Assembly: GCF_007859305.1 (NCBI RefSeq) | Contig: NZ_VOHE01000001.1 | Coordinates: 496,001 to 560,000, forward strand | Origin: Luteimonas wenzhouensis | GTDB taxonomy: Bacteria; Pseudomonadota; Gammaproteobacteria; Xanthomonadales; Xanthomonadaceae | Length of the DNA stretch: 64,000 nt | Reading direction: 5' to 3' | Part shown: one piece after another, positions 1 through 64,000 of the stretch | Position numbering within the stretch: position 1 is the first letter of the stretch | Layout of the letters: every line of letters begins with the position of its first letter | The notes under the pieces: model-generated | Seen by the model: only the letters and a program-made list of their open reading frames with translations | What the model was told of the DNA's origin: nothing | The model's database searches: none | Position numbers and translations under genes: made by a program

Positions 1-53
1 GCCGCCATTTCGACCTGCACCCGGCTCGCCGCGGGCCGGAAGGAGCGACGCCC

Positions 54-401
54 GTGACCGATGCAGCGCCCATCACCTGGGACGACTTCATGCGCGTGGA
101 CCTGCGCGTGGGCCGGATCGTCTCGGCGCGCGTGTTCGAACAGGCGCGCAAGCCGGCCTACGTGCTCGAGGTCGATTTCGGCCCCGAGATCGGCGTGCGC
201 AAGTCCAGCGCCCAGATCACTGCCCTGTACACGCCCGAGGAACTGGTCGGACGGCTGGTGGTGGGCGTGGTCAACTTCCCGCCCAGGCAGATCGGCCCCC
301 TGATGTCGCAGTGCCTGGTCACCGGCTTCCACGACGAGGCCGGCCGGGTCGCGCTGTGCGTGCCCGACCGCGAGGTGCCCCTCGGGACGCGGCTGCTGTG
401 A
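54..401 (+). CDS. csaA: CsaA-like tRNA-binding domain protein
   Basis: A 115-residue protein consisting of a single EMAP/Trbp111-type OB fold (core DLRVGRIV at residues 15-22, LVVGVVNFPPRQIGP in the middle). Family members are dimeric tRNA-binding proteins, and CsaA is reported to have chaperone or secretion-related activity; which applies here is unknown. The start is GTG at 54 with AGGAG about 9 bases upstream. The stop overlaps the GTG start of rsmA, so the two are probably translationally coupled. The 53 bases before it belong to no gene I can identify; one frame stays open to a TGA at 55-57 and could be the tail of an upstream gene. Family assignment is confident; biological role is not. 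Confidence 0.88.
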   Translation: MTDAAPITWDDFMRVDLRVGRIVSARVFEQARKPAYVLEVDFGPEIGVRKSSAQITALYTPEELVGRLVVGVVNFPPRQIGPLMSQCLVTGFHDEAGRVALCVPDREVPLGTRLL

Positions 402-1198
402 GCGGGTTCACCCGCCCGGCCAAGAAGTCGCTCGGCCAGCACTTCCTGCACGAGCGCGGCGTGGTCGAGAAGATCATCCTCGCCGTCGACCCGAAGCCCG
501 GCGACCGCCTGGTCGAGATCGGCCCGGGCCAGGGCGCGATGACCTTCCCCCTGCTCGACCGCCACGGCCGCCTGACCGCGATCGAGTTCGACCGCGACCT
601 GCTCGAACCGCTGGCGGCGGCCGCACGCGCCCACGGCGAACTGGAGCTGATCCACTCCGACGTGCTCGACGTCGATTTCACCGCACTCGCCGGCGGCACG
701 CCGCTGCGGCTGGTCGGCAACCTGCCCTACAACCTGTCCTCGCCGATCCTGTTCCACGCGCTCGATCACGCCGCCGCGATCCACGACATGCACTTCATGC
801 TGCAGAAGGAAGTGGTCGACCGCATGGCCGCCGGCCCCGGCGGCAAGACCTACGGCCGGCTGAGCGTGATGCTCCAGGCCTGGTGCGAGGTGACCGCGCT
901 GTTCACCGTGGGCCCGGGCGCCTTCCGGCCGCCGCCCAGGGTCGACTCGGCGGTGGTGCGCCTGGTCCCCCGCCCCCGCGCCAGCGTCGGCATCGCCGAC
1001 CCGGCGGGCTTCGCCGCGATCGTCCGCGACGCCTTCGGCCAGCGGCGCAAGACCCTGCGCAACGCCCTGGCCCGGTGCTGCGACGAGGCCGCGATCCGGG
1101 CCGCGGGACTTGATCCCCAGGCCCGGGCCGAACAGGTTCCCGTGGCCGGCTTCGTCCGCCTGGCCAACGTGGCCGCAGCGGCCGACCCGCCCGGGTGA
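398..1198 (+). CDS. rsmA: 16S rRNA (adenine1518/1519-N6)-dimethyltransferase RsmA (KsgA)
   Basis: Dimethylates two adjacent adenosines in helix 45 of 16S rRNA late in 30S assembly, using S-adenosylmethionine. The 266-residue protein has the family start KSLGQHFL (residues 10-17), the SAM-binding motif VEIGPGQG (39-46) and the catalytic NLPY motif (108-111). The open frame extends upstream to 311, but homology begins at the GTG at 398, which overlaps the csaA stop (GTGA), so I place the start there. The 62-base gap before apaG suggests apaG has its own promoter. The neighbourhood rsmA-apaG-apaH is conserved in gammaproteobacteria. Confidence 0.95.
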   Translation: MSGFTRPAKKSLGQHFLHERGVVEKIILAVDPKPGDRLVEIGPGQGAMTFPLLDRHGRLTAIEFDRDLLEPLAAAARAHGELELIHSDVLDVDFTALAGGTPLRLVGNLPYNLSSPILFHALDHAAAIHDMHFMLQKEVVDRMAAGPGGKTYGRLSVMLQAWCEVTALFTVGPGAFRPPPRVDSAVVRLVPRPRASVGIADPAGFAAIVRDAFGQRRKTLRNALARCCDEAAIRAAGLDPQARAEQVPVAGFVRLANVAAAADPPG

Positions 1199-1249
1199 CG
1201 GGAAACGGCGTTCCGGGGCGCGGGATGGCCGTGTTCACGGCCGGGCGAA

Positions 1250-1255
1250 TACACT
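1250..1255 (+). promoter_or_regulatory. -10-like hexamer for a leaderless apaG mRNA
   Basis: TACACT lies exactly six bases before the apaG ATG, with no Shine-Dalgarno sequence between. That spacing would put the transcription start at or next to the A of ATG. The same geometry is seen upstream of bioA, recQ and the truncated haemoglobin gene in this window. Inferred from position only; no clear -35 box. Confidence 0.4.
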
Positions 1256-1261
1256 GCCCGC

Positions 1262-1645
1262 ATGAACGAGACTGCCGACTACAGCCTTGAGATCCAGATC
1301 GCGACCCAGTTCCTGGACGAGGAGTCAGCGCCCGAGGACGACCGCTACGTGTTCGCCTACACGATCCGGATCCGCAACCTGGGGCGGCTGCCCGCGCAGC
1401 TGGTGGCCCGGCACTGGGTGATCACCGACGCCAACGGCCGGGTCGAGGAAGTGCATGGCGACGGCGTGGTGGGGGAACAGCCCCGGCTGGAACCGGGCGA
1501 GCAGTTCGTCTACACCTCCGGCGCCACCCTGCCGACCGCGGTCGGCACCATGGAAGGCAGCTACGACATGCTCGGCGACGACGGCACCCGGTTCGATGCT
1601 CCCATCCCGCCGTTCACGCTCGCCGCGCCGCGCACGCTCCACTGA
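1262..1645 (+). CDS. apaG: ApaG (Co2+/Mg2+ efflux-associated, FN3-like fold)
   Basis: A 127-residue protein matching ApaG over its whole length: a conserved beta-sandwich with ARHWVITDANG, a glycine/proline-rich turn (GEQPRLEPGEQFVYTSG) and the MEGSYDM segment. ApaG is genetically linked to cobalt resistance and magnesium homeostasis in enterobacteria, but its biochemical activity is not established. It has no signal peptide or membrane segment. It sits between rsmA and apaH as in many gammaproteobacteria, 12 bases before apaH, so apaG-apaH are probably co-transcribed. Confidence 0.95.
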   Translation: MNETADYSLEIQIATQFLDEESAPEDDRYVFAYTIRIRNLGRLPAQLVARHWVITDANGRVEEVHGDGVVGEQPRLEPGEQFVYTSGATLPTAVGTMEGSYDMLGDDGTRFDAPIPPFTLAAPRTLH

Positions 1646-1657
1646 CGGGGCGCGGGC

Positions 1658-2491
1658 ATGGCCGTCTGGGCGATCGGCGATCTGCAGGGCTGCTACGGCG
1701 CCACGCGCCGCCTGCTGGACGCGATCGCCTTCGACCCGGCGTGCGACCGGCTGTGGTTCTGCGGCGACCTGGTGAACCGCGGCGGCGAATCGCTCGAGAC
1801 CCTGCGCCTGGTGCATTCGCTGCGTGCACACGCGGTGACCGTGCTGGGCAACCACGACCTGTCGCTGCTGGCGATTGCCCAGCGCACCGAGGCCGAGCAG
1901 CGCAAGGTCAATCCCGACTTGCAGCGCGTGCTGTTCGCCGAAGACCGCGACGAACTGCTCGGCTGGCTGCAGCGGCAGCCGCTGGTGTACACCGACCGCC
2001 AGCTGGGCTGGCTGATGGTCCATGCGGGCCTGGCGCCGAAATGGACCACCCGGGCGGCCGAGCAGCACGCGCGCGAGGTCGAGCGCAAGCTCGCCGGCAG
2101 CGGCGCGCAGAAGCTGCTGCGCAACATGTACGGCGACCATCCCGCGTGGTCGCCGCGCCTGGCCGGTACCGACCGCGACCGCGCGATCATCAACGTGTTC
2201 ACGCGCATGCGCTATTGCTCCCCGCGCGGGCGCATCGCCTTCGAGGAGAAGGGGCCGCCCGGCACCCAGGCGCCGGGGCTGTACCCGTGGTTCGAGGTCC
2301 CTGGCCGGGTGGAGCGCGACCTCAAGATCGTCTGCGGACACTGGTCCTCGCTGGGCCTGTTCATCGGCCTGGGGATCCACGCGCTCGACACCGGCGCGGT
2401 CTGGGGCGGCCCGCTCACCGCGCTGCAGCTCGACGCCGGCGAACTGCGGATCGTGCAGGTGCCGGGCCGGGAAGCGCCGGGCAAGGCCTGA
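1658..2491 (+). CDS. apaH: Bis(5'-nucleosyl)-tetraphosphatase, symmetrical
   Basis: Hydrolyses Ap4A to two ADP, controlling the pool of alarmone-like dinucleotides and removing Np4-type RNA caps. The 277-residue protein carries the metallophosphatase signature in order: GDLQG (residues 7-11), GDLVNRG (36-42) and GNHD (64-67), then a downstream HAG motif for the two-metal centre. Length is normal for ApaH. It follows apaG closely and converges on folA with only four bases between the stop codons, leaving no room for a conventional terminator. Confidence 0.96.
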   Translation: MAVWAIGDLQGCYGATRRLLDAIAFDPACDRLWFCGDLVNRGGESLETLRLVHSLRAHAVTVLGNHDLSLLAIAQRTEAEQRKVNPDLQRVLFAEDRDELLGWLQRQPLVYTDRQLGWLMVHAGLAPKWTTRAAEQHAREVERKLAGSGAQKLLRNMYGDHPAWSPRLAGTDRDRAIINVFTRMRYCSPRGRIAFEEKGPPGTQAPGLYPWFEVPGRVERDLKIVCGHWSSLGLFIGLGIHALDTGAVWGGPLTALQLDAGELRIVQVPGREAPGKA

Positions 2492-2495
2492 TGGA

Positions 2496-3026
2496 TCAGC
2501 CCGTTCCCGGGGCCACGTGCGCCGGCGCCGCGGGATCGCGCACCCACTCCACGAACGCGAACGCGAAGGCGTGCCGGTCGTCGGCCGGATGCGGCTCGCG
2601 GGAGACTTCACGCCACCCCGCGCCCGGATCGGGGAAGAACGCATCGGCCCCTTCGACGCGGGTATCGATGAGGGTGGCAAGCAGGCGCGTGGCCCGCGGC
2701 AGGGCCAGCGCGTAGACCTCGGCGCCACCGATCACGCACAGCTCGTCCGCGCCGCTGGATCGCGCGGCGTCCAGCGCCTGCCCCAGCGAGGCCACCGGCT
2801 GCATTCCCTCGACCGGGGAACGCCCGCCGCGGGTGAGCACCAGGTTGCGCCGTCCGGGCAACGCGCGGCCGATCGACTCGGCGGTCCGGCGCCCCATCAG
2901 CACCGGCTTGCCCAGGGTCAGCGCCCTGAACCGCTTCAGGTCGTCGGGCAGGTGCCAGGGCAGCGCGTTGCCGCGGCCGATGGCGCGGGCGCGGTCGTGG
3001 GCCACGATCAGGGTGATGCGCGGCAT
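2496..3026 (-). CDS. folA: Dihydrofolate reductase
   Basis: NADPH-dependent reduction of dihydrofolate to tetrahydrofolate, regenerating the cofactor consumed by ThyA. The 176-residue protein has the substrate-binding WHLPDDL (24-30), the MGRRTAESIG cofactor-binding loop and a TRGG segment. It is slightly longer than the E. coli enzyme because of a C-terminal tail. The start lies four bases after the thyA stop, so lgt-thyA-folA form one tight operon, functionally sensible because ThyA produces the dihydrofolate that FolA recycles. Confidence 0.95.
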   Translation of the reverse strand: MPRITLIVAHDRARAIGRGNALPWHLPDDLKRFRALTLGKPVLMGRRTAESIGRALPGRRNLVLTRGGRSPVEGMQPVASLGQALDAARSSGADELCVIGGAEVYALALPRATRLLATLIDTRVEGADAFFPDPGAGWREVSREPHPADDRHAFAFAFVEWVRDPAAPAHVAPGTG

Positions 3027-3030
3027 GCGC

Positions 3031-3825
3031 TCACACCGCCACCGGCGCGCGGATCGCCGGGTGCGGTTCGTAGCCGTCGATCGCGATGTCCTCGAAGCGG
3101 AAGTCGAAGATCTCGCGCACCTCCGGGTTCAGGCGCAGCGCGGGCAGCGGGCGCGGGTCGCGCGAAAGCTGCTCGCGCGCCTGCTCGAAGTGGTTCGAGT
3201 ACAGGTGCGCGTCGCCGAGGGTGTGGACGAAGTCGCCCACGCCCAGCCCCGTCACCTGCGCCACCATGTGGGTCAGCAACGCGTAGCTGGCGATGTTGAA
3301 CGGCACCCCGAGGAAGATGTCGCCGCTGCGCTGGTAGAGCTGGCAGCTCAGCCGGCCATCGGCGACGTAGAACTGGAACATCGTGTGGCACGGCATCAGC
3401 GCCATCTCCGGCAGGTCGGCCACGTTCCAGGCACTGACCACGAGCCGGCGCGAATCGGGATTGCGCCTGATCTCCTCGACCACCCAGCGGATCTGGTCGA
3501 TCTCGCTGCCGTCGGCGGCGGCCCAGCGCCGCCACTGCTTGCCGTACACCGGGCCGAGTTCGCCATGCCCGTCGGCCCACTCGTCCCAGATCGTGACCTT
3601 GTTGTCGCGGAGGTAGGCGATGTTGGTCTCGCCCTTCAGGAACCACAGCAGTTCGTGGATGATCGATCGCAGGTGCAGCTTCTTGGTGGTGACCAGCGGG
3701 AAGCCTTCGCGCAGGTCGAAACGCATCTGCCAGCCGAACACGCTGCGGGTGCCGGTGCCGGTCCGGTCGGACTTTTCCGTGCCATGCTCGAGCACGTGGC
3801 GCAGGAGGTCGAGGTACTGCCTCAT
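3031..3825 (-). CDS. thyA: Thymidylate synthase
   Basis: Converts dUMP to dTMP with methylenetetrahydrofolate as donor. At 264 residues it has the same length as E. coli ThyA, and the catalytic cysteine falls at residue 146 in [10 protein letters not shown]. The N-terminal phosphate-binding DRTGTGT and the conserved [12 protein letters not shown] and NHFEQ segments are present. The frame is open far upstream into lgt, but the ATG at 3825 overlaps the lgt stop codon (ATGA), the clear start by homology and coupling. Cytoplasmic; second gene of lgt-thyA-folA. Confidence 0.97.
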
Positions 3826-4724
3826 GCCGCGCCTCCGGCCGCCGTCGGCTGCAGGGTCGGCGAACGGTGCGAGCGCCAGAGCAGGTACGCGCCGAGTGCG
3901 ACCAGCGGCAGCGACAGCAGTTGGCCCATGGTCAGCCAGCCGAACGCGATGTAGCCGATGTCGGCGTCGGGCACGCGCACGAATTCCACCGCGAAGCGGA
4001 ACACCCCGTAGAGCAGCGCGAACAGGCCGCTGAGCGCGTAACGCGGGCGCGGCCGGGACGAGTACCACCACAGCACGATGAACATCACCAGGCCCTCGAG
4101 GAAGGCCTGGTAGAGCTGCGAGGGATGGCGCGCGAACGCATCCAGCGCGCCGGCGGCGAACTCGGCCTGGAGCTGCTCGGCGCTGCGGCCGGCGAGCTGC
4201 GGGTCGGTGGGAAACACCACGCCCCATCCGGCCTGGGTGTACTTGCCCCACAGCTCGGCACCGATGTAGTTGCCGATCCGGCCGAAGCCCAGTCCCGGCG
4301 GCACCAGCGGCGCCACGAAGTCCATCACGTCGAAGAAATGCAGGCGCTGCCGCCGCGCCCAGATCCACGCCCCGACCAGCACGCCCAGCAGGCCGCCGTG
4401 GAAGCTCATCCCGCCGTCCCAGACCCGGACGATCATCAGCGGCTCGCGCAGGAACTCGGGCAGCGCGTAGAACAGCACGTAGCCGATGCGTCCGCCGAGC
4501 ACGACGCCCAGCATCCCGTAGAACAGCAGGTCGCCGAAGCCGTTGGCGTCGACGCCGGGCAGCCGCCCGGCCGCGATCCGCCGCCGTCCCAGCCACCACG
4601 CGGTCGCGAACGCCAGCAGGTACATGATCCCGTACCAGTGGATCGCGGGCTGGAACGTGCGCCCGAACAGCTCGAACGCGGGGAACTGGATCGCGATGGG
4701 ATCGATCTGGTGCAGGTGGATCAT
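3822..4724 (-). CDS. lgt: Phosphatidylglycerol-prolipoprotein diacylglyceryl transferase
   Basis: Integral inner-membrane enzyme that attaches diacylglycerol to the lipobox cysteine of prolipoproteins, the first step of lipoprotein maturation. The 300-residue protein has about seven hydrophobic segments, the HGG motif (His109) and the Lgt signature GRIGNYI near residue 150. An AGAGGA Shine-Dalgarno-like sequence precedes the ATG. Likely clients encoded in this window are Pal, the TPR lipoprotein at 34 kb and possibly NapB. First gene of the lgt-thyA-folA operon. Confidence 0.96.
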
Positions 4725-4818
4725 GGAGCGTCGCGTTCCTCTGCCGCCGGCCGTTCCCTATTGTGCCCGAGCCATGGCCGGCCCGCGCGCCCGCGCTGGA
4801 CCGGCCTCGCCGCCCGCG

Positions 4819-5556
4819 TCAGTAGGCCTCGCCACGCAGCCGCGCGTTGCGCTTGGCCCACAGGTTGAGCACCTCCACCAGCACCGAGAAGCCCATCGAG
4901 CCGTAGATGTAGCCCTTCGGGATGTGCACGTCGAAGCCCTCGAGCAGCAGGTAGGCGCCGATCAGCACGATGAAGGCCAGGGCCAGCATCTTGACCGTGG
5001 GGTTGGCGTCGATGAACTGGCCGAGCGGGCGCGCGGCGAGCAGCATCACCGAGACCGCGACCAGGATCGCCGCCACCATCACCGGCACGTACTCGCCGGC
5101 CATGCCCACGGCGGCGATCACCGAATCGAGCGAGAACACGATGTCGATCACCGCGATCTGCGCGATCACGCCGCCGAACGACGCTGCCGCCTTGGCCGGC
5201 ACCGACGCGTCGTGCTCGGACCCGCCCACCAGTTCGCGGATCTCCAGCGCGCCCTTCACCAGCAGGAACACGCCGCCCAGGATCAGCACCAGGTCGCGCA
5301 CCGAAATGCCCTGCCCGAGCACCATGAACAGGTCGGTAGTCAGGCTGGCCAGCCAGGCCAGGGTCAGCAGCAGCAGGATCCGGGTGATGCAGGCGACGGC
5401 GATGCCGAACTTACGCGCGAACTCGCGCCGCTCGGCGGGGAGCTTGCTGACGGCGATCGAGATGAACACCAGATTGTCGATGCCCAGCACGATCTCGATC
5501 GTGCTCAGGGTCAACAGCAGGATCCACACCTGCGGATCGCTCAACATCGCCATCAT
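4819..5556 (-). CDS. TerC family integral membrane protein
   Basis: A 245-residue multi-pass membrane protein of the TerC/Alx family. The metal-binding acidic residues of the family are visible: IEIVLGIDNLVF near the N terminus and VIDIVFSLDSVIAAVG in the middle. Family members are implicated in tellurite resistance and, more generally, metal (Mn2+) export that helps metalate exported proteins. AAGGA is nine bases before the ATG at 5556. It is preceded by dgkA with only 21 bases between, so the two are co-transcribed, and there is no room for the yybP-ykoY riboswitch that often controls such genes. Confidence 0.9.
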   Translation of the reverse strand: MMAMLSDPQVWILLLTLSTIEIVLGIDNLVFISIAVSKLPAERREFARKFGIAVACITRILLLLTLAWLASLTTDLFMVLGQGISVRDLVLILGGVFLLVKGALEIRELVGGSEHDASVPAKAAASFGGVIAQIAVIDIVFSLDSVIAAVGMAGEYVPVMVAAILVAVSVMLLAARPLGQFIDANPTVKMLALAFIVLIGAYLLLEGFDVHIPKGYIYGSMGFSVLVEVLNLWAKRNARLRGEAY

Positions 5557-5577
5557 CTTGGGGTTTCCTTCAGTTCA

Positions 5578-5961
5578 CTACAGCCAGCGCGGGACCAACA
5601 CCAGTCCCCACACCAGCACTACGTTCAACATGGTCACGAACACCGCGGCCGAGCCCATGTCCTTGGCCCGCCCCGACAGCTCGTGGTGTTCGGATCCGAA
5701 GCGCTCGATCACCGCCTCGATGGCGGAATTGAGCAGTTCCACCGCCAGCACCAGCAGGCAGCTTCCCAGCAGCAGCGCGCGCTCGATGCCGTCCTGCCCG
5801 AGCCACAGCGCCGCGGGCGCCAGCACGACGAGCAGGTAGACCTCGAGCCGGAACGATGACTCGTGCAGCCAAGCCGCGCGCAGGCCCTGGAGCGACCACA
5901 CCGCCGCCTTCAGGATGCGCGAGGGACGGCGCGGCAGGTGCCCGGTTTCGTCCGCCATCAT
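5578..5961 (-). CDS. dgkA: Diacylglycerol kinase
   Basis: Small trimeric membrane kinase that phosphorylates diacylglycerol to phosphatidic acid, recycling lipid left by membrane-derived glucan or LPS modification. The 127-residue protein has three hydrophobic segments and the catalytic signature ELLNSAIEAVIERFG followed by HHELSGRAKDMGSAAV. Two adjacent ATGs (5961 and 5958) are possible starts. The first overlaps the TGA of a 42-codon upstream frame (ATGA) and closes a 9-bp hairpin. There is no good Shine-Dalgarno sequence outside that stem, so initiation may be structure- or coupling-dependent. Followed by the terC-like gene. Confidence 0.93.
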   Translation of the reverse strand: MMADETGHLPRRPSRILKAAVWSLQGLRAAWLHESSFRLEVYLLVVLAPAALWLGQDGIERALLLGSCLLVLAVELLNSAIEAVIERFGSEHHELSGRAKDMGSAAVFVTMLNVVLVWGLVLVPRWL

Positions 5962-6086
5962 CCGGCCCGGTTGTACGGGCCGGAGCCCGTGTCCCCGGCA
6001 GCGCCGGGAAGGATCATCGTCTGGGTCGGCAGCATGCCGCGTGAAAGGACGCGGCCGATCGCCGCAACCGCGTAATTTTGCCACAT
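5958..6086 (-). CDS. possible 42-codon leader ORF coupled to dgkA
   Basis: An open frame from an ATG at 6086 (peptide begins MWQNYAVAAIGRVLSRG, ends GSGPYNRAG) whose TGA overlaps the first dgkA ATG as ATGA. It has no Shine-Dalgarno sequence and I recognise no family. It might be a coding leader that delivers ribosomes to the occluded dgkA start, or chance. Its CAA AAT TAC codons are atypical for this genome and could instead be part of a promoter -10 region. Coding status is speculative. Confidence 0.28.
   Translation of the reverse strand: MWQNYAVAAIGRVLSRGMLPTQTMILPGAAGDTGSGPYNRAG
5961..6008 (-). promoter_or_regulatory. two consecutive hairpins at the dgkA translation start
   Basis: In the dgkA mRNA, a 6-bp stem with a 3-base loop (6008-5994) is followed by a 9-bp GC stem with a 6-base loop (arms 5984-5976 and 5969-5961). 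The second stem's last base is the A of the first AUG. The only purine-rich stretch before the start lies inside this stem. Seen directly; a regulatory role is inferred. Confidence 0.4.
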
Positions 6087-6370
6087 GCGGCGCCCGGTCC
6101 GGGGCGCCGCCCGTCCCGTTCCTGGATCCCGCGGGCATCGCCGGACACGCTGGTTCCGGCGACCGCAAACGCCCCCCGGAAGCCAGCCAGCGGCGCTGCA
6201 GGCGGCGTCCAGGCGCCACGCGCGCCCGGCCGCGACCCGGCCCACGCCGGCGCTCCTGCGGCCATGGCGGTCCGCAGATGGCCCGCGGACAAAAGAGCCC
6301 GGCCGCCGCGTGGCGCGCATCCACGCGCGCGCCGGATGGCGCGCCGGGTCCCTCTCCCGGCGGCGGCCGG
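6087..6370. other. non-coding GC-rich gap between the MacB-like permease gene and dgkA
   Basis: About 280 bases with no credible gene on either strand. Open frames through it are low-complexity Arg/Ala/Pro shadows. It contains GC-rich palindromic stretches (for example around 6310-6345) that could end transcription of the upstream export operon, but no run of T follows them. A dgkA promoter probably lies here or in the adjacent 5' leader; I cannot place it. Confidence 0.5.
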
Positions 6371-7600
6371 CTACTGCTGGCGCAGGGCCTCGATCGGATC
6401 GAGCTGGCTGGCCTTGCGCGCCGGGTAGTAGCCGAAGAACAGGCCGGTCGCGATCGAGAACCCGGCCGCCAGCGCGATCACCCGGCCGTTGAGCTGCACC
6501 GGCAGGTCGCTGTTGAACTGCCCCACCAGCAGCGCGCCGCCGATGCCGATCAGGATCCCGAGCAGGCCACCGCCGAGCGACAGCAGCATCGCCTCGGCCA
6601 GGAACTGGCGACGGATGTCCGACGGCCCGGCGCCCACCGCCATGCGCAGGCCGATCTCGCGGATCCGCTCGGTCACCGAGACCAGCATGATGTTCATGAT
6701 CCCGATGCCGCCGACGATCAGCGAGATCGTCGCCACCGCGCCCAGCAGCCACGACATCAGCCGCGTGGTGGCGGTGCGGGTGGCCACGATCTCGGACATG
6801 TTGCGCACCCGGAAATCGTCCTCGGCGCCCGGCGCGATGCGGTGCCGCTGGCGCAGCAGCGATTCGATCTCGCCCTGCACGTAGCCCAGGTCGTCGGGAT
6901 CGTCCACCGCCAGCGAGATCTCCATCACCGCGCCCGGCGGCATGCCCATCGCGCCCATCAGCCGGCGCCGCGCGGTCTCCAGCGGCACCATCACGATCTC
7001 GTCCTGGTCGCGGCCCCAGCTGCTCTGGCCCTTGGGCGCGAGCGTGCCGACCACGGTCAGCGGCACCCTGCCGATGCGGATGGTCTCGCCGATTCCGCTC
7101 TCGTCGCCGAACAGCTCGCGGCGGATGGTCTCGCCGATCAGCGCCACCTTGTCGTCGCCGGCCTCCTCGAAGCCGACGCCCTCGGCGACGCTCCAGCCGT
7201 TGATCACCAGGTAGTCCGGATCCACGCCCTGCCAGCTGCTGTTCCAGTTGCGCTCGGCGTACACCACCTGGGAACTGCCCCGCAGCGAGCCGGAGATGTA
7301 CTGCACCTCGGGGATCTCGCTGCGGATCGCGTCCACGTCGCCCTGGGTGAGGGTGTAGAAGCTGCTCGCCGCCATGCGGACGCCGCCGCTGGCGCGTGCC
7401 ACGTTGGGCGAGATGTCGAGGCGCTGCGAGCCGAGGCCGGCGACCATCTTGTCGATCTCGGCCTGGGTGCCCTGGCCGACCGACACCATCACGATCACCG
7501 AGGCGATGCCGATGATCACGCCCAGCGAGGTGAGCGCGCTGCGCATCCAGTTGCCGCGCAGCGCGAACAGCGCGGTGCGCAGCACGTCGGCGAAGTTCAT
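6371..7600 (-). CDS. MacB-type ABC transporter permease
   Basis: A 409-residue inner-membrane protein with the MacB/FtsX layout: one N-terminal transmembrane helix (RSALTSLGVIIGIASVIVM), a large periplasmic domain of about 230 residues, then three C-terminal helices (from about residue 270) ending in DPIEALRQQ. Unlike E. coli MacB, the ATPase is a separate gene just upstream, overlapping by ATGA (7597-7600). With that ATPase and the adaptor it should form a mechanotransmission-type exporter reaching an outer-membrane TolC-like partner encoded elsewhere. Substrate unknown; macrolides, peptides or lipoprotein-like cargo are all possible. The open frame extends upstream, but homology starts at this ATG. 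Confidence 0.92.
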   Translation of the reverse strand: MNFADVLRTALFALRGNWMRSALTSLGVIIGIASVIVMVSVGQGTQAEIDKMVAGLGSQRLDISPNVARASGGVRMAASSFYTLTQGDVDAIRSEIPEVQYISGSLRGSSQVVYAERNWNSSWQGVDPDYLVINGWSVAEGVGFEEAGDDKVALIGETIRRELFGDESGIGETIRIGRVPLTVVGTLAPKGQSSWGRDQDEIVMVPLETARRRLMGAMGMPPGAVMEISLAVDDPDDLGYVQGEIESLLRQRHRIAPGAEDDFRVRNMSEIVATRTATTRLMSWLLGAVATISLIVGGIGIMNIMLVSVTERIREIGLRMAVGAGPSDIRRQFLAEAMLLSLGGGLLGILIGIGGALLVGQFNSDLPVQLNGRVIALAAGFSIATGLFFGYYPARKASQLDPIEALRQQ

Positions 7601-8295
7601 GGCCGGCCCTCCTCGTGCAGCTGGCCGTCGCGCATCACACAGGTGCGGTCGGCGTGGGCGGCGACCTCGGGGTCGTGGGTGATCAGCACCACCGTGTGGC
7701 CCTCGTCGCGCAGGCGCTTGAACAGGGCGAGGATCTCCTCGCCGGTCTTCGAGTCGAGCGCGCCGGTGGGTTCGTCCGCAAGCAGGATCGGCGGCCGGTT
7801 GATCAGCGCGCGGGCGATCGCCACGCGCTGCTGCTGGCCGCCCGACAGCTCGTTCGGGCGATGGTGGGCGCGTTCGGACAGGCCCACCGCCGCCAGCGCC
7901 TCGCGCGCCAGCCGGCGGCGCTCGGCCGGCGGCACCCGCGCGTAGCCCAGCGGCATCGCCACGTTGTCCTCGGCGGACATCCGCGGCAGCAGGTGGAAGC
8001 CCTGGAACACGAACCCGATCTTCTCGCGCCGCAGGATGGCCAGCTCCTCGCGGTCCAGGGTGGCGACGTCGACGCCGTCGCACAGGTACTGGCCGGACGT
8101 GGGCCGGTCGAGACAGCCGATCATGTTCATCAGCGTGGACTTGCCCGATCCCGACGGCCCCATGATCGCCACGAACTCGCCCGGATCGATGCGCAGGTCG
8201 ACCCCGGCCAGGGCCACGACCTCGGCCTCGCTGCCTTCGGCGTAGACCTTGCGCAGGCCGCGGGTCTCGATGACCGGAACGATGCCCTCGCTCAT
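7597..8295 (-). CDS. ABC transporter ATPase (MacB/LolD class)
   Basis: A 232-residue nucleotide-binding subunit with Walker A GPSGSGKST, Q-loop VFQGF, signature LSGGQQQR, Walker B ILLADEPT and the H-loop ITHD. It belongs to the MacB/LolD group of short ATPases that drive FtsX-fold permeases. The ATG at 8295 overlaps the adaptor stop, and its own stop overlaps the permease ATG, so all three are translated as a coupled unit. Confidence 0.94.
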   Translation of the reverse strand: MSEGIVPVIETRGLRKVYAEGSEAEVVALAGVDLRIDPGEFVAIMGPSGSGKSTLMNMIGCLDRPTSGQYLCDGVDVATLDREELAILRREKIGFVFQGFHLLPRMSAEDNVAMPLGYARVPPAERRRLAREALAAVGLSERAHHRPNELSGGQQQRVAIARALINRPPILLADEPTGALDSKTGEEILALFKRLRDEGHTVVLITHDPEVAAHADRTCVMRDGQLHEEGRP

Positions 8296-9800
8296 CGACG
8301 CGCGCGCTCGCCGGTGATGATCTCGTCGCCGGCCTCGACCGGGCCGCTGATCTCGGTGCTGGTGCCGTCGCTGGCGCCCACGCGCACCTGGACCGCCTCG
8401 CGCTGGCCGTTCCTGAGCCGGTAGATGGTGGCGCGGGTGGCGCTGAGCGAGGACGCCAGCGCCGCGTCCCAGGCCTTGCGCTGCGATTCGTCCAGCAGGC
8501 GGGTGAAGTCGGCGAAGTTCTCCTTCATCCGCTCCAGCATCCGCTGGCGGATCTGGGCCTGGACGTTGGCCGGGGGCGTGCCCCCGCCCACCACCATCAT
8601 CCCCGGCGGCGGGCCGCCCGGGCCGCGCGACTGGCCCTGGCCCGCGCCCTGGCGCATCGCCTCGGCGCGCTTGCGCTGGGCCTCCAGCGCGGCGTCGAAC
8701 GCGGCGCGCTGCCCGGCATCGAGATCCAGCCCGTCGGCGATCCGGCGCAGGTCCTCGAGCATGCCGGCGCCGCCGCGTCCCGCCGCCGCGGCTGGCGCAG
8801 GCGCGTCGCCGACCGGCTTGTAGCGCAGCGCCGCGTTGGACACCTTCAGCACGTCCTTGCGGTTGCTGACCTCGATCTCGGCATTGACGGTGAGCCCCGG
8901 CAGCAGGGTGCCGTCGCTGTTGTCCACGCTGACCACGACCGGATACGTCACCACGTTGTTGGTGGTGGTCGCGGCCAGGCGCACCTGGTCGACCACGCCG
9001 CGGAACTGCCGGTCCGGGAAGGCGTCGGCGGTGAAGGTCACCTGCTGGCCGGCCTGGACCTGGCCGATGTCGGCCTCGTCCACCGCCAGTTCGATCCTCA
9101 TCTTCGACAGGTCCTCGGCGATGGTGAACAGTTCCGGTGCCTGCAGGCTGGCGGCGACCGTCTGGCCGGGCTCGATGCTGCGGGTCAGGACCACGCCGTC
9201 CACCGGCGACCGGATCACGGTGCGGTCGAGGTTCACGCGCGTGGTCTGGGTCGAGGCGGTCTGTTGCCGGATCTGGGCCTGCGCCGAGGCCACCTGGGCC
9301 CTGGCCTGCTCGAGCGCGGCGCGCGCCAGGTCCACGTCGCTGCGGGCGACCAGCTGGCGTTCGACCAGCTCGGCCTTGCGGCGATAGTCCAGTTCGGCGT
9401 TGCGCAGGGTGGCCTGGGCCTGTTCGAGCTGGGCCCGGGCACTGGCGATCTGGGCATTGCCCTGCTCGATCTGCGCCTCGTAGGTCGACGGATCGATCCG
9501 GGCCAGCACCTGGCCGCTGGTGACCCGGTCGTTGAAGTCCACCAGCACCTGGGTCACCTGGCCGGAGATCTGGCTGCCGACCGTCACCGTCGAGGTGGCG
9601 CTGAGCGTGCCGGTGGCGGAGATCGCCACCCGGATGTCGCCGCGCTCCACGGCGACGGTGCGCCACGCCGATTCGGCGCCCTCGCTCCGTGCGCCGCGCC
9701 ACCACGCGAACGCCGCGGCGGCCACTGCGACGACGGCGACCGCCGCCACCAGGGCACGGGGAAACGGCCGCTTGCTGCGGCGGGACGGGGCTTGGCGCAT
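8292..9800 (-). CDS. MacA-like periplasmic adaptor with an inserted Spy/CpxP-like helical region
   Basis: A 502-residue membrane-fusion protein: N-terminal anchor helix (about residues 15-33), lipoyl/beta-barrel domains, a long helical hairpin rich in Gln/Ala (about 100-200), and a membrane-proximal domain. Between the barrel and the C-terminal segment there is an insertion of about 115 residues (about 338-452). It contains two LTxxQ-like motifs (LDLDAGQ and LLDESQ) and a Gly/Pro/Met-rich linker; typical MacA proteins lack it. The ATG at 9800 is chosen because homology begins there; an in-frame ATG at 9827 would add nine residues translated from the shared AGGATCCCC leader. First gene of the adaptor-ATPase-permease operon. 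Confidence 0.9.
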   Translation of the reverse strand: MRQAPSRRSKRPFPRALVAAVAVVAVAAAAFAWWRGARSEGAESAWRTVAVERGDIRVAISATGTLSATSTVTVGSQISGQVTQVLVDFNDRVTSGQVLARIDPSTYEAQIEQGNAQIASARAQLEQAQATLRNAELDYRRKAELVERQLVARSDVDLARAALEQARAQVASAQAQIRQQTASTQTTRVNLDRTVIRSPVDGVVLTRSIEPGQTVAASLQAPELFTIAEDLSKMRIELAVDEADIGQVQAGQQVTFTADAFPDRQFRGVVDQVRLAATTTNNVVTYPVVVSVDNSDGTLLPGLTVNAEIEVSNRKDVLKVSNAALRYKPVGDAPAPAAAAGRGGAGMLEDLRRIADGLDLDAGQRAAFDAALEAQRKRAEAMRQGAGQGQSRGPGGPPPGMMVVGGGTPPANVQAQIRQRMLERMKENFADFTRLLDESQRKAWDAALASSLSATRATIYRLRNGQREAVQVRVGASDGTSTEISGPVEAGDEIITGERARR

Positions 9801-9804
9801 GCTC

Positions 9805-9818
9805 GGGGATCCTGGGAC
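9805..9818 (-). promoter_or_regulatory. shared 14-base leader containing the Shine-Dalgarno (copy 1)
   Basis: On the minus strand GTCCCAGGATCCCC lies four bases before the adaptor ATG. The identical 14-mer precedes queC (51278-51291), and a 13-base version precedes tolB (54744-54756). AGGA within it is the likely Shine-Dalgarno core. Confidence 0.55.
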
Positions 9819-9890
9819 GTGGGGCATCTGGACAGGCTAACGCCCCGGCCGGCCGGAGGTTGACCGGAGGCGCCCGCGCACCAGGGCGGC

Positions 9891-11180
9891 TCAGGCCGCC
9901 GGCGTGGGCGCGAACCGCAGGGTCGCGGCGGTGCCCTGCCCCGGCTCGCTGTCGAGCAGCAGTTCCCAGCCGAAGCGCCGCGCCAGGCGGCTGGCGATGG
10001 TCAAGCCGAACCCCTTGCCGAGCGGGCTGAACGCGTCCGCGCGGTAGAACGGTTCGAACACGTGGCGCAGGGTATCGGGCGACATGCCGATGCCGGTATC
10101 GGCCACGGTGACCGCGTCGGGCTCGATCCGCACGTCGATGTTGCCGCGCTCGGTGAAGTGGCAGGCGTTGACCAGCAGCTTGCGCAGCACCACGCCGAGC
10201 ACCGCGGGCGGGGCGAACATGCGCGGCGAGGCCTCGCCCGACACCGCCAGGGCCACCGGCTTGTCGCCCAGCAGCGGCCGCGCCTTCTCCACTTCCTCCA
10301 GGACCACGTCGCGGACCTCGAATTCTTCGCTCACCGGCGCGATGCCGCCTTCCCGGGCCAGGATCAGGAAGGCGTCGATCACCGCCTCCATGTCGCGCGC
10401 GGCGCGCTGGATGCGTTCGAGCGACCTGCGCCCGTACGCGGACAGGTCCGGGTCAGACAGCAGCATGTCGCTGGCCACGCGGATCACCGTCAACGGGGTG
10501 CGCAGCTCGTGGCTGGCGTCGCGGGTGAAGTCGCGTTCGCGCTGGACGAAGTCGGCCACGCGCCCGGCCAGCCCGTGGAGGGCGTGCGAGAGCGCGCGCA
10601 CCTCGCGGCTGGGCTCCTCCACGAACCCCGACACCACCAGTGGCGCGGTGAGGTCGCCGTGGCTGGGGTCCCAGCGCGCCACCTCCTCGGCCAGGCGGTT
10701 GACCGGCAGCACCATCCGGCGCGACTTGCGATAGGTCAGGGTGGTGATCACCACCGCCGCCAGCAGGCCGACGAGGATCATCGCCGCCGCGGAAGCCATC
10801 ATCAGCTGGTCGAGTGTGTCGGTGCGCAGCACCAGGTAGAGCTCGCCTTCGGGCCGGCGGTCCACCAGCACCGCACGGTGGGCGCGGTAGTCGTAGCTCA
10901 CCCCGCCCGCGAGCGACTCGACTTCGGGCGGGACCGGCACGTCCCGTCCGGCGGGCCGGTAGTGGCCATCCAGGGTGCGGGTGCGCGGCAAGGGCGGCCG
11001 CGGCGCGTCGGCCGCCACCCGCTCCCAGAACGCCTCGGCCTCCACCAGCAGCCGCTGCTGGACGATGGCGTCGCGGGTGAACAGGGTCAGCACGCTGACC
11101 CCGAACACCACCGCCAGCACCAGGAGCAGCCCCTGGACGACGAACGCGTAGCGGATCTTGCGCGGAAGGCCCTGCGGCAC
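9891..11180 (-). CDS. two-component sensor histidine kinase (HisKA type)
   Basis: A 429-residue membrane sensor kinase: TM1 about residues 10-35, a short periplasmic sensor of about 90 residues, TM2 about 125-149, a HAMP-like linker, and the dimerisation/phosphotransfer motif FTRDASHELRTPL with His224. The ATPase domain then shows VNACHFTE (N box), VADTGIGM (G1) and GKGFGLTIA (G2). The ligand is unknown. It lies 21 bases downstream of the response regulator and is certainly its partner. Not closely matched to any named system that I recognise. Confidence 0.93.
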   Translation of the reverse strand: MPQGLPRKIRYAFVVQGLLLVLAVVFGVSVLTLFTRDAIVQQRLLVEAEAFWERVAADAPRPPLPRTRTLDGHYRPAGRDVPVPPEVESLAGGVSYDYRAHRAVLVDRRPEGELYLVLRTDTLDQLMMASAAAMILVGLLAAVVITTLTYRKSRRMVLPVNRLAEEVARWDPSHGDLTAPLVVSGFVEEPSREVRALSHALHGLAGRVADFVQRERDFTRDASHELRTPLTVIRVASDMLLSDPDLSAYGRRSLERIQRAARDMEAVIDAFLILAREGGIAPVSEEFEVRDVVLEEVEKARPLLGDKPVALAVSGEASPRMFAPPAVLGVVLRKLLVNACHFTERGNIDVRIEPDAVTVADTGIGMSPDTLRHVFEPFYRADAFSPLGKGFGLTIASRLARRFGWELLLDSEPGQGTAATLRFAPTPAA

Positions 11181-11201
11181 GGGAACGTTGCTCCGCCGGC
11201 C

Positions 11202-11915
11202 TCAGGCCGGCGACTGGTCGATGTCCGCGATCCGGTAACCGGCGCTCTGCACCGTGTGCAGCAGCGGCTTGCCGAACGGCTTGTCGATGATCTTGCGCAG
11301 GTTGTACAGATGGCTGCGCAGGGTATCGGAATCCGGCAGCCCGTTGCCCCAGATCTCGCGCTCGATCTCCTGGCGGTTGACCACGCGTGGCGACTCGCGC
11401 ATCAGGATGGTGAGCAGCTTCATCCCGATCGGCGAGAGCTGCAGCTCGGTGCCGCTGCGCGTGGCGCGCATGCTGGCCGGGTCGAGCACCAGGTCGGCGA
11501 CCTTGAGCACCTCCGAACCGACCTGGCGGCGCTCGCGCCGGATCAGCGCGCGCAGCCGGGCCTCCAGCTCCTGGATCGCGAACGGCTTGGTCAGGTAGTC
11601 GTCGGCGCCCGAGGACAGGCCGGTGAGCTTCTCGTCCAGGGTGTCGCGGGCGGTCAGCATCAGCACCGGGGTGGACTTGCGGGCCTCGGCCCGCAGCCGC
11701 TTGCAGACTTCCACGCCATCCAGGCGCGGCAGCATCAGGTCCAGCACGATCACATCGTAGGTGTTCTCCACCGCCAGGCGGTAGCCGTCCAGCCCGTCGG
11801 CGGCATAGTCGACCTCGAAGCCGCGGCCTTCAAGGTACTCGCCCACCATTTCCGAAATGTTGCGGTTGTCCTCGACGATCAGGACCAACCCACCTGTTTC
11901 CTGCGCTGCTCGCAT
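11202..11915 (-). CDS. OmpR/PhoB-family response regulator
   Basis: A 237-residue regulator with an N-terminal receiver domain (acidic pair near residue 15, phospho-acceptor Asp59 in VIVLDLMLP, Lys110 in LTKPF) and a C-terminal winged-helix domain ending in LHTVQSAGYRI. GAGGA precedes the ATG. It probably controls transcription in response to the kinase encoded downstream. It is divergent from the DUF486 gene, with 122 bases between that should hold both promoters. Confidence 0.94.
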   Translation of the reverse strand: MRAAQETGGLVLIVEDNRNISEMVGEYLEGRGFEVDYAADGLDGYRLAVENTYDVIVLDLMLPRLDGVEVCKRLRAEARKSTPVLMLTARDTLDEKLTGLSSGADDYLTKPFAIQELEARLRALIRRERRQVGSEVLKVADLVLDPASMRATRSGTELQLSPIGMKLLTILMRESPRVVNRQEIEREIWGNGLPDSDTLRSHLYNLRKIIDKPFGKPLLHTVQSAGYRIADIDQSPA

Positions 11916-12037
11916 AACGGTTCCTCGAAGGGGTCTTCAGCTTTGTGAAAGGTGCCAGTTCCGCTGTACAAGCGCCGTGAAGATGTCCCATTGTCCCCAC
12001 CCCGCTCCACCGATGCCCTGTCCCCGGACCCGCCTGC

Positions 12038-12382
12038 ATGCCCGCCCTCGACCGCCTCTACCCCGTCCTGCTCCTGGTCGCCTCCAACGTGTTCATGACC
12101 TTCGCCTGGTACGGCCACCTGAAGTACCGGTCCGCGCCCCTGCCGGGGGTGATCCTGGCCAGCTGGGGCATCGCCTTCTTCGAGTACTGCCTGATGGTGC
12201 CGGCCAACCGCCTCGGCGCCGCGTTCTATTCCGCGCCCCAGCTCAAGGGCATGCAGGAGGTGATCACCCTGCTGGTGTTCGCCGGCTTCTCGGCCTGGTA
12301 CCTGGGCCAGCCGCTGAAGTGGAACCACTGGGCCGGCTTCGGCCTGATCGCCGTGGCCGCCTGGCTGATCTTCCTCGACTAG
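12038..12382 (+). CDS. DMT-superfamily small membrane protein (DUF486)
   Basis: A 114-residue protein with four hydrophobic helices and the family features FAWYGHLKY and YCLMVPANR. The DUF486 family resembles half-size drug/metabolite transporters and probably dimerises; no substrate is established. No clear Shine-Dalgarno sequence. Its stop is 22 bases from the convergent DUF962 gene. Membrane location is clear, function unknown. Confidence 0.88.
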   Translation: MPALDRLYPVLLLVASNVFMTFAWYGHLKYRSAPLPGVILASWGIAFFEYCLMVPANRLGAAFYSAPQLKGMQEVITLLVFAGFSAWYLGQPLKWNHWAGFGLIAVAAWLIFLD

Positions 12383-12404
12383 CGCAGTCGGGCGGCGCGC
12401 GCGC

Positions 12405-12707
12405 TCAGAACGGGATCCGGCCGGTGAGGATGTCGCGGAACATCACCCAGTCGCCGGCGAAGGAGTAGAACGGGTGGCGGAAGGTGGCGGGCCGGTTCTT
12501 CTCGAAGAAGAAGTGGCCGATCCAGGCCAGCGCATAGCCGGCCACCAGCGCCGCCAGCAGCCACCACGCGTTGCGCTGCGCGATCGCCAGGGCCACGAAG
12601 ACCAGGGCCGCGCAGCTGCCGGTGAAATGCAGGCGGCGCGAGGTGCGGTTGGCGTGCTCGGACAGGTAGAACGGGTAGAACTCGCGGAAGCTGGCGAAAC
12701 GGCGCAT
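12405..12707 (-). CDS. Mpo1-like membrane protein (DUF962)
   Basis: A 100-residue protein with the family N terminus FREFYPFYLSEHANRTSRRLH, two hydrophobic helices and the conserved HFFFEKNRPATFRHP motif. In yeast the related Mpo1 is an Fe2+-dependent dioxygenase of 2-hydroxy fatty acid alpha-oxidation, and the two His-rich motifs needed for metal binding are visible here. The bacterial role is unproven. GGAGG precedes the ATG; monocistronic in appearance. Confidence 0.87.
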   Translation of the reverse strand: MRRFASFREFYPFYLSEHANRTSRRLHFTGSCAALVFVALAIAQRNAWWLLAALVAGYALAWIGHFFFEKNRPATFRHPFYSFAGDWVMFRDILTGRIPF

Positions 12708-12798
12708 GTCGATCCTCCGGCGCGCGGCATGGACCCGGGGCGATCATGGCGCCGGCGCCGCCGGCGGGCAACCGGCCCCGGGCGACGCGCCAGGCGCG

Positions 12799-13617
12799 TC
12801 AGGCCTCGCGCTTGGCGCGCTCCCAGTAGCGCTCCTGCGCCGCGAGCGTCAGCTCCTCCAGGCGCACCCCGTCGGCCGCGGCCATCGCCTCCATGGCGCG
12901 GAAGCGGCGCTCGAACTTGTGGTTGGCGCCGCGCAGCGCGGCGCCGACGTCCACCTGCGCGTGCCGGGCCAGGTTGGCGGCGACGAACAGCAGGTCGCCC
13001 AGTTCTTCCTGCAGGCGCCCGCGGACGGCCGGGTCGCCGGGCGCGGCCTCGGCGGCGTGGAACTCGGCCCGCACTTCCTCCAGTTCCTCCGCCAGCTTGG
13101 CGATCACCGGCGCCGGCCCGGGCCAGTCGAAGCCGACCCGGGCGGCGCGCGCCTGCAGCTTCACCGCCCGCTGCCACTCCGGCAGCCCGCGCGGGATCCC
13201 GGCCAGTGCCGAGTCGTCGGTGTCGCCGGCGGCCTCGCGTTCGGCCCGCTTGATGGCGTCCCAGCTGGCGGTCTGCGCCCGCGCGTCTTCCACCCGGGCG
13301 TTGCCGAACACGTGCGGGTGCCGGCGTACCATCTTGTCGCAGATCGCCGCGACCACGTCCTCAAAGGCGAACGCGCCCTGCTCCTCGGCCATGCGCGCGT
13401 GGAAGACGACCTGCAGCAGCAGGTCGCCCAGTTCGTCCTTCAGCGCCGCAAGGTCGCCGCGGTCGATCGCGTCGGCCACCTCGTAAGCCTCCTCGATCGT
13501 GTACGGCGCGATGCTGGCGAAGTCCTGCTCCAGGTCCCAGGGACAGCCGCCCTCGGGATCGCGCAGGCGCGCCATGATCGCAAGCAGTCGGGCGATGCCG
13601 CGGTCTCCGCCAGGCAC
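12799..13617 (-). CDS. mazG: Nucleoside triphosphate pyrophosphohydrolase MazG
   Basis: House-cleaning enzyme hydrolysing (d)NTPs, including aberrant ones, to NMP and pyrophosphate. The 272-residue protein has the two tandem MazG helical repeats, with the metal-binding EEAYEVADAI and ELGDLLLQVVFHARM in the first and ELEEVRAE and EELGDLLFVAANLARH in the second. The start is GTG at 13617, three bases after the cysQ stop, so nudE-cysQ-mazG form a compact nucleotide-sanitation operon. Confidence 0.93.
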   Translation of the reverse strand: MPGGDRGIARLLAIMARLRDPEGGCPWDLEQDFASIAPYTIEEAYEVADAIDRGDLAALKDELGDLLLQVVFHARMAEEQGAFAFEDVVAAICDKMVRRHPHVFGNARVEDARAQTASWDAIKRAEREAAGDTDDSALAGIPRGLPEWQRAVKLQARAARVGFDWPGPAPVIAKLAEELEEVRAEFHAAEAAPGDPAVRGRLQEELGDLLFVAANLARHAQVDVGAALRGANHKFERRFRAMEAMAAADGVRLEELTLAAQERYWERAKREA

Positions 13618-13620
13618 GGG

Positions 13621-14439
13621 TCAGCCGGCCTCCGGTCCCAGCCAGTCGCGCCACGGCAGCGCCGGGTCGCCCAGGGCGATGAAGTCGCCATTGAGCAGGG
13701 TGTCGCGCTGGTTGTAGCGGAACGGGCGGCCGCGCGGGTCGAGCAGCGCGCCGCCTGCGGCCTCCAGGATCGCCTGGCCGGCCGCCGTATCCCATTCGCT
13801 GGTCGGGCCGAAGCGCGGATAGACGTCCATCCCGCCTTCGGCGATGCGGCAGAACTTCAGCGACGAGCCCAGCCCCACCGTTTCCGTCGCGCCCATGCGG
13901 GCCATCAGGGCGGTGGTGCGCGGCCCCAGGTGCGAGCGGCTCGCGGCCACCCGCAGCGGCGACAGCGCCGGGCGGCGCACGTGCAGCGCGCGCTCGCCAT
14001 CGCCGTCGCGGCGGAACGCGCCGTGGCCCGGCGCCCCGTGCCACAGCACCCCGGTCACCGGTGCCTGGATCACGCCGAATACCGCCACCCCGTTCTCGAC
14101 CAGGGCGATGTTGACGGTGAACTCGCCGTTGCGCTTGACGAACTCGCGCGTGCCATCAAGCGGGTCCACCACCCACAGCCGGTGCCAGCGCCGGCGGGTG
14201 GCGACGTCGACCAGGTGCGCCGATTCCTCCGACAGCACCGGGATATCCGGCGTCAGCCGCCCGAGCCCGGCGACGATCCCGCGGTGGGCGGCGAGGTCGG
14301 CGTCGGTGAGCGGGCTGTCGTCGCCCTTGCTCACGACTTCGAAGTCGCGCTCGTACACCTCCAGGATCGCGGCGGCGGCGTCCTGCGCGATCGCCAGCAC
14401 GTCCTCGCGCAGCGATTGCAGGGTGGCGGCGTCGATCAT
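13621..14439 (-). CDS. cysQ: 3'(2'),5'-bisphosphate nucleotidase CysQ
   Basis: Dephosphorylates 3'-phosphoadenosine 5'-phosphate, the by-product of sulfate activation and phosphopantetheinyl transfer, to AMP. The 272-residue inositol-monophosphatase-fold protein has the metal site VVDPLDGTREFV, an upstream SEES motif and the downstream SEWDTAAGQAIL. The ATG at 14439 overlaps the nudE stop (ATGA). Middle gene of nudE-cysQ-mazG. Confidence 0.94.
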   Translation of the reverse strand: MIDAATLQSLREDVLAIAQDAAAAILEVYERDFEVVSKGDDSPLTDADLAAHRGIVAGLGRLTPDIPVLSEESAHLVDVATRRRWHRLWVVDPLDGTREFVKRNGEFTVNIALVENGVAVFGVIQAPVTGVLWHGAPGHGAFRRDGDGERALHVRRPALSPLRVAASRSHLGPRTTALMARMGATETVGLGSSLKFCRIAEGGMDVYPRFGPTSEWDTAAGQAILEAAGGALLDPRGRPFRYNQRDTLLNGDFIALGDPALPWRDWLGPEAG

Positions 14440-14993
14440 GTCGCGTTCCGCTCGCGCCGCAGGAACTCGCGCGCCGCGAACAGCGCCGCGATCGAGCGCC
14501 CCTCGGAGAAATCCTCGCGCAGCGCCAGCTCGCCGATCGCCTCCAGCGGCCAGGGCACGACCTCGAGCTCCTCGGGTTCATCGCCCGGCAGGCGCTCGGG
14601 GTAGAGGTCTCGCGCCAGGACCACGGTGGTTTCGTGGCTCATGTACACCGGCGCCAGGGTCACGGTCCGCACCACGTCGAGCCTGCGGGCGCCGTAGCCG
14701 GCCTCCTCCTTGAGTTCGCGGTCAGCCGCCTGGAGCGCGGTCTCGCCCGCGTCCACCCGGCCCTTGACCAGCCCCAGCTCGTAGCGGTGCAGGCCCGCGG
14801 CGTACTCGCGCACCAGCAGCACGGTGTGCGCGTCGAGCAGCGGCACCACGGCGACCGCGCCGTGGCCGCGGCCGCGCAGGCGCTCGAACTGGCGCCGCTC
14901 GCCGTTGCTGAACTCCAGGTCCAGCCGCTCGAGGCGATAGGGGCCGGCGTCGTGCTCGGTGATGCCGTGGATCGTGGGCAGGCGGCGCGTCAC
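14436..14993 (-). CDS. nudE: ADP compounds hydrolase NudE (Nudix)
   Basis: Nudix hydrolase acting on ADP-ribose, Ap3A and NADH-type substrates. The 185-residue protein is the same size as E. coli NudE and shows an intact Nudix box beginning GRVDAGETAL and ending RELKEEAGY. The frame is open for 400 bases upstream through bioA on the opposite strand, but homology and size place the start at GTG 14993. It is divergent from bioA, with only 38 bases between the starts. Confidence 0.9.
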   Translation of the reverse strand: MTRRLPTIHGITEHDAGPYRLERLDLEFSNGERRQFERLRGRGHGAVAVVPLLDAHTVLLVREYAAGLHRYELGLVKGRVDAGETALQAADRELKEEAGYGARRLDVVRTVTLAPVYMSHETTVVLARDLYPERLPGDEPEELEVVPWPLEAIGELALREDFSEGRSIAALFAAREFLRRERNAT

Positions 14994-15019
14994 GGCGCCG
15001 CCCCGGCCTGGCCACGGGC

Positions 15020-15025
15020 GATAAT
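15020..15025 (+). promoter_or_regulatory. -10 hexamer for a leaderless bioA mRNA
   Basis: GATAAT (five of six bases of the consensus) lies six bases before the bioA ATG. GGAGGA fills the gap but is too close to the ATG to act as a normal Shine-Dalgarno. Transcription from this box would start at the ATG itself. Confidence 0.5.
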
Positions 15026-15031
15026 GGAGGA

Positions 15032-16423
15032 ATGTCGACTCACGATGGCGCCATTCTAGACGAGGCCGCGCGCTGGCGGTCGCGCGACCTCGCGGTGCTC
15101 TGGCACCCCTGCACCCAGATGCGCGAGCACCCGGACGTGCTGCCGCTGCTGCCGGTCGCGCGCGGCGAAGGCGCCTGGCTGGTCGGCCACGACGGACGCC
15201 GCACCCTGGACGCGGTGAGCAGCTGGTGGACCAACCTCCACGGCCACGCCGAACCCCGCATCGCCGCGGCCCTCGCCCGCCAGGCGGCCACGCTCGAACA
15301 GGTGATCCTGGCCGGCTGCTCGCACCCGCCGGCGGTGGAGCTGGCCGAGCGCCTGCTCGCCATCGCCCCCCGCCAGCCGGGACGGCCCCCACTTTCGAAG
15401 GTCTTCTACGCCGACAACGGCTCGGCGGGGGTCGAGGTGGCGCTGAAGATGGCCTTCCACTGGTTCCGCAACCGCGGCGACGAGCCGCGCCGGACCCGGT
15501 TCGTCGCGCTGCAGAACGGCTACCACGGCGAGACCCTCGGCGCGCTCTCGGTCACCGATGTCCCGCTCTACCGCCGCACCTACGCGCCACTGCTGCTGGA
15601 GCCGGTGTTCGCGCCCTCGCCGGACGCCTGGCTGGCACCGGCCGGCCAGAGCGCCGAGGGTTTCGCCGAGGATGCCGCCGACGCCCTCGCCCACCTGCTC
15701 GACGAGCACGCCGGCGAGGTCTGCGCGATCGTGCTCGAACCGCTGGTGCAGTGCGCCGGCGGGATGCGCATGCACCACCCGGCCTACCTGCGCCGGGTGC
15801 GCGAGCTGTGCGACGTGCACGGCATCTTCCTGATCGCCGACGAGATCGCGGTCGGCTTCGGCCGCACCGGCACGATGTTCGCCTGCGAGCAGGCCGGCAT
15901 CCAGCCCGACCTGATGTGCCTGTCCAAGGGCCTGACCGGCGGCTTCCTGCCGCTGGCCGCGGTGCTGGCGACCGATGCGATCTACGAGGGATTCCTCGAC
16001 GACTCGCGCGAGCGCGCCTTCCTGCATTCGCACAGCTACACCGGCAACCCGCTGGCCTGCGCCGCGGCGCTGGCCTCGCTCGACATCTTCGAGGCCGACG
16101 GCGTGCTCGAACGCAACCGGGCCACCGCCGCGCGCATGGGCGGACTCGCGCACGAAATCGCGGCCCTGCCGCACGTGGTCGAAGCGCGGCAGTGCGGGAT
16201 GATCGTGGCCTTCGAACTCGCCCCGGACGGGCGCCGCGGCACGCGCTTCGACCCTGCACGCCAGGTGGGCCTGCGCGCCTACCGCGCCGCGCTCGAACGC
16301 GGCGTGCTGCTGCGCCCGCTCGGCGAGGTGCTGTACTGGATGCCGCCCTACTGCATCGACGCGGCGCAGCTCGACCTGCTCGCCAACGTCACCGCGCACG
16401 CGATCCGCGAGGCGACCACGTGA
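15032..16423 (+). CDS. bioA: Adenosylmethionine-8-amino-7-oxononanoate aminotransferase
   Basis: PLP enzyme of biotin synthesis that aminates KAPA to DAPA with S-adenosylmethionine as amino donor. The 463-residue class III aminotransferase carries the N-terminal LWHPCTQM, the substrate-loop SSWWTNLHGH, the PLP aspartate in LIADEIAVGFGRTG and the Schiff-base lysine in CLSKGLTGG. Here it stands with rsmE rather than with other bio genes. Its stop overlaps the rsmE GTG (GTGA). Confidence 0.97.
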   Translation: MSTHDGAILDEAARWRSRDLAVLWHPCTQMREHPDVLPLLPVARGEGAWLVGHDGRRTLDAVSSWWTNLHGHAEPRIAAALARQAATLEQVILAGCSHPPAVELAERLLAIAPRQPGRPPLSKVFYADNGSAGVEVALKMAFHWFRNRGDEPRRTRFVALQNGYHGETLGALSVTDVPLYRRTYAPLLLEPVFAPSPDAWLAPAGQSAEGFAEDAADALAHLLDEHAGEVCAIVLEPLVQCAGGMRMHHPAYLRRVRELCDVHGIFLIADEIAVGFGRTGTMFACEQAGIQPDLMCLSKGLTGGFLPLAAVLATDAIYEGFLDDSRERAFLHSHSYTGNPLACAAALASLDIFEADGVLERNRATAARMGGLAHEIAALPHVVEARQCGMIVAFELAPDGRRGTRFDPARQVGLRAYRAALERGVLLRPLGEVLYWMPPYCIDAAQLDLLANVTAHAIREATT

Positions 16424-17175
16424 GCCGCCAGGTCCGCGCCTGGGTGGACCTGTCGCTCGCGCCCGGCGCGCGCTTGACGCTCCCGGATTCCGCCGCCGCG
16501 CACCTGGTGCGCGTGCTGCGCCTGCGCGAGGGCGACGGCTGCGTGCTGTTCAACGGCGACGGCCACGACTACGCGGCGCGCATCGTCGAGGCCGGCAAGC
16601 GTTCGACCGTGATCGAGGTGCTGGACGCGACGCCGGTGGACAACGAGTCGCCGCTGCGCGTCACCCTGGTCCAGGGCATCGCCCGCGGCGAGAAGATGGA
16701 CCTGGTGCTGCAGAAGGCCACCGAGCTGGGGGTGGACCGGATCGTGCCGGTCAACTCCGAGCGCAGCGAGGTGAAGCTCGACGGCGAACGCCTGGAGCGG
16801 CGCGTCGCGCACTGGCGCGCGGTCCTCGCCTCGGCGTGCGAACAGTGCGGCCGCGCGCGGCTGCCGCGGCTCGACGCGCCGGTCGCCCTTGCGTCGGTCG
16901 GCGGGCTGCTCGATCCCGGCGGGCTGCGGCTCACCCTCGATCCGCAGGGCGCCCACGCCCTGCCCGGGCTTGCGCCGCGCCTGCCCGCGGACGGCAGCGG
17001 CACGGTCGTGGTCGCAGTCGGCCCCGAGGGAGGCTGGGCGCCGCGCGACCGCGACCGCCTGCAGGCGGCCGGCTTCGAAGGCCTGCGGCTGGGGCCACGG
17101 GTGCTGCGCACGGAAACCGCCGGACTCGCCGCGATCGCGGCCCTGCAGGCGCTGTACGGCGACCTGCGCGCCTGA
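16420..17175 (+). CDS. rsmE: 16S rRNA (uracil1498-N3)-methyltransferase
   Basis: SPOUT-family methyltransferase that modifies U1498 in the 30S decoding region. The 251-residue protein has an N-terminal PUA-like RNA-binding half and a C-terminal trefoil knot with VGPEGGW and LGPRVLRTETA, the SAM-binding signature. The frame is open far upstream, but the GTG overlapping the bioA stop is the homologous start. Converges on the CheW-like gene 27 bases away. Confidence 0.94.
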   Translation: MSRQVRAWVDLSLAPGARLTLPDSAAAHLVRVLRLREGDGCVLFNGDGHDYAARIVEAGKRSTVIEVLDATPVDNESPLRVTLVQGIARGEKMDLVLQKATELGVDRIVPVNSERSEVKLDGERLERRVAHWRAVLASACEQCGRARLPRLDAPVALASVGGLLDPGGLRLTLDPQGAHALPGLAPRLPADGSGTVVVAVGPEGGWAPRDRDRLQAAGFEGLRLGPRVLRTETAGLAAIAALQALYGDLRA

Positions 17176-17202
17176 GCCGGCACGCCGGCGCGGTGCCCGG
17201 GA

Positions 17203-17673
17203 TCAGGCGGCGAGCGCCTGCCGCAGCGACAGTTCGATACCGTCGATGTCGGGGATGACCGCGGGCTCGTCGTTGAACACGACCACGGCGCGCACGCCGG
17301 CCCGACCCTGCAGGTCCTCGTCGTCCAGCGCCTGCAGCCGCTCGCGCGACACCGTGACCAGGCGCGGGAAGCCGCGGCTGAGCAGGGCGAAGTACGGCAT
17401 GGTGGGCTGGCCGCCCAGGGTCTTGAGCACCACCACCTTGTGGCCAAGGCCGCCGACCTCGGCCTCGTGGCCGATCAGCGGCGCGAAGGCCACCAGTGGC
17501 AGGCGCCAGCCGCGCCAGCGGATGGTTCCGAGCAGCCAGCCGGGTGCCGACTCCACCGGCTCGGGGTCGGCGTAGGAGAGCACCTCGGAGATCGTGGCGT
17601 TGGGCAGCAGCAGCCGGGCGGCCTCGGTCTGGATCAGGACGGCGCGGATGTCGCTCGGGGTGGGCGTGGTCAT
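17203..17673 (-). CDS. CheW-like protein (ChpC-like), last gene of the Pil-Chp operon
   Basis: A 156-residue single CheW-domain protein with the conserved core LLLPNATISEVLSY, GWLLGTIRWRGWRLPLVAF and LQGRAGVRAVVVF. It could couple receptors to the ChpA kinase as an accessory adaptor besides PilI, as ChpC does in Pseudomonas. The ATG at 17673 overlaps the stop of the CheB-like gene (ATGA). The upstream extension in the same frame is non-homologous. Confidence 0.88.
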   Translation of the reverse strand: MTTPTPSDIRAVLIQTEAARLLLPNATISEVLSYADPEPVESAPGWLLGTIRWRGWRLPLVAFAPLIGHEAEVGGLGHKVVVLKTLGGQPTMPYFALLSRGFPRLVTVSRERLQALDDEDLQGRAGVRAVVVFNDEPAVIPDIDGIELSLRQALAA

Positions 17674-19265
17674 GGCTGCAGCAATCCGTTCGAATCGGTG
17701 GCCGGGACGGCGTCCGGCGGCGGCCAGCGTTGCAGGAGCCGCGCCGCCATCCCGGCCGGGGCGTCGTGGCCGGCGCCCGCGGCGATCGCCGCCTGCGCAC
17801 CGGCCGGGTCGTAGCAGCCTTCGTCCGGCGTCTGCGCCAGAAGCAGGCCCTCGTTCCACTCCGGGCCGCCCACGGCGGGCACCAGGGCGGGATCGGCGCC
17901 GCTGAGGAACAGCACCGCGCTGTCGTGCGGCGGCAGGACCGCGGCATCGAAGGCGACCGAGGCGTCGAACTGCCAGCCGCCGCGCTGGCGCAGGCCGATG
18001 CCCGGCGGCACGAAGTACACCTGCCCCGGCCGCACCTCGTGCCCGTCCTCGGCCACGCTCACCGGGGCTTGGGTGGCGCGGGACATCTGCTTGACCAGGC
18101 GGTCGTAGCGGCCACCGTCGAGCGCCAGCCGCACCAGTACCGGGCGCGCGAATCCGGCCGGGATGCCGGCCAGCAGCTGGCGCACCGCGTCGGGTCCGCC
18201 GAGGCCGGCCTCGATCACCACCGCGCCGCGCAGGGGACCATGCCCGTAGCTGTCGGGATCGGCCAGCGACAGGCCCGCGCCAAGGCTGTCCAGGTCGACC
18301 GCCGGGACGGCCGCGGCCGCCGCGCCCGGCGCTGGCGCGGGCGCCGGCGGAGCGTCGTCGTCGGCCAGGCTCAGGCTGCCGAAGTCCACCGTCGGCGCAG
18401 GCGCCGCCCCGGCAGGCTCTGCCGGCGGCGCCGCGACCGCCGGAGGCCCGTCCACGTCCGGGGCTTCGTCGGCGGCCTGCCGCAGCTGCGCGGCCAGGAA
18501 TTCCTCGATCCCGGCAACCGCTTCGGCCGCCTGTCCCGCGCGCTGGAACCGCTCCGGGTCGAAGGCCAGTTCGTCCTCGCCCGTGCCGTCGCCAGCGGCG
18601 TCCAGCGACGGCTGGGCGATGCCCGCCGCCGGGTCGTCCTGCGCCTGCGCGCTGGCCGGGTCCGGCGCATCGGCCGGGGTCGCGTCGCCCTCGTCCACGC
18701 TCCAGTGCGACACTCCGGCGGGCGGCGCCTCCCCGATCCCGGGGAACCCGCCCGCGGGGCCGTCGGACACGCTGTCGCGGGGGACCCCCTCGGCCCGCTC
18801 CTGGGCCTCACCGGTGACCGCCGCGATCGCCTGGTCGTAATCGACCCTGCCGGCGGTGGACGGCAACGGTCCCGGCGTAGGCAGGAGCACCTCGTCGGGC
18901 TCGGCACCTGCCGGCAGCACGTCGTCGTGGCGGTGCAGCTTGGCCGACAGGTGACGCAGCCAGCGCGCAGCGTCCCAGCCGGTACGCTGCGCGGCCTGCT
19001 CGGCTTCCTCGAAGATCACCATGTAGGCGGGATCGGCGAGCACGTCGGCATGCCGTTCGATCGCGTCCTCGATCGTCGGATCGAGCGCGACCAGGATCGC
19101 TTCCGGCATCGCCTGGCGCACCTCGTCGGGACCGGCCTGCATCGGGTCGGCCACCAGCACCACCTCGGCGCCGGCCTCGGCCAGCGCCTGGCTGATCCTG
19201 TCGCAGGCCTCGCCCGCGCGTGCCAGCAGCGCGACCCGCGGCGTGGCCTCAGTCCCCGCGGCCAT
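17670..19265 (-). CDS. degenerate CheB-like protein of the Pil-Chp operon (ChpB-like)
   Basis: A 531-residue protein with a vestigial receiver-like N terminus (about 1-115, without the acidic pocket), a long acidic, Ala/Pro-rich linker (about 130-340) and a C-terminal domain that aligns by eye with the CheB methylesterase. The match starts at [18 protein letters not shown] and includes [19 protein letters not shown]. In canonical CheB the first motif is GASTGG with the catalytic serine; here that position is glycine. The histidine of the QHM motif is also missing (the aligned segment reads VRLALDGG). It is therefore probably inactive as a methylesterase and may be structural or regulatory. 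Its start overlaps chpA by 17 bases. Confidence 0.75.
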
Positions 19266-22200
19266 GCCCGATCCTCAGCAGTTCGTGGACGTTGCGCATC
19301 AGCTCCGGCTCCTGGTACGGCTTGCCCAGGTAGCGGTCCACACCCAGGTCGAACGCGCGCTGGCGGTGCTTCTCGCCGGTGCGCGAGGTGATCATCATGA
19401 TCAGCACGTCGCGCAGGCGCGGGTCCGCCTTCATGTGCTTGGCCAGTTCGTAGCCGTCCATGCGCGGCATCTCGATGTCGAGCAGCATCAGGTCGGGCAC
19501 GCGCTCGTCCATCCGCTCCAGCGCGTCGAGCCCGTCCTTGGCCGTGACCACCTCGAAGTTGTGGCGTTCGAGCACGCGGCCGGTGACCTTGCGCATCGTC
19601 ACCGAGTCGTCGACCACCATCACCAGCGGCACCTTGCGCTGCTCGACCACCGGCGCCGGCGCCGCCTCGCGCGGCAGCACCGCGTGGCGGCGCACCAGCG
19701 GCGCGACGTCGAGGATCACCACGACGCTGCCGTCGCCCATGATCGTCGCACCGAAGATGCCGGGGATCGAGGCGACCTGCGGGCCGACCGGCTTCACCAC
19801 GATCTCGCGGCTGCCGATGATCGCGTCCACCGCCACCGCGGCGCGCAGTTCGCCCGAGCGCACCAGCAGCAGCGGCATCTGCAGGTGGCCTTCGGCCTTG
19901 GCCGGGCCCTGGCCGACCAGCAGGCCGAGGTCGTGCAGCGCGTAGTCCTCGCCGCCGTAGGCGTAGGCGCCGCCCCCAGCCAGGCGCCCGCGCTCGATGC
20001 GGCCGACGCCGCGGACCGAGGCGATCGGCACCGCGAAGCGGGTGTCGCCGATGCGCACGAACACCGCCTGGGTCAGCGCCAGCGTCTGCGGCAGGCGCAG
20101 GGTGAAGGTGGTGCCCTGGCCCGGGCGGGTCGTGATATCGAGCGAACCGCCGAGCTGGCGCACCTCGCTGGCGACCACGTCCATGCCCACGCCGCGGCCG
20201 GCCAGGCGGCTGACCTCGCCGGCGGTGGAGAAGCCCGGCTCGAAGATCAGCGCGTCCATGTCGCTGTCGGTGAGCGTGGCCCCCGGCCGGACCAGGCCAC
20301 GTTCCTCGGCGCGGCGGCGGATCGCGGCGCGGTCCAGGCCGGCGCCGTCGTCGCCCACCTCCAGCACCACTTCCGACCCCTCGCGGCGCACCGCGATGCG
20401 GACCGTGCCCTCCTCGCCCTTGCCGGCCCTGCGGCGCTGGTCGGGCGATTCGATGCCGTGCGCGACCGAGTTGCGCAGCATGTGCTCGAGCGGTGCGGTC
20501 ATGCGCTCGAGCACGTTGCGGTCGAGCTCGCCCTGGCTGCCTTCCAGCTTGAGCTGGACCTGCTTGCCGGTCTCCTGCGCCGACTGGCGCAGCACCCGGC
20601 GCAGGCGCGGCACCAGCGCGTCGAACGGCACCATGCGCGTGCGCATGAGGCCTTCCTGCAGGTCGGAGCTCACCCGCGACTGCTGCAGCAGCAGGGTTTC
20701 GTACTGGCGCGTGAGGTCGTCCAGGGTCTGCTGCAGGCTGGTCATGTCGGCCGCCGACTCGCCCAGCGCGCGCGAGAGCTGCTGCAGGGTCGAGAAGCGG
20801 TCGAGCTCCAGCGGATCGAAGGTGACGTCGTCGCTGTCGCCCTCGCGCTGATAGCGCGCGATGATCTGGGCTTCGGTCTCGATCTCGAGGCGGCGCAGCT
20901 GGTCGCGCAGGCGCGCGTTGGTCTGCTCCATCTCGTTCATCGCCGCGCGGAACGCGCCCAGCTGCTGCTCCAGGCGGGCGCGGTAGATCGCCACCTCGCC
21001 GGCGTAATTGACCAGCCGGTCGAGCAGGTCGGCGCGGATGCGGACCTGTTCCTGCGGCGCGCGGATCGTGGTGTCCTCCTCCGCCGGCAGCTCGGCCAGC
21101 GGAGTCGACAGCGGCGCCAGCTCCGGCCTGGCCGGCTCGGGCGCGGCGGCTTCGCCTTCCTCGCCCGCGTCCAGCAGCGGGCGGCCGCGGGCCAGCGCGT
21201 TGAAGGCGTCGACCAGGGCATGCGGCATGGCGACCGCGCGGCGCTCGCCGACCCGCGTCACCATCGCGTGCAGGCGGTCGAACCCGCCCTCGAGGAGGCC
21301 GATGCCGGTGCGATCGAGCTCGCAGCGCTGCTCGACCACCGCCTCCAGCAGCGACTCCATGGCGTGGCCCAGTTCGCCGATGCTGAACACGCCGGCCATG
21401 CGGGCGCCGCCCTTGATGGTGTGCAGGTTGCGCTGCAGGCCGATCAGCGATTCGCGCGAATCCGCATCCTGGCGCAGCTGGGCGAGCAGGCCGTCGGAGT
21501 GGTCGAGCAGGTCCCCGGCCTCCTCGACGAAGATGTCGAGCAGTTCTTCGTCCAGGCGCGAGGTATCCAGCGCCTCGTCCGGATCCTCGGCCGTGAGCAC
21601 GCGCGCCAGCAGCGCCGCCACCGCGGTATCCGCGGACGTGGCACCGGCGGCAATGCCGGTGTCCGCCTCTTCCGCGGGCGCATCCTCGCCAGGTCCGGGC
21701 TGGACGGCTTCGTCCTGCTCCCCTTCGAGGCGTTCGGCTTCGAGGCGTTCGGCTTCGAGGCGTTCGGCTTCGAGGCGTTCGGCTTCGAGGCGTTCGGCTT
21801 CGAGACGTTCGGCTTCGAGACGTTCGGCTTCGAGACGTTCGGCTTCGAGACGTTCGGCTTCGAGGCGTTCGGCTTCGAGGCGTTCGGCTTCGAGGCGTTC
21901 GGCTTCGAGGCGTTCGGCTTCGAGGCGTTCGGCTTCGAGGCGTTCGGCTTCGAGGCGTTCGGCTTCGAGACGCTCGGCTTCGAGACGCTCGGCTTCGAGG
22001 CGTTCGGCTTCGAGGCGTTCGGCTTCGAGGCGTTCGGCTTCGAGACGTTCGGCTTCGAGACGTTCGGCTTCGAGACGTTCGGCTTCGAGGCGCTCGGCTT
22101 CGAGGCGTTCGGCTTCGAGGCGTTCGGCTTCGAGACGTTCGGCTTCGAGACGTTCGGCTTCGAGGCGTTCGGCTTCGAGGCGTTCGGCTTCGAGGCGTTC

Positions 22201-25200
22201 GGTTTCGAGGCGCTCCGCTTCGCCTGCCCCGGCTTCGACCTGCGCCGGCTCGCCGCCGGCATCGTCCGCGCCCGCGTCCGGTCCGATCGCGGTCCCGGCC
22301 AGGTCCGCATATCCGCCCATGTCGATCGCGACGAGGGCGGGTACCCCGCTCTCCGGCGGCTGAGCTTCGGGGATCGCAGGCGCCCCCTCCATCGCCTCCG
22401 CGTCCACCAGCGCGGCCAGGCCGCTGGACACTTCCGGCAGGCTGTCGCGCAACGCGCCCAGCCGCTGGGCCAGCGCGTCCTGCGATGCCAGCAGCGGCGA
22501 GGGCTGCTTCAGCGTCTCCACGGTGGCGCGGACCACCGCCGCCAGATCGGCGATCGCCTCCACGCCCTCGGGGCTCGCGCTGGCGCCGGCGGCCAGCAGT
22601 CGCCGCGCGTAGTGCTCGGCCGGCGACAGCACGGTGTTGATGACCGGCACCTCGGTCATCGCGAACGCGCCATTCATGGTGTGCAGCGCCCGCAGCAGCG
22701 GATCGCTGCCGGCGGCATCGCCTGCACGCGCGGCGGCCACCCAGGCGTCCACCGTCTGCAGGTGGCCGTTGACCTCGGCGTCGAGGATCTCCAGCAGCAA
22801 GGGGTCGATCTTGGCCGGGACCGCGTCGAGCGGCTCGCCCGCCTCGGCCAGCGGGACCGGTTCGCCCTGGACCGGTGCATCGCCGGCCATCGCGGCGGGG
22901 GCGTCGGCCAGCGCGACCGGCTCCGGCGGCATGATGTCCTCGCCCCCCGCGATGCGGTCGGCAGCCTCTTCCAGCGGGGCGAGGTCGGTTGCCAGGCCGC
23001 GCTCGCCGCGCAATGCCGCCTGCAGTTCCGGCAGCGTGTAAAAGGCGCGGTCGACCATCGCGATCACCGCCTCGCTCGGCGGGCGCGACCCGTCGAGCAC
23101 GCGGTTGAGCATGTTCTCGATCTTCCAGCTGAACTCGCCGAGCATGCGCGCACCGACCAGGCGGCCACTGCCCTTGAGCGTGTGGAACACGCGCCGGATC
23201 GGCCGCAGCCGCTCCATGTCGTCCGGCTTGGTGCGCCAGTGCGGCAGCAGCGAATCGAGGTTGTCGATCTCCTCGGCGAACTCCTCGAGGAAGACCTCGC
23301 GGATCTCCTCGTCGATCTCCTCGCCCACGGTCTCGAATCCGCCGACCACCGGCCCGGCCGGGGCGGCCGGCACGGGAGCGGGGGCGGGCTCGGCCTCGTG
23401 CGACGGTGCCGCGGTGGCGGGCGCCTGGGCGATGGCGGGCGCTTCGACCGCCGCGGCCGGTTCGTCGTCTCCGCCCACGGGAACGCCGGTTGCGGCGGGA
23501 GCGACGGGGCCGGCCGCCTCGCCGGCCTGCGTGGCCGGGACGGCCGGCGCGACACCCGCCGACACAGTCGCGGGCGGCGGCGCGGCGGCCGGCGCCTGCA
23601 CCGGCTCGGGTAGCGGCCAGTAGCCCAGCGCCTCGAGGCTGTTGCGGGCGATGTCCAGGATCTCGTCGCGGTTGCCGCGCTGGTCGCGCAGGGCCTCGAG
23701 GTAGTACTCGAGGCTGGCGAGCGCATCGGCCAGCGTGTCGAGCTGGCGGCCGTTGGGCACGCGCTGGCGCGCGATCAGCTCGTTCTCCGTGTAGCGGCCG
23801 ACCGCCACCAGGTAGTCCGCCGCCAGCGTGAGTTCCATCATCCGCAGGGCGCCCGAGACCTCATGCAGCAGGCGCGGCACCTCGGACAGCTGCTCGTGCT
23901 GCCAGCTGGTCTCGACGAAGGCGACCAGCGCCTGGCGCGCCTGGACAAAGTTGGCGATCGCTTCGCGGACGATGGTGTCCACGACCTGGCGGGTCTCGCC
24001 GGCGAACAGTTCGTTGTCGGCGGTACGGCCCTGCTCGCCGGCGCCGAGCCTGGCGACCTGGTCGTCCAGCGTGGCGTCGACGTAGAGCAGCGCCCCGGCG
24101 ACGTCGAGCAGCGCATCCTCGTTGGCAGCAACGCTGCCGTCGAGGATGGCGTACATGGCGTCGCGCTGCTGCTGCACCACCTTGCGCGCCACGCCCAGGC
24201 CGAGCATGCCCAGGGTGTCGGCGACCCGGCCGAGCGTCTCGGCATGCGGCTGCAGCGCGGCCAGGTCGGTCGAACCGGTGCGCAGGTGCAGGTCGAGCGC
24301 GTCCTTGACGTGCAGCAGGTCGTCCTTCACCGCGGCCGACACGGTGTCGAGCAGCGCGCGGTTGCGGCCGCTGATGCTGCCGCGCGCGTGCTCCAGCTCG
24401 GACTGGGTGGGCAACGCCGCGTCCAGCTCGAACACGCGCCGCAGCTCCTGCAGCGCCGGATGGCCGCCGTCTTCGGCGTGGGCGACATGGTAGAGCAGCT
24501 GGCGGGTGGGCTCCTGCGCCGCCTCGCCCCGCACCTCGGCGAAGCCGTCGTGGTCCTGCAGGCCGTGGCGGGCCTCGCGCTCGACCCCGGCGAAAACCTT
24601 GCGCAGCGCGGCGGTCGGCGCCAGTGCGCCGTCGGCGATCGCGCGCGCCACGTTCGAGGCCACCCACAGCATCCGCCGCACAGGCACCTGGCGCACGTGC
24701 GGCAGCAATGCATCGATGGCCGGGGCCAACGGCGCCAGCGCCGTGCCCGGGCCGTCGTCCTGCCAGCCCGCGAGCGCGCGCTGCAGCGCCTCGAGCAGCG
24801 GCTGGCTGTCGTCGTTGGACGCGGGCGCCAGGCCTTCGGTCACCGCCCCCGGGAGCGGCCGCTCCAGGTCGGGCGAGAACAGTACGCTCTCGCTCAGCCC
24901 GCTCTCGCCACGGGTGGCGCGCAGCTCGTTGAGCAGCGGCAGCAGCACGATCGGGATGTCGCGGTGTCCGCTCTGCAGGCGCTCGAGGTAGTCGGGCAGC
25001 AGCACGATGCCGCGCAGCAGTGCGGCGCAGGCGGCATCGCGGTCGGCGATGGCGCCGCCGTGCAGCGCCAGCGCGACCTGCTCCATCTCCTCGGCTACCA
25101 TCGCCGGGGCGTACAGCTCGACCATGCGCAGGGTGCCCTGCACCTGGTGCAGGTAGCCGGCGCACAGCCGCATCCGGGCCACGTCGGACTGGTCCTCGAC

Positions 25201-25305
25201 GTAGTCCTCGAGCTCGGCCTTGGCCAGGCGCAGGGTCTCGTCGAGCTCGGGCTTGATCCAGCCGAGCGCGGTGTGTTCGAGTGCTTCGCGCAGCGCGGTC
25301 GTCAT
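19249..25305 (-). CDS. chpA: ChpA/PilL hybrid chemotaxis histidine kinase with a pentapeptide array
   Basis: The 2018-residue CheA-type kinase of the type IV pilus chemosensory system. It has N-terminal degenerate Hpt-like modules (His53 in HQVQGTLRM, about His481 in HEVSGALRM), then clearer Hpt domains with His708 (HTLKGSG), His875 (HTMNGAF) and His1295 (HTIKGGARM). A dimerisation region, a HATPase domain (N box about 1612, GRGVGMDVV about 1707), a CheW-like domain and a C-terminal receiver with Asp1943 follow. Between the Hpt domains at 875 and 1295, residues 1031-1195 are 33 tandem copies of ERLEA. It autophosphorylates and passes phosphate to PilG and PilH, controlling pilus extension and retraction. 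The start follows pilJ by 78 bases; the stop overlaps the CheB-like gene. Confidence 0.94.
21721..22215 (-). repeat. 33 x 15-bp in-frame tandem repeat inside chpA
   Basis: Thirty-three contiguous 15-base units, minus-strand consensus GAACGCCTCGAAGCC, each encoding ERLEA. Internal units differ only at synonymous positions (Arg CGC/CGT, Glu GAA/GAG). Only the terminal units change the peptide (ERLET at the N-terminal end, ERLEG at the C-terminal end). Blocks of variant units recur (compare 21781-21900 with 22021-22200), suggesting multi-unit duplication. The period is a multiple of three, so unit gain or loss stays in frame. Confidence 0.97.
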
Positions 25306-25383
25306 GGGCTACCCCCACGGGTGCCGGCATGCGTGCGCCTGCGTCGGTACGTGGTGGCGTTCATCCGGTCCACTCGTCCGCGC

Positions 25384-27405
25384 TCAGGCCGGCAGCTTGA
25401 AGTCGGCGACCGAACGGCGCAGGTTGGCGGCCAGTTGCGCCAGGTTCCCAATCGACTGCGCGGTCTGGTTCGCGCCCTGCGAGGTCTGCGCGGTAATCGA
25501 CTGGATCGTGTTCATCGTCGCGGTGATGTCGCTGGCCGCCTCGGACTGCTGCTTGGCCGCGCTGGAGATCCCGAGAATCAGGTTCGCCAGGTTGCTCGAC
25601 ACGTTCTCGATCTCGCCCAGCGCGGTTCCCGCGTCCTCGGCCAGGCGGGCGCCGGCCACCACCTCGGAGGTGGTCTGCTCCATCGAGCTCACCGCCTCGT
25701 TGGTGTCAGACTGAATCGTCTGCACCAGGGTCTCGATCCGCTTGGTCGCGTTGGACGCGCGTTCGGCGAGTCGCTGCACTTCGTCGGCCACCACCGCGAA
25801 GCCGCGGCCCGCCTCGCCCGCCGATGCCGCCTGGATGGCCGCGTTCAGCGCGAGGATGTTGGTCTGCTCGGAGATGTCGTTGATCAGTTCGACGATCGAG
25901 CCGATCTCCTGCGAGCTTTCGCCCAGGCGCTTGATGCGCTTGGAGGTTTCCTGGATCTGGTCGCGGATCGAGTCCATGCCGGCGATCGTCTCGCGCACCA
26001 CGCCCGCGCCCTTGGTCGCGATCTGCACCGAGCGCTGCGCCACGTCGGCCGACTCGGCGGAGTTGCGCGACACCTGGTCAATGCTCTGCGCGATTTCGGT
26101 GATCCGGTTCGACGCCGAGGTGATCTCCTGGGCCTGGTGCTCGGCGGCCTCGGCCAGGTGCATGGCCGTGGCCTGGGTCTCCTGGGCGCTGGAGGCCACC
26201 TGCACCGAGGTCTCGTTGATCGTGCCCACCAGCTCGCGCAGGTTCTCGACCGCGAAGTTGATCGAGTCGGCGATCGCGCCGGTCATGTCCTCGGTGACGG
26301 TCGCCCGCACCGTGAGGTCGTTCTCCGCGAGCGCGCCGATCTCGTCCAGCAGGCGCATGATCGCCTCCTGGTTGCGGTTGTTGAGCTCCATCGTGTCTTC
26401 GTAGCGCTTGCGCTGGGCGCGGTTGAGCGACCAGAGCAGGCCGGCGACCGAGAGCAGCGCGAGCAGGCCGCTGACGATGCTGATCCAGACGTTGCCCAGC
26501 ACGCTGGTGTCCTTGAGCGAACCGAACGCGGTGAGGGCGGCGAACAGCGACTGGCTGTCGGCCAGCAACTGGTCGGAACCGGCGGTCAGGCTGGCCGACG
26601 CGGCCTGGGCCTGGAACAGCGCCGGGGCGCTGGCGATGATCGCGTCCAGGTCGGTCTTCATCCCGGCCCAGCGTTCAGCGGCCTGGTTCAGCGCCGCGAT
26701 CGCGCCACCGTTGGTCAGGGCCTGCACGTTGAGGTCCTGGTCGCCTTCGCGCAGGCCCTCGAGCACCTGCTCGAACACGCCCACGTCGCGCGCCAGCGCG
26801 TCGCCGGCGATCGCCGCCACCGGACCGCCGGCCTGGATCTCGGCCACGCGGCGGGCCATGTTGCCGGCGAGCACGTTCTGGCGCAGGGCGATGTAGACCT
26901 GCGAGGCCGGGGAACCGCTCGAGGACATCGCGCGCACCAGTTCGTCGAGCTGCGCCTGCAGCTGCGGCACCGCCTGGGTGAAGCTGCCGGCGTTGGCGGC
27001 GAAGCCGCTCACCGCCTGCTCGCTGGCGGCGATCTGCTCGGCGCTGGCGGCCAGCGGCGTCCAGGTCTCGGTCACGGTGCGGATCGGGCCGGCCACGCCG
27101 GCGGTATCGCCGAAGTTGGCGTTGAGCTGCTGGATAGCGCCGTCGATCTCGGCCTTGGTCTGGCGGAACGCGGCGAACGCCCCGGCGTCGCCGGCCACCG
27201 CTTCCCGGCCCTGGTTGGCCAGGCGCTGCGAGTTCACCTGCAGGCTCGAGGCGGCGGTGCTGGCGCCGCCCAGCCGGGCCGCCTTCCACCCGGCGTACCC
27301 GGTGTTGGCGCCGAAGACCACGAGCGTGGTGACCAGCGCCGCGATCCAGAAGTTGCTTCCCAGGCCGCGCCCCTTGCCGGCGATCGTGTCGACTACTGTG
27401 CTCAT
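25384..27405 (-). CDS. pilJ: Type IV pilus methyl-accepting chemotaxis protein PilJ
   Basis: The 673-residue inner-membrane chemoreceptor of the Pil-Chp system, close in size to the Pseudomonas protein. TM1 is about residues 18-36, followed by a large helical periplasmic domain (about 40-305), TM2 (about 308-328), a HAMP-like region, and the cytoplasmic signalling hairpin with [27 protein letters not shown] split across the tip. It probably senses pilin or surface contact and signals through PilI to ChpA. It lies between pilI and chpA with no pilK (CheR) gene in the usual place after it. Confidence 0.95.
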
Positions 27406-27442
27406 GGTCCTTCCCCTGCCCTGCTTTGTGCGGTCGCGGCCC

Positions 27443-27982
27443 TCAGGCCGCCGCTTGTCTGAATTCCGGCGTGCGCGCCAGCCTGGCCAGGCTGAACACG
27501 CCCCACGTGTGGTCGGCGAGCCGGTAGGCCCGCTCGACGAAATGCGCGTAGCGGCCCCGCGCGAACGCTGCGGGGTCCACCTGTTGGCCCTCCTGGAAGC
27601 TGCGCTGGCCGAACAGCTCGTCGATGGTGACCGCGACGTCGCCGTCGGGCTGGCGCACGATCAGCACCCGCTGGGTCTCGTGCAGCACGGTGCGCTCGCC
27701 CTCGAGGAACTGCTTGAGGTCCACGATCGGCAGCAGGTTGCCGCGCACGTTGCCCACGCCGAGCATCCACGACTGCGCCCCCGGCACCGGCGTGATCGGC
27801 GGCAGCGGCAGGATCTCCACCACTTCGTTGAACGCCGACGCGAGGCGGTAGTCGCCGATGCGATAGCCCACGCCGCGCCACAGGCCCGGCGCGTCGAACT
27901 GCTCGGGTACGCCGGCAACGTGCGCGAGGCTGCGCTGCTCGTAGTCGAGCAGCATCGCGAACGGGTCGCGCACCGCGTTCAT
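27443..27982 (-). CDS. pilI: CheW-like adaptor PilI
   Basis: A 179-residue single CheW-domain protein that couples PilJ to the ChpA kinase. Recognisable features are the N-terminal [18 protein letters not shown], the core [37 protein letters not shown] and a conserved Arg-containing C-terminal half. The true start is the ATG at 27982, which overlaps the pilH stop (ATGA); the longer frame upstream is not homologous. Followed after 37 bases by pilJ. Confidence 0.94.
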
Positions 27983-28350
27983 CCCGCCGCTTCCAGCAGG
28001 CGATCGATCTCGCCCAGCAGGACGTCTTCCTTCGGCGGCTTGACCAGGTAGCCCTTGGCCCCCTGGCGCATGCCCCAGGCCTGGTCGGTCTCCATGCCCT
28101 TGGTGCTGACGATCAGCACCGGGATGTCCTTGGTCTCGGCGTCGCGGCCCAGTGCGCGCGTGGCCTGGAATCCGTTCATGCCCGGCAGCACGACATCCAT
28201 CAGCACCAGGTGCGGCTTCTCGCGCCTGCACAGCTCGATGCCGTCCTCGGCGTTGCTCGACGCCAGCACCTCGTGGCCGTGCCGTTCAAGCAGCTGGGTC
28301 AGCACCGCGGTGTCGGTCGGAGAGTCCTCGATGATCAGGATGCGGGCCAT
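27979..28350 (-). CDS. pilH: Twitching motility response regulator PilH
   Basis: A 123-residue single-domain CheY-like receiver. It has acidic residues at ILIIEDSPTD, phospho-acceptor Asp52 in HLVLMDVVLPGMNG and Lys104 in LVKPP. In the Pseudomonas model PilH promotes pilus retraction or acts as a phosphate sink for ChpA. It lies 14 bases downstream of pilG and overlaps pilI by four bases. Confidence 0.95.
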   Translation of the reverse strand: MARILIIEDSPTDTAVLTQLLERHGHEVLASSNAEDGIELCRREKPHLVLMDVVLPGMNGFQATRALGRDAETKDIPVLIVSTKGMETDQAWGMRQGAKGYLVKPPKEDVLLGEIDRLLEAAG

Positions 28351-28364
28351 GGCGGTTCCCCCTT

Positions 28365-28766
28365 TCACGCCTTGACATGGGTACGGATCGCGTCGAGGAG
28401 TTCCTCGCGCGTGAATGGCTTGGTGACGTACTGCTCGGAGCCGACGATGCGGCCACGCGCCTTGTCGAACAGACCGTCCTTGGACGACAGCATGATGACC
28501 GGCGTGTTCTTGAACAGCTGGTTGTTCTTGATCAGGGCGCAGGTCTGGTAGCCGTCCAGGCGCGGCATCATGATGTCGACGAAGATGATCTGCGGCTTCT
28601 GGTCGGCGATCTTGGCCAGCGCCTCGAAGCCGTCGACGGCGGTCACCACGTCGGCGCCCTCGCGCTTGAGCAGGGTTTCCGCGGTGCGCCGGATGGTCTT
28701 CGAGTCGTCGATCACCATCACCCGCAGGCCATCGAGGCTGGCAGCGCGGCTGTCGTCTTGCGTCAT
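28365..28766 (-). CDS. pilG: Twitching motility response regulator PilG
   Basis: A 133-residue single-domain receiver with the acidic pair Asp20-Asp21 (VMVIDDSKTIRR), phospho-acceptor Asp64 (IIFVDIMMP) and Lys116 (YVTKPF). PilG is the output regulator that promotes pilus extension and cAMP signalling in Pseudomonas. It is the first gene of the seven-gene operon and lies about 50 bases downstream of a strong sigma-70-like promoter. Divergent from gshB, the arrangement conserved with Pseudomonas. Confidence 0.96.
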   Translation of the reverse strand: MTQDDSRAASLDGLRVMVIDDSKTIRRTAETLLKREGADVVTAVDGFEALAKIADQKPQIIFVDIMMPRLDGYQTCALIKNNQLFKNTPVIMLSSKDGLFDKARGRIVGSEQYVTKPFTREELLDAIRTHVKA

Positions 28767-28821
28767 TACTTGGTTCCCCCAGCGCGCGCAGCGGGTCCGG
28801 TGCCCGTGACGCCGCGATCAC

Positions 28822-28852
28822 CGTATATTCCAGCCTCGCGTGGGACTGTCAA
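28822..28852 (-). promoter_or_regulatory. sigma-70-like promoter of the pilG operon
   Basis: On the minus strand a perfect TTGACA (28852-28847) is followed after 19 bases by TATACG (28827-28822). The predicted transcription start is near 28815, leaving about 50 bases of 5' leader before pilG. Spacing is slightly long; an alternative -10 (AATATA) at 17 bases is a poorer match. Confidence 0.6.
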
Positions 28853-28950
28853 GCATCCCTGAAGAAGATTGCGCAAGTGGTGGCCCTGACGGGCGAAAGC
28901 GGCGAACGCCACCTGCTAACATTTGTCACAAGTTGCCGCTGGTGGGTCAC

Positions 28951-29922
28951 ATGTCCCTGAACGTCGTGGTGGTGATGGATCCGATCGACGCGATCAGGAT
29001 CGCCAAGGATTCCACCTTTGCCATGCTGCTGGAGGCGCAGCGACGGGGCCATGCCCTGCATTACGTGATGCCGGGCGGACTGGGCATGGACCACGGCCGC
29101 GCGCAGGCGCTGATGGCGCCGCTTCGCGTGCGCGACGATCCTTCCGGCTGGTTCGAACTGGGAACTGCGTCACAACGCGCGCTGGGCCCGGGCGACCTGG
29201 TGCTGATGCGCAAGGATCCGCCGGTGGATCCGGACTTCATCCACGACACGCTGATTCTGGACGTCGCCCGGCGCCAGGGGGCGCAGGTCGTGAACGATCC
29301 GCGGGGGCTGCGCGACCTGAACGAGAAGCTCGCTGCGCTACGGTTCCCGGAATGCTGCCCGCCGACCGTGGTCTCGCGCGACGCGGCCACGCTCAAGGCA
29401 TTCGTGGCGCGCGAGGGCCAGGCGGTGCTCAAGCCGCTAGACGGCATGGGCGGGCGCTCGATCTTCCGCGCCGGCGCGGGCGATCCCAATCTCAACGTCA
29501 TCCTGGAAACGCTGACCTCCGGCGGCCGCCACCTGGCCATGGCCCAGCGCTACCTGCCGGAGATCGTGGACGGCGACAAGCGCATCCTGCTGATCGACGG
29601 CGAACCGGTGGACTACTGCCTGGCGCGAATCCCGCAGGGCGACGAGTTCCGCGGCAACCTCGCCGCCGGCGGCCGCGGCGAGGGCCGGCCGCTGACCGAT
29701 CGCGACCGCTGGATCGCCGCCCAGGTGGGGCCGGAGATGCGGCGCCTGGGAATGCGCTTCGTGGGCCTGGACGTGATCGGCGACTGGCTGACCGAGGTCA
29801 ACGTCACCAGCCCGACCTGCATCCGGGAACTGGACGCGCAGTTCGGGCTCAACATCGCCGGGATGCTGTTCGACGCGCTCGAGCGCGAGGCGGCGCCGTC
29901 AGTGCAGGAGGCCGTGCGCTGA
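28951..29922 (+). CDS. gshB: Glutathione synthetase
   Basis: ATP-grasp ligase joining gamma-glutamylcysteine and glycine to form glutathione. The 323-residue protein has the N-terminal MDPIDAIRIAKDSTFAMLLEA segment (18-residue core conserved), the ATP-grasp lysine loop VLKPLDGMGGRSIF and the metal-binding LTEVNVTSPTCIRE. The ATG at 28951 has GGTGGG four bases upstream and fits the usual length; the frame extends a further 111 bases without homology. Its position beside pilG is conserved across many gammaproteobacteria, although no functional link to pili is established. Confidence 0.96.
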   Translation: MSLNVVVVMDPIDAIRIAKDSTFAMLLEAQRRGHALHYVMPGGLGMDHGRAQALMAPLRVRDDPSGWFELGTASQRALGPGDLVLMRKDPPVDPDFIHDTLILDVARRQGAQVVNDPRGLRDLNEKLAALRFPECCPPTVVSRDAATLKAFVAREGQAVLKPLDGMGGRSIFRAGAGDPNLNVILETLTSGGRHLAMAQRYLPEIVDGDKRILLIDGEPVDYCLARIPQGDEFRGNLAAGGRGEGRPLTDRDRWIAAQVGPEMRRLGMRFVGLDVIGDWLTEVNVTSPTCIRELDAQFGLNIAGMLFDALEREAAPSVQEAVR

Positions 29923-30002
29923 TGCCCCGCTGCCGCGCGCGCCATGCCCGCGACGCGGGCCGCGCCCGCCGCGGCCGGCGCTGAAGGCCCGCCTCGCCGC
30001 CC

Positions 30003-30881
30003 ATGTCCAGCGTCGCCTTACCGCCAGGGCCCCGCATCGGCGAACGCGAACGCCTCGGCGCCACCCTGGTGCTGTCGCTGCTGCTGCACGGGTTGCTGGT
30101 GCTGGGCGTCGGGTTCGCGGTCGAAGGCGCCGCGCCGCTGGCGCCCACGCTCGACGTGATCATCACCGAAGCCACCAGCCCGCTCACCCGGGCCCAGGCC
30201 GACTTCCTGGCCCAGGCCTCCAACCAGGGCGGCGGCGAGCACGAGCGCAGCAACCGGCCGCGCGACGACCAGGCCGGACGCTCGCTCCAGGCCGAGCCGG
30301 GGGTGGCACCGATCGAGGTGCGCGCGCAGTCGCCGGCCGAACAGTCGCCGCCGCAGGCCCGGGTGGTGGCCAGTCACCGCGGCGCGGAAGCCCTGCCCCT
30401 GCCCGACGAGCGCCCCGAGTCGGAGCCCAGTCCGCTGCCGCGCGGCGAGTACAAGGTCGAACGCGACCTGGCGATGGCCCGGCTGGCGGCCGAGATCCAC
30501 CTGCGCTCGGAGCGCTACGCCAAGCGGCCCAAGCGCAAGTTCGTCTCGGCCAGCACCCAGGAATGGGCCTACGCGGCCTACCTGCGCAACTGGGTCGACC
30601 GGGTGCAGCGCGTCGGCAATCTCAACTACCCGGACGAAGCGCGACGGCGCCGGCTGGCGGGCGAGCTGGTGATCAGCGTGGCGATCCGGCGCGACGGCTC
30701 GGTCGAACGCGCCGACATCATCCGCTCCAGCGGCATCCGCCTGCTCGACGACGCGGCGCTGCGGATCGCGAAGCTGGCCGAACCCTACCCGCCGCTGCCC
30801 CGGACCGAGGAGGAGATCGACATCCTCCACGTCACCCGCACCTGGCAGTTCCTGCCGGGCGGCGCCCTGGTCGACGACTGA
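30003..30881 (+). CDS. TonB-family protein (TonB3-like, type IV pilus locus)
   Basis: A 292-residue energy-transducing protein: a cytoplasmic N terminus, one transmembrane helix (about 20-40, with the typical LLLHGLLVLG), a Pro/Gln-rich periplasmic spacer, and a C-terminal TonB domain with YPDEARRRRLAGELVISVAI and DDAALRIAKLAEPYPPLP. By position next to gshB and pilG it corresponds to the Pseudomonas TonB3, which is required for normal twitching motility. No exbB or exbD is adjacent. The start has no clear Shine-Dalgarno. Converges on tsaB. Confidence 0.88.
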   Translation: MSSVALPPGPRIGERERLGATLVLSLLLHGLLVLGVGFAVEGAAPLAPTLDVIITEATSPLTRAQADFLAQASNQGGGEHERSNRPRDDQAGRSLQAEPGVAPIEVRAQSPAEQSPPQARVVASHRGAEALPLPDERPESEPSPLPRGEYKVERDLAMARLAAEIHLRSERYAKRPKRKFVSASTQEWAYAAYLRNWVDRVQRVGNLNYPDEARRRRLAGELVISVAIRRDGSVERADIIRSSGIRLLDDAALRIAKLAEPYPPLPRTEEEIDILHVTRTWQFLPGGALVDD

Positions 30882-30927
30882 AGGCGGCGCGCACCACGGC
30901 CGCGTCGCCCGCCGCCGTCGAGGCCGC

Positions 30928-31623
30928 TCAGCCGCGCGACGCGCGCAGGGCCTGCTGCTGGGCCAGGGTCAGGGCGACGTTGTCGCGCAGGTAGGCCGGC
31001 TCGAGCCGCTCCGGGGCCACGACCTCGCCCCGCTCCAGCGCCAGCGCGCCCAGGTGGGCCACGTCCGCGGCCCGCGGCAATGCCTGCGCCTCCACCGAGG
31101 CCAGCACCGCGTCCAGTCGCCGCTGCAGGAGTCCTTCGGCCGCCGCGAAACCGGTGCCGACCGCGTACCAGGGGCCATCGCCCGGCACCTCCACCGCCTC
31201 CGGCCGCGCCACGCATTCCCGGCCCAGGGCCACGACCCGGCCCTGCGCCACTTCGAACCGCCCCAGGTAGACCTCGCCCATGCGCGCGTCGATCGCCGCC
31301 AGCACCCGCCCGTCCGGCGCGCCCGCGGCCAGCGCCGCCAGGGTCGACACCGGCACCACCGGCAGGTCCAGCGCCAGCGCGATCCCCTGGGCCAGCCCCA
31401 CGGCCAGGCGCACGCCGGTGAAGGCGCCCGGACCGCGGCCGACCGCGATCGCGTCGAGCTGGCTGCGCGCCAGGCCCGCCTCGGCCAGCAGCGCCTCGGC
31501 CCAGGGCAGGGCCAGGCGGGCGTGGCGCCGGGGTGCGATCTCGAAGCGCTCGTGCACCCGGCCATCGGCCAGCACGGCGACGGAGCAGGCTTCGGTGGCG
31601 GTCTCGAAGGCGAGCAGGTTCAT
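30928..31623 (-). CDS. tsaB: tRNA threonylcarbamoyladenosine biosynthesis protein TsaB
   Basis: A 231-residue inactive paralogue of TsaD that scaffolds the TsaBDE complex making the universal t6A37 modification of ANN-decoding tRNAs. ASKHA-fold features are visible: LLAFETATEACSVAVL at the N terminus, VGRGPGAFTGVRLAVGLAQG and AIDARMGEVYLG. It lies 49 bases after yoaA on the same strand, so it is probably the last gene of the mrcB-lipoprotein-yoaA-tsaB unit. An in-frame extension upstream is not homologous. Confidence 0.94.
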   Translation of the reverse strand: MNLLAFETATEACSVAVLADGRVHERFEIAPRRHARLALPWAEALLAEAGLARSQLDAIAVGRGPGAFTGVRLAVGLAQGIALALDLPVVPVSTLAALAAGAPDGRVLAAIDARMGEVYLGRFEVAQGRVVALGRECVARPEAVEVPGDGPWYAVGTGFAAAEGLLQRRLDAVLASVEAQALPRAADVAHLGALALERGEVVAPERLEPAYLRDNVALTLAQQQALRASRG

Positions 31624-31672
31624 CGCGACATGGTAGCGGTGCGGCCGCCCGCCGCCACGCGACCGCCGGCGT

Positions 31673-33727
31673 TCAAGGCGGGGCGCCGGCGGCGCCGGCC
31701 ACGCCGGCACGGCCGAAAAAGGCTTCGGCATCGGCGCACTCGCGCGTGGTCGGGAACGGCGGAAGCGAATCCAGGAACACCGCTCCGTAGGACTTGCGGG
31801 TCAGCCGCGGGTCGCACAGCACCAGCACGCCGCGGTCGGACTCGCTGCGGATCAGCCGGCCCACGCCCTGCTTGAGCGCGATCACCGCCTGCGGCAGCTG
31901 CTCGTCGCGGAACGGGTTGCCCCCGGCGCGGCGGATGGCATCGAGCCGCGCCTGGAACACAGGGTCGTCGGGCGCGGCGAACGGCAGCTTGTCGATCACC
32001 ACCACGCTCAGCGCCTCGCCGGCCACGTCCACCCCCTCGCGGAAGCTGGCCGCGCCCAGCAGCACGCCGTTGCCCGACTCGCGGAAGCGCTGCAGCAGCA
32101 CGTGGCGCGGCGCCTCGCCCTGCACGAAGAGCGGCCATTCGTCCGCCTCGCGCAGCAGGTCGGCCGCCTCGCGCAGCGCGCGGTGCGAGGCGAACAGGAT
32201 GAAGGCGCGTCCGGCCGAGGCACGCAGCACCGGACGCACCGCATCGACCACAGCCCAGGTGTAGTCGCGGTCGGAGGGTTCGGGCATGCGCGTGGGCAGG
32301 TAGCACAGCGCCTGCCGCGACCAGTCGAAGGGGCTGGGCACCAGCAGCGTGGTCGGCGCATCCAGGCCGAGCCGGGTGGCGATGTGGTCGAAGCCCGCGC
32401 CCACCGACAGCGTGGCCGAGGTGAACACCCAGGCCGCGCGCGACTGCTCGCGATGGGCACGCAGCGGGCCGGAGACGTCCAGCGGCGTGCGCTGCAGGCG
32501 GAACCCGCGCGGCGACAGTTCATACCAGCGCACTTCGTCGCCGTGCATCCCGCCGGTGGCGTCGCCAGCCGGGTCGGCCTGCGGGTGGGCACCGTCGATG
32601 GCCCCGGCCGCATCGTCCCCGTCCCCGTCGCCGTGCCAGCGGGCCAGGCGCGAGGCGAGCTCGCGGGCGCGCGCATGGCAGGCATCGATGCCCGGGGAGG
32701 ACTCGCGCAGCGGGCCGAGCGCGTCGCGCAGCGTCGCCACCGCGCGCGCCAGCGTGTCCAGGCCCTTGCCCAGCTCGCGCGATTGCAGCGCGCGTGCGCG
32801 GGTCCCGCGCAGCGGCAACCCGTCCATCGCCGCGCGCAGCGCGCGGGTGGCGTGTTCGAGTTCGCGCGCGGGTCCCTGCACGATCGACAGCGCCCCGGGC
32901 ACCTCGGCGCACTCGCCCAGCGCATCGCGCGCCAGCTCCACCAGCGGCCGCGCCGACAGCGCCTCGCCGAAGAACTGCGCCGCCAGTTCCGGCAGCTGGT
33001 GCGCCTCGTCGACCACGAACGCCTGCGCGCCGGGCAGGATCTCGCCGAAGCCTTCCTGCTTGAGTGCGAGGTCGGCCAGCAGCAGGTGGTGGTTCACCAC
33101 CACCAGGTCGGCCGACTGCGCCCGCTGCCTGGCCTGGACCACGAAGCACTCGCCCCAGAACGGGCACTCGCTGCCCAGGCAGTTGTCCGCGGTCGAGGTG
33201 ACCATCGGCAGCAGCGGCGAGTCTTCCGGCAGCGCCTCGATCTCCGCGAGGTCGCCCATCCGGGTGCGCCCGCTCCAGGCGACGATGCGCTGGAACTGGC
33301 CGACCTGCTCGCGCGCGGTGAAGCGCGGCTCGCCCTTGGCGCGCTCGAGCCGGTAGCGGCACAGGTAATTGGCGCGGCCCTTGAGCAGCGCGGTGGCCAG
33401 GCCGGTGCCCAGCGCGTCGCGCACCCGCGGCAGGTCGCGGTGGTAGAGCTGGTCCTGCAGCGCACGGGTGCCGGTGGAGACGATCGCCTTGAGTCCGGAC
33501 AGCAGCAGCGGCACCAGGTAGGCGAAGGTCTTGCCGGTGCCGGTGCCGGCCTCGGCCAGCAGGGTGTCGCGCGCTTGCAGCGCGTCGGCGACGGCCGCGG
33601 CCAGGCGTTGCTGCGACGGGCGCGCGACGAACGCGGGGATGCGCCCGGCGAGCCGCCCATCGGCGGCCAGGGCCTCGATGCTGCGTGCGGCGAGCGCGCT
33701 GCGTCCGGGGGGTCCGTCGCCCGGCAT
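31673..33727 (-). CDS. yoaA: XPD-family Fe-S DNA helicase YoaA
   Basis: A 684-residue ATP-dependent 5'-3' helicase of the DinG/YoaA group. It has Walker A GTGTGKT (61-67), the iron-sulfur cysteines (NYLC, then NCLGSEC and GEC, about 60 residues on), VVDEAHQLPE as motif II and the C-terminal GVGRLIRSESDRGVLVL. The sequence follows YoaA rather than DinG around TGTRALQDQLYHRDLPRV. YoaA works with the Pol III chi subunit in tolerance of stalled forks in E. coli. The start is two bases after the upstream lipoprotein gene; tsaB follows. Confidence 0.92.
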   Translation of the reverse strand: MPGDGPPGRSALAARSIEALAADGRLAGRIPAFVARPSQQRLAAAVADALQARDTLLAEAGTGTGKTFAYLVPLLLSGLKAIVSTGTRALQDQLYHRDLPRVRDALGTGLATALLKGRANYLCRYRLERAKGEPRFTAREQVGQFQRIVAWSGRTRMGDLAEIEALPEDSPLLPMVTSTADNCLGSECPFWGECFVVQARQRAQSADLVVVNHHLLLADLALKQEGFGEILPGAQAFVVDEAHQLPELAAQFFGEALSARPLVELARDALGECAEVPGALSIVQGPARELEHATRALRAAMDGLPLRGTRARALQSRELGKGLDTLARAVATLRDALGPLRESSPGIDACHARARELASRLARWHGDGDGDDAAGAIDGAHPQADPAGDATGGMHGDEVRWYELSPRGFRLQRTPLDVSGPLRAHREQSRAAWVFTSATLSVGAGFDHIATRLGLDAPTTLLVPSPFDWSRQALCYLPTRMPEPSDRDYTWAVVDAVRPVLRASAGRAFILFASHRALREAADLLREADEWPLFVQGEAPRHVLLQRFRESGNGVLLGAASFREGVDVAGEALSVVVIDKLPFAAPDDPVFQARLDAIRRAGGNPFRDEQLPQAVIALKQGVGRLIRSESDRGVLVLCDPRLTRKSYGAVFLDSLPPFPTTRECADAEAFFGRAGVAGAAGAPP

Positions 33728-33729
33728 CG

Positions 33730-34254
33730 TCAGTAGCGTTCGGGGCCGGCCACGCGGCAACCCTCGACCTGGCGCGCGGCCGAGGCCGCGCCCTCGGCGT
33801 CGCCGGCGACCAGGCGCACCTGTTCGATCGTGGCCCAGTGCCGGCGGCACAGCGGGCCGACCTGCGCGCCCAGGGCGAAGGCGCGCTCGGCCAGGGCGCC
33901 GGCGTGCTCGAAGTCGCGCTGCAGGAGCGCGGCCTCGGCCCGCTCCTGCAGCAGCGCCGGGTCGTCGGGGGTGATGTCCAGCGCACGATCGAGCGCGGCG
34001 GCCGCCGCGTCGTAGTCACCCGCGGCGCGCGCCGCGCGGGCCTGCTCGCGCAGATCCTCGACCATCGGGTCACGCAGCGGCATCACCGCCAGCTCGCCCT
34101 CGCCGTCGCCGGCGGCGGCCTCGATCGCAGCCACCATCTGCAGCGGACTGGCGCCGGTCAGCGGGGCCGGCCCCCGTTCGCCCGGCCCGCCGGCGCAGGC
34201 GGCCAGCAGCAGGGACAGGATCGCGACGGCGGCAAGGCGGGACGACAGGGTCAT
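33730..34254 (-). CDS. TPR-containing outer-membrane lipoprotein
   Basis: A 174-residue protein with a lipoprotein signal peptide (lipobox LLAAC, Cys20) and one or two tetratricopeptide-like repeats in the C-terminal half (AGDYDAAAAALDRALDITPDD). The residue after the lipid-anchored Cys is Ala, compatible with outer-membrane sorting. It overlaps the mrcB stop by ATGA, and yoaA follows after two bases. Linkage to mrcB suggests a helper role for the cell-wall synthase, by analogy with the lipoprotein activator LpoB, though it shows no similarity to LpoB. Function unknown. Confidence 0.75.
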   Translation of the reverse strand: MTLSSRLAAVAILSLLLAACAGGPGERGPAPLTGASPLQMVAAIEAAAGDGEGELAVMPLRDPMVEDLREQARAARAAGDYDAAAAALDRALDITPDDPALLQERAEAALLQRDFEHAGALAERAFALGAQVGPLCRRHWATIEQVRLVAGDAEGAASAARQVEGCRVAGPERY

Positions 34255-36707
34255 TGCACGGGCTCGCTGGTGGGTGGAGGCGGCGGGGGCGGGGGCGCGG
34301 GCGGCGGCTCGGCCTGCGGCTGGCGCCGGCCCAGGCCGAACCAGCTGCGCCAGCCGCGGTCGGGCGACTGGCCCTGGCCGGCCCCGGGCATCGCGCCTTC
34401 GTCCGCCGGGTCGGGCGCCATGAACGAGGCGCAGGGCACGTACGGCGGCGCGAACCCGGACACGAAGGCGAAACGGCGCGCACCGGGGCACTCGGCGTCG
34501 GTGGCGTTGGACTGCAGCACCCACTGCCAGTCCAGCCCTTGCCCGCCGACCCGCAGCGGCGCGCTCGGCAGCCGCGAGAACAGCCGCGACCACACCCGCA
34601 TCGCGCCGGTAGCGCCGTACAGGCCGGTCTGTTCGTTCTGGTCGTTGCCGACCCAGACCACGGCCAGGTGGTCGCCGGTCCAGCCGGCGAACCAGCTGTC
34701 GCGCCCGTCGTTGCTGGTGCCGGTCTTGCCGGCGGCGTTGAGCCGGCCGAGGCCGTCGTTGACCAGCTGGCGGCCGGTGCCCGACACCACCGCCTGCTGC
34801 AGCGCCAGGGTCACCAGGCGCGCGGCGATCGCGTCGCCCTCGGTGGCCGGCGCCGGCGCCTTGTCGTAGCGCCGGACCGCGCGCCCCTCCGGGTCCAGCA
34901 CGCCGCGCACCGCATGCAGCGGCTGGATCTCGCCGCCTGAGGCGAGGAACTGGTAGAGCTGCGCCATCGCGTACGGGCTCTGGTCCATCGCGCCCAGGAT
35001 CAGCGCCGGATTCGGCCGGGCCTCGACCCCGGCCAGGGTGCGCACCAGGTCGGCCAGGCGCCGCGGGTCGACCTGCATCCCGATGCGCACCGTGGCCTGG
35101 TTGTACGAGCGCGCCAGTGCGTCGATCAGGCGCACCGTGCCGTGGCTGCGGCCGTCGGAGTTGCCCGGGCTCCAGCGCCGCCCGTTCTCCAGCGTGACCG
35201 TCACCGGCGAATCGTCCACCCAGGTGGCCAGCGACCAGTCGCGCGGGCTGGCCAGCGCCAGCAGGTAGACGAAGGGCTTGAGCAACGACCCCACCGGACG
35301 CTGCGCCTCGACCGCGCGGTTGAAGCCGTGCACCGCCGGCCGGCGGCTGCCGACCACCGCCAGCACCTCGCCACCGTGCACGTCGGTCACCACCATCCCC
35401 GCCTCCAGCGGCGGACGCTTGCCGGTCTGCAGGTCCTCGAGCGTGCGCACCACCGCGGCCTCGGCGTATGCCTGGGCCGAGGGCGACATCGCCGTCATCA
35501 CGCTCAGCCCGGCGCCCTGCAGCGCGTCCGCGGGATAGTCGCGCGCGAGCTGCCGGCGCACCAGGTCGACGTAGGCCGGGAAGCGGTTGGCGGCGATGCT
35601 CCCGGGGGTGCGGGTGATCCCGAGCGGGGCCTGGAGCGCGCGGTCGTACTCGGCCTGGTCGATCAGCCCGGTCTGGAGCATGTTCGCCAACACGAAGTCG
35701 CGTCGCGCCTTGGCCCGCTCCGGATGCCGGCGCGGGTCGTAGTACGAAGGCCCGCGGACCATGCCGACCAGCAGCGCGACGTGCTCGGTGTCCAGATCCT
35801 CAAGCCGGCGTGCGAACCAGAACTCCGCGCCCGCCGCCACGCCGTGGATCGCCTGCGCGCCGCGCTGGCCCAGGTAGACCTGGTTGAGATAGGCCTCGAG
35901 GATGGTGTTCTTGTCGAAGCGCGCCTCCATCAGCAGCGCGTACAGGATCTCGTTGAACTTGCGGCTCCAGGTCTGCTCGCGGCCGATGCCCAGCAGCCCG
36001 CTGCGCGCCAGCTGCTGGGTCAGCGTGCTCGCCCCCTGGCGCTTCTCGCCCGAGCGCAGGTTGACCCACGCCGCGCGCGCCATGCCGCTGAGGTCGATGC
36101 CGAAGTGGTGGGCGAAGTCGCGGTCCTCGACCGCCTGCAGGGTGTCGGTGAGCAGCGGCGGCACGTCGGCCGCGCGCACCAGCCGGCGTTCCTCCTGCTT
36201 CTGGCCGTAGAGGGTGGCGATGCGGGCGGCGTCCAGGCGCGCGGACTTGACCTCGCGGTCGCCGGCCAGGTCCTTGAGGCTGCGCACGCGGCCGCCGGAG
36301 AGCGTGGCCTGGATCCGGCTCGGGCCGACCACGCCGTCGACATCACGGAAGCCGCGACTGGAAATCGTCCAGCGCCCGTCCTCCTGCCGGTAGGTGCCGG
36401 GGCGTACGCCGTCGCCCTCGTGGTAGGCGGCGGCCTCCAGCTCGATCTTCAGCGTTTGCGCATCCATCGCCTGGCCCGGCGCCAGCCGCAACGGACGCGC
36501 GTAGACGCGGGTGGGCACCTGCCAGCGCAGCTCGCCGAAACGTTCGCTGAGCTGGTGGTTGAGGTACAGCGCGTACGGCACCAGGAACCCGATGCCCAGC
36601 CCCACCAGCGCCAGCGCCCACGTCACCAGCCGCCGCCGCCAGTCGCTGCGGGCCGGGGAGTCGGGGCTGTGGTCGTGGTCGTCTTCGTCGTATTCGATAC
36701 GGGCCAT
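34251..36707 (-). CDS. mrcB: Bifunctional peptidoglycan synthase PBP1b
   Basis: An 818-residue class A penicillin-binding protein: short cytoplasmic tail, one transmembrane helix (about 29-47), a UB2H-like domain, a GT51 glycosyltransferase (catalytic Glu in VEDRDFAHHFGID, then GASTLTQQLAR) and a transpeptidase with GSLLKP (SxxK), SYNQ (SxN) and KTGTSNDGRDSWFAG (KTG). It ends in a Pro-rich tail. The ATG at 36707 follows family length; the frame stays open upstream. Divergent from the glycosyltransferase gene, with 129 bases between. First gene of a four-gene unit. Confidence 0.95.
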   Translation of the reverse strand: MARIEYDEDDHDHSPDSPARSDWRRRLVTWALALVGLGIGFLVPYALYLNHQLSERFGELRWQVPTRVYARPLRLAPGQAMDAQTLKIELEAAAYHEGDGVRPGTYRQEDGRWTISSRGFRDVDGVVGPSRIQATLSGGRVRSLKDLAGDREVKSARLDAARIATLYGQKQEERRLVRAADVPPLLTDTLQAVEDRDFAHHFGIDLSGMARAAWVNLRSGEKRQGASTLTQQLARSGLLGIGREQTWSRKFNEILYALLMEARFDKNTILEAYLNQVYLGQRGAQAIHGVAAGAEFWFARRLEDLDTEHVALLVGMVRGPSYYDPRRHPERAKARRDFVLANMLQTGLIDQAEYDRALQAPLGITRTPGSIAANRFPAYVDLVRRQLARDYPADALQGAGLSVMTAMSPSAQAYAEAAVVRTLEDLQTGKRPPLEAGMVVTDVHGGEVLAVVGSRRPAVHGFNRAVEAQRPVGSLLKPFVYLLALASPRDWSLATWVDDSPVTVTLENGRRWSPGNSDGRSHGTVRLIDALARSYNQATVRIGMQVDPRRLADLVRTLAGVEARPNPALILGAMDQSPYAMAQLYQFLASGGEIQPLHAVRGVLDPEGRAVRRYDKAPAPATEGDAIAARLVTLALQQAVVSGTGRQLVNDGLGRLNAAGKTGTSNDGRDSWFAGWTGDHLAVVWVGNDQNEQTGLYGATGAMRVWSRLFSRLPSAPLRVGGQGLDWQWVLQSNATDAECPGARRFAFVSGFAPPYVPCASFMAPDPADEGAMPGAGQGQSPDRGWRSWFGLGRRQPQAEPPPAPPPPPPPPTSEPVQ

Positions 36708-36836
36708 GCCTGCCGGAGCCTGCACCGGAAGCGGGCCGCGGGATGCGACAATCGGCGCGATGCGCAGTCTATCCCACCCCTCCGGGCGCCGGCCGCGTGC
36801 GCCGGCCCCGCGGTCAGCTGGAGTTGCCCGGCCGCG

Positions 36837-38942
36837 ATGGCGCTGACCGACGAACTGCAACTGCTGCTGGCGCGAGCGACCGGGCTGGCCCGGCGCGGCG
36901 TGGCGAGCCTGCGCACGCGCGGCCTGAAGCACACGCTCGAGCGCGCGCGGCTGCAGTTCGCGCCGCGCGCCCGCCCTGCCCCGCGGCCGCTGCTGCAGGC
37001 CGATACCCGGCCGTTCGCGCCGTTCGCGGTCCCGTGCGCCGACGCGCCGCTGGCGAGCATCGTGGTCCCGGTGCACGGCCAGTGGCGGCATACCCTGGGC
37101 TGCCTGCGCGCGATCGCGGCGCATCCGCCGGCCTGCCCCGTGGAGGTGGTAGTGGTGGACGACGCCTCGCCGGACGACACCGCCACGCACCTAGCGCAGG
37201 TCGAAGGCCTGGTGGTGGTCCGCCGCGCCACCAACGGCGGTTTCATCGCCGCCTGCAACGACGGCGCGGCGCGCGCCCGCGGCCAGTACCTGGTGTTCCT
37301 CAACAACGACACCGTGCCGCAGCCGGGCTGGCTCGACGCCCTGCTCGACACGTTCAGCACCCATCCCGACACCGGCCTGGCGGGCGCCCAGCTGCTGTAT
37401 CCCGACGGCCGGCTGCAGGAAGCGGGCGGACTGGTGTTCCGCGACGGCAGCGCCTGGAACTACGGCCGCTTCGAGTCGCCCGACGATCCGCGCTTTTCCT
37501 ATGTGCGCGCCACCGACTACGTGTCCGGCGCCGCCGCCGCGATCCCGCGTGCGCTGTTCGAGCGCATCGGTGGATTCGACCGCCGCTACGCGCCGGCCTA
37601 CTACGAGGACACCGACCTGGCCTTCGCCGTGCGCGAGGCCGGCCATGCGGTGCGCTACCAGCCGGCCGCGCGGGTGCTGCACGACGAGGGCACGACCGCG
37701 GGTTCCGATCCCGCGTCCGGAGTCAAGGCCTGGCAGGCGCGCAACCGCGCCGTGTTCGCCGCGCACCGCGCGCAGGCCCTGGCCGCGCTGCCCGGACCGG
37801 GGCCGACGCCTTCGCCGGCCACGCTGCACCGGCGGCAGCGCCAGGTGCTGGTGATCGACGGCGCCACGCCCCGGCCCGACCACGATTCGGCCTCGCTGCG
37901 GCTGGTGAACCTGATGCGGCTGCTGCAGGCCGAGGGCGCGCACGTGGTGTTCCTGCCCGCCGACCTCGCCCACGCCGGCCGCCACACCGCCGCCCTGCAG
38001 GCGCTGGGCATCGAAGCCTGGTACGCACCGTTCGCCGGGCGCCTGTCGCGCTGGCTGCGCGAGCACGGACCGCGCTTCGACGCGGTCATGGTCAGCCGCC
38101 ACTACGTGCTGCGCGAGCTGCTGCCGCTGCTGCGCCGGCATGCGCCGGCGGCACGCATCGTATTCGACAGCGTCGACCTGCACTTCGTGCGCGAGCGCCG
38201 GACCGCGCGGCTGGCCGGCGACGAGGTGCTCGCACGCAGCGCCGAGGCCACGCGCGTGCGCGAGCTGGAGATGGTCCGCGCCAGCGACGCCACCGTCGTG
38301 GTCAGTGGCGAGGAGGCGGCGCTGCTCGCGCGCGAAGTGCCAGGCGCCCAGGTGGAGGTGCTGTCCAACGTGCACGAGGTGGCCGGCCCCGGGCTGCCGT
38401 TCGAACGGCGCGGCGACCTCGTGTTCGTGGGCGGCTTCCGCCACCCGCCGAACGTGGATGCGGCGCGCTGGTTCTGCCGCGAGGTGTTCCCGCGCGTGCG
38501 CGAGCGCCTGTCCGCGGTGCGCTTCCACTGCATCGGCGAGGGCCCGCCGGACGAGATCGCGCGCCTGGATGGCCGCGACGGCATCCGGGTCCACGGCCAC
38601 GTGCCCGACCTCGCGCCCTACATGGACGGCTGCCGGGTGGCAGTGGCGCCGCTACGGGTGGGCGCCGGGGTGAAGGGCAAGATCAACCTGAGCATGGCCC
38701 ACGGCCAGCCGGTGGTCGCGACCACGCTGGCGGCCGAAGGCATGCACCTGTGCGACGGCCACGACGTGCTGCTGGCCGACGACGCGGAGGCGTTCGCCGA
38801 CGCCGTCGTGCGCCTGTACCAGGACCGGGCGCTGTGGCAGGCGCTGGCGGCCAACGGCCTGGAGAGCGTGCGCCGGCACTTCTCCGCCGAGGCGGCGCGC
38901 CCCGCCCTGCGGCGGCTGTTCTTCGCCGAGGCGGCGCGCTGA
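36837..38942 (+). CDS. bifunctional GT2-GT4 glycosyltransferase
   Basis: A 701-residue cytoplasmic protein combining two glycosyltransferase domains. The N-terminal GT-A domain (about residues 65-320) has VVVDDASPDDTA, the nucleotide-sugar motif FLNNDT and YEDTDLAF, typical of GT2 rhamnosyl- or similar transferases. The C-terminal GT-B domain (about 340-700) ends in a GT4 pattern: VFVGGFRHPPNVDA, GEGPPDEI, VAPLRVGAGVKGKI and EGM. Such fusions occur in O-antigen or exopolysaccharide loci and can add two sugars in succession. No other polysaccharide genes are adjacent, which is unusual. Donor and acceptor sugars cannot be predicted. The start is ATG 36837; the long upstream frame is a shadow of mrcB. 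Confidence 0.85.
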   Translation: MALTDELQLLLARATGLARRGVASLRTRGLKHTLERARLQFAPRARPAPRPLLQADTRPFAPFAVPCADAPLASIVVPVHGQWRHTLGCLRAIAAHPPACPVEVVVVDDASPDDTATHLAQVEGLVVVRRATNGGFIAACNDGAARARGQYLVFLNNDTVPQPGWLDALLDTFSTHPDTGLAGAQLLYPDGRLQEAGGLVFRDGSAWNYGRFESPDDPRFSYVRATDYVSGAAAAIPRALFERIGGFDRRYAPAYYEDTDLAFAVREAGHAVRYQPAARVLHDEGTTAGSDPASGVKAWQARNRAVFAAHRAQALAALPGPGPTPSPATLHRRQRQVLVIDGATPRPDHDSASLRLVNLMRLLQAEGAHVVFLPADLAHAGRHTAALQALGIEAWYAPFAGRLSRWLREHGPRFDAVMVSRHYVLRELLPLLRRHAPAARIVFDSVDLHFVRERRTARLAGDEVLARSAEATRVRELEMVRASDATVVVSGEEAALLAREVPGAQVEVLSNVHEVAGPGLPFERRGDLVFVGGFRHPPNVDAARWFCREVFPRVRERLSAVRFHCIGEGPPDEIARLDGRDGIRVHGHVPDLAPYMDGCRVAVAPLRVGAGVKGKINLSMAHGQPVVATTLAAEGMHLCDGHDVLLADDAEAFADAVVRLYQDRALWQALAANGLESVRRHFSAEAARPALRRLFFAEAAR

Positions 38943-38979
38943 ACCGCGCGCGGGTCGCGCGCGTCGCGACGCCCGGCGC

Positions 38980-40590
38980 TCAGTCCGGCACGCGCCCGCC
39001 CGCGACCCGCAGCCGCCGCTCGAACGCGTCCAGCCCCGGCGCGGTCCGGTCCAGCCCGCGGGCCGATTCCAGCGCCGCGGCCGCGGCCGCCACCTGCCCG
39101 CCCTGCAGGCGCTCGTCGCCGATCGCCAGCCAGCGCTGCGCCAGCCGGCGGCGGGCAGCGCCCAGCGAAGCGCCGTCCTCGCCCAGCGCCTCGCGCGCGT
39201 CCAGGCAGCGCCGGGCGCGGGCGAGGTCGTTGGCACTGAGGTGGCGATCGAAGCAGGCCCGTGCCGAAGGCAGCAGCCGCGCCACCGCCTGGCGCACCTG
39301 CGCGTCGCGCGGCGCGATCGCCTGGGCCGCACGCAACAGGTCGAAGGCGCTGTCCCCGGGCGGGGTCAGCAGGTCGCCGCGTGCCTCCGCCTCGGCCGCC
39401 CGGCGCAGCAGCACCGGGACCTGGCGCGGGTCGCCGGCGCCCGCGCCGGGGGCCTGCAGGCGGGCATGGCGCCGGCGCGAACGCTCGACCGCCGCTTCGG
39501 CAGCCGCCACCACCGTCGCATCGGGAGCCAGTTCCCGCGCCCGCGCCAGGGTCGCGGCGGCCTGGTCGAAGCGGAAGTCCGCGGCCTCCCGTTGCCCCCG
39601 CGCCGCCAGCGCCGCCGCCGCGCGCCCGAGGCCGGCGCGGGCCGAGGCGTCTTCGGGGTCGTCGCGCAGCAACCGCTGCCAGATGGCGGCCGCGGCCTCG
39701 ACCCGTCCGCCCGCCAGTTCGGCGTCGGCGCGGCGGCGCAGCGCGTCGAGTTCCTCGACCAGGCGGGCCTCGGCCTCGGGCAGGTCGACATGTCCGGGGT
39801 CGTAGCCGCGCGCGGCGGCGATCGCCGCGGCGGCCGCCTGCAGTTCGCCCGCGCGCAGGTCCTCGCGCGCCTGGCCCAGCAGCGTGGCGAGCGCCTCGTC
39901 GCGGCCACGCAAGGCGTCGGCATGGTCGGGCGCGAGTTCGAGCACGCGCGCGTACAGCGGCAACGCCGCCTCGGCATCGCCGTGCAGGCGGCCGGCGGCG
40001 TGGGCCCGGGTGGCGCGCGCCACCAGTCCCTCCAGTCCGGCCCGGCCCGCCTCGCGCTCGCGCAGGCGCTCGGCCAGCGCATCGGCGCGGGCGCGCGGGA
40101 TCGACAGCTCACGCGCCAGCTGGAGCATCGCATGCGCCTCCTCGAACCGGTCCGCGGCGAGCGCGACCGCGGCCTGCTCCAGCGCCGCCTCGGCCACCCG
40201 CGCCAGCCCCTCGCGTGGGCCGGGCTGGTCGGGGTCGATCGCCTGCGCGGCCTCGAACAGCTCGCGCGCGCCGCTGCCGTCGGCGGCGCTGAGGTGGCCG
40301 CGCGCCAACGCGGCCTCGGCCTGTCCGGCCAGGGCGTGGACGCGCGCCTGCGGCCACAGCCGGTCCCCCAGCGGGCCACGCAGCAGCACCGCCGCGGCGA
40401 GCAGCAACCCCAGCCCGACGGCGCCCAGCAGCCAGCCGCGCGTCCCGTCGCCGGACCGCTGGACGCGATGCGCCGGGCGCGCCACGCGCAGTGCGTCCAG
40501 GTCGCCGAGCACGGGCTCGCGCCGGCCGTCCGACCGGGCGTGATTCACGGTCGAGTTGCGATCCGGGGCCACGCGGGACAGCTTACGCAC
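38980..40590 (-). CDS. membrane-anchored TPR-like protein of unknown function
   Basis: A 536-residue protein with a cytoplasmic, basic N terminus, one hydrophobic helix (about 52-70) and then some 460 residues of Ala/Leu/Arg/Glu-rich helical repeats resembling degenerate TPRs (for example AAAIWQRLLRDDPEDASARAGLG). I recognise no named family. The start is uncertain: GTG at 40590 gives the full frame, and GTG at 40548 (VNHARSDG) is an alternative; neither has a good Shine-Dalgarno. It is 58 bases downstream of relA and may be read through from it. Confidence 0.7.
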   Translation of the reverse strand: MRKLSRVAPDRNSTVNHARSDGRREPVLGDLDALRVARPAHRVQRSGDGTRGWLLGAVGLGLLLAAAVLLRGPLGDRLWPQARVHALAGQAEAALARGHLSAADGSGARELFEAAQAIDPDQPGPREGLARVAEAALEQAAVALAADRFEEAHAMLQLARELSIPRARADALAERLREREAGRAGLEGLVARATRAHAAGRLHGDAEAALPLYARVLELAPDHADALRGRDEALATLLGQAREDLRAGELQAAAAAIAAARGYDPGHVDLPEAEARLVEELDALRRRADAELAGGRVEAAAAIWQRLLRDDPEDASARAGLGRAAAALAARGQREAADFRFDQAAATLARARELAPDATVVAAAEAAVERSRRRHARLQAPGAGAGDPRQVPVLLRRAAEAEARGDLLTPPGDSAFDLLRAAQAIAPRDAQVRQAVARLLPSARACFDRHLSANDLARARRCLDAREALGEDGASLGAARRRLAQRWLAIGDERLQGGQVAAAAAALESARGLDRTAPGLDAFERRLRVAGGRVPD

Positions 40591-40648
40591 GGCGACTGAA
40601 TGCGTCCGTGATCGTGCCGGCCGCGCGCCGCCTGGCCCCGGCCCGGAC

Positions 40649-42826
40649 TCATTCGCGCCGGGCGTGCTCCACCCCGGGCAGGGCGTCGAGCCGCGCCAGC
40701 ACCCGCGACAGCTGGTCGTAGCCGTCGACCCGCAACTGCAGCCGCAACCGCACCCGGCCGTGGCGGCCGGCGTCGCTGCGGATCGAGGCCACGTGCGCGT
40801 CCTCCTGCGCGATCACGTTGCTCACGTCCTTGAGCAGGTGCCGCCGGTCGACCGCGTCCACCACCGCCGTGGCCTCGTGCAGCCCGTCCTGGCGCCCCCA
40901 CGAGACCGGCAACACCCGCTGCGGCTGGGCCGCGGACAGGCGCAGGAACGCGGCGCAGTCGGGCCGGTGCACGCTCACTCCGCGGCCGCGGGTGAGGTAG
41001 CCGGAGATGGCCTCGCCCGGCAACGGGTGGCAGCAGCGGGCGAGCTGCACCACCAGGTTGTCCACGCCCAGCACGCTCACGCCCGGGCCGCCGGCCTTGG
41101 GCGCACGCCGCCGCGGCAGCACGGTGGCCGGTTCCGGGGCCTGCGCCGGGGCGGAGCGCGCGCGCTCGTGCTCCTGCAGCGCGCGGCCGACCTGGTGTGG
41201 CCCCACGTCGCCCAGCGCCACCAGCACCAGCAGCTCGTCGACGCTGGCGACGTTGAACTTCGGCAGCACCGGTTCGAGGTCGGCCTGCAGCAGGCCCATG
41301 CGCCGCAGCTCGCGGTCGAGCATCTCGCGCCCGGCCTGCAGGTTGCGCTCGCGGTCGAGCTTGTGGAACCAGGTCCGCACCTTCTCCCGCGCGCGCGGGC
41401 TGGCGAGGAAGCCGTTGGCCGCCACCAGCCAGTCGCGCCTGGGTTCGGGTTCCTTGGCGGTGAGGATCTCGACCCGGTCGCCGCTGCGCAGCTTGTGGTC
41501 GAGCGGCACGATGCGGCCGTCGACCTTCGCCCCGCGGCAGCGGTGCCCGACCATGGTGTGCACGTGGTAGGCGAAGTCGAGCGGCGTGGACCCGCGCGGC
41601 AGGTCGACCACCTCGCCAGCCGGGGTCAGCACGTAGATGCGGTCCTCGACCAGCTCGGTGTCGAAGCCACCGGCGAGCGCCTCGCCCTCGCCCTCGCCGT
41701 GCGCCTCGAGCAGGCGCCGCATCCATTCGATCTTGCGTTCGAGCGCGGCGTTGCCGGAGCTCGAACGCTGCGAAGGGCCGCGTCCGGCGTAGGAGTCCTC
41801 CTTGTAGCGCCAGTGCGCGGCCACGCCGAGCTCGGCCTGCTCGTGCATTTCCCGGGTGCGGATCTGCACCTCCAGGGTCTTGCCCTCGGGGCCGATCACC
41901 GCGGTGTGCAGCGAGCGGTAGTCGTTGTGCTTGGGCCGGGCGATGTAGTCGTCGAACTCGCCCGGCACCGGCACCCACAGCGCGTGCACCACGCCCAGCA
42001 CGGCGTAGCAGGCCGGGATGTCGTCGACCAGCACCCGCACCGCGCGCAGGTCGTAGAGCTCGCCGATCGGCACGTCCTTCTTCCGCATCTTCTTCCAGAT
42101 GCTGTAGATGTGCTTCGGCCGGCCGGCAATCTCGGCCTCGATGCCCTGCGCGCGCAGGGCCTCGCCGAGTTCGCGCGTGACCTGGGCGATGTAGCGCTCG
42201 CGGCCGGCGCGCTTGTCGTCGAGCAGCGAGGCGATGCGGCGGTAGGTCTCCGGCTCGAGGTGGCGGAAGGCCAGGTCCTCGAGCTCCCACTTGAGCTGCC
42301 AGATGCCCAGGCGATTGGCCAGCGGGGCGTGGATGTCGCGGGTCAGGCGCGCCAGCGCCATCCGCTCCTCCTCGGGCAGCGCGCCGGCGTGGCGCATCCG
42401 CGCCAGCTGGCGCGCGAGCAGGATCGGCACCACCCGCAGGTCGCGCACGATCGCCAGCAGCAGCCGGCGCAGCCCCTCGGTATTGCCCGCGGCCGGACGC
42501 TCGGCATGCAGGCTCCAGACCTGGTTGGCCGCGCGCTGACCTTCGAGCAGGACCGCCACCGCGGAATGCGCGGCGGGCAGCGTTGCGGCGGCCGCCGCCG
42601 CCAGGTCCGGCAGGTCGAACAGCAGCGCGGCGGCCAGGGAGTCGCCGTCGGCGTCGAGCAACGACAGCAGCGACAGGGTGTCGGCCAGCTGCGCCGGCGC
42701 GGCCGGGGTGCAGCGGGCCGGGTCCAGTGTCGCTGCCGCGGCCCGCAGCACCTCGCGCAGCGCCGGCGCCACGTGGCGCATGGCGGGCAGGTCGAGCCAG
42801 TGGTCGAGGCCGAGTTCGGCGTTCAC
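40649..42826 (-). CDS. relA: (p)ppGpp synthetase RelA
   Basis: A 725-residue long-form RelA/SpoT protein. The hydrolase domain is degenerate: the HD metal motif region reads LLFDLPDL, lacking the His-Asp pair, as in monofunctional RelA. The synthetase domain is intact (YDLRAVRVLVDD, KHNDYRSLHTAV, EVQIRTREMHEQAELGVAAHW), followed by TGS, helical and ACT domains ending at residue 725. It makes the stringent alarmone on ribosomes carrying uncharged tRNA. A separate SpoT is expected elsewhere. It lies between hrpA and the TPR protein on the minus strand. Confidence 0.94.
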   Translation of the reverse strand: MNAELGLDHWLDLPAMRHVAPALREVLRAAAATLDPARCTPAAPAQLADTLSLLSLLDADGDSLAAALLFDLPDLAAAAAATLPAAHSAVAVLLEGQRAANQVWSLHAERPAAGNTEGLRRLLLAIVRDLRVVPILLARQLARMRHAGALPEEERMALARLTRDIHAPLANRLGIWQLKWELEDLAFRHLEPETYRRIASLLDDKRAGRERYIAQVTRELGEALRAQGIEAEIAGRPKHIYSIWKKMRKKDVPIGELYDLRAVRVLVDDIPACYAVLGVVHALWVPVPGEFDDYIARPKHNDYRSLHTAVIGPEGKTLEVQIRTREMHEQAELGVAAHWRYKEDSYAGRGPSQRSSSGNAALERKIEWMRRLLEAHGEGEGEALAGGFDTELVEDRIYVLTPAGEVVDLPRGSTPLDFAYHVHTMVGHRCRGAKVDGRIVPLDHKLRSGDRVEILTAKEPEPRRDWLVAANGFLASPRAREKVRTWFHKLDRERNLQAGREMLDRELRRMGLLQADLEPVLPKFNVASVDELLVLVALGDVGPHQVGRALQEHERARSAPAQAPEPATVLPRRRAPKAGGPGVSVLGVDNLVVQLARCCHPLPGEAISGYLTRGRGVSVHRPDCAAFLRLSAAQPQRVLPVSWGRQDGLHEATAVVDAVDRRHLLKDVSNVIAQEDAHVASIRSDAGRHGRVRLRLQLRVDGYDQLSRVLARLDALPGVEHARRE

Positions 42827-42932
42827 GCGCGGCTTCCGTTGGCGGACGGGGACACGGTAACGGGATGGCGTCGCCCGGAACAGGGATCAAGCTGCGTCGC
42901 AGCATCCCACGCGGTGGACAACGGTCCCGCCC

Positions 42933-45900
42933 TCAGCCGGCCCCCTGCAGCGCCAGCGCGGCGATCCGCGCCGCCAGCTTCTTCGCCGTGGGCGCACCGC
43001 GCATGGACAGTTCCTGCGCATAGGTCGCCACCCGCACCTCTTCCAGGTCCCGGCGCAGCGCCTGGCGCTCGCGCGGGGTGCCGGCGCCCGCGGCCTCGGC
43101 CGCGACCAGCGCGTCGACCAGCGGCTTGAGTTCGAGCATGCGCTGCTGGTCGCGCAGCGGATCGCGCTGGGCGCGTTCGGCGCGGGTGGCCAGCGCGCGC
43201 AGCCAGCGCGGATAGGCCTCGAGCGCCTGCGCCGCTTCCTCACGCAGGAAGCCCGGGTACGCGAGCGAGGCCAGGTGCGCCTGCATGTCGTCGAGGTTGC
43301 CCCGGGCCCAGCCGACCAGCCGCGATTCGAGCCGCGCGCGGACCTGCGCCACCAGCTCGAGGATTACCTCGGCCTGCTGCAGCCGGCGCATGGCCTCGCC
43401 GAACAGGGCGCGGCCGGCCGAGTCGCGGCGCGTGGCGAAGGCGTCGGGATCGCGGATCTCCTCCAGCCCGTCGGCCAGCAGCGCCTCCAGCGCGCCGTCC
43501 ACCAGGTCCTCCCGCAGGCGGTCGCCCCCGCCGCCGCGCTTGCGTTCCCCGCCGGCCTCGATCGCGGCGTACAGCAGGGCGGTCTTCGGCTGCACCGGAA
43601 GCTGCCGTCGCGCCTGCCGGATGCGGTCCTGCAGCGCGATCCGCAGCAGGCGCCGCACGCCTTCGGGATGCAGCCGCACCGCCTGCGCCGGGTCTGCATG
43701 CACCGCCAGCGACGCACTGTCGCCGTCGTCCTGCAGCGCCGGGTACGCGGGCACGCCACCGGCACCGGGCACCGAGAGCGGGATCGGTTCGCCCGGGAAC
43801 TCGCGCAGGCCGGTGCGCGCCAGGCCTTCCGCGGCCCGCGACGCGAACGCGCGGGCGGCACGCTCTCCAAAGCGCGCGCGCAGTTCTTCGAGGTCGCGCG
43901 ACTCGGCCAGCACCCGCGGCTCGCCACGGCCGCGCACTTCGACCAGGCGCAGGTTGGCGCGCAGGTGCGGATCCAACGCCGACACGTCGAAGTCGGTCGC
44001 GGCCACCGCCACGCCGGTCATGCGCTGCAGGAAGCGCGCCAGCGACGGGGCGAAAGCGTCGGGCTCGTCGCGGCCGTGGGCCTGGGCGAAGGCGGCGGCG
44101 AAATCCGGCGCCGGCACGAAGTTGCGGCGCAGCGCCTTGGGCAGGGTCCGGATCAGCGCCACGGCCTTGTCGGCGACGAAGCCCGGCGCCAGCCACGACA
44201 GCCGCGCGGGGTCGAGCGCGTTGAGCAGGTGCAGCGGCACCGACACGGTCATGCCGTCGTCCGGCGCGCCGGGTTCGAAGCGGTAGCTGACCGCCAGCCG
44301 CGCATCGCCGATCGGGATGAAGGCAGGGAAGCGCGCTGCGTCGGTGCCCTCGCCCACCAGCAGGTCGTCGCGGGTCCATTCCAGCGCCTGCCGCTGCGCG
44401 GCATCGGCCTTCGCGTACCAGGCGTCGAGCGTGCGCGCCTCGACGATGTGCGACGGGATCCGGTCGGCATACCACTGCCGCATCCAGTCCTCGTCCACGA
44501 CCAGGCCGACCCGGCGCTGCTTGGCCTCCTCCTCGCGCGCGGCCTCCAGCGTGGCGAGGTTGCGGGCCAGGAACGGCGCACGCAGGTTGACTTCGCCGGC
44601 AACCAGGCCGTCGGCAAGGAACAGCTGGCGCGCGTCCTGCGGATACAGCCGGCCGTAATCCACCGGCCGCTTCGGCGCCAGCACCAGGCCGAACAGGCTG
44701 ACCTGCTCGCTGCCCAGCACCCGCCCCTGCGAGCGCGACCAGCGCGGATCGTGGTGGCGGTGCGCCAGCAGGTGCGGCAGTTCGGCGATCGCCCAGTCGG
44801 GCTCGATCGCGGCGTTGGTGATCGCCCACACCTTCTCGGTGTCGAGCAGGGTGGCGGTGAGCACCCACGGCGGCGGCTTGCGCGCGAGCGTGGAGCCCGG
44901 GAACAGCTGGAAACGGCGCCCGCGCGGCCCTTCGTACACGCCGCGCTCGCCGAGGTGGCCGATGTGCGTGGGCAGGCCGGCGATCAGGGCCCGGTGCAGC
45001 GGTGCGTAGAGATGGGGCGCGAGGGCGTCGCCCGCGTCGGCCGGAACGGATGCCGGTTTGCGCGGCTCCGCGGGCGGCGGCGGCTCGGCCTGGCCTGCCC
45101 ACAGTTCCGCACACTGCAGCTTGAGCTGGCGGTGCAGCTCGCGCCATTCGCGCATGCGCAGGAAACCGAGGAAGTTGCGTTCGCACCACTTGCGCAGCTG
45201 GGACTGGGTCAGCTCGGAGTGCGCCGCGTCGTAGGCGTCCCACAGCCGCAGGATGCCGACGAACTCGGACCTGGGGTCGGAGAACTGCGCGTGCGCGGCG
45301 TCGGCGGCGGCGCGCTGGTCGGCCGGGCGCTCGCGCGGGTCCTGGATGCCGAGGAACGACGCGATCGCCAGCATCTCGCGCAGGCAGCCGTGGCTGCGCG
45401 CGGCGACCAGCATCCGCGCCAGCTTCACGTCCACCGGCAGCCGGGCCATGGTCCGGCCCAGCGGGGTCAACGCGCGCCGTTCGTCCACCGCGCCCAGCTC
45501 CGACAGCTGCTGCCAGCCGTCGGCGATCGCGCGCGGGTCGGGCGGATCGATGAACGGGAAGTCGGCGATCACGTCGCCCTGCGCGGCCCCGTCGCGTTCG
45601 CCGCCCTTGCGCCCGCGGCGCCTGCCTCCGGCCGGCCCGGCCTCGCCCAGGCCCAGCGCGAGCATGCGCAGGATCACGCCGGCCAACGCGGCGCGCCGGA
45701 TCTCCGGATCGGTGTAGGCCGGGCGCGACAGGAAGTCGGCTTCCGAATACAGGCGAATGCACGTGCCCGGCGCCACGCGCCCGCAGCGGCCCTTGCGCTG
45801 GTCGGCGCTGGCCTGCGAGATGGCCTCGATGTGTAGCCGGTCCAGCTTCTGCCGCGGACTGTAGCGCTTGACCCGGGCCAGGCCGGGATCGACCACGTAG

Positions 45901-47036
45901 TGGATGCGCGGCACCGTCAGCGAGGTCTCGGCGACGTTGGTCGCCAGCACGATGCGCCGCTGCGGGCCGGGGTTGAACACCCGGTCCTGGTCCCTCGCCG
46001 ACAGCCGCGCGTACAGCGGCACCACCTCGGTATGGCGGTAGCGGCGCTTCTCCAGCGCCTGGTGCGCGTCGCGGATCTCGCGCTCGCCGGGCAGGAACAC
46101 CAGTACGTCGCCGGTGCCGCGCTCGGCCATGATCTCGTCGCAGGCGGCCACGATGCCGTCGAGCACGCCCAGGCCCGGCGCCTCCGCCCGGCTCCGTGCG
46201 CGCCCGCCACCGGACGGCGGCGGCGCCTCGTCGGCCTCCCCCTCGCCCAGCGGGCGGTAGCGCACCTCGACCGGATAGCCGCGGCCCTCGACCTCGACCA
46301 CCGGCGCCCCGCCGAAGTGCCCGGCGAAGCGCTCGGTGTCGATCGTGGCCGAGGTCACCACCAGCTTGAGGTCCGGCCGCCGCGGCAGCAGGCGCTTGAG
46401 GTAGCCGAGCAGGAAGTCGATGTTGAGGCTGCGCTCGTGCGCCTCGTCGACGATGATCGTGTCGTAGCGCGAGAGCCAGCGGTCCGAGGCGATCTCCGCC
46501 AGCAGGATGCCGTCGGTCATGAACTTGACCGCGGTGTGTTCGCCGACGCTGTCGTTGAAGCGGACCTGGAAGCCGACCGCCCCGCCCAGCGGCACCTGCA
46601 GCTCCTCGGCCACGCGCCGCGCCACCGCGCGCGCGGCGATCCGGCGCGGCTGGGTGCAGCCGATCATCCCGGCCGCGCCGCGTCCTGCCTGCAGGCACAG
46701 CTTGGGCAGCTGGGTGGTCTTGCCCGACCCGGTCTCGCCGGCCACCACCAGCACCTGGTGGCGACGCAGCAGTTCGACGATGCGGTCGGCATGCGCGGCG
46801 ATCGGCAGGTCGGGAGCGACGGAGGCCGCCGGCAGCCGGGCGGCGGCCGCGTCCCGGGCATCGACCGAGGCCTGCAGCGCCGCCGCGAACGCCTCGCGCG
46901 CCGGGCCCGAGGCGGGCGCCGCCTTCCAGCGCGACCACAGCCCCAGCAGCCGCCCGCGGTCGCGCGTGCACGCCGCGTCGATCGCGCGCCGCGCCCGGTT
47001 TAACGCAGTCGTCGCGCCGGCATCCCTAGACTCCAT
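42933..47036 (-). CDS. hrpA: ATP-dependent RNA helicase HrpA
   Basis: A 1367-residue DEAH-box helicase. It has Walker A GETGSGKT (100-107), DEAH about residue 194 in [15 protein letters not shown] in [11 protein letters not shown], and motif VI in [14 protein letters not shown]2 and OB-fold domains follow, then the long C-terminal extension typical of HrpA. In E. coli it is linked to ribosome rescue on stalled messages and mRNA processing. Length fits the family. It is divergent from dps, with 86 bases between; no Shine-Dalgarno is evident. Confidence 0.95.
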
Positions 47037-47122
47037 CAGGCCCTTCGATGCCGGCGACCGCCGGTCGTCGCCTCAGCCACATTGGCGTATTGTCTCCAAA
47101 AACCATCACCACGAGGTTCCCC

Positions 47123-47737
47123 ATGGCCAAGGCCACCACCAGCAAGTCCACCAAGGGTTCCACCGGCAAGGCCGCGAAGGCCCCGGCCAAGTCCGCCGAC
47201 GGCAAGGGCGCCAAGGGCGGCAGCGTGGTGCCCACCGCCTCCCCCGCCTCCGGCGAGGGCCAGGCCATCGACATCGGCATCTCCGCGCAGGACCGCAGGA
47301 AGATCGCCACCGAGCTGTCGAAGTTCCTGGCCGACGCCTACACGCTCTACCTCAAGACCCACAACTTCCACTGGAACGTGACCGGGCCGATGTTCAACGC
47401 CCTGCACGTCATGTTCGAGGAGCAGTACACCGAGCAGTGGAACGCGCTCGACGAGATCGCCGAGCGCATCCGCGCCCTGGGCTTCAACGCCCCTGGCTCC
47501 TACGCCGAGTTCATCAAGCTCACCTCGATCCGCGAGGAGCCCGGTGCCACCGAGGCGCCCGACTGGCGCGAGATGGTGCGCCAGCTGGTGGTCGGCAACG
47601 AAGCCGTGTGCCGCAGCGCGCGCCGGGCCATCGACGTGGCCGACGACGGCGACGACGAGCCCACCGAGGACCTGCTGATCCAGCGCCTGCAGACCCACGA
47701 GAAGTACGCCTGGATGCTGCGCTCGCTGCTGCAGTGA
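47123..47737 (+). CDS. dps: Dps-family ferritin-like DNA-protecting protein with a Lys-rich tail
   Basis: A 204-residue protein whose C-terminal 155 residues form a Dps ferritin core: NFHWNVTG with the ferroxidase His, [21 protein letters not shown] with the acidic ligands, and a final helix ending MLRSLLQ. The first 45 or so residues are Lys/Ala/Ser/Gly-rich, with eight lysines in the first 31 positions, far more than in E. coli Dps, and resemble a histone-like DNA-binding tail. Dps stores iron oxidised by peroxide and compacts DNA in starvation. The ATG at 47123 has ACGAGG upstream. Confidence 0.94.
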
Positions 47738-47753
47738 TCGGCCTCGTGCGCCC

Positions 47754-47775
47754 CGCCCCCGGCGGCGCCGGGGCG
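47754..47775 (+). terminator. GC-rich hairpin downstream of dps
   Basis: A nine-base-pair stem with one bulged C and a three-base loop lies 17 bases after the dps stop. No T-tract follows, so it may act as a weak terminator or a 3' stabiliser. Confidence 0.3.
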
Positions 47776-47886
47776 CGGGCGCGGCGCACCTGAACACGGC
47801 GCGCCGCAACACGCGGCATCCCGCCGCCGCGACCGCCCGACCCCGCGACGGGTGGATGTCCCACCCTGCCGCCGCGGCGGCGCCGG

Positions 47887-47892
47887 TATCCT
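47887..47892 (+). promoter_or_regulatory. -10-like hexamer for a leaderless recQ mRNA
   Basis: TATCCT (four of six consensus bases) ends six bases before the recQ ATG, and no Shine-Dalgarno lies between. Same geometry as upstream of apaG, bioA and the truncated haemoglobin gene. Confidence 0.4.
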
Positions 47893-47898
47893 TGGCGG

Positions 47899-49722
<1,824 letters not shown>

Positions 49723-49765
49723 CCCCGGGGCCCTCGCCGGGCCAGGCGACGGAACGCAATGCCGG

Positions 49766-49970
49766 CGGCCGCGGTGGATTCGAACCGCGCCGCGCGGTCC
49801 ACCCGCCTCATGCACATGGAACGCGCCGCGACGCGCGACGCACGGCCCGTGGCGGCGAAGCGGGTGCTGGTGGGCCGTGATGGATTCGAACCGCGCCGCG
49901 CGGACCTTTCGCCTCTCCGCCATCAAGCGCGCCGCAGCGCGCGACGAACTCGGGCTGCGACGGAATCTAG
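49766..49970 (-). repeat. degenerate tandem copies of tRNA-Lys 3'-end sequence
   Basis: Two unit copies of about 105 bases lie immediately beyond the 3' end of tRNA-Lys. The nearer copy repeats 27 bases of the gene exactly (49866-49892 equals 49971-49997: CCA end, acceptor strand and T-loop). The farther copy shares 23 identical bases with the nearer one (49775-49797 equals 49881-49903) and further similarity downstream. Neither can form a proper T-stem, so they are not functional tRNAs. They look like attachment-site scars or slippage products. Confidence 0.7.
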
Positions 49971-49972
49971 GC

Positions 49973-50048
49973 TGGTGGGCCGTGATGGATTCGAACCATC
50001 GACCAGCGGATTAAAAGTCCGATGCTCTACCAACTGAGCTAACGGCCC
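49973..50048 (-). tRNA. tRNA-Lys (anticodon UUU)
   Basis: A 76-base tRNA with encoded CCA. The seven-base acceptor stem (GGGCCGT with ACGGCCC), D-arm, anticodon loop CTTTTAA, variable loop and T-arm with TTCGAAT are all present. The first anticodon-stem pair (T27-C43) is mismatched while the other four pair. A TATAAT box lies just upstream. The 3' end is followed by duplicated fragments of the same gene. Confidence 0.97.
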
Positions 50049-50060
50049 GTCAGCCCGCGC

Positions 50061-50066
50061 ATTATA
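50061..50066 (-). promoter_or_regulatory. -10 box of tRNA-Lys
   Basis: A perfect TATAAT on the minus strand ends 12 bases before the tRNA 5' end and is followed by a GC-rich discriminator (GCGCGGG), the pattern typical of stringently controlled stable-RNA promoters. No convincing -35 hexamer at standard spacing. Confidence 0.6.
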
Positions 50067-50095
50067 AGGCAGGGCCCGAGGGCCGCCGGTCGCGA

Positions 50096-50109
50096 CTGAC
50101 CTGGGTCAA
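50096..50109 (+). promoter_or_regulatory. FNR/Dnr-like operator upstream of the truncated haemoglobin gene
   Basis: CTGAC-CTGG-GTCAA is an inverted repeat matching the CRP/FNR-family form TTGAC-N4-GTCAA with one mismatch. Its centre is 41.5 bases upstream of the gene's ATG. A -10-like TAGACT (50132-50137) six bases before the ATG predicts a leaderless transcript starting at the ATG. The box would then sit at -41.5, the class II activator position. Confidence 0.5.
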
Positions 50110-50143
50110 GGCCAGGCGCGTCGCGGCTGCGTAGACTGGCGCC

Positions 50144-50611
50144 ATGGTCGATCCCCACCCCACGCCCGGCGCGCAGGCCGACCCTCCCGACGAGGCCGCG
50201 ATCTCACGCCTGGTCCACGCCTTCTACGGCCGCGCGCGCCTGGATCCGCTGCTCGGCCCGGTATTCGAGGCCGCGGTGCACGACTGGCCGGCGCACATGG
50301 ACACCCTGGTGCGGTTCTGGTCTTCGGTACTGCTGCGCACCGGGACGTATCGCGGCAACCCGATGGCGGCGCACCAGCCGCTGCGCCTGGACGAGGAGCA
50401 CTTCGCCCGCTGGCTGGAGCTGTGGCATGCGACCGCCCACGAGCTGCTGCCGGCGGCCCAGGCGGGGCACGTGTCGGACATCGCCCAGCGCATCGGGCGC
50501 TCGCTGCGGATCGGCCTGGGCATCGACCCGCTGCGGGCCGAACGGCGCGCAGCGGGCGGGCCGGACTGCCACCACCACCCGCACGGGGGCAGCGAAGGTC
50601 AGTCCACGTAG
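50144..50611 (+). CDS. Group III truncated haemoglobin
   Basis: A 155-residue haem protein. The C-terminal core shows group III features: [41 protein letters not shown], and the proximal (F8) His86 in [12 protein letters not shown]. Group III globins occur in proteobacteria with nitrogen-oxide or microaerobic metabolism; their exact reaction is unsettled. It ends in a His-rich tail (CHHHPHGG) of unknown role. The start has no Shine-Dalgarno, consistent with a leaderless mRNA. The last 13 bases overlap the convergent queC. Confidence 0.9.
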
Positions 50612-51270
50612 CGGGTCGGGTCGGGCACCCCGGCCGCGGCGAAGCCGTCTGCGCGCAGGCGGCAGGCATCACAACGGCCGCAGGCGCGGCCGGAGGCATC
50701 GGCGCGGTAGCACGAAACGGTGTCGGCGAAGTCCACGCCCAGGCGCAGGCCCTCGCGCACGATGTCTGCCTTGCCCAGGTGCAGCAGTGGGGCGTGCACG
50801 CGGATGCCGGCGCCTTCCACGCCCGCCTTCGTGGCCACGCTGGCCAGCCGCTCGAAGGCTTCGATGAACTCCGGCCGGCAGTCGGGATAGCCCGAATAGT
50901 CGACCGCGTTGACGCCGCAGAACAGGTCGTGGGCCCCCAGCACCTCGGCCCAGCCGAGGGCGAGCGAGAGCATGATCGTGTTGCGCGCCGGCACGTAGGT
51001 GACCGGGATGCCCGCCCCACCGGCCTCCGGGACCTCGATATGTTCGTCGGTCAGGGCCGACCCGCCGAACGCGCCGAGATCGACCTGGACGGTCTTGTGC
51101 GCCACCGCACCCAGCTGCCGGGCCACGCGGTCGGCGGCCTCCAGTTCGGAGGTGTGGCGCTGGCCGTAGCGCACGCTCAGCGCGTGCACGGCGAACCCCC
51201 GTTCGCGCGCGATCGCCAGGACCACGGCCGAATCCATGCCACCGGACACCAGGACGACTGCGTTCTTCAT
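50599..51270 (-). CDS. queC: 7-cyano-7-deazaguanine synthase QueC
   Basis: Converts CDG to preQ0 with ATP and ammonia in queuosine synthesis. The 223-residue PP-loop protein has the ATP motif SGGMDS (9-14) and a C-terminal zinc site with CGRCDAC. An in-frame ATG at 51300 would add ten residues ([10 protein letters not shown]), but these derive from the shared AGGATCCCC leader, so the ATG at 51270 is preferred. Downstream of queE in the same direction. Confidence 0.95.
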
Positions 51271-51277
51271 GCGGTTC

Positions 51278-51291
51278 GGGGATCCTGGGAC
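51278..51291 (-). promoter_or_regulatory. shared 14-base leader containing the Shine-Dalgarno (copy 2)
   Basis: GTCCCAGGATCCCC on the minus strand, seven bases before the queC ATG. It is identical to the copy before the MacA-like gene. Confidence 0.55.
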
Positions 51292-51342
51292 ATGGGCCAA
51301 AGCGGGCGCGGGCGAGGCCGGGAGCTGGCGGCCCGGCCGCCC

Positions 51343-52020
51343 TCAGCGGCCCGGCTCATCGTTCCACAGCAACTTGTGCAGCTGCACCTGGAACCGCACC
51401 GGCAGGCGGTCGGCGACGATCCAGTCGGCCAGCTCGGTCGGCGGGAGTTCGGCCTTGCTGGGCGAGAACAGCACCTCGCAGCGCGCGTGCAGCGCGTGCC
51501 GGTGCACCAGTTCGCGCGCCCATTCGTAGTCGGCACGGCCGCACAGCACGAACTTGACCTGGTCGTGCGGGGTGAGCAGCGGCAGGTTCTCCCAGCGGTT
51601 GCGCCGCTCCTCGCCGGAGCCGGGGGTCTTGATGTCGAGCACGCGCGAGACCCGGGGGTCGACCGCGGCGACGTCGATCGCGCCCGACGTCTCCAGCGAG
51701 ACCGCATGGCCCGCGTCGCACAGGCGCGAGAGCAGCGCCAGGCAGCGCTTCTGCGCCAGCGGCTCGCCGCCGGTCACGCACACATGGCGCACGCCGTGGC
51801 GGGCCACCTCGGCCACGATCGCGTCGAGGTCCCACCACTCGCCCCCGTGGAAGGCATAGGCGGTGTCGCAGTAGCGGCAGCGCAGCGGACAGCCGGTCAG
51901 GCGGACGAAGACCGTGGGCCAGCCGGCGTCGCGCGCCTCGCCCTGCAGCGACAGGAAGATCTCGGTGATGCGGAGCCGGTCCGCCGGGGCGACGGCCGGG
52001 CCGGGCGCGACGGCGTCCAC
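51343..52020 (-). CDS. queE: 7-carboxy-7-deazaguanine synthase QueE
   Basis: Radical SAM enzyme turning CPH4 into CDG, two steps before QueC's product preQ0 in the queuosine pathway. The 225-residue protein has the iron-sulfur motif C-x3-C-x2-C (Cys44, Cys48, Cys51, in CPLRCRYC) and the SAM-binding VTGGEPLAQ. It sits between cpoB and queC, a conserved attachment of que genes to the tol-pal cluster. Confidence 0.95.
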   Translation of the reverse strand: MDAVAPGPAVAPADRLRITEIFLSLQGEARDAGWPTVFVRLTGCPLRCRYCDTAYAFHGGEWWDLDAIVAEVARHGVRHVCVTGGEPLAQKRCLALLSRLCDAGHAVSLETSGAIDVAAVDPRVSRVLDIKTPGSGEERRNRWENLPLLTPHDQVKFVLCGRADYEWARELVHRHALHARCEVLFSPSKAELPPTELADWIVADRLPVRFQVQLHKLLWNDEPGR

Positions 52021-52027
52021 GGCGGTC

Positions 52028-52828
52028 TCAGCGCGTGGCGCGCGCGAGCTGGATCGCGTGCAGGCGATCCTCGGCGGTGCGCGCCGCGTCGGTGCCGGGG
52101 AAGCGCTCGGCTACCTGCGCCAGCGTGGACTCGGCGCCATCCAGGTCGCGCAGCCCGTACTGCGACAGGCCGATCTTGAGCAGCGCGCCCGGGGCCTTGT
52201 CGTGGGTCGGATAGCGCTCGACCAGGACCTCGAACTGCTCGCGCGCCATCTCGTAGTTCTGGGTGACGTAGTAGCTCTCGCCGAGCCAGTACCGGGCATT
52301 GGGCGCGTACACGCCCTCCGGGTAGGCCTGCAGGAAGGCCAGGAACAGGTCGGCCGAGGCGACGTAGTCGCCGGACTTGAGCGCGTCGAACGCCTGCTCG
52401 TATGCGGAGCGTTCGTCGGCGGCGTTGGCCAGCAGACCGGGATCGCCATGCACCCGCGGCGCGGCCTCGTCGCGTGCCGGCTGTGCGGGCGTCTGCGGCG
52501 CGGCGGCGCCGACCGTACCCTCGCCCGGCGCGGCGGGCATCCCGCCCTCCAGGCGGTTGAGCCGCCCGTCCAGGTCCAGGTACTGGGTGCGGCTGCTGGC
52601 GCGCAGCTGCTCGTTCTGCTGCTGCAGTTCCTCCACCAGCGCGCGCAGGGCCTGCACCTCGGCCCGCAGCTCGGACACCTGGTTGAGCAGGTCCATGCTC
52701 ACCCGGTTGTCCGCGGCCCGCTGCTCGAGCAGCGCCACGCGGTCGGCCAGGCTCATGCGCTGGGCGGATGCGGGCGCGGCGGCCACGAGGGCCGCCGCGA
52801 ACGCGATTGCAACGATCAGGACACGCAT
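52028..52828 (-). CDS. cpoB: Cell division coordinator CpoB (YbgF)
   Basis: A 266-residue periplasmic protein: signal peptide (cleavage likely after ASA at about residue 22), an N-terminal trimeric coiled coil (about 25-85), a disordered linker, and C-terminal TPRs beginning AYEQAFDALKSGDYVASADLF. CpoB links PBP1b activity with Tol-Pal-driven outer-membrane constriction, and an mrcB gene is present elsewhere in this window. Lies directly after pal. Confidence 0.94.
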   Translation of the reverse strand: MRVLIVAIAFAAALVAAAPASAQRMSLADRVALLEQRAADNRVSMDLLNQVSELRAEVQALRALVEELQQQNEQLRASSRTQYLDLDGRLNRLEGGMPAAPGEGTVGAAAPQTPAQPARDEAAPRVHGDPGLLANAADERSAYEQAFDALKSGDYVASADLFLAFLQAYPEGVYAPNARYWLGESYYVTQNYEMAREQFEVLVERYPTHDKAPGALLKIGLSQYGLRDLDGAESTLAQVAERFPGTDAARTAEDRLHAIQLARATR

Positions 52829-52837
52829 CCGGGTCGA

Positions 52838-53359
52838 TTACCGTGCGGTGTAGACGATCTCGACGCGACGGTTGCGGGCCCAGCAGTCCTCGTTGGACTC
52901 GGTGCAGGTCGGGCGCTCTTCGCCATAGCTGACCACGGTCAGCTGGCCGGCGGAGCCGCCGTTGGCCTGCAGGGCCGAGGACACCGAGTTGCCGCGGCGC
53001 TCGCCGAGGCCCAGGTTGTACTCGCGGCTGCCGCGCTCGTCGGCGTGGCCTTCCAGGGTGATGCGCGCCGACGGGCGGTCGCGCAGGTACTTGGCGTGGC
53101 AGGCCATCTGCGCCTGGAACTCCGAACGCACGTTGTCCCGGTCAAGGTCGAAGTACACCGTGCGCTGGCGCAGGCACGCGTCGCGGTCCAGGTCCTCGGG
53201 GCCGTAGACGCCCGACGGGGCCGGGGCGGTGTCGGTCACGGGCTGCGCGGGCGGTTCCGGCGGGGCGTCCTTGACCTTCTTCGAACAGGCGGCTGCAGCG
53301 ACGCACATCATGGCGATGAGCAGGGCCTTGCCGAGCACGGCGGGCTTGTTGGTCTTCAT
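52838..53359 (-). CDS. pal: Peptidoglycan-associated lipoprotein Pal
   Basis: A 173-residue outer-membrane lipoprotein with a signal peptide ending at the lipobox AAAC (Cys25), a short linker and an OmpA-like peptidoglycan-binding domain (GHADERGSREYNLGLGERR, then ARNRRVEIVY). It anchors the outer membrane to the wall and is mobilised by TolB during division. The ATG at 53359 follows the signal-peptide pattern; the frame extends further without homology. Confidence 0.96.
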   Translation of the reverse strand: MKTNKPAVLGKALLIAMMCVAAAACSKKVKDAPPEPPAQPVTDTAPAPSGVYGPEDLDRDACLRQRTVYFDLDRDNVRSEFQAQMACHAKYLRDRPSARITLEGHADERGSREYNLGLGERRGNSVSSALQANGGSAGQLTVVSYGEERPTCTESNEDCWARNRRVEIVYTAR

Positions 53360-53421
53360 TTCTCGTCGATCCTCAGGCGTAGACACGGGTTCAGGTTGAT
53401 TGACTGTGCGTGCAGAAAATG

Positions 53422-54741
53422 TCAGCGCTGGTCCCGATACGGGCCCCACGCCGGCTCCCGGACATCGCCGTCCGCAAGGACAAGGCGCTGGCGAACGCGG
53501 CCGTCAGCCGAGACAGCATACAGGACGCCCCTGCGGCCTTCACGCGCCGCGTACAGCAGCATGCTGGCGTTGGGGGCGAAGCTCGGGGATTCGTCCAGCG
53601 AGCCCGGGGAGAGGGTCGTCCAGCGCGGGGTGCCCAGGCTGCGGTCCATGACCGCGATCCGGTAGGTATTGCCGGCGCCCTGGGCCACGGCGATCTTCTG
53701 CCCGTCCCAGGACACGTCGGGGTCGGCGTTGTAGGCGCCCTCGAAGGTCACCCGGCTGGCGGCGCCGCCGGTGGCGGGCGCCTGGTAGACCTGCGGCCGG
53801 CCGCCGCGGTCGGAGGTGAAGTAGATGCTGTTGCCGTCCGGGCTCCACACCGGGGCGGTGTCGATCCCGAACTGGTTGGTGATCCGGGTCAGGGCCTTGG
53901 TGGCCAGGTCCATCACGTAGATCTCGGGGTTGCCGCTGCGCGAGAGCGTCAGCGCCAGCTTGCGGCCGTCGGGCGAGAACGCCGGGCCGCTGTTGATGCC
54001 GCGGAAGCTGGAGACCAGTTCGCGGCTGCCGGTGGCGATGTCCTGGATGTAGATCGCGGAGTTGCCGCGCTCGAAGCTCACGTAGGCCAGCTTGCGGCCG
54101 TCGGGGCTCCAGGCCGGCGACAGCAGCGGCTCGTTCGAGCGCACCACGGTCTGCGGGTTGTAGCCGTCGGAGTCGGCCACCATCAGCGCGTAGCGGGCGC
54201 CCTGTCCCGCGCCGGTGGCGGTGACGTAGGCGATCCGGGTCCAGAACGCGCCGCGGATGCCGAGGATCTTCTCGTAGATCGCGTCGGCCATCTGGTGGGC
54301 GACGTCGCGCAGCGCGCTGGCGCGCGCGGTCATCGCCAGGCCCAGCAGGCGCTCCTGCTTGGCGACGTCGAACAGCTCGTACTCCACCCGGTAGCTGCCC
54401 TCGGCCGCGTCGACCACCCGGCCGACCACGAGGAAGTCCTGGCGCAGCGCGCGCCAGGCCGGGTAGTCGACCTCGGCGCCGGTGGTGGGCCGCGCCATCA
54501 TGTCCGCCTCGGGCAGGGTCCGGAACTGGCCGGACCGCTCCAGGTCGGCGCGCACCACCGCGGCCACGTCGGTGGGCGGCGGGCTGCCCGAGCCCTGGTA
54601 GGGCATGGGCACCACGGCGATCGGCAGCGCGGAGGCGTTGCCGCCGATGATGTCGATTTCCAGGCCCTGCTGCTGCGCGGCGGCGGCGAAGGGCAGCAGC
54701 AGCGCGAACACGGCGAACAGACAGCGTTTGGCGAAGGTCAT
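53422..54741 (-). CDS. tolB: Tol-Pal system beta-propeller protein TolB
   Basis: A 439-residue periplasmic protein: signal peptide (cleavage near residue 22), an N-terminal alpha/beta domain and a six-bladed beta-propeller with repeated SPDGRKLA motifs (WSPDGRKLAYVS, FSPDGRKLALTL, WSPDGNSIYFTS). It binds Pal and the C terminus of TolA. Separated from tolA by 270 bases containing a REPIN. Preceded by a variant of the AGGATCCCC leader. Confidence 0.96.
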   Translation of the reverse strand: MTFAKRCLFAVFALLLPFAAAAQQQGLEIDIIGGNASALPIAVVPMPYQGSGSPPPTDVAAVVRADLERSGQFRTLPEADMMARPTTGAEVDYPAWRALRQDFLVVGRVVDAAEGSYRVEYELFDVAKQERLLGLAMTARASALRDVAHQMADAIYEKILGIRGAFWTRIAYVTATGAGQGARYALMVADSDGYNPQTVVRSNEPLLSPAWSPDGRKLAYVSFERGNSAIYIQDIATGSRELVSSFRGINSGPAFSPDGRKLALTLSRSGNPEIYVMDLATKALTRITNQFGIDTAPVWSPDGNSIYFTSDRGGRPQVYQAPATGGAASRVTFEGAYNADPDVSWDGQKIAVAQGAGNTYRIAVMDRSLGTPRWTTLSPGSLDESPSFAPNASMLLYAAREGRRGVLYAVSADGRVRQRLVLADGDVREPAWGPYRDQR

Positions 54742-54743
54742 CA

Positions 54744-54756
54744 GGGGATCCTGGAC
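54744..54756 (-). promoter_or_regulatory. shared leader containing the Shine-Dalgarno (variant copy 3)
   Basis: GTCCAGGATCCCC on the minus strand, one base shorter than the copies upstream of queC and the MacA-like gene, and two bases from the tolB ATG. AGGA is the likely Shine-Dalgarno core. Confidence 0.45.
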
Positions 54757-54861
54757 GTTTGCATGGAGGCGGCGGACAGCTTGGCCCGAATCGCGGCGGG
54801 AAGATGAACGGAAGATGGATTCATGAATGCACCTGCCCTCCCCGGTCTCGCGACGCGGGCC

Positions 54862-54950
54862 GTAGGAGCGGCTTCAGCCGCGACCACGGCGCGCTTTGCC
54901 GCGTGCGTCCCGTTGGGCGGGCCGCCGGTCGCGCCTGAAGCCGCTCCTAC
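54862..54950. repeat. REPIN: two inverted GTAG-headed REP elements between tolB and tolA
   Basis: Two 23-base REP sequences (54862-54884 and, inverted, 54928-54950) differ at one position. Each begins with GTAG and contains the imperfect palindrome GCGGCTTCAGCCGC. They flank a GC-rich spacer of 43 bases. GTAG-headed REPs of this kind are known from Stenotrophomonas and relatives and are mobilised by RAYT transposases encoded elsewhere. The REPIN separates tolB from tolA within an otherwise compact operon. Confidence 0.88.
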
Positions 54951-55011
54951 AGGGGGAGCAGGCGGCGATGCAACGGTAGCGGCCGCGGCGTGAAGCCGGG
55001 GCGAGCGGCGC

Positions 55012-55995
55012 TCAGCGGTCCTGGGCCTGGAAGTTGAGCGTCAGGGTGCGCTGGAACACTGCCTCGAAACCGGCGTAGGGCAGCGGCTGGGCCTTGAGCA
55101 CCGCGGCCTCCACCGAGCGCCGGCCGAGCTCGTCGTAGGGGCAGGACGGATCCACCTCGGCCGAGACCACCTCGCCGCCGGGGATCTGCCGGATCACGAT
55201 CCGGCAGCGCTGGCCGATCGGCACCGTGTCGGGCCGGGTCCAGTTGCGCAGGATCGCCTCCTGGATCGCGGCGGCGTAGCGCGCGGCCAGGCCGGTATCC
55301 ACGCCCTGGTTGCCGGGCGGCGGCGGCGGCCCGGCCGGAGTGGCCGGCGGCTGCGCGGCCTGGCGTTCGCGGGCGGCGATCTGCTCCAGGCGCTGCTGTG
55401 CCAGGCGCTGCTCGCGCTCGAGGCGCTCGCGCTCGGCGCGGATCTTCTCCAGCTGCTGCTGGGCGAGCCGGCGCTTCTCCTCGGCCTCGCGCTGGCGCTC
55501 GCGCTCGGTCAGGTCGATCTGCTCCTGGCGGCGGCGCTCCTCCTGCTCGCGCTCGACCCGCGCACGTTCGGCCTCGGCGTCGCGGCGCACTTCCTCCTGG
55601 TCGACCGGTGCCGGATCCGGCACCCGCTCCTGCGGCGCCGGGCTGCGCTCGACGGGCGCGTCCTGCGGAGAGGGCTCGGGCAAGGGCTGCGGCGGCGGAG
55701 CCACGTCCTCGAGCACGGGTTCGGGCAGGGGCGGCGGCGGCTCGGGTTCGGGCAGCGGGACCGGTTCGGCGCGCAGGGCCTCGACCGCCGCCTGCCGGTC
55801 GGCATCGGACACCTCCAGCACCGCGTCGATCGACGGCGCGCCGGCGACGCTGATGCGGTCCGGATCCCAGGTCAGCAGCGGCGAGAGCAGCAACACCGCC
55901 AGCAGCCCGAGATGCAGCGCGACCGCCCAGGCAACCGCGCGGCCCAGGCCCTCGTCCCGTGCGAACGTGCGGCGCTCGGTCGCTTCAGCGTGCAT
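55012..55995 (-). CDS. tolA: Tol-Pal system protein TolA
   Basis: A 327-residue inner-membrane protein spanning the periplasm: one transmembrane helix (about 20-40), a Pro/Glu-rich segment (about 78-125), a long charged helical domain rich in Glu/Arg/Gln (about 130-215) and a C-terminal globular domain (about 230-327) with the Cys pair typical of TolA. It transduces energy from TolQR to TolB-Pal at the septum. Its start overlaps the tolR stop by 11 bases. Confidence 0.93.
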   Translation of the reverse strand: MHAEATERRTFARDEGLGRAVAWAVALHLGLLAVLLLSPLLTWDPDRISVAGAPSIDAVLEVSDADRQAAVEALRAEPVPLPEPEPPPPLPEPVLEDVAPPPQPLPEPSPQDAPVERSPAPQERVPDPAPVDQEEVRRDAEAERARVEREQEERRRQEQIDLTERERQREAEEKRRLAQQQLEKIRAERERLEREQRLAQQRLEQIAARERQAAQPPATPAGPPPPPGNQGVDTGLAARYAAAIQEAILRNWTRPDTVPIGQRCRIVIRQIPGGEVVSAEVDPSCPYDELGRRSVEAAVLKAQPLPYAGFEAVFQRTLTLNFQAQDR

Positions 55996-56428
55996 TGGCC
56001 CTGCTGTCGGTCCACAGGCTGACGTTGGTGACCCTGGCCCGCCGCAGCACGTCCATCGCGTCGATCACGCGCTGGTACGGCGCGTCGCCGTCGGCGGCCA
56101 CCATCACCCGGAAGTCCGCGCCCTGCTGCTCCCGGACCGGAGCGAGCATGGCCTCCATCCGGGCCGCGTCCACCTCGCGCGGGCTGTCGTCGCCCGGCAG
56201 CTTCAGGCCCAGGCGCCCGTCGGGATAGGCGACCACGATCACCGGCTCCTCACGGTCCTGTGTGGCGCGCGCGGTGGAGGACGGCAGCTTCACGTCCACG
56301 CTCAGGGTCAGCAGCGGCGCGGTCACCATGAAGATGACCAGCAGCACGAGCATCACGTCGATGTAGGGAACGACGTTGATCTCGGATTTCAGCTTGCGCC
56401 GCCTGCGGTGGATGATGTGTCCGGCCAT
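55985..56428 (-). CDS. tolR: Tol-Pal system proton-channel subunit TolR
   Basis: A 147-residue ExbD/TolR protein with one transmembrane helix (about 20-42) containing the essential Asp in VPYIDVMLVLLVIFMV, and a periplasmic domain. Together with TolQ it forms the proton-driven motor for TolA. Nine bases separate it from tolQ, and it overlaps tolA. Confidence 0.96.
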   Translation of the reverse strand: MAGHIIHRRRRKLKSEINVVPYIDVMLVLLVIFMVTAPLLTLSVDVKLPSSTARATQDREEPVIVVAYPDGRLGLKLPGDDSPREVDAARMEAMLAPVREQQGADFRVMVAADGDAPYQRVIDAMDVLRRARVTNVSLWTDSRANAR

Positions 56429-56437
56429 CGGCGCCGC

Positions 56438-57232
56438 CTACTCGATCGAGCCCTGGCGCTGCAGGATGGTGCTGAACTCCTCGGCGAAGCTCTCGTAGCG
56501 CACCGCCAACCGCTCCACCCGGGTGGTGTAGCGGTTGTAGGCCCACACCGCCGGGATCGCCACGAACAGGCCGATCGCGGTCGCGAACAGCGCCTCGGAG
56601 ATGCCCGGCGCCACCGCGGCGATGCCGGTCTGCTCGCCGCTGTTGAGCATGTCGTGCATGGTCACCATGATCCCGAACACGGTGCCCACGAGGCCGACGT
56701 AGGGGGCGGTCGAACCGATGTTGGCCAGCAGCTCGAGGTTGCGCTCGAGCTGGTCGACCTCGCGCGAATAGCTCACCCGCATCGCCCGCTGCGCGCCCTC
56801 GAGCTGGGCGCGCGCGTCGAAGCCGCGCTTCTCGCGCAGGCGCGCGAACTCGCGGAAACCCGCCTCGAAGATCGCCTCCAGGCCGCTGACCCGGCGGTTG
56901 CGGTCGGTGGCGGCCGAATAAAGCTTGCCCAGGTCGGCGCCGGACCAGAACCGGTTCTCGAAGTCGTCGGCCTCGCGGTCGGCCTCGCGGTAGACGCGCG
57001 CCTTGCGGAAGATGATCACCCAGCTGATCAGCGAGCCGGCCAGCAGCAGCAGCACGATCAGCTGCACCGGCAGGCTGGCCTTGACCATCAGGTCGATGTA
57101 GTTGATGCCCTCGTGGGCGGTGGTGGCCGCGGCGGCCGCGGCCGCATCGGCGAGCTGGGCCGTTTCCGCCGCGGCCTCCTCGGGCAGGGGTTCGACCTGG
57201 GCGGCCTGCAGCAGCATCGCGAGGGGGATCAT
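56438..57232 (-). CDS. tolQ: Tol-Pal system proton-channel subunit TolQ
   Basis: A 264-residue ExbB/TolQ protein with three transmembrane helices (about 52-75, 165-190 and 205-230) and the family motif GTVFGIM in the second. The N terminus carries an Ala-rich extension before the first helix. The ATG at 57232 overlaps the ybgC stop (ATGA). The upstream part of the open frame is a shadow of ybgC. Confidence 0.95.
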   Translation of the reverse strand: MIPLAMLLQAAQVEPLPEEAAAETAQLADAAAAAAATTAHEGINYIDLMVKASLPVQLIVLLLLAGSLISWVIIFRKARVYREADREADDFENRFWSGADLGKLYSAATDRNRRVSGLEAIFEAGFREFARLREKRGFDARAQLEGAQRAMRVSYSREVDQLERNLELLANIGSTAPYVGLVGTVFGIMVTMHDMLNSGEQTGIAAVAPGISEALFATAIGLFVAIPAVWAYNRYTTRVERLAVRYESFAEEFSTILQRQGSIE

Positions 57233-57687
57233 TCTTGTTCGGCTCCGGGTTCCACGAGTCGGTTCAGTTCCTGGTGCAGCGCCGGGGGGATCGCGCGCGG
57301 CCGGAAGGTGGCCGCCTCCAGCGCCGCGCATCGCACCTCGGCATCCAGCAGCAGCTCCTCTCCGCGCAGGATGGACTGCGCGAACACGATGCTCGCGTGC
57401 CGGCAGCGGCGCAGCGACACCGTCACCTGCAGCAGGTCGTCCAGCCTGGCCGGCTTGCGGAAATCGATCCGCATCGCCCGCACCGCGAACACCAGGCCAT
57501 GGTCCAGACGCAGCGCGTCCTGCCCGTATCCCAGGGCGCGCACCCATTCGCTGCGGGCGCGCTCGAGGAACGCGAGGTACTGCGCGTGGTAGACCACGCC
57601 ACCGGCATCGGTATCTTCCCAGTACACCCTTGTCGGGAGGCTGAACGTCCGGGGAACGCGAACGGGGTCGGAGGTCGCGTGGGTCAA
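57229..57687 (-). CDS. ybgC: Tol-Pal-associated acyl-CoA thioesterase YbgC
   Basis: A 152-residue hotdog-fold thioesterase with the catalytic loop DTDAGG (25-30) followed by VVYHAQYLAFLERAR. YbgC hydrolyses acyl-CoA or acyl-ACP and contacts phospholipid synthesis enzymes; it is a constant companion of tolQ. Overlaps tolQ and lies about 43 bases downstream of ruvB. Confidence 0.95.
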   Translation of the reverse strand: MTHATSDPVRVPRTFSLPTRVYWEDTDAGGVVYHAQYLAFLERARSEWVRALGYGQDALRLDHGLVFAVRAMRIDFRKPARLDDLLQVTVSLRRCRHASIVFAQSILRGEELLLDAEVRCAALEAATFRPRAIPPALHQELNRLVEPGAEQE

Positions 57688-57730
57688 GGTCTTCCTCTGG
57701 GGTCGGGCGCCGCGACGGGGGCGGCGGAGA

Positions 57731-58768
<1,038 letters not shown>

Positions 58769-58886
58769 CGCGCTATGGTCGCACGGCCGCACCCCCGGTG
58801 CACCGTCCGGACGTGGCCGGCGGCGCTGGTCGCGGCCTGGCGGGCGCGTCGCGCCGGCGCCCGGTCGCCGGCGGCCAGGGCGCCGG

Positions 58887-59537
58887 CTACCGGGGCGGCG
58901 GGCTCGCCGACGGCGCCGCGGGCGCGGCCTGCACGCCCTGGGGGATGCCGGCCATGTGCGGCAGGCGGTGGGCGATGCCCTTGTGGCAGTCGATGCAGGT
59001 CGCCTGCCCGGTCGCCAGGAAGGTGCGGTGGATGCGGGCCGCCCGGCTCGCCTGCCGGGTCAGGTCCATCGAGTCGTAGTCGTGGCAGTTGCGGCACTCG
59101 AGCGAATCGTTGGCCTTGAGCCGGGTCCACTCGTGGGTGGCCAGCACCAGGCGCTGGTCGAGGAACTTCTCGCGGGTGTCGATGGTGCCGAAGATCTTGC
59201 CCCAGACCTCCTTGGAGGCCTGCATCTTGCGCGCGATCTTGTCGGTCCAGTCGTGCGGCACGTGGCAGTCCGGGCAGGTGGCGCGCACGCCGGAACGGTT
59301 GCTGTAGTGGATCGTGGTCTTGAGTTCCTCGAACACGTTGTCGCGCATCTCGTGGCAGGAGACGCAGAACCGCTCGGTGTTGGTCGCCTCCAGCGCGGTA
59401 TTGAAGCCGCCCCAGAACACGATCCCGGCGAGGAACCCGCCCAGGGTGAGGAAGCCCAGGCTCAGGTGCCGCGCCGGCGCGTTGAACTGCCGCCAGAAGC
59501 CGCGCGCCACGCCGGCCAGGCGGCGCAGCGGCCTCAC
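58887..59537 (-). CDS. napC: Tetrahaem cytochrome c NapC/NirT
   Basis: A 216-residue membrane-anchored quinol dehydrogenase that passes electrons to NapAB. One N-terminal transmembrane helix (near [17 protein letters not shown]) is followed by four haem-binding motifs: CVSCH, CPDCH, CRNCH and CIDCH. The start is GTG at 59537, overlapping the napB stop (GTGA); the longer open frame upstream is a napB shadow. A Pro/Ala-rich tail follows the last haem. Last gene of napEDABC; maturation needs a Ccm system encoded elsewhere. Confidence 0.94.
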
Positions 59538-60073
59538 TGCCGCCCCCGCTCCGCGCGCGCGGCGCGTTCGGCCCGGAGCAGAGTGTCGATGTCCTCGAAC
59601 CGGTTGTCGACCAGGGGAGCGGCGTCGGCCTGGACCACGTGGCACTGCACGCAGAAGTAGCGCCGCGGCGAGATCTCGGCCAGGAACTGGTCGTTGCGGT
59701 CCATGTAGTGGGTGACGCTGACCTCGGGCGCCTGGAACTGGGCCGCGTTGCTGCGTGCGTGGCAGAGCATGCAGCGGTTGGAATTGAGGTCGACCTGGTA
59801 ACCGTCGATGCTGTGCGGGATGGTCGGCGGCTGCATCGGGTAGGCGCGGCCGCGGCGCCGGTCGAAGTTCTCCACCGCGGCCATCGGCAGCGGCGTGATC
59901 TCGGCGGTGATCGGCACGTGGCGCCGCAGCGGGTCGATGTCCTGCGACGGATTGCCGCGCGCGCCCACCTCGGGCGCCGGGGCGACCACCCGGGGGCGCG
60001 GCTCGCGGTCGCCGCAGCCGGCGAGCACGGCGGCGAGGACCAGGATCGACGGGGCCAGGATGTTCGCGCGCAT
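59534..60073 (-). CDS. napB: Periplasmic nitrate reductase dihaem subunit NapB
   Basis: A 179-residue dihaem cytochrome c with CMLCH and CVQCH haem sites and the conserved [16 protein letters not shown] stretch. It relays electrons from NapC to NapA. Unusually, the signal peptide ends in a lipobox-like VLAGC (Cys20), suggesting the subunit may be lipid-anchored rather than freely soluble. Directly follows napA with one base between, and overlaps napC. Confidence 0.93.
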
Positions 60074-60074
60074 G

Positions 60075-62576
60075 TCAGGCCCCTCCCACCGCGGCCACCC
60101 GGACCGCGCACTTCTTGAAGTCGGTCTGCTTGGAGATCGGGTCGGTCGCGTCCAGGGTGACCTTGTTGATCAGCTGCGCGGCGTCGAACCAGGGCACGAA
60201 CACCACGCCGCGCGGCATCCGGTTGCGGCCCCGGGTCTCGACCCGGGTCCGCATCGCGCCGCGCCGCGACGCCACGGTGACCTCGTCGCCACGCTTGAGG
60301 CCGCGCGCGCGGGCATCGTCGGGGTGCATGAACACCACCGCCGAGGGGAAGGCGCGGTACAGCTCGGGGATGCGCATGGTCATCGAGCCCGAGTGCCAGT
60401 GCTCCAGCACCCGGCCGGTGACCAGCCACAGGTCGTACTCCTCGTCGGGCGATTCGGCCGGCGGTTCGTAGGGCAGCGCCCAGATCACCGCGCGGCCGTC
60501 CGGGTTGCCGTAGAACTCGAAGCCCTTGCCCGGCTTGACGTAGGGGTCGCTGCCCTCGCGGTAGCGCCAGCGCGTCTCCTTGCCGTCCACCACCGGCCAG
60601 CGCAGGCCGCGCTCCTGATGGTAACGGTCGAAGGGCGCCAGGTCGTGGCCGTGGCCGCGGCCGAACTCGGCGTATTCCTCGAACAGGCCCTTCTGCACGT
60701 AGAAGCCGAAGGCCGCCGATTCGTGGTTGGCGTAGCCCTGCTCGATCTCGTCCACGCCGAAGGCGTCGACCTTGCCGTTGCGGTACAGCACCTCGAACAG
60801 GGTCTTGCCGCGGAACTGCGGGTTCGCCGCCAGGATCTCCTCCGGCCAGCATTCGTCGGTGGTGAAGCGCTTGGAGAACTCCATCAGCTGCCACAGGTCC
60901 GAGCGGGCCTCGCCGGGCGCGTCCACCAGCTGGTGCCAGAAGTGGGTGCGGCGCTCGGCGTTGCCGTACGCGCCTTCCTTCTCCACCCACATCGCCGAGG
61001 GCAGGATCAGGTCCGCCGCCTGGCAGGTCACGGTCGGATAGGCGTCGGACACCACGATGAAGTTGTCCGGATTGCGGTAGCCGGGGTAACCCTCCTCGAG
61101 GATGTTGGCCGCCGCCTGCATGTTGTTGTTGACCTGGACCCAATAGGCGTTGAGCTTGCCGTCCTTCAACGCCCGGTTCTGCTCGACCGCGTGGTAGCCG
61201 ATCTCGGCCTTGATGATCCCGTGCGGGATCTTCCAGATCTCCTCGGCATGGCGGCGGTGCTCGGGGTTGGTGACCACCATGTCCGCCGGCAGGCGGTGGC
61301 TGAAGGTGCCGACCTCGCGCGCGGTGCCGCAGGCCGATGGCTGCCCGGTGAGCGAGAACGGGCTGTTGCCGGGGGTGGCGATCTTGCCGGTCAGCAGGTG
61401 GATGTTGTAGACCATGTTGTTGGCCCACGTGCCGCGCGTGTGCTGGTTGAAGCCCATGGTCCAGAACGACATCACCTTGACCTTCGGGTCGGCGTAGAGT
61501 TCGGCCAGCTTCTCCAGCCAGCCCCGCTCCACCCCGGTCATTTCCACCGCGCGCTCGAGCGTGTACGGCGCGACGAAGCGCGCGAACTCGTCGAAGTCGA
61601 TCGGCGTGCCGCCATTGGCGTCGTCGGCGTTCTTCGCCGCCACCTGCAGCGGGTGCTCGGGGCGCAGGCCGTAGCCGATGTCGTCGTTGCCGCGCTTGAA
61701 GGTGGTGTGCCTGTCGACGAAATCCCGATTGACGTTGCCGGACTGGATGATGTGGTTGGCGATGTAGTTCAGGATCACCAGGTCGGTCTGGGGCCTGAAC
61801 ACCATCGGGATGTCGGCCAGGTCGAAGCTGCGGTGCTCGAAGGTCGAGAGCACCGCCACCCGCACGTGCGGGTTCGACAGCCTGCGGTCGGTGACCCGGG
61901 TCCACAGGATCGGGTGCATCTCGGCCATGTTCGACCCCCACAGCACGAACGCGTCCGCGGCCTCGATGTCGTCGTAGCAGCCCATCGGCTCGTCCATGCC
62001 GAAGGTGCGCATGAAGCCCGTGACCGCCGAGGCCATGCAGTGGCGCGCGTTGGGATCGATGTGGTTGCTGCGGAAGCCGGCCTTCATCAGCTTGTTGGCC
62101 GCGTAGCCCTCCCACACCGTCCACTGGCCGGAGCCGAACATGCCGATCCCGTCGCCGCCCTTGGCCTTGAGCACGGCCTTGAACTTCTGCGCCATCACGT
62201 CGAAGGCTTCCTCCCAGGTGACCGGGGTGAAGTCGCCGTCCTTGGCGAACACGCCGTTCCTCTTGCGCAGCAGCGGCGTGGTCAGCCGGTCGGCGCCGTA
62301 GAGCACCTTCGACAGGAAATAGCCCTTGACGCAGTTGAGGCCGCGATTGACCTCGGCCAGCACGTCGCCGTGGGTGGCCACCACGCGGCCGTTGTGGACC
62401 GCGACGTTGATGCCGCAGCCGGTGCCGCAGTAGCGGCACGGGGCCTTGCTCCACTTGAGCTGGCCATCGCCCTCGACCACCGCGTCGGCGACCTGTGCCG
62501 GCAGCGGCAGACCGGCGGCAAGGGCCGCGCTGGCGATGGCGCTGTTGCGGATGAAGTCGCGACGGCTGGTGCTCAT
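60075..62576 (-). CDS. napA: Periplasmic nitrate reductase catalytic subunit NapA
   Basis: An 833-residue Mo-bisMGD enzyme reducing nitrate to nitrite in the periplasm. It has a twin-arginine signal ([12 protein letters not shown]), a [4Fe-4S] site (CRYCGTGC with a later Cys in GLNCVKGY) and the Mo-ligand cysteine in [10 protein letters not shown]. The C-terminal MGD-binding domain is complete. The ATG at 62576 overlaps the napD stop (ATGA), which suits NapD's role as the chaperone of the NapA signal peptide. Confidence 0.97.
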
Positions 62577-62875
62577 CCCGGGGGCTCCTGCGTGGGCGCG
62601 GCGGCCTGCGCGGACCGCGCGGGCGGCTGCGTTTCGATGTGGTGGTACACCAGGTTGACGGCATGGACGCCCGGGACCGCCTCGATCAGGCCGATGCTGT
62701 CCATCAACGCGGCGGTGCTGTCGCACTCCTGCAGCAACACGCTGCGGGTGGCGTCCTGCAGGGCGAGTTCGAGTCCACTTGCGGCGGCGACGGCCTCGGC
62801 CAGCGCGGGGGCGGCAGCCTGGCTGTGGCGCACCACCAGGCTGGCCACGTGCCATTCGCGCGCAGTTTCAGCCAC
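62573..62875 (-). CDS. napD: NapA signal-peptide chaperone NapD
   Basis: A 100-residue ferredoxin-fold chaperone that binds the NapA Tat signal until the cofactor is loaded. Family features are [11 protein letters not shown] at the N terminus and [14 protein letters not shown] in the second half; a short Pro/Ala/Gln-rich tail follows. GGGAGGGAG precedes the ATG. It overlaps napA by four bases. Confidence 0.9.
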
Positions 62876-62974
62876 GCCACTCCCTCCCGTCCGGCCATGC
62901 CGCCCGACGCCGCACCGCAGGCATGGGCCGGGCGTCCGGGAACAACACGGGTGGGGCCGTCGCGGGCATGGCGG

Positions 62975-63142
62975 TCACCCGGCCGGTGGGCCCGGCGGGC
63001 CGGCGAACATCTGGTAGACCCAGACGGCGAAGCCGTATCCGCCCACGATCATCACCGACAGCAGCGGAAACAGGACCACGGTGATGAACAGGAACAGGAG
63101 CAGTTCCCGTCGCTTCCCGCGCTGGCCGGTACCCGTGTCCAA
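62975..63142 (-). CDS. napE: NapE/TorE-type small membrane protein
   Basis: A 55-residue protein with one long hydrophobic helix (about 14-34) followed by the family signature VGGYGFAVWVYQMF and a terminal GPPGPP. NapE accompanies nap operons in several proteobacteria; its role is unknown. The only possible start between an in-frame TAG and the conserved part is TTG at 63142, with AGGAG nine bases upstream. It opens the operon napE-napD-napA-napB-napC; 99 bases separate it from napD. napF, napG and napH are absent here. Confidence 0.85.
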   Translation of the reverse strand: MDTGTGQRGKRRELLLFLFITVVLFPLLSVMIVGGYGFAVWVYQMFAGPPGPPAG

Positions 63143-63267
63143 ACCACGCCGCTCCTGGCAGGGGCTGGCCCTAGCCTACCCTTCCCCGCACCCGAGTCCA
63201 AGCGCCGGCGCGACGCAGCCCGCCCCCGGTTGCGCAGGGCGCGGTCCGGCCGCCGGGCGAGGCGGCG

Positions 63268-64000
<733 letters not shown>

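Follow-up and report, generated by a model that had tools for sequence, protein, structure and literature searches.

A ChpA-type pilus chemosensory kinase encoded in the window (the whole 64,000-nucleotide stretch of Luteimonas wenzhouensis DNA analyzed here) carries a long run of ERLEA pentapeptides between two of its Hpt phosphotransfer domains. The sequence-only reading of this DNA had described 33 copies, internal units that differ only synonymously, and an Hpt domain on either side. Translation and TRF give exactly 33 pentads at the residues it assigned (Table 1), the 31 internal ERLEA units fall into four DNA kinds (19, 9, 2, and 1 copies) that differ at two sites, both synonymous, and the array is flanked by one His motif of the Hpt type at residue 875 and another at residue 1295, all as described. 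TRF delimits the array as 21723–22222 (period 15, 33.3 copies, 96% matches) with a score of 881, against 70 for the next best of its 11 rows; an array of this kind cannot be a product of chance. Because the 15-bp unit is always in frame, unit changes alter length only, which rules out an on/off phase-variable contingency locus. A pentapeptide-repeat protein (PF00805) is likewise ruled out, as this family is not among the five that Pfam gives for the kinase. The copy number is as assembled in a 20-contig draft genome; the longest exact repeat inside the array is 104 bases, an N is present inside the array of the nearest relative, and the contigs of three relatives (G010, G006, and G004) break off in or at their arrays.

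The architecture of the kinase is that of a Tfp-class CheA (ChpA). Pfam finds Hpt (three stretches), H-kinase_dim, HATPase_c, CheW, and Response_reg in the one protein, which contains five Hpt-like His motifs, and genes for an MCP, a CheW protein, a response regulator, and a CheB protein adjoin the kinase gene. The Pil-Chp kinase ChpA of Pseudomonas aeruginosa is similar in its multiple Hpt domains, HATPase, CheW, and receiver, and in the MCP, CheW, CheB, and response regulator genes beside it. The available text of two descriptions of that protein mentions no array (PMC12632253; PMC10782961), and that of the second does not contain the word "repeat", a distinction that is drawn from descriptions rather than from sequence. 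In the open-licence literature searched, judged by title, no report of the array and no functional data on the protein were found. Among the 25 NCBIfam matches listed for the kinase, no model scores above cut-off, and megablast of the 3 kb upstream of the array gave no match to plasmid records. The domain preceding the array, Hpt4, is modeled by AlphaFold2 (AF2) as helices with block pLDDT values of 95–98, and its His is invariant across a 32-row alignment.

Table 1. Features of the kinase gene and its neighborhood, in window coordinates; neighboring genes are named by position, and Hpt4 and Hpt5 are names given here.
Feature	Residues	Coordinates	Strand	Basis
Gene of the ChpA-type kinase for pilus chemosensing (2018 aa)		19249..25305	-	translation, Pfam
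Hpt stretch with best Pfam match (His 708)	667-757	23035..23307	-	Pfam
Hpt4, Hpt-like helical domain before rod	846-955	22441..22770	-	His motif
Predicted disordered hinge, N-terminal to rod	961-1026	22228..22425	-	AF2, pLDDT mostly <50
Predicted unbroken alpha-helix, 166 residues	1027-1192	21730..22227	-	AF2 model (H183-348)
15-bp minisatellite, 33 units (ERLET, 31 x ERLEA, ERLEG)	1031-1195	21721..22215	-	translation, TRF
Predicted disordered hinge, C-terminal to rod	1193-1222	21640..21729	-	AF2, pLDDT mostly <50
Hpt5, Hpt domain after rod (His motif residue 1295)	1223-1372	21190..21639	-	motif, alignment, AF2
HATPase_c and CheW domains	1605-1873	19687..20493	-	Pfam
Receiver domain, C-terminal	1895-2006	19288..19623	-	Pfam
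CheB-like methylesterase gene, downstream (ChpB position)		17670..19265	-	Pfam CheB_methylest
MCP receptor gene, upstream (PilJ position)		25384..27405	-	Pfam MCPsignal
CheW-like coupling protein (PilI position)	CheW at ORF residues 120-253	27443..28231	-	Pfam
Response regulator, single-domain (PilG/PilH type)		28365..28766	-	Response_reg

The predicted structure of the array is a single helix with disordered hinges at both ends. In the AF2 model, the pLDDT of 10-residue blocks is 81–95 over most of the helix and 62 and 55 at its two ends; AF2 tends towards helix for sequences of this type. The model of the same linker in G011, a relative that lacks an array, is mostly of low confidence. The array holds 32 E(i)–R(i+3) pairs and equally many R(i)–E(i+4) pairs, the contacts that the sequence-only reading had invoked for a single charged helix, and no E(i)–R(i+4) pair. 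Leu occurs four or five times in each of the seven heptad registers, and the hendecad registers are also even, so the array has no hydrophobic seam. A heptad coiled coil, which the five-residue period had already been said not to fit, is ruled out by hydrophobic residues that do not gather at a and d, and a single helix remains the predicted fold. If the arrays instead associated as a bundle or coiled coil, the segment would serve to oligomerize or cluster the kinase array and would not be a monomeric spacer. Such association could draw on the uncharged 40% of residues, which are almost entirely Leu or Ala, and published peptides with helical repeats rich in Arg or Ala have aggregated, according to the available text of PMC5812594; however, the even registers, together with a net charge of −33 that works against self-association, make it very improbable. 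A phmmer search of the PDB for a solved relative of the array region returned 10 sequences at E values up to 1, the best of which, a collagen VI chain (2.9e-6), we take to be a compositional match.

Like the SAH (ER/K, CSAH) domains of proteins such as myosins, the array is predicted to be a long, continuous Glu/Arg-rich single helix that joins domains as a spacer; residues three and four positions apart carry opposite charges along its whole length, and a hydrophobic seam is absent. It differs in that it is a perfect five-residue tandem unit with Leu and Ala, lacks E(i)–R(i+4) pairs, has a net charge of −1 per unit, and is encoded by a minisatellite in a bacterial chemosensory kinase. In addition, 60% of its residues are charged (two Glu and one Arg in every five), below the roughly 80% charged or Asn/Gln residues given for SAH domains in the available text of PMC5812594, and it is therefore called SAH-like rather than filed as an SAH domain. 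At 166 residues, the predicted helix is far longer than an average SAH domain, about 75 residues, and approaches the longest one in myosins, at about 200 (PMC5378345, in the text available). We read the array as a probable single-α-helix-like spacer, leaner in charge than classic SAHs and tolerant of length change. Provided that the segment is helical, its contour is near 25 nm, as had been calculated. By analogy with published ER/K helices, such a rod would also bend: those of 10–30 nm have end-to-end distances of about 7–22 nm, and as linkers they hold domains apart and determine their effective concentration (PMC5552854, in the text available).

The array is not peculiar to this strain. Pentad arrays are present in 61 of the 124 ChpA genes read, two of them (G040 and G057) with Arg-free arrays; the sample takes in those matching family genomes whose frames reach 1800 residues (all but 21 of 117) and, from a set of 31, all but the fragment G007. 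Among the 119 genes with a usable anchor, 59 carry an array before the same Hpt domain, 53 of these between both Hpt anchors and six without an upstream anchor. Among the 80 listed of 107 array-pattern matches, 55 share at least 50 5-mers with this ChpA and the remaining 25 share at most 10. The tree was built from 119 of the 124 genes, G004, G024, G026, and G091 being left out for want of the Hpt5 anchor motif and G078 for a C-flank that is too short; G004 and G091 carry arrays. In this tree, whose outgroup rows do not lie on one side of a branch, 52 of the 60 rows of one clade (local support 95, FastTree) have an array, and array presence requires 11 label changes, where shuffled labels need 40 on average. 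Arrays outside this clade suggest further origins. The eight clade rows scored as array-less are varied: the contig of G010 ends inside an array, G080 has Ns and another E/R/Q/A-rich repeat, G134 and G074 have degenerate E/R/A-rich sequence, G038 has a 12-residue repeat, and G032 is short, whereas G011 and G008, relatives in the same genus, are clear losses. The array is an old trait of the clade whose units have turned over recently, rather than a recent invention, which changes the picture of recent multi-unit expansion proposed earlier.

Across genes, E1, R2, E4, and A5 of the unit are kept and position 3 drifts among Leu, Ala, Val, and Ile. Between adjacent units, pN/pS is 0.09 at E1, 0.42 at R2, 1.19 at position 3, 0.23 at E4, and 0.45 at A5, from about 1,900 units in 57–61 genes with array limits set blind to the position under study; pS values above 1 at Glu codons are an effect of site counting and saturation. 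The conserved positions and the free third position argue for selection on the charge pattern. Selection on the peptide, which had been read from the window alone, is visible only in this comparison, because no more than two sites are polymorphic within the window's array itself. We consider it reasonably probable that the in-frame minisatellite folds, as predicted, into a single-α-helix-like rod that spaces groups of Hpt domains, with the charge pattern kept by selection. Such a five-residue, lean-charge helix pattern could be useful in protein engineering wherever a spacer of defined length is wanted.

In the 95 proteins that have both anchors and no X, array linkers were compared with array-less ones. 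Median length is 352 residues with an array and 370 without (p = 0.27), and all linkers are net negative (−113 to −31 and −152 to −24, respectively), with lower acidity per residue in array linkers (p = 7e-8). The shared length distribution and net negative charge favor the alternative in which length and acidity are all that counts, with the segment as an interchangeable long acidic linker whose helicity is incidental to slippage of an E/R/L/A-coding run, and so do the unrelated short repeats, for example EVEP, TEAE, DT, and AAAAE, at the same site in other lineages. This alternative is possible but rather unlikely, as acidity alone would not demand the conserved Arg or the hold on four of five positions, and array linkers are richer in helix formers (0.78 versus 0.53) and poorer in Pro plus Gly (0.055 versus 0.114). 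Because the array raises neither the length nor the acidity of the linker, the rod is dispensable over evolution; since array-less relatives keep an equally long, acidic linker, it is also not a requirement of ChpA, the helix is not a universal ruler, and the ancestral job of the linker was probably that of a long acidic spacer. The helix is one clade's way of building this old spacer; the 60-row clade probably rebuilt it as a helix and so extended it.

Array length spans 10–98 units in 51 linkers with no sign of an optimum, and a fixed reach between phosphotransfer domains is thus not conserved. Among pairs of genes with downstream identity of 99% or more, which are not independent of one another, the linkers of 14 of the 20 differing pairs differ by a multiple of five residues and those of six do not; at 97% identity or above, this holds for 24 of 57 differing pairs, or 23 of 51 where both carry arrays, and nine pairs have linkers of equal length, several of which look like duplicate records. 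Taken as a whole, the sequence-only interpretation is partly supported: the single-helix reading, selection on the peptide, and whole-unit changes of copy number among close relatives are upheld, whereas the views on the age of the array and on its reach are changed or unsupported. Its further suggestion, a copy-number contingency locus in which slippage alters the length of the rod among the cells of a population and so adjusts how strains sense through their pili, is in keeping with near-identical genes that differ by 1, 2, 18, 19, and 33 units, among others, and with the 11 arrays, of 13 examined, in which neighboring units resemble each other more than units drawn at random do. We nevertheless regard it as unlikely: no phenotype is linked to array length, which shows no optimum, some length differences may be assembly artifacts, not all differences are whole units, and 15-bp units allow no on/off switching.

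In the spacer reading that we prefer, the rod would likely keep the N-terminal Hpt module at a distance from both the kinase core and the last Hpt domain, with the two Hpt groups apart yet tethered. Phosphoryl groups would then pass between the groups not by direct contact but via the receiver domain or regulators of the PilG/PilH type. As the rod ends are predicted to be disordered, helix phase is probably not passed on; the hinges would make it irrelevant, so that slippage or unequal recombination could add and delete units harmlessly, with changes that break the charge pattern removed. A natural, evolvable spacer, in which slippage in 0.75-nm helical steps makes strains differ in the reach and effective concentration between distal and proximal phosphotransfer domains, and in which rods of at least 25 nm allow a kinase to transfer in trans to neighbors in the chemoreceptor lattice, is an unlikely extension. 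The clade provides a natural series of probably helical spacers of varied length between the same two signaling-kinase domains, with apparently disordered counterparts in sister lineages. Because natural length variants exist, it is directly testable what ChpA needs its many Hpt domains and its long linkers for, and whether the flow of phosphoryl groups is set by how long or how stiff a linker is.

Two other systems resemble this linker. Domain II of TolA is also a spacer whose length and helicity depend on clade, and proline-rich sequences can take its position (PMC12204202, in the text available), in a periplasmic force transducer rather than a phosphorelay linker. The Lysobacter ChpA repeat (EAERLEAERLAAEQA type) lies in the same linker of the same gene and has the same E-R-x-E core; it differs in its higher-order 15-residue unit with AEQ pentads. 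A non-pathogenic relative that twitches is Lysobacter enzymogenes OH11, a soil bacterium whose twitching is described as T4P-based (PMC7277350). The ChpA linker seems to switch between disorder and helix through replacement of its short tandem repeat.

The pentad array in the ChpA-type kinase is confirmed. It comprises ERLET, 31 copies of ERLEA and ERLEG, in that order, with copy number as assembled in a 3.44-Mb draft genome of 20 contigs. Its coordinates and count of 33 are exactly those of the sequence-only reading, which also correctly described the internal units as differing only synonymously: the 31 internal DNA units fall into four types that are distinguished by two synonymous sites. 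TRF returns a score of 881, a period of 15 and 96% matches. The sole other match to the array in its own genome is an 89-base stretch in a gene that, judged by eye, resembles a TonB/TolA-type energy transducer. On the strand opposite the kinase gene, a long open frame also spans the array and is probably a by-product of high GC content.

Coordinates of the kinase gene, its array and other stretches discussed
Feature	Location	Strand	Description
ChpA-type kinase gene	19249-25305	minus	2018 residues encoded
Pentad array	21721-22215	minus	residues 1031-1195, n=33
Antisense open frame	19243-23613	plus	1456 codons
89-base match in own genome	G000:C16:37350-37438; L002 1501-1589		78% identity, E/R/A-rich
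L106, Psychromonas marina	2-688		FtsY-type, SRP54_N
L168, Pseudoalteromonas aurantia	3222-5228		FtsY-type, SRP54_N + SRP54
L165, Granulosicoccaceae MAG	1021-2313		TonB C terminus, ~38 ERxEx units

Pfam assigns to the kinase Hpt domains (three stretches), H-kinase_dim, HATPase_c, CheW and a receiver domain. Hpt-type His motifs are found at residues 53, 481, 708, 875 and 1295, the final two belonging to Hpt4 and Hpt5, which bracket the array. The same-strand neighbours of the gene encode an MCP, a CheW-like protein, a single-domain response regulator and a CheB-like methylesterase; this layout is that of a Pil-Chp system, and gene names are given by layout.

With an input alignment of 32 sequences, AlphaFold2 predicts residues 1027-1192 as an unbroken helix, most 10-residue blocks having pLDDT values of 81-95 and the ends 62 and 55. 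Low-confidence stretches flank the predicted helix on both sides, with well-predicted helical domains further out. In G011, a relative without an array, pLDDT over the same linker is mostly below 50; a single 50-residue helix there scores 54-86. The leucines of the array are spread evenly over all heptad and hendecad registers (order parameter 0.016 at 100 degrees). Charges pair as E(i)-R(i+3) and R(i)-E(i+4), 32 times each, no E(i)-R(i+4) pairs being found along the array, and the net charge is -33. The predicted structure, the even registers and the charge pairs make a single helix, as had been proposed from sequence, the likely state of the array. Compared with the SAH domains surveyed in PMC5812594, the array is single-helix-like, yet leaner in charge (60%); in the same paper, Arg- or Ala-rich model repeats are described as having aggregated.

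Evidence for selection on the peptide comes from differences between neighbouring units, the limits of each array having been defined without reference to the position under test. From 1,880-2,042 units per position, which are not independent of one another, pN/pS is 0.09 at E1 (57 genes; below 1 in 55 of 55 genes with a formable ratio), 0.42 at R2 (60 genes; 55/58), 1.19 at position 3 (61 genes; 15/52), 0.23 at E4 (58 genes; 53/54) and 0.45 at A5 (60 genes; 42/52). This is the pattern that would be predicted for a helix with paired charges in which one apolar position is left free. The earlier claim of selection thus holds for the 57-61 genes compared, but not from the window's array alone, which has two polymorphic sites.

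ChpA C-termini are present in all 31 genomes (own among them) and in 117 of 119 family genomes (E up to 1e-150). Of 124 ChpA genes, read completely or in part, 61 carry a pentad array (pentad score of at least 30), those of G040 and G057 being Arg-free. A usable Hpt5 anchor is present in 119 of the genes, and in 59 of these an array precedes it, lying between the Hpt4 and Hpt5 anchors in 53 and accompanied by an unrecognised Hpt4 anchor in 6; no array occurs elsewhere in these 119 genes. In a FastTree tree of 119 rows, one clade (local support 95) holds 60 rows, of which 52 bear an array; the array label requires 11 changes, 9 of them imposed by branches with good support, versus 40 in shuffles. 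G011 and G008, which share the genus code of the window's genome, have lost it. The arrays that fall elsewhere in the tree (G118 and G043, G075 and G108, G055, G040, G057) point to independent origins at this one site. In place of an array, other family members have EVEP, TEAE, DT or AAAAE repeats there, or non-repetitive acidic sequence; these unrelated short tandem repeats were seen in the ChpA linkers of G132, G105 (L281, L283), G102 (L251), G062 (L256) and G008 (L049). New minisatellites seem to arise readily at this linker site. When the array region served as a protein query, 117 of the best 120 of 1536 matches score at least 30 for tandem period, mostly of the ERLEA type or a 15-residue Lysobacter type, a list biased to array bearers because the query contained the array.

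Across 13 arrays that share the genus code of the window's genome, differences per 15 bases between units are 2.67 within an array versus 3.35 between genomes, and adjacent units are closer than random pairs in 11 of the 13. In G002, the nearest relative, 12 units of the array can be counted; they belong to three DNA types, all of which also occur in the window's array, so the types probably predate the split. The comparison of copy number among relatives that the sequence-only reading proposed yields mostly whole-unit changes: among gene pairs with a downstream identity of 99% or more, linker lengths differ by a multiple of five in 14 of 20 differing pairs. Single alignment gaps of 90 and 95 residues separate protein P0010 from P0020 and P0021, although this group derives from ENA assemblies of unknown kind and assembly error may lie behind the differences; single gaps of 160 and 5 residues are seen between G003 and P0032. 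Four Lysobacter enzymogenes proteins have gap runs of 5, 10 and 15 residues, plus others of 1-3, 6 and 13, and longest contigs of 5.9-6.4 Mb suggest that their genomes are complete. Contigs G010:C5, G006:C108 and G004:C26 stop in or at the array and the G002 array holds N, so draft genomes may misstate array length.

The predicted rod could set the reach between phosphotransfer domains, and changes in copy number might tune pilus chemosensing, as the sequence-only reading suggested. With a helix persistence length of 15 nm and a scaling law for the span of disordered chains, the computed rms span is ~19.5 nm for a 24.75-nm helix versus ~11 nm for 165 disordered residues. Against such a ruler, Hpt4-Hpt5 linkers do not differ in length between 51 array-bearing and 44 other proteins (medians 352 vs 370, p = 0.27), both groups are acidic (median net charge -65 vs -93), and arrays range from 10 to 98 units. 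Array-bearing linkers are less acidic per residue (p = 7e-8), richer in helix formers (0.78 vs 0.53) and poorer in P+G (0.055 vs 0.114). Equal length and shared acidity point to a long acidic spacer as the family-wide constant, which this clade probably turned helical. The rod would hold Hpt5 and the core at a distance from the N-terminal Hpt module, both sides tethered by flexible hinges, so that exchange might proceed via diffusible or receiver domains. According to PMC5552854, ER/K helices with contours of 10-30 nm span ~7-22 nm end to end, and the effective concentration of linked partners falls from 10 uM to 100 nM as they lengthen. In the kinase, the effect of rod length on effective concentration may be no more than gradual, and this would account for the freedom in unit number.

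An exact search for six pentads matching the pattern, run over a collection of 84,980 species genomes, gave 107 stretches; among the 80 listed, 55 are ChpA by shared 5-mers and 25 are others. Pfam was run on ten of these 25, and four gave nothing above its cut-off. In L106 and L168, ERLEA-type pentad arrays precede the N domain. In addition to these and L165, L090 has a pentapeptide-repeat match, L138 has such a match with FHA, and L096 has DUF4388. These varied domains indicate that the pattern recurs in several unrelated proteins.
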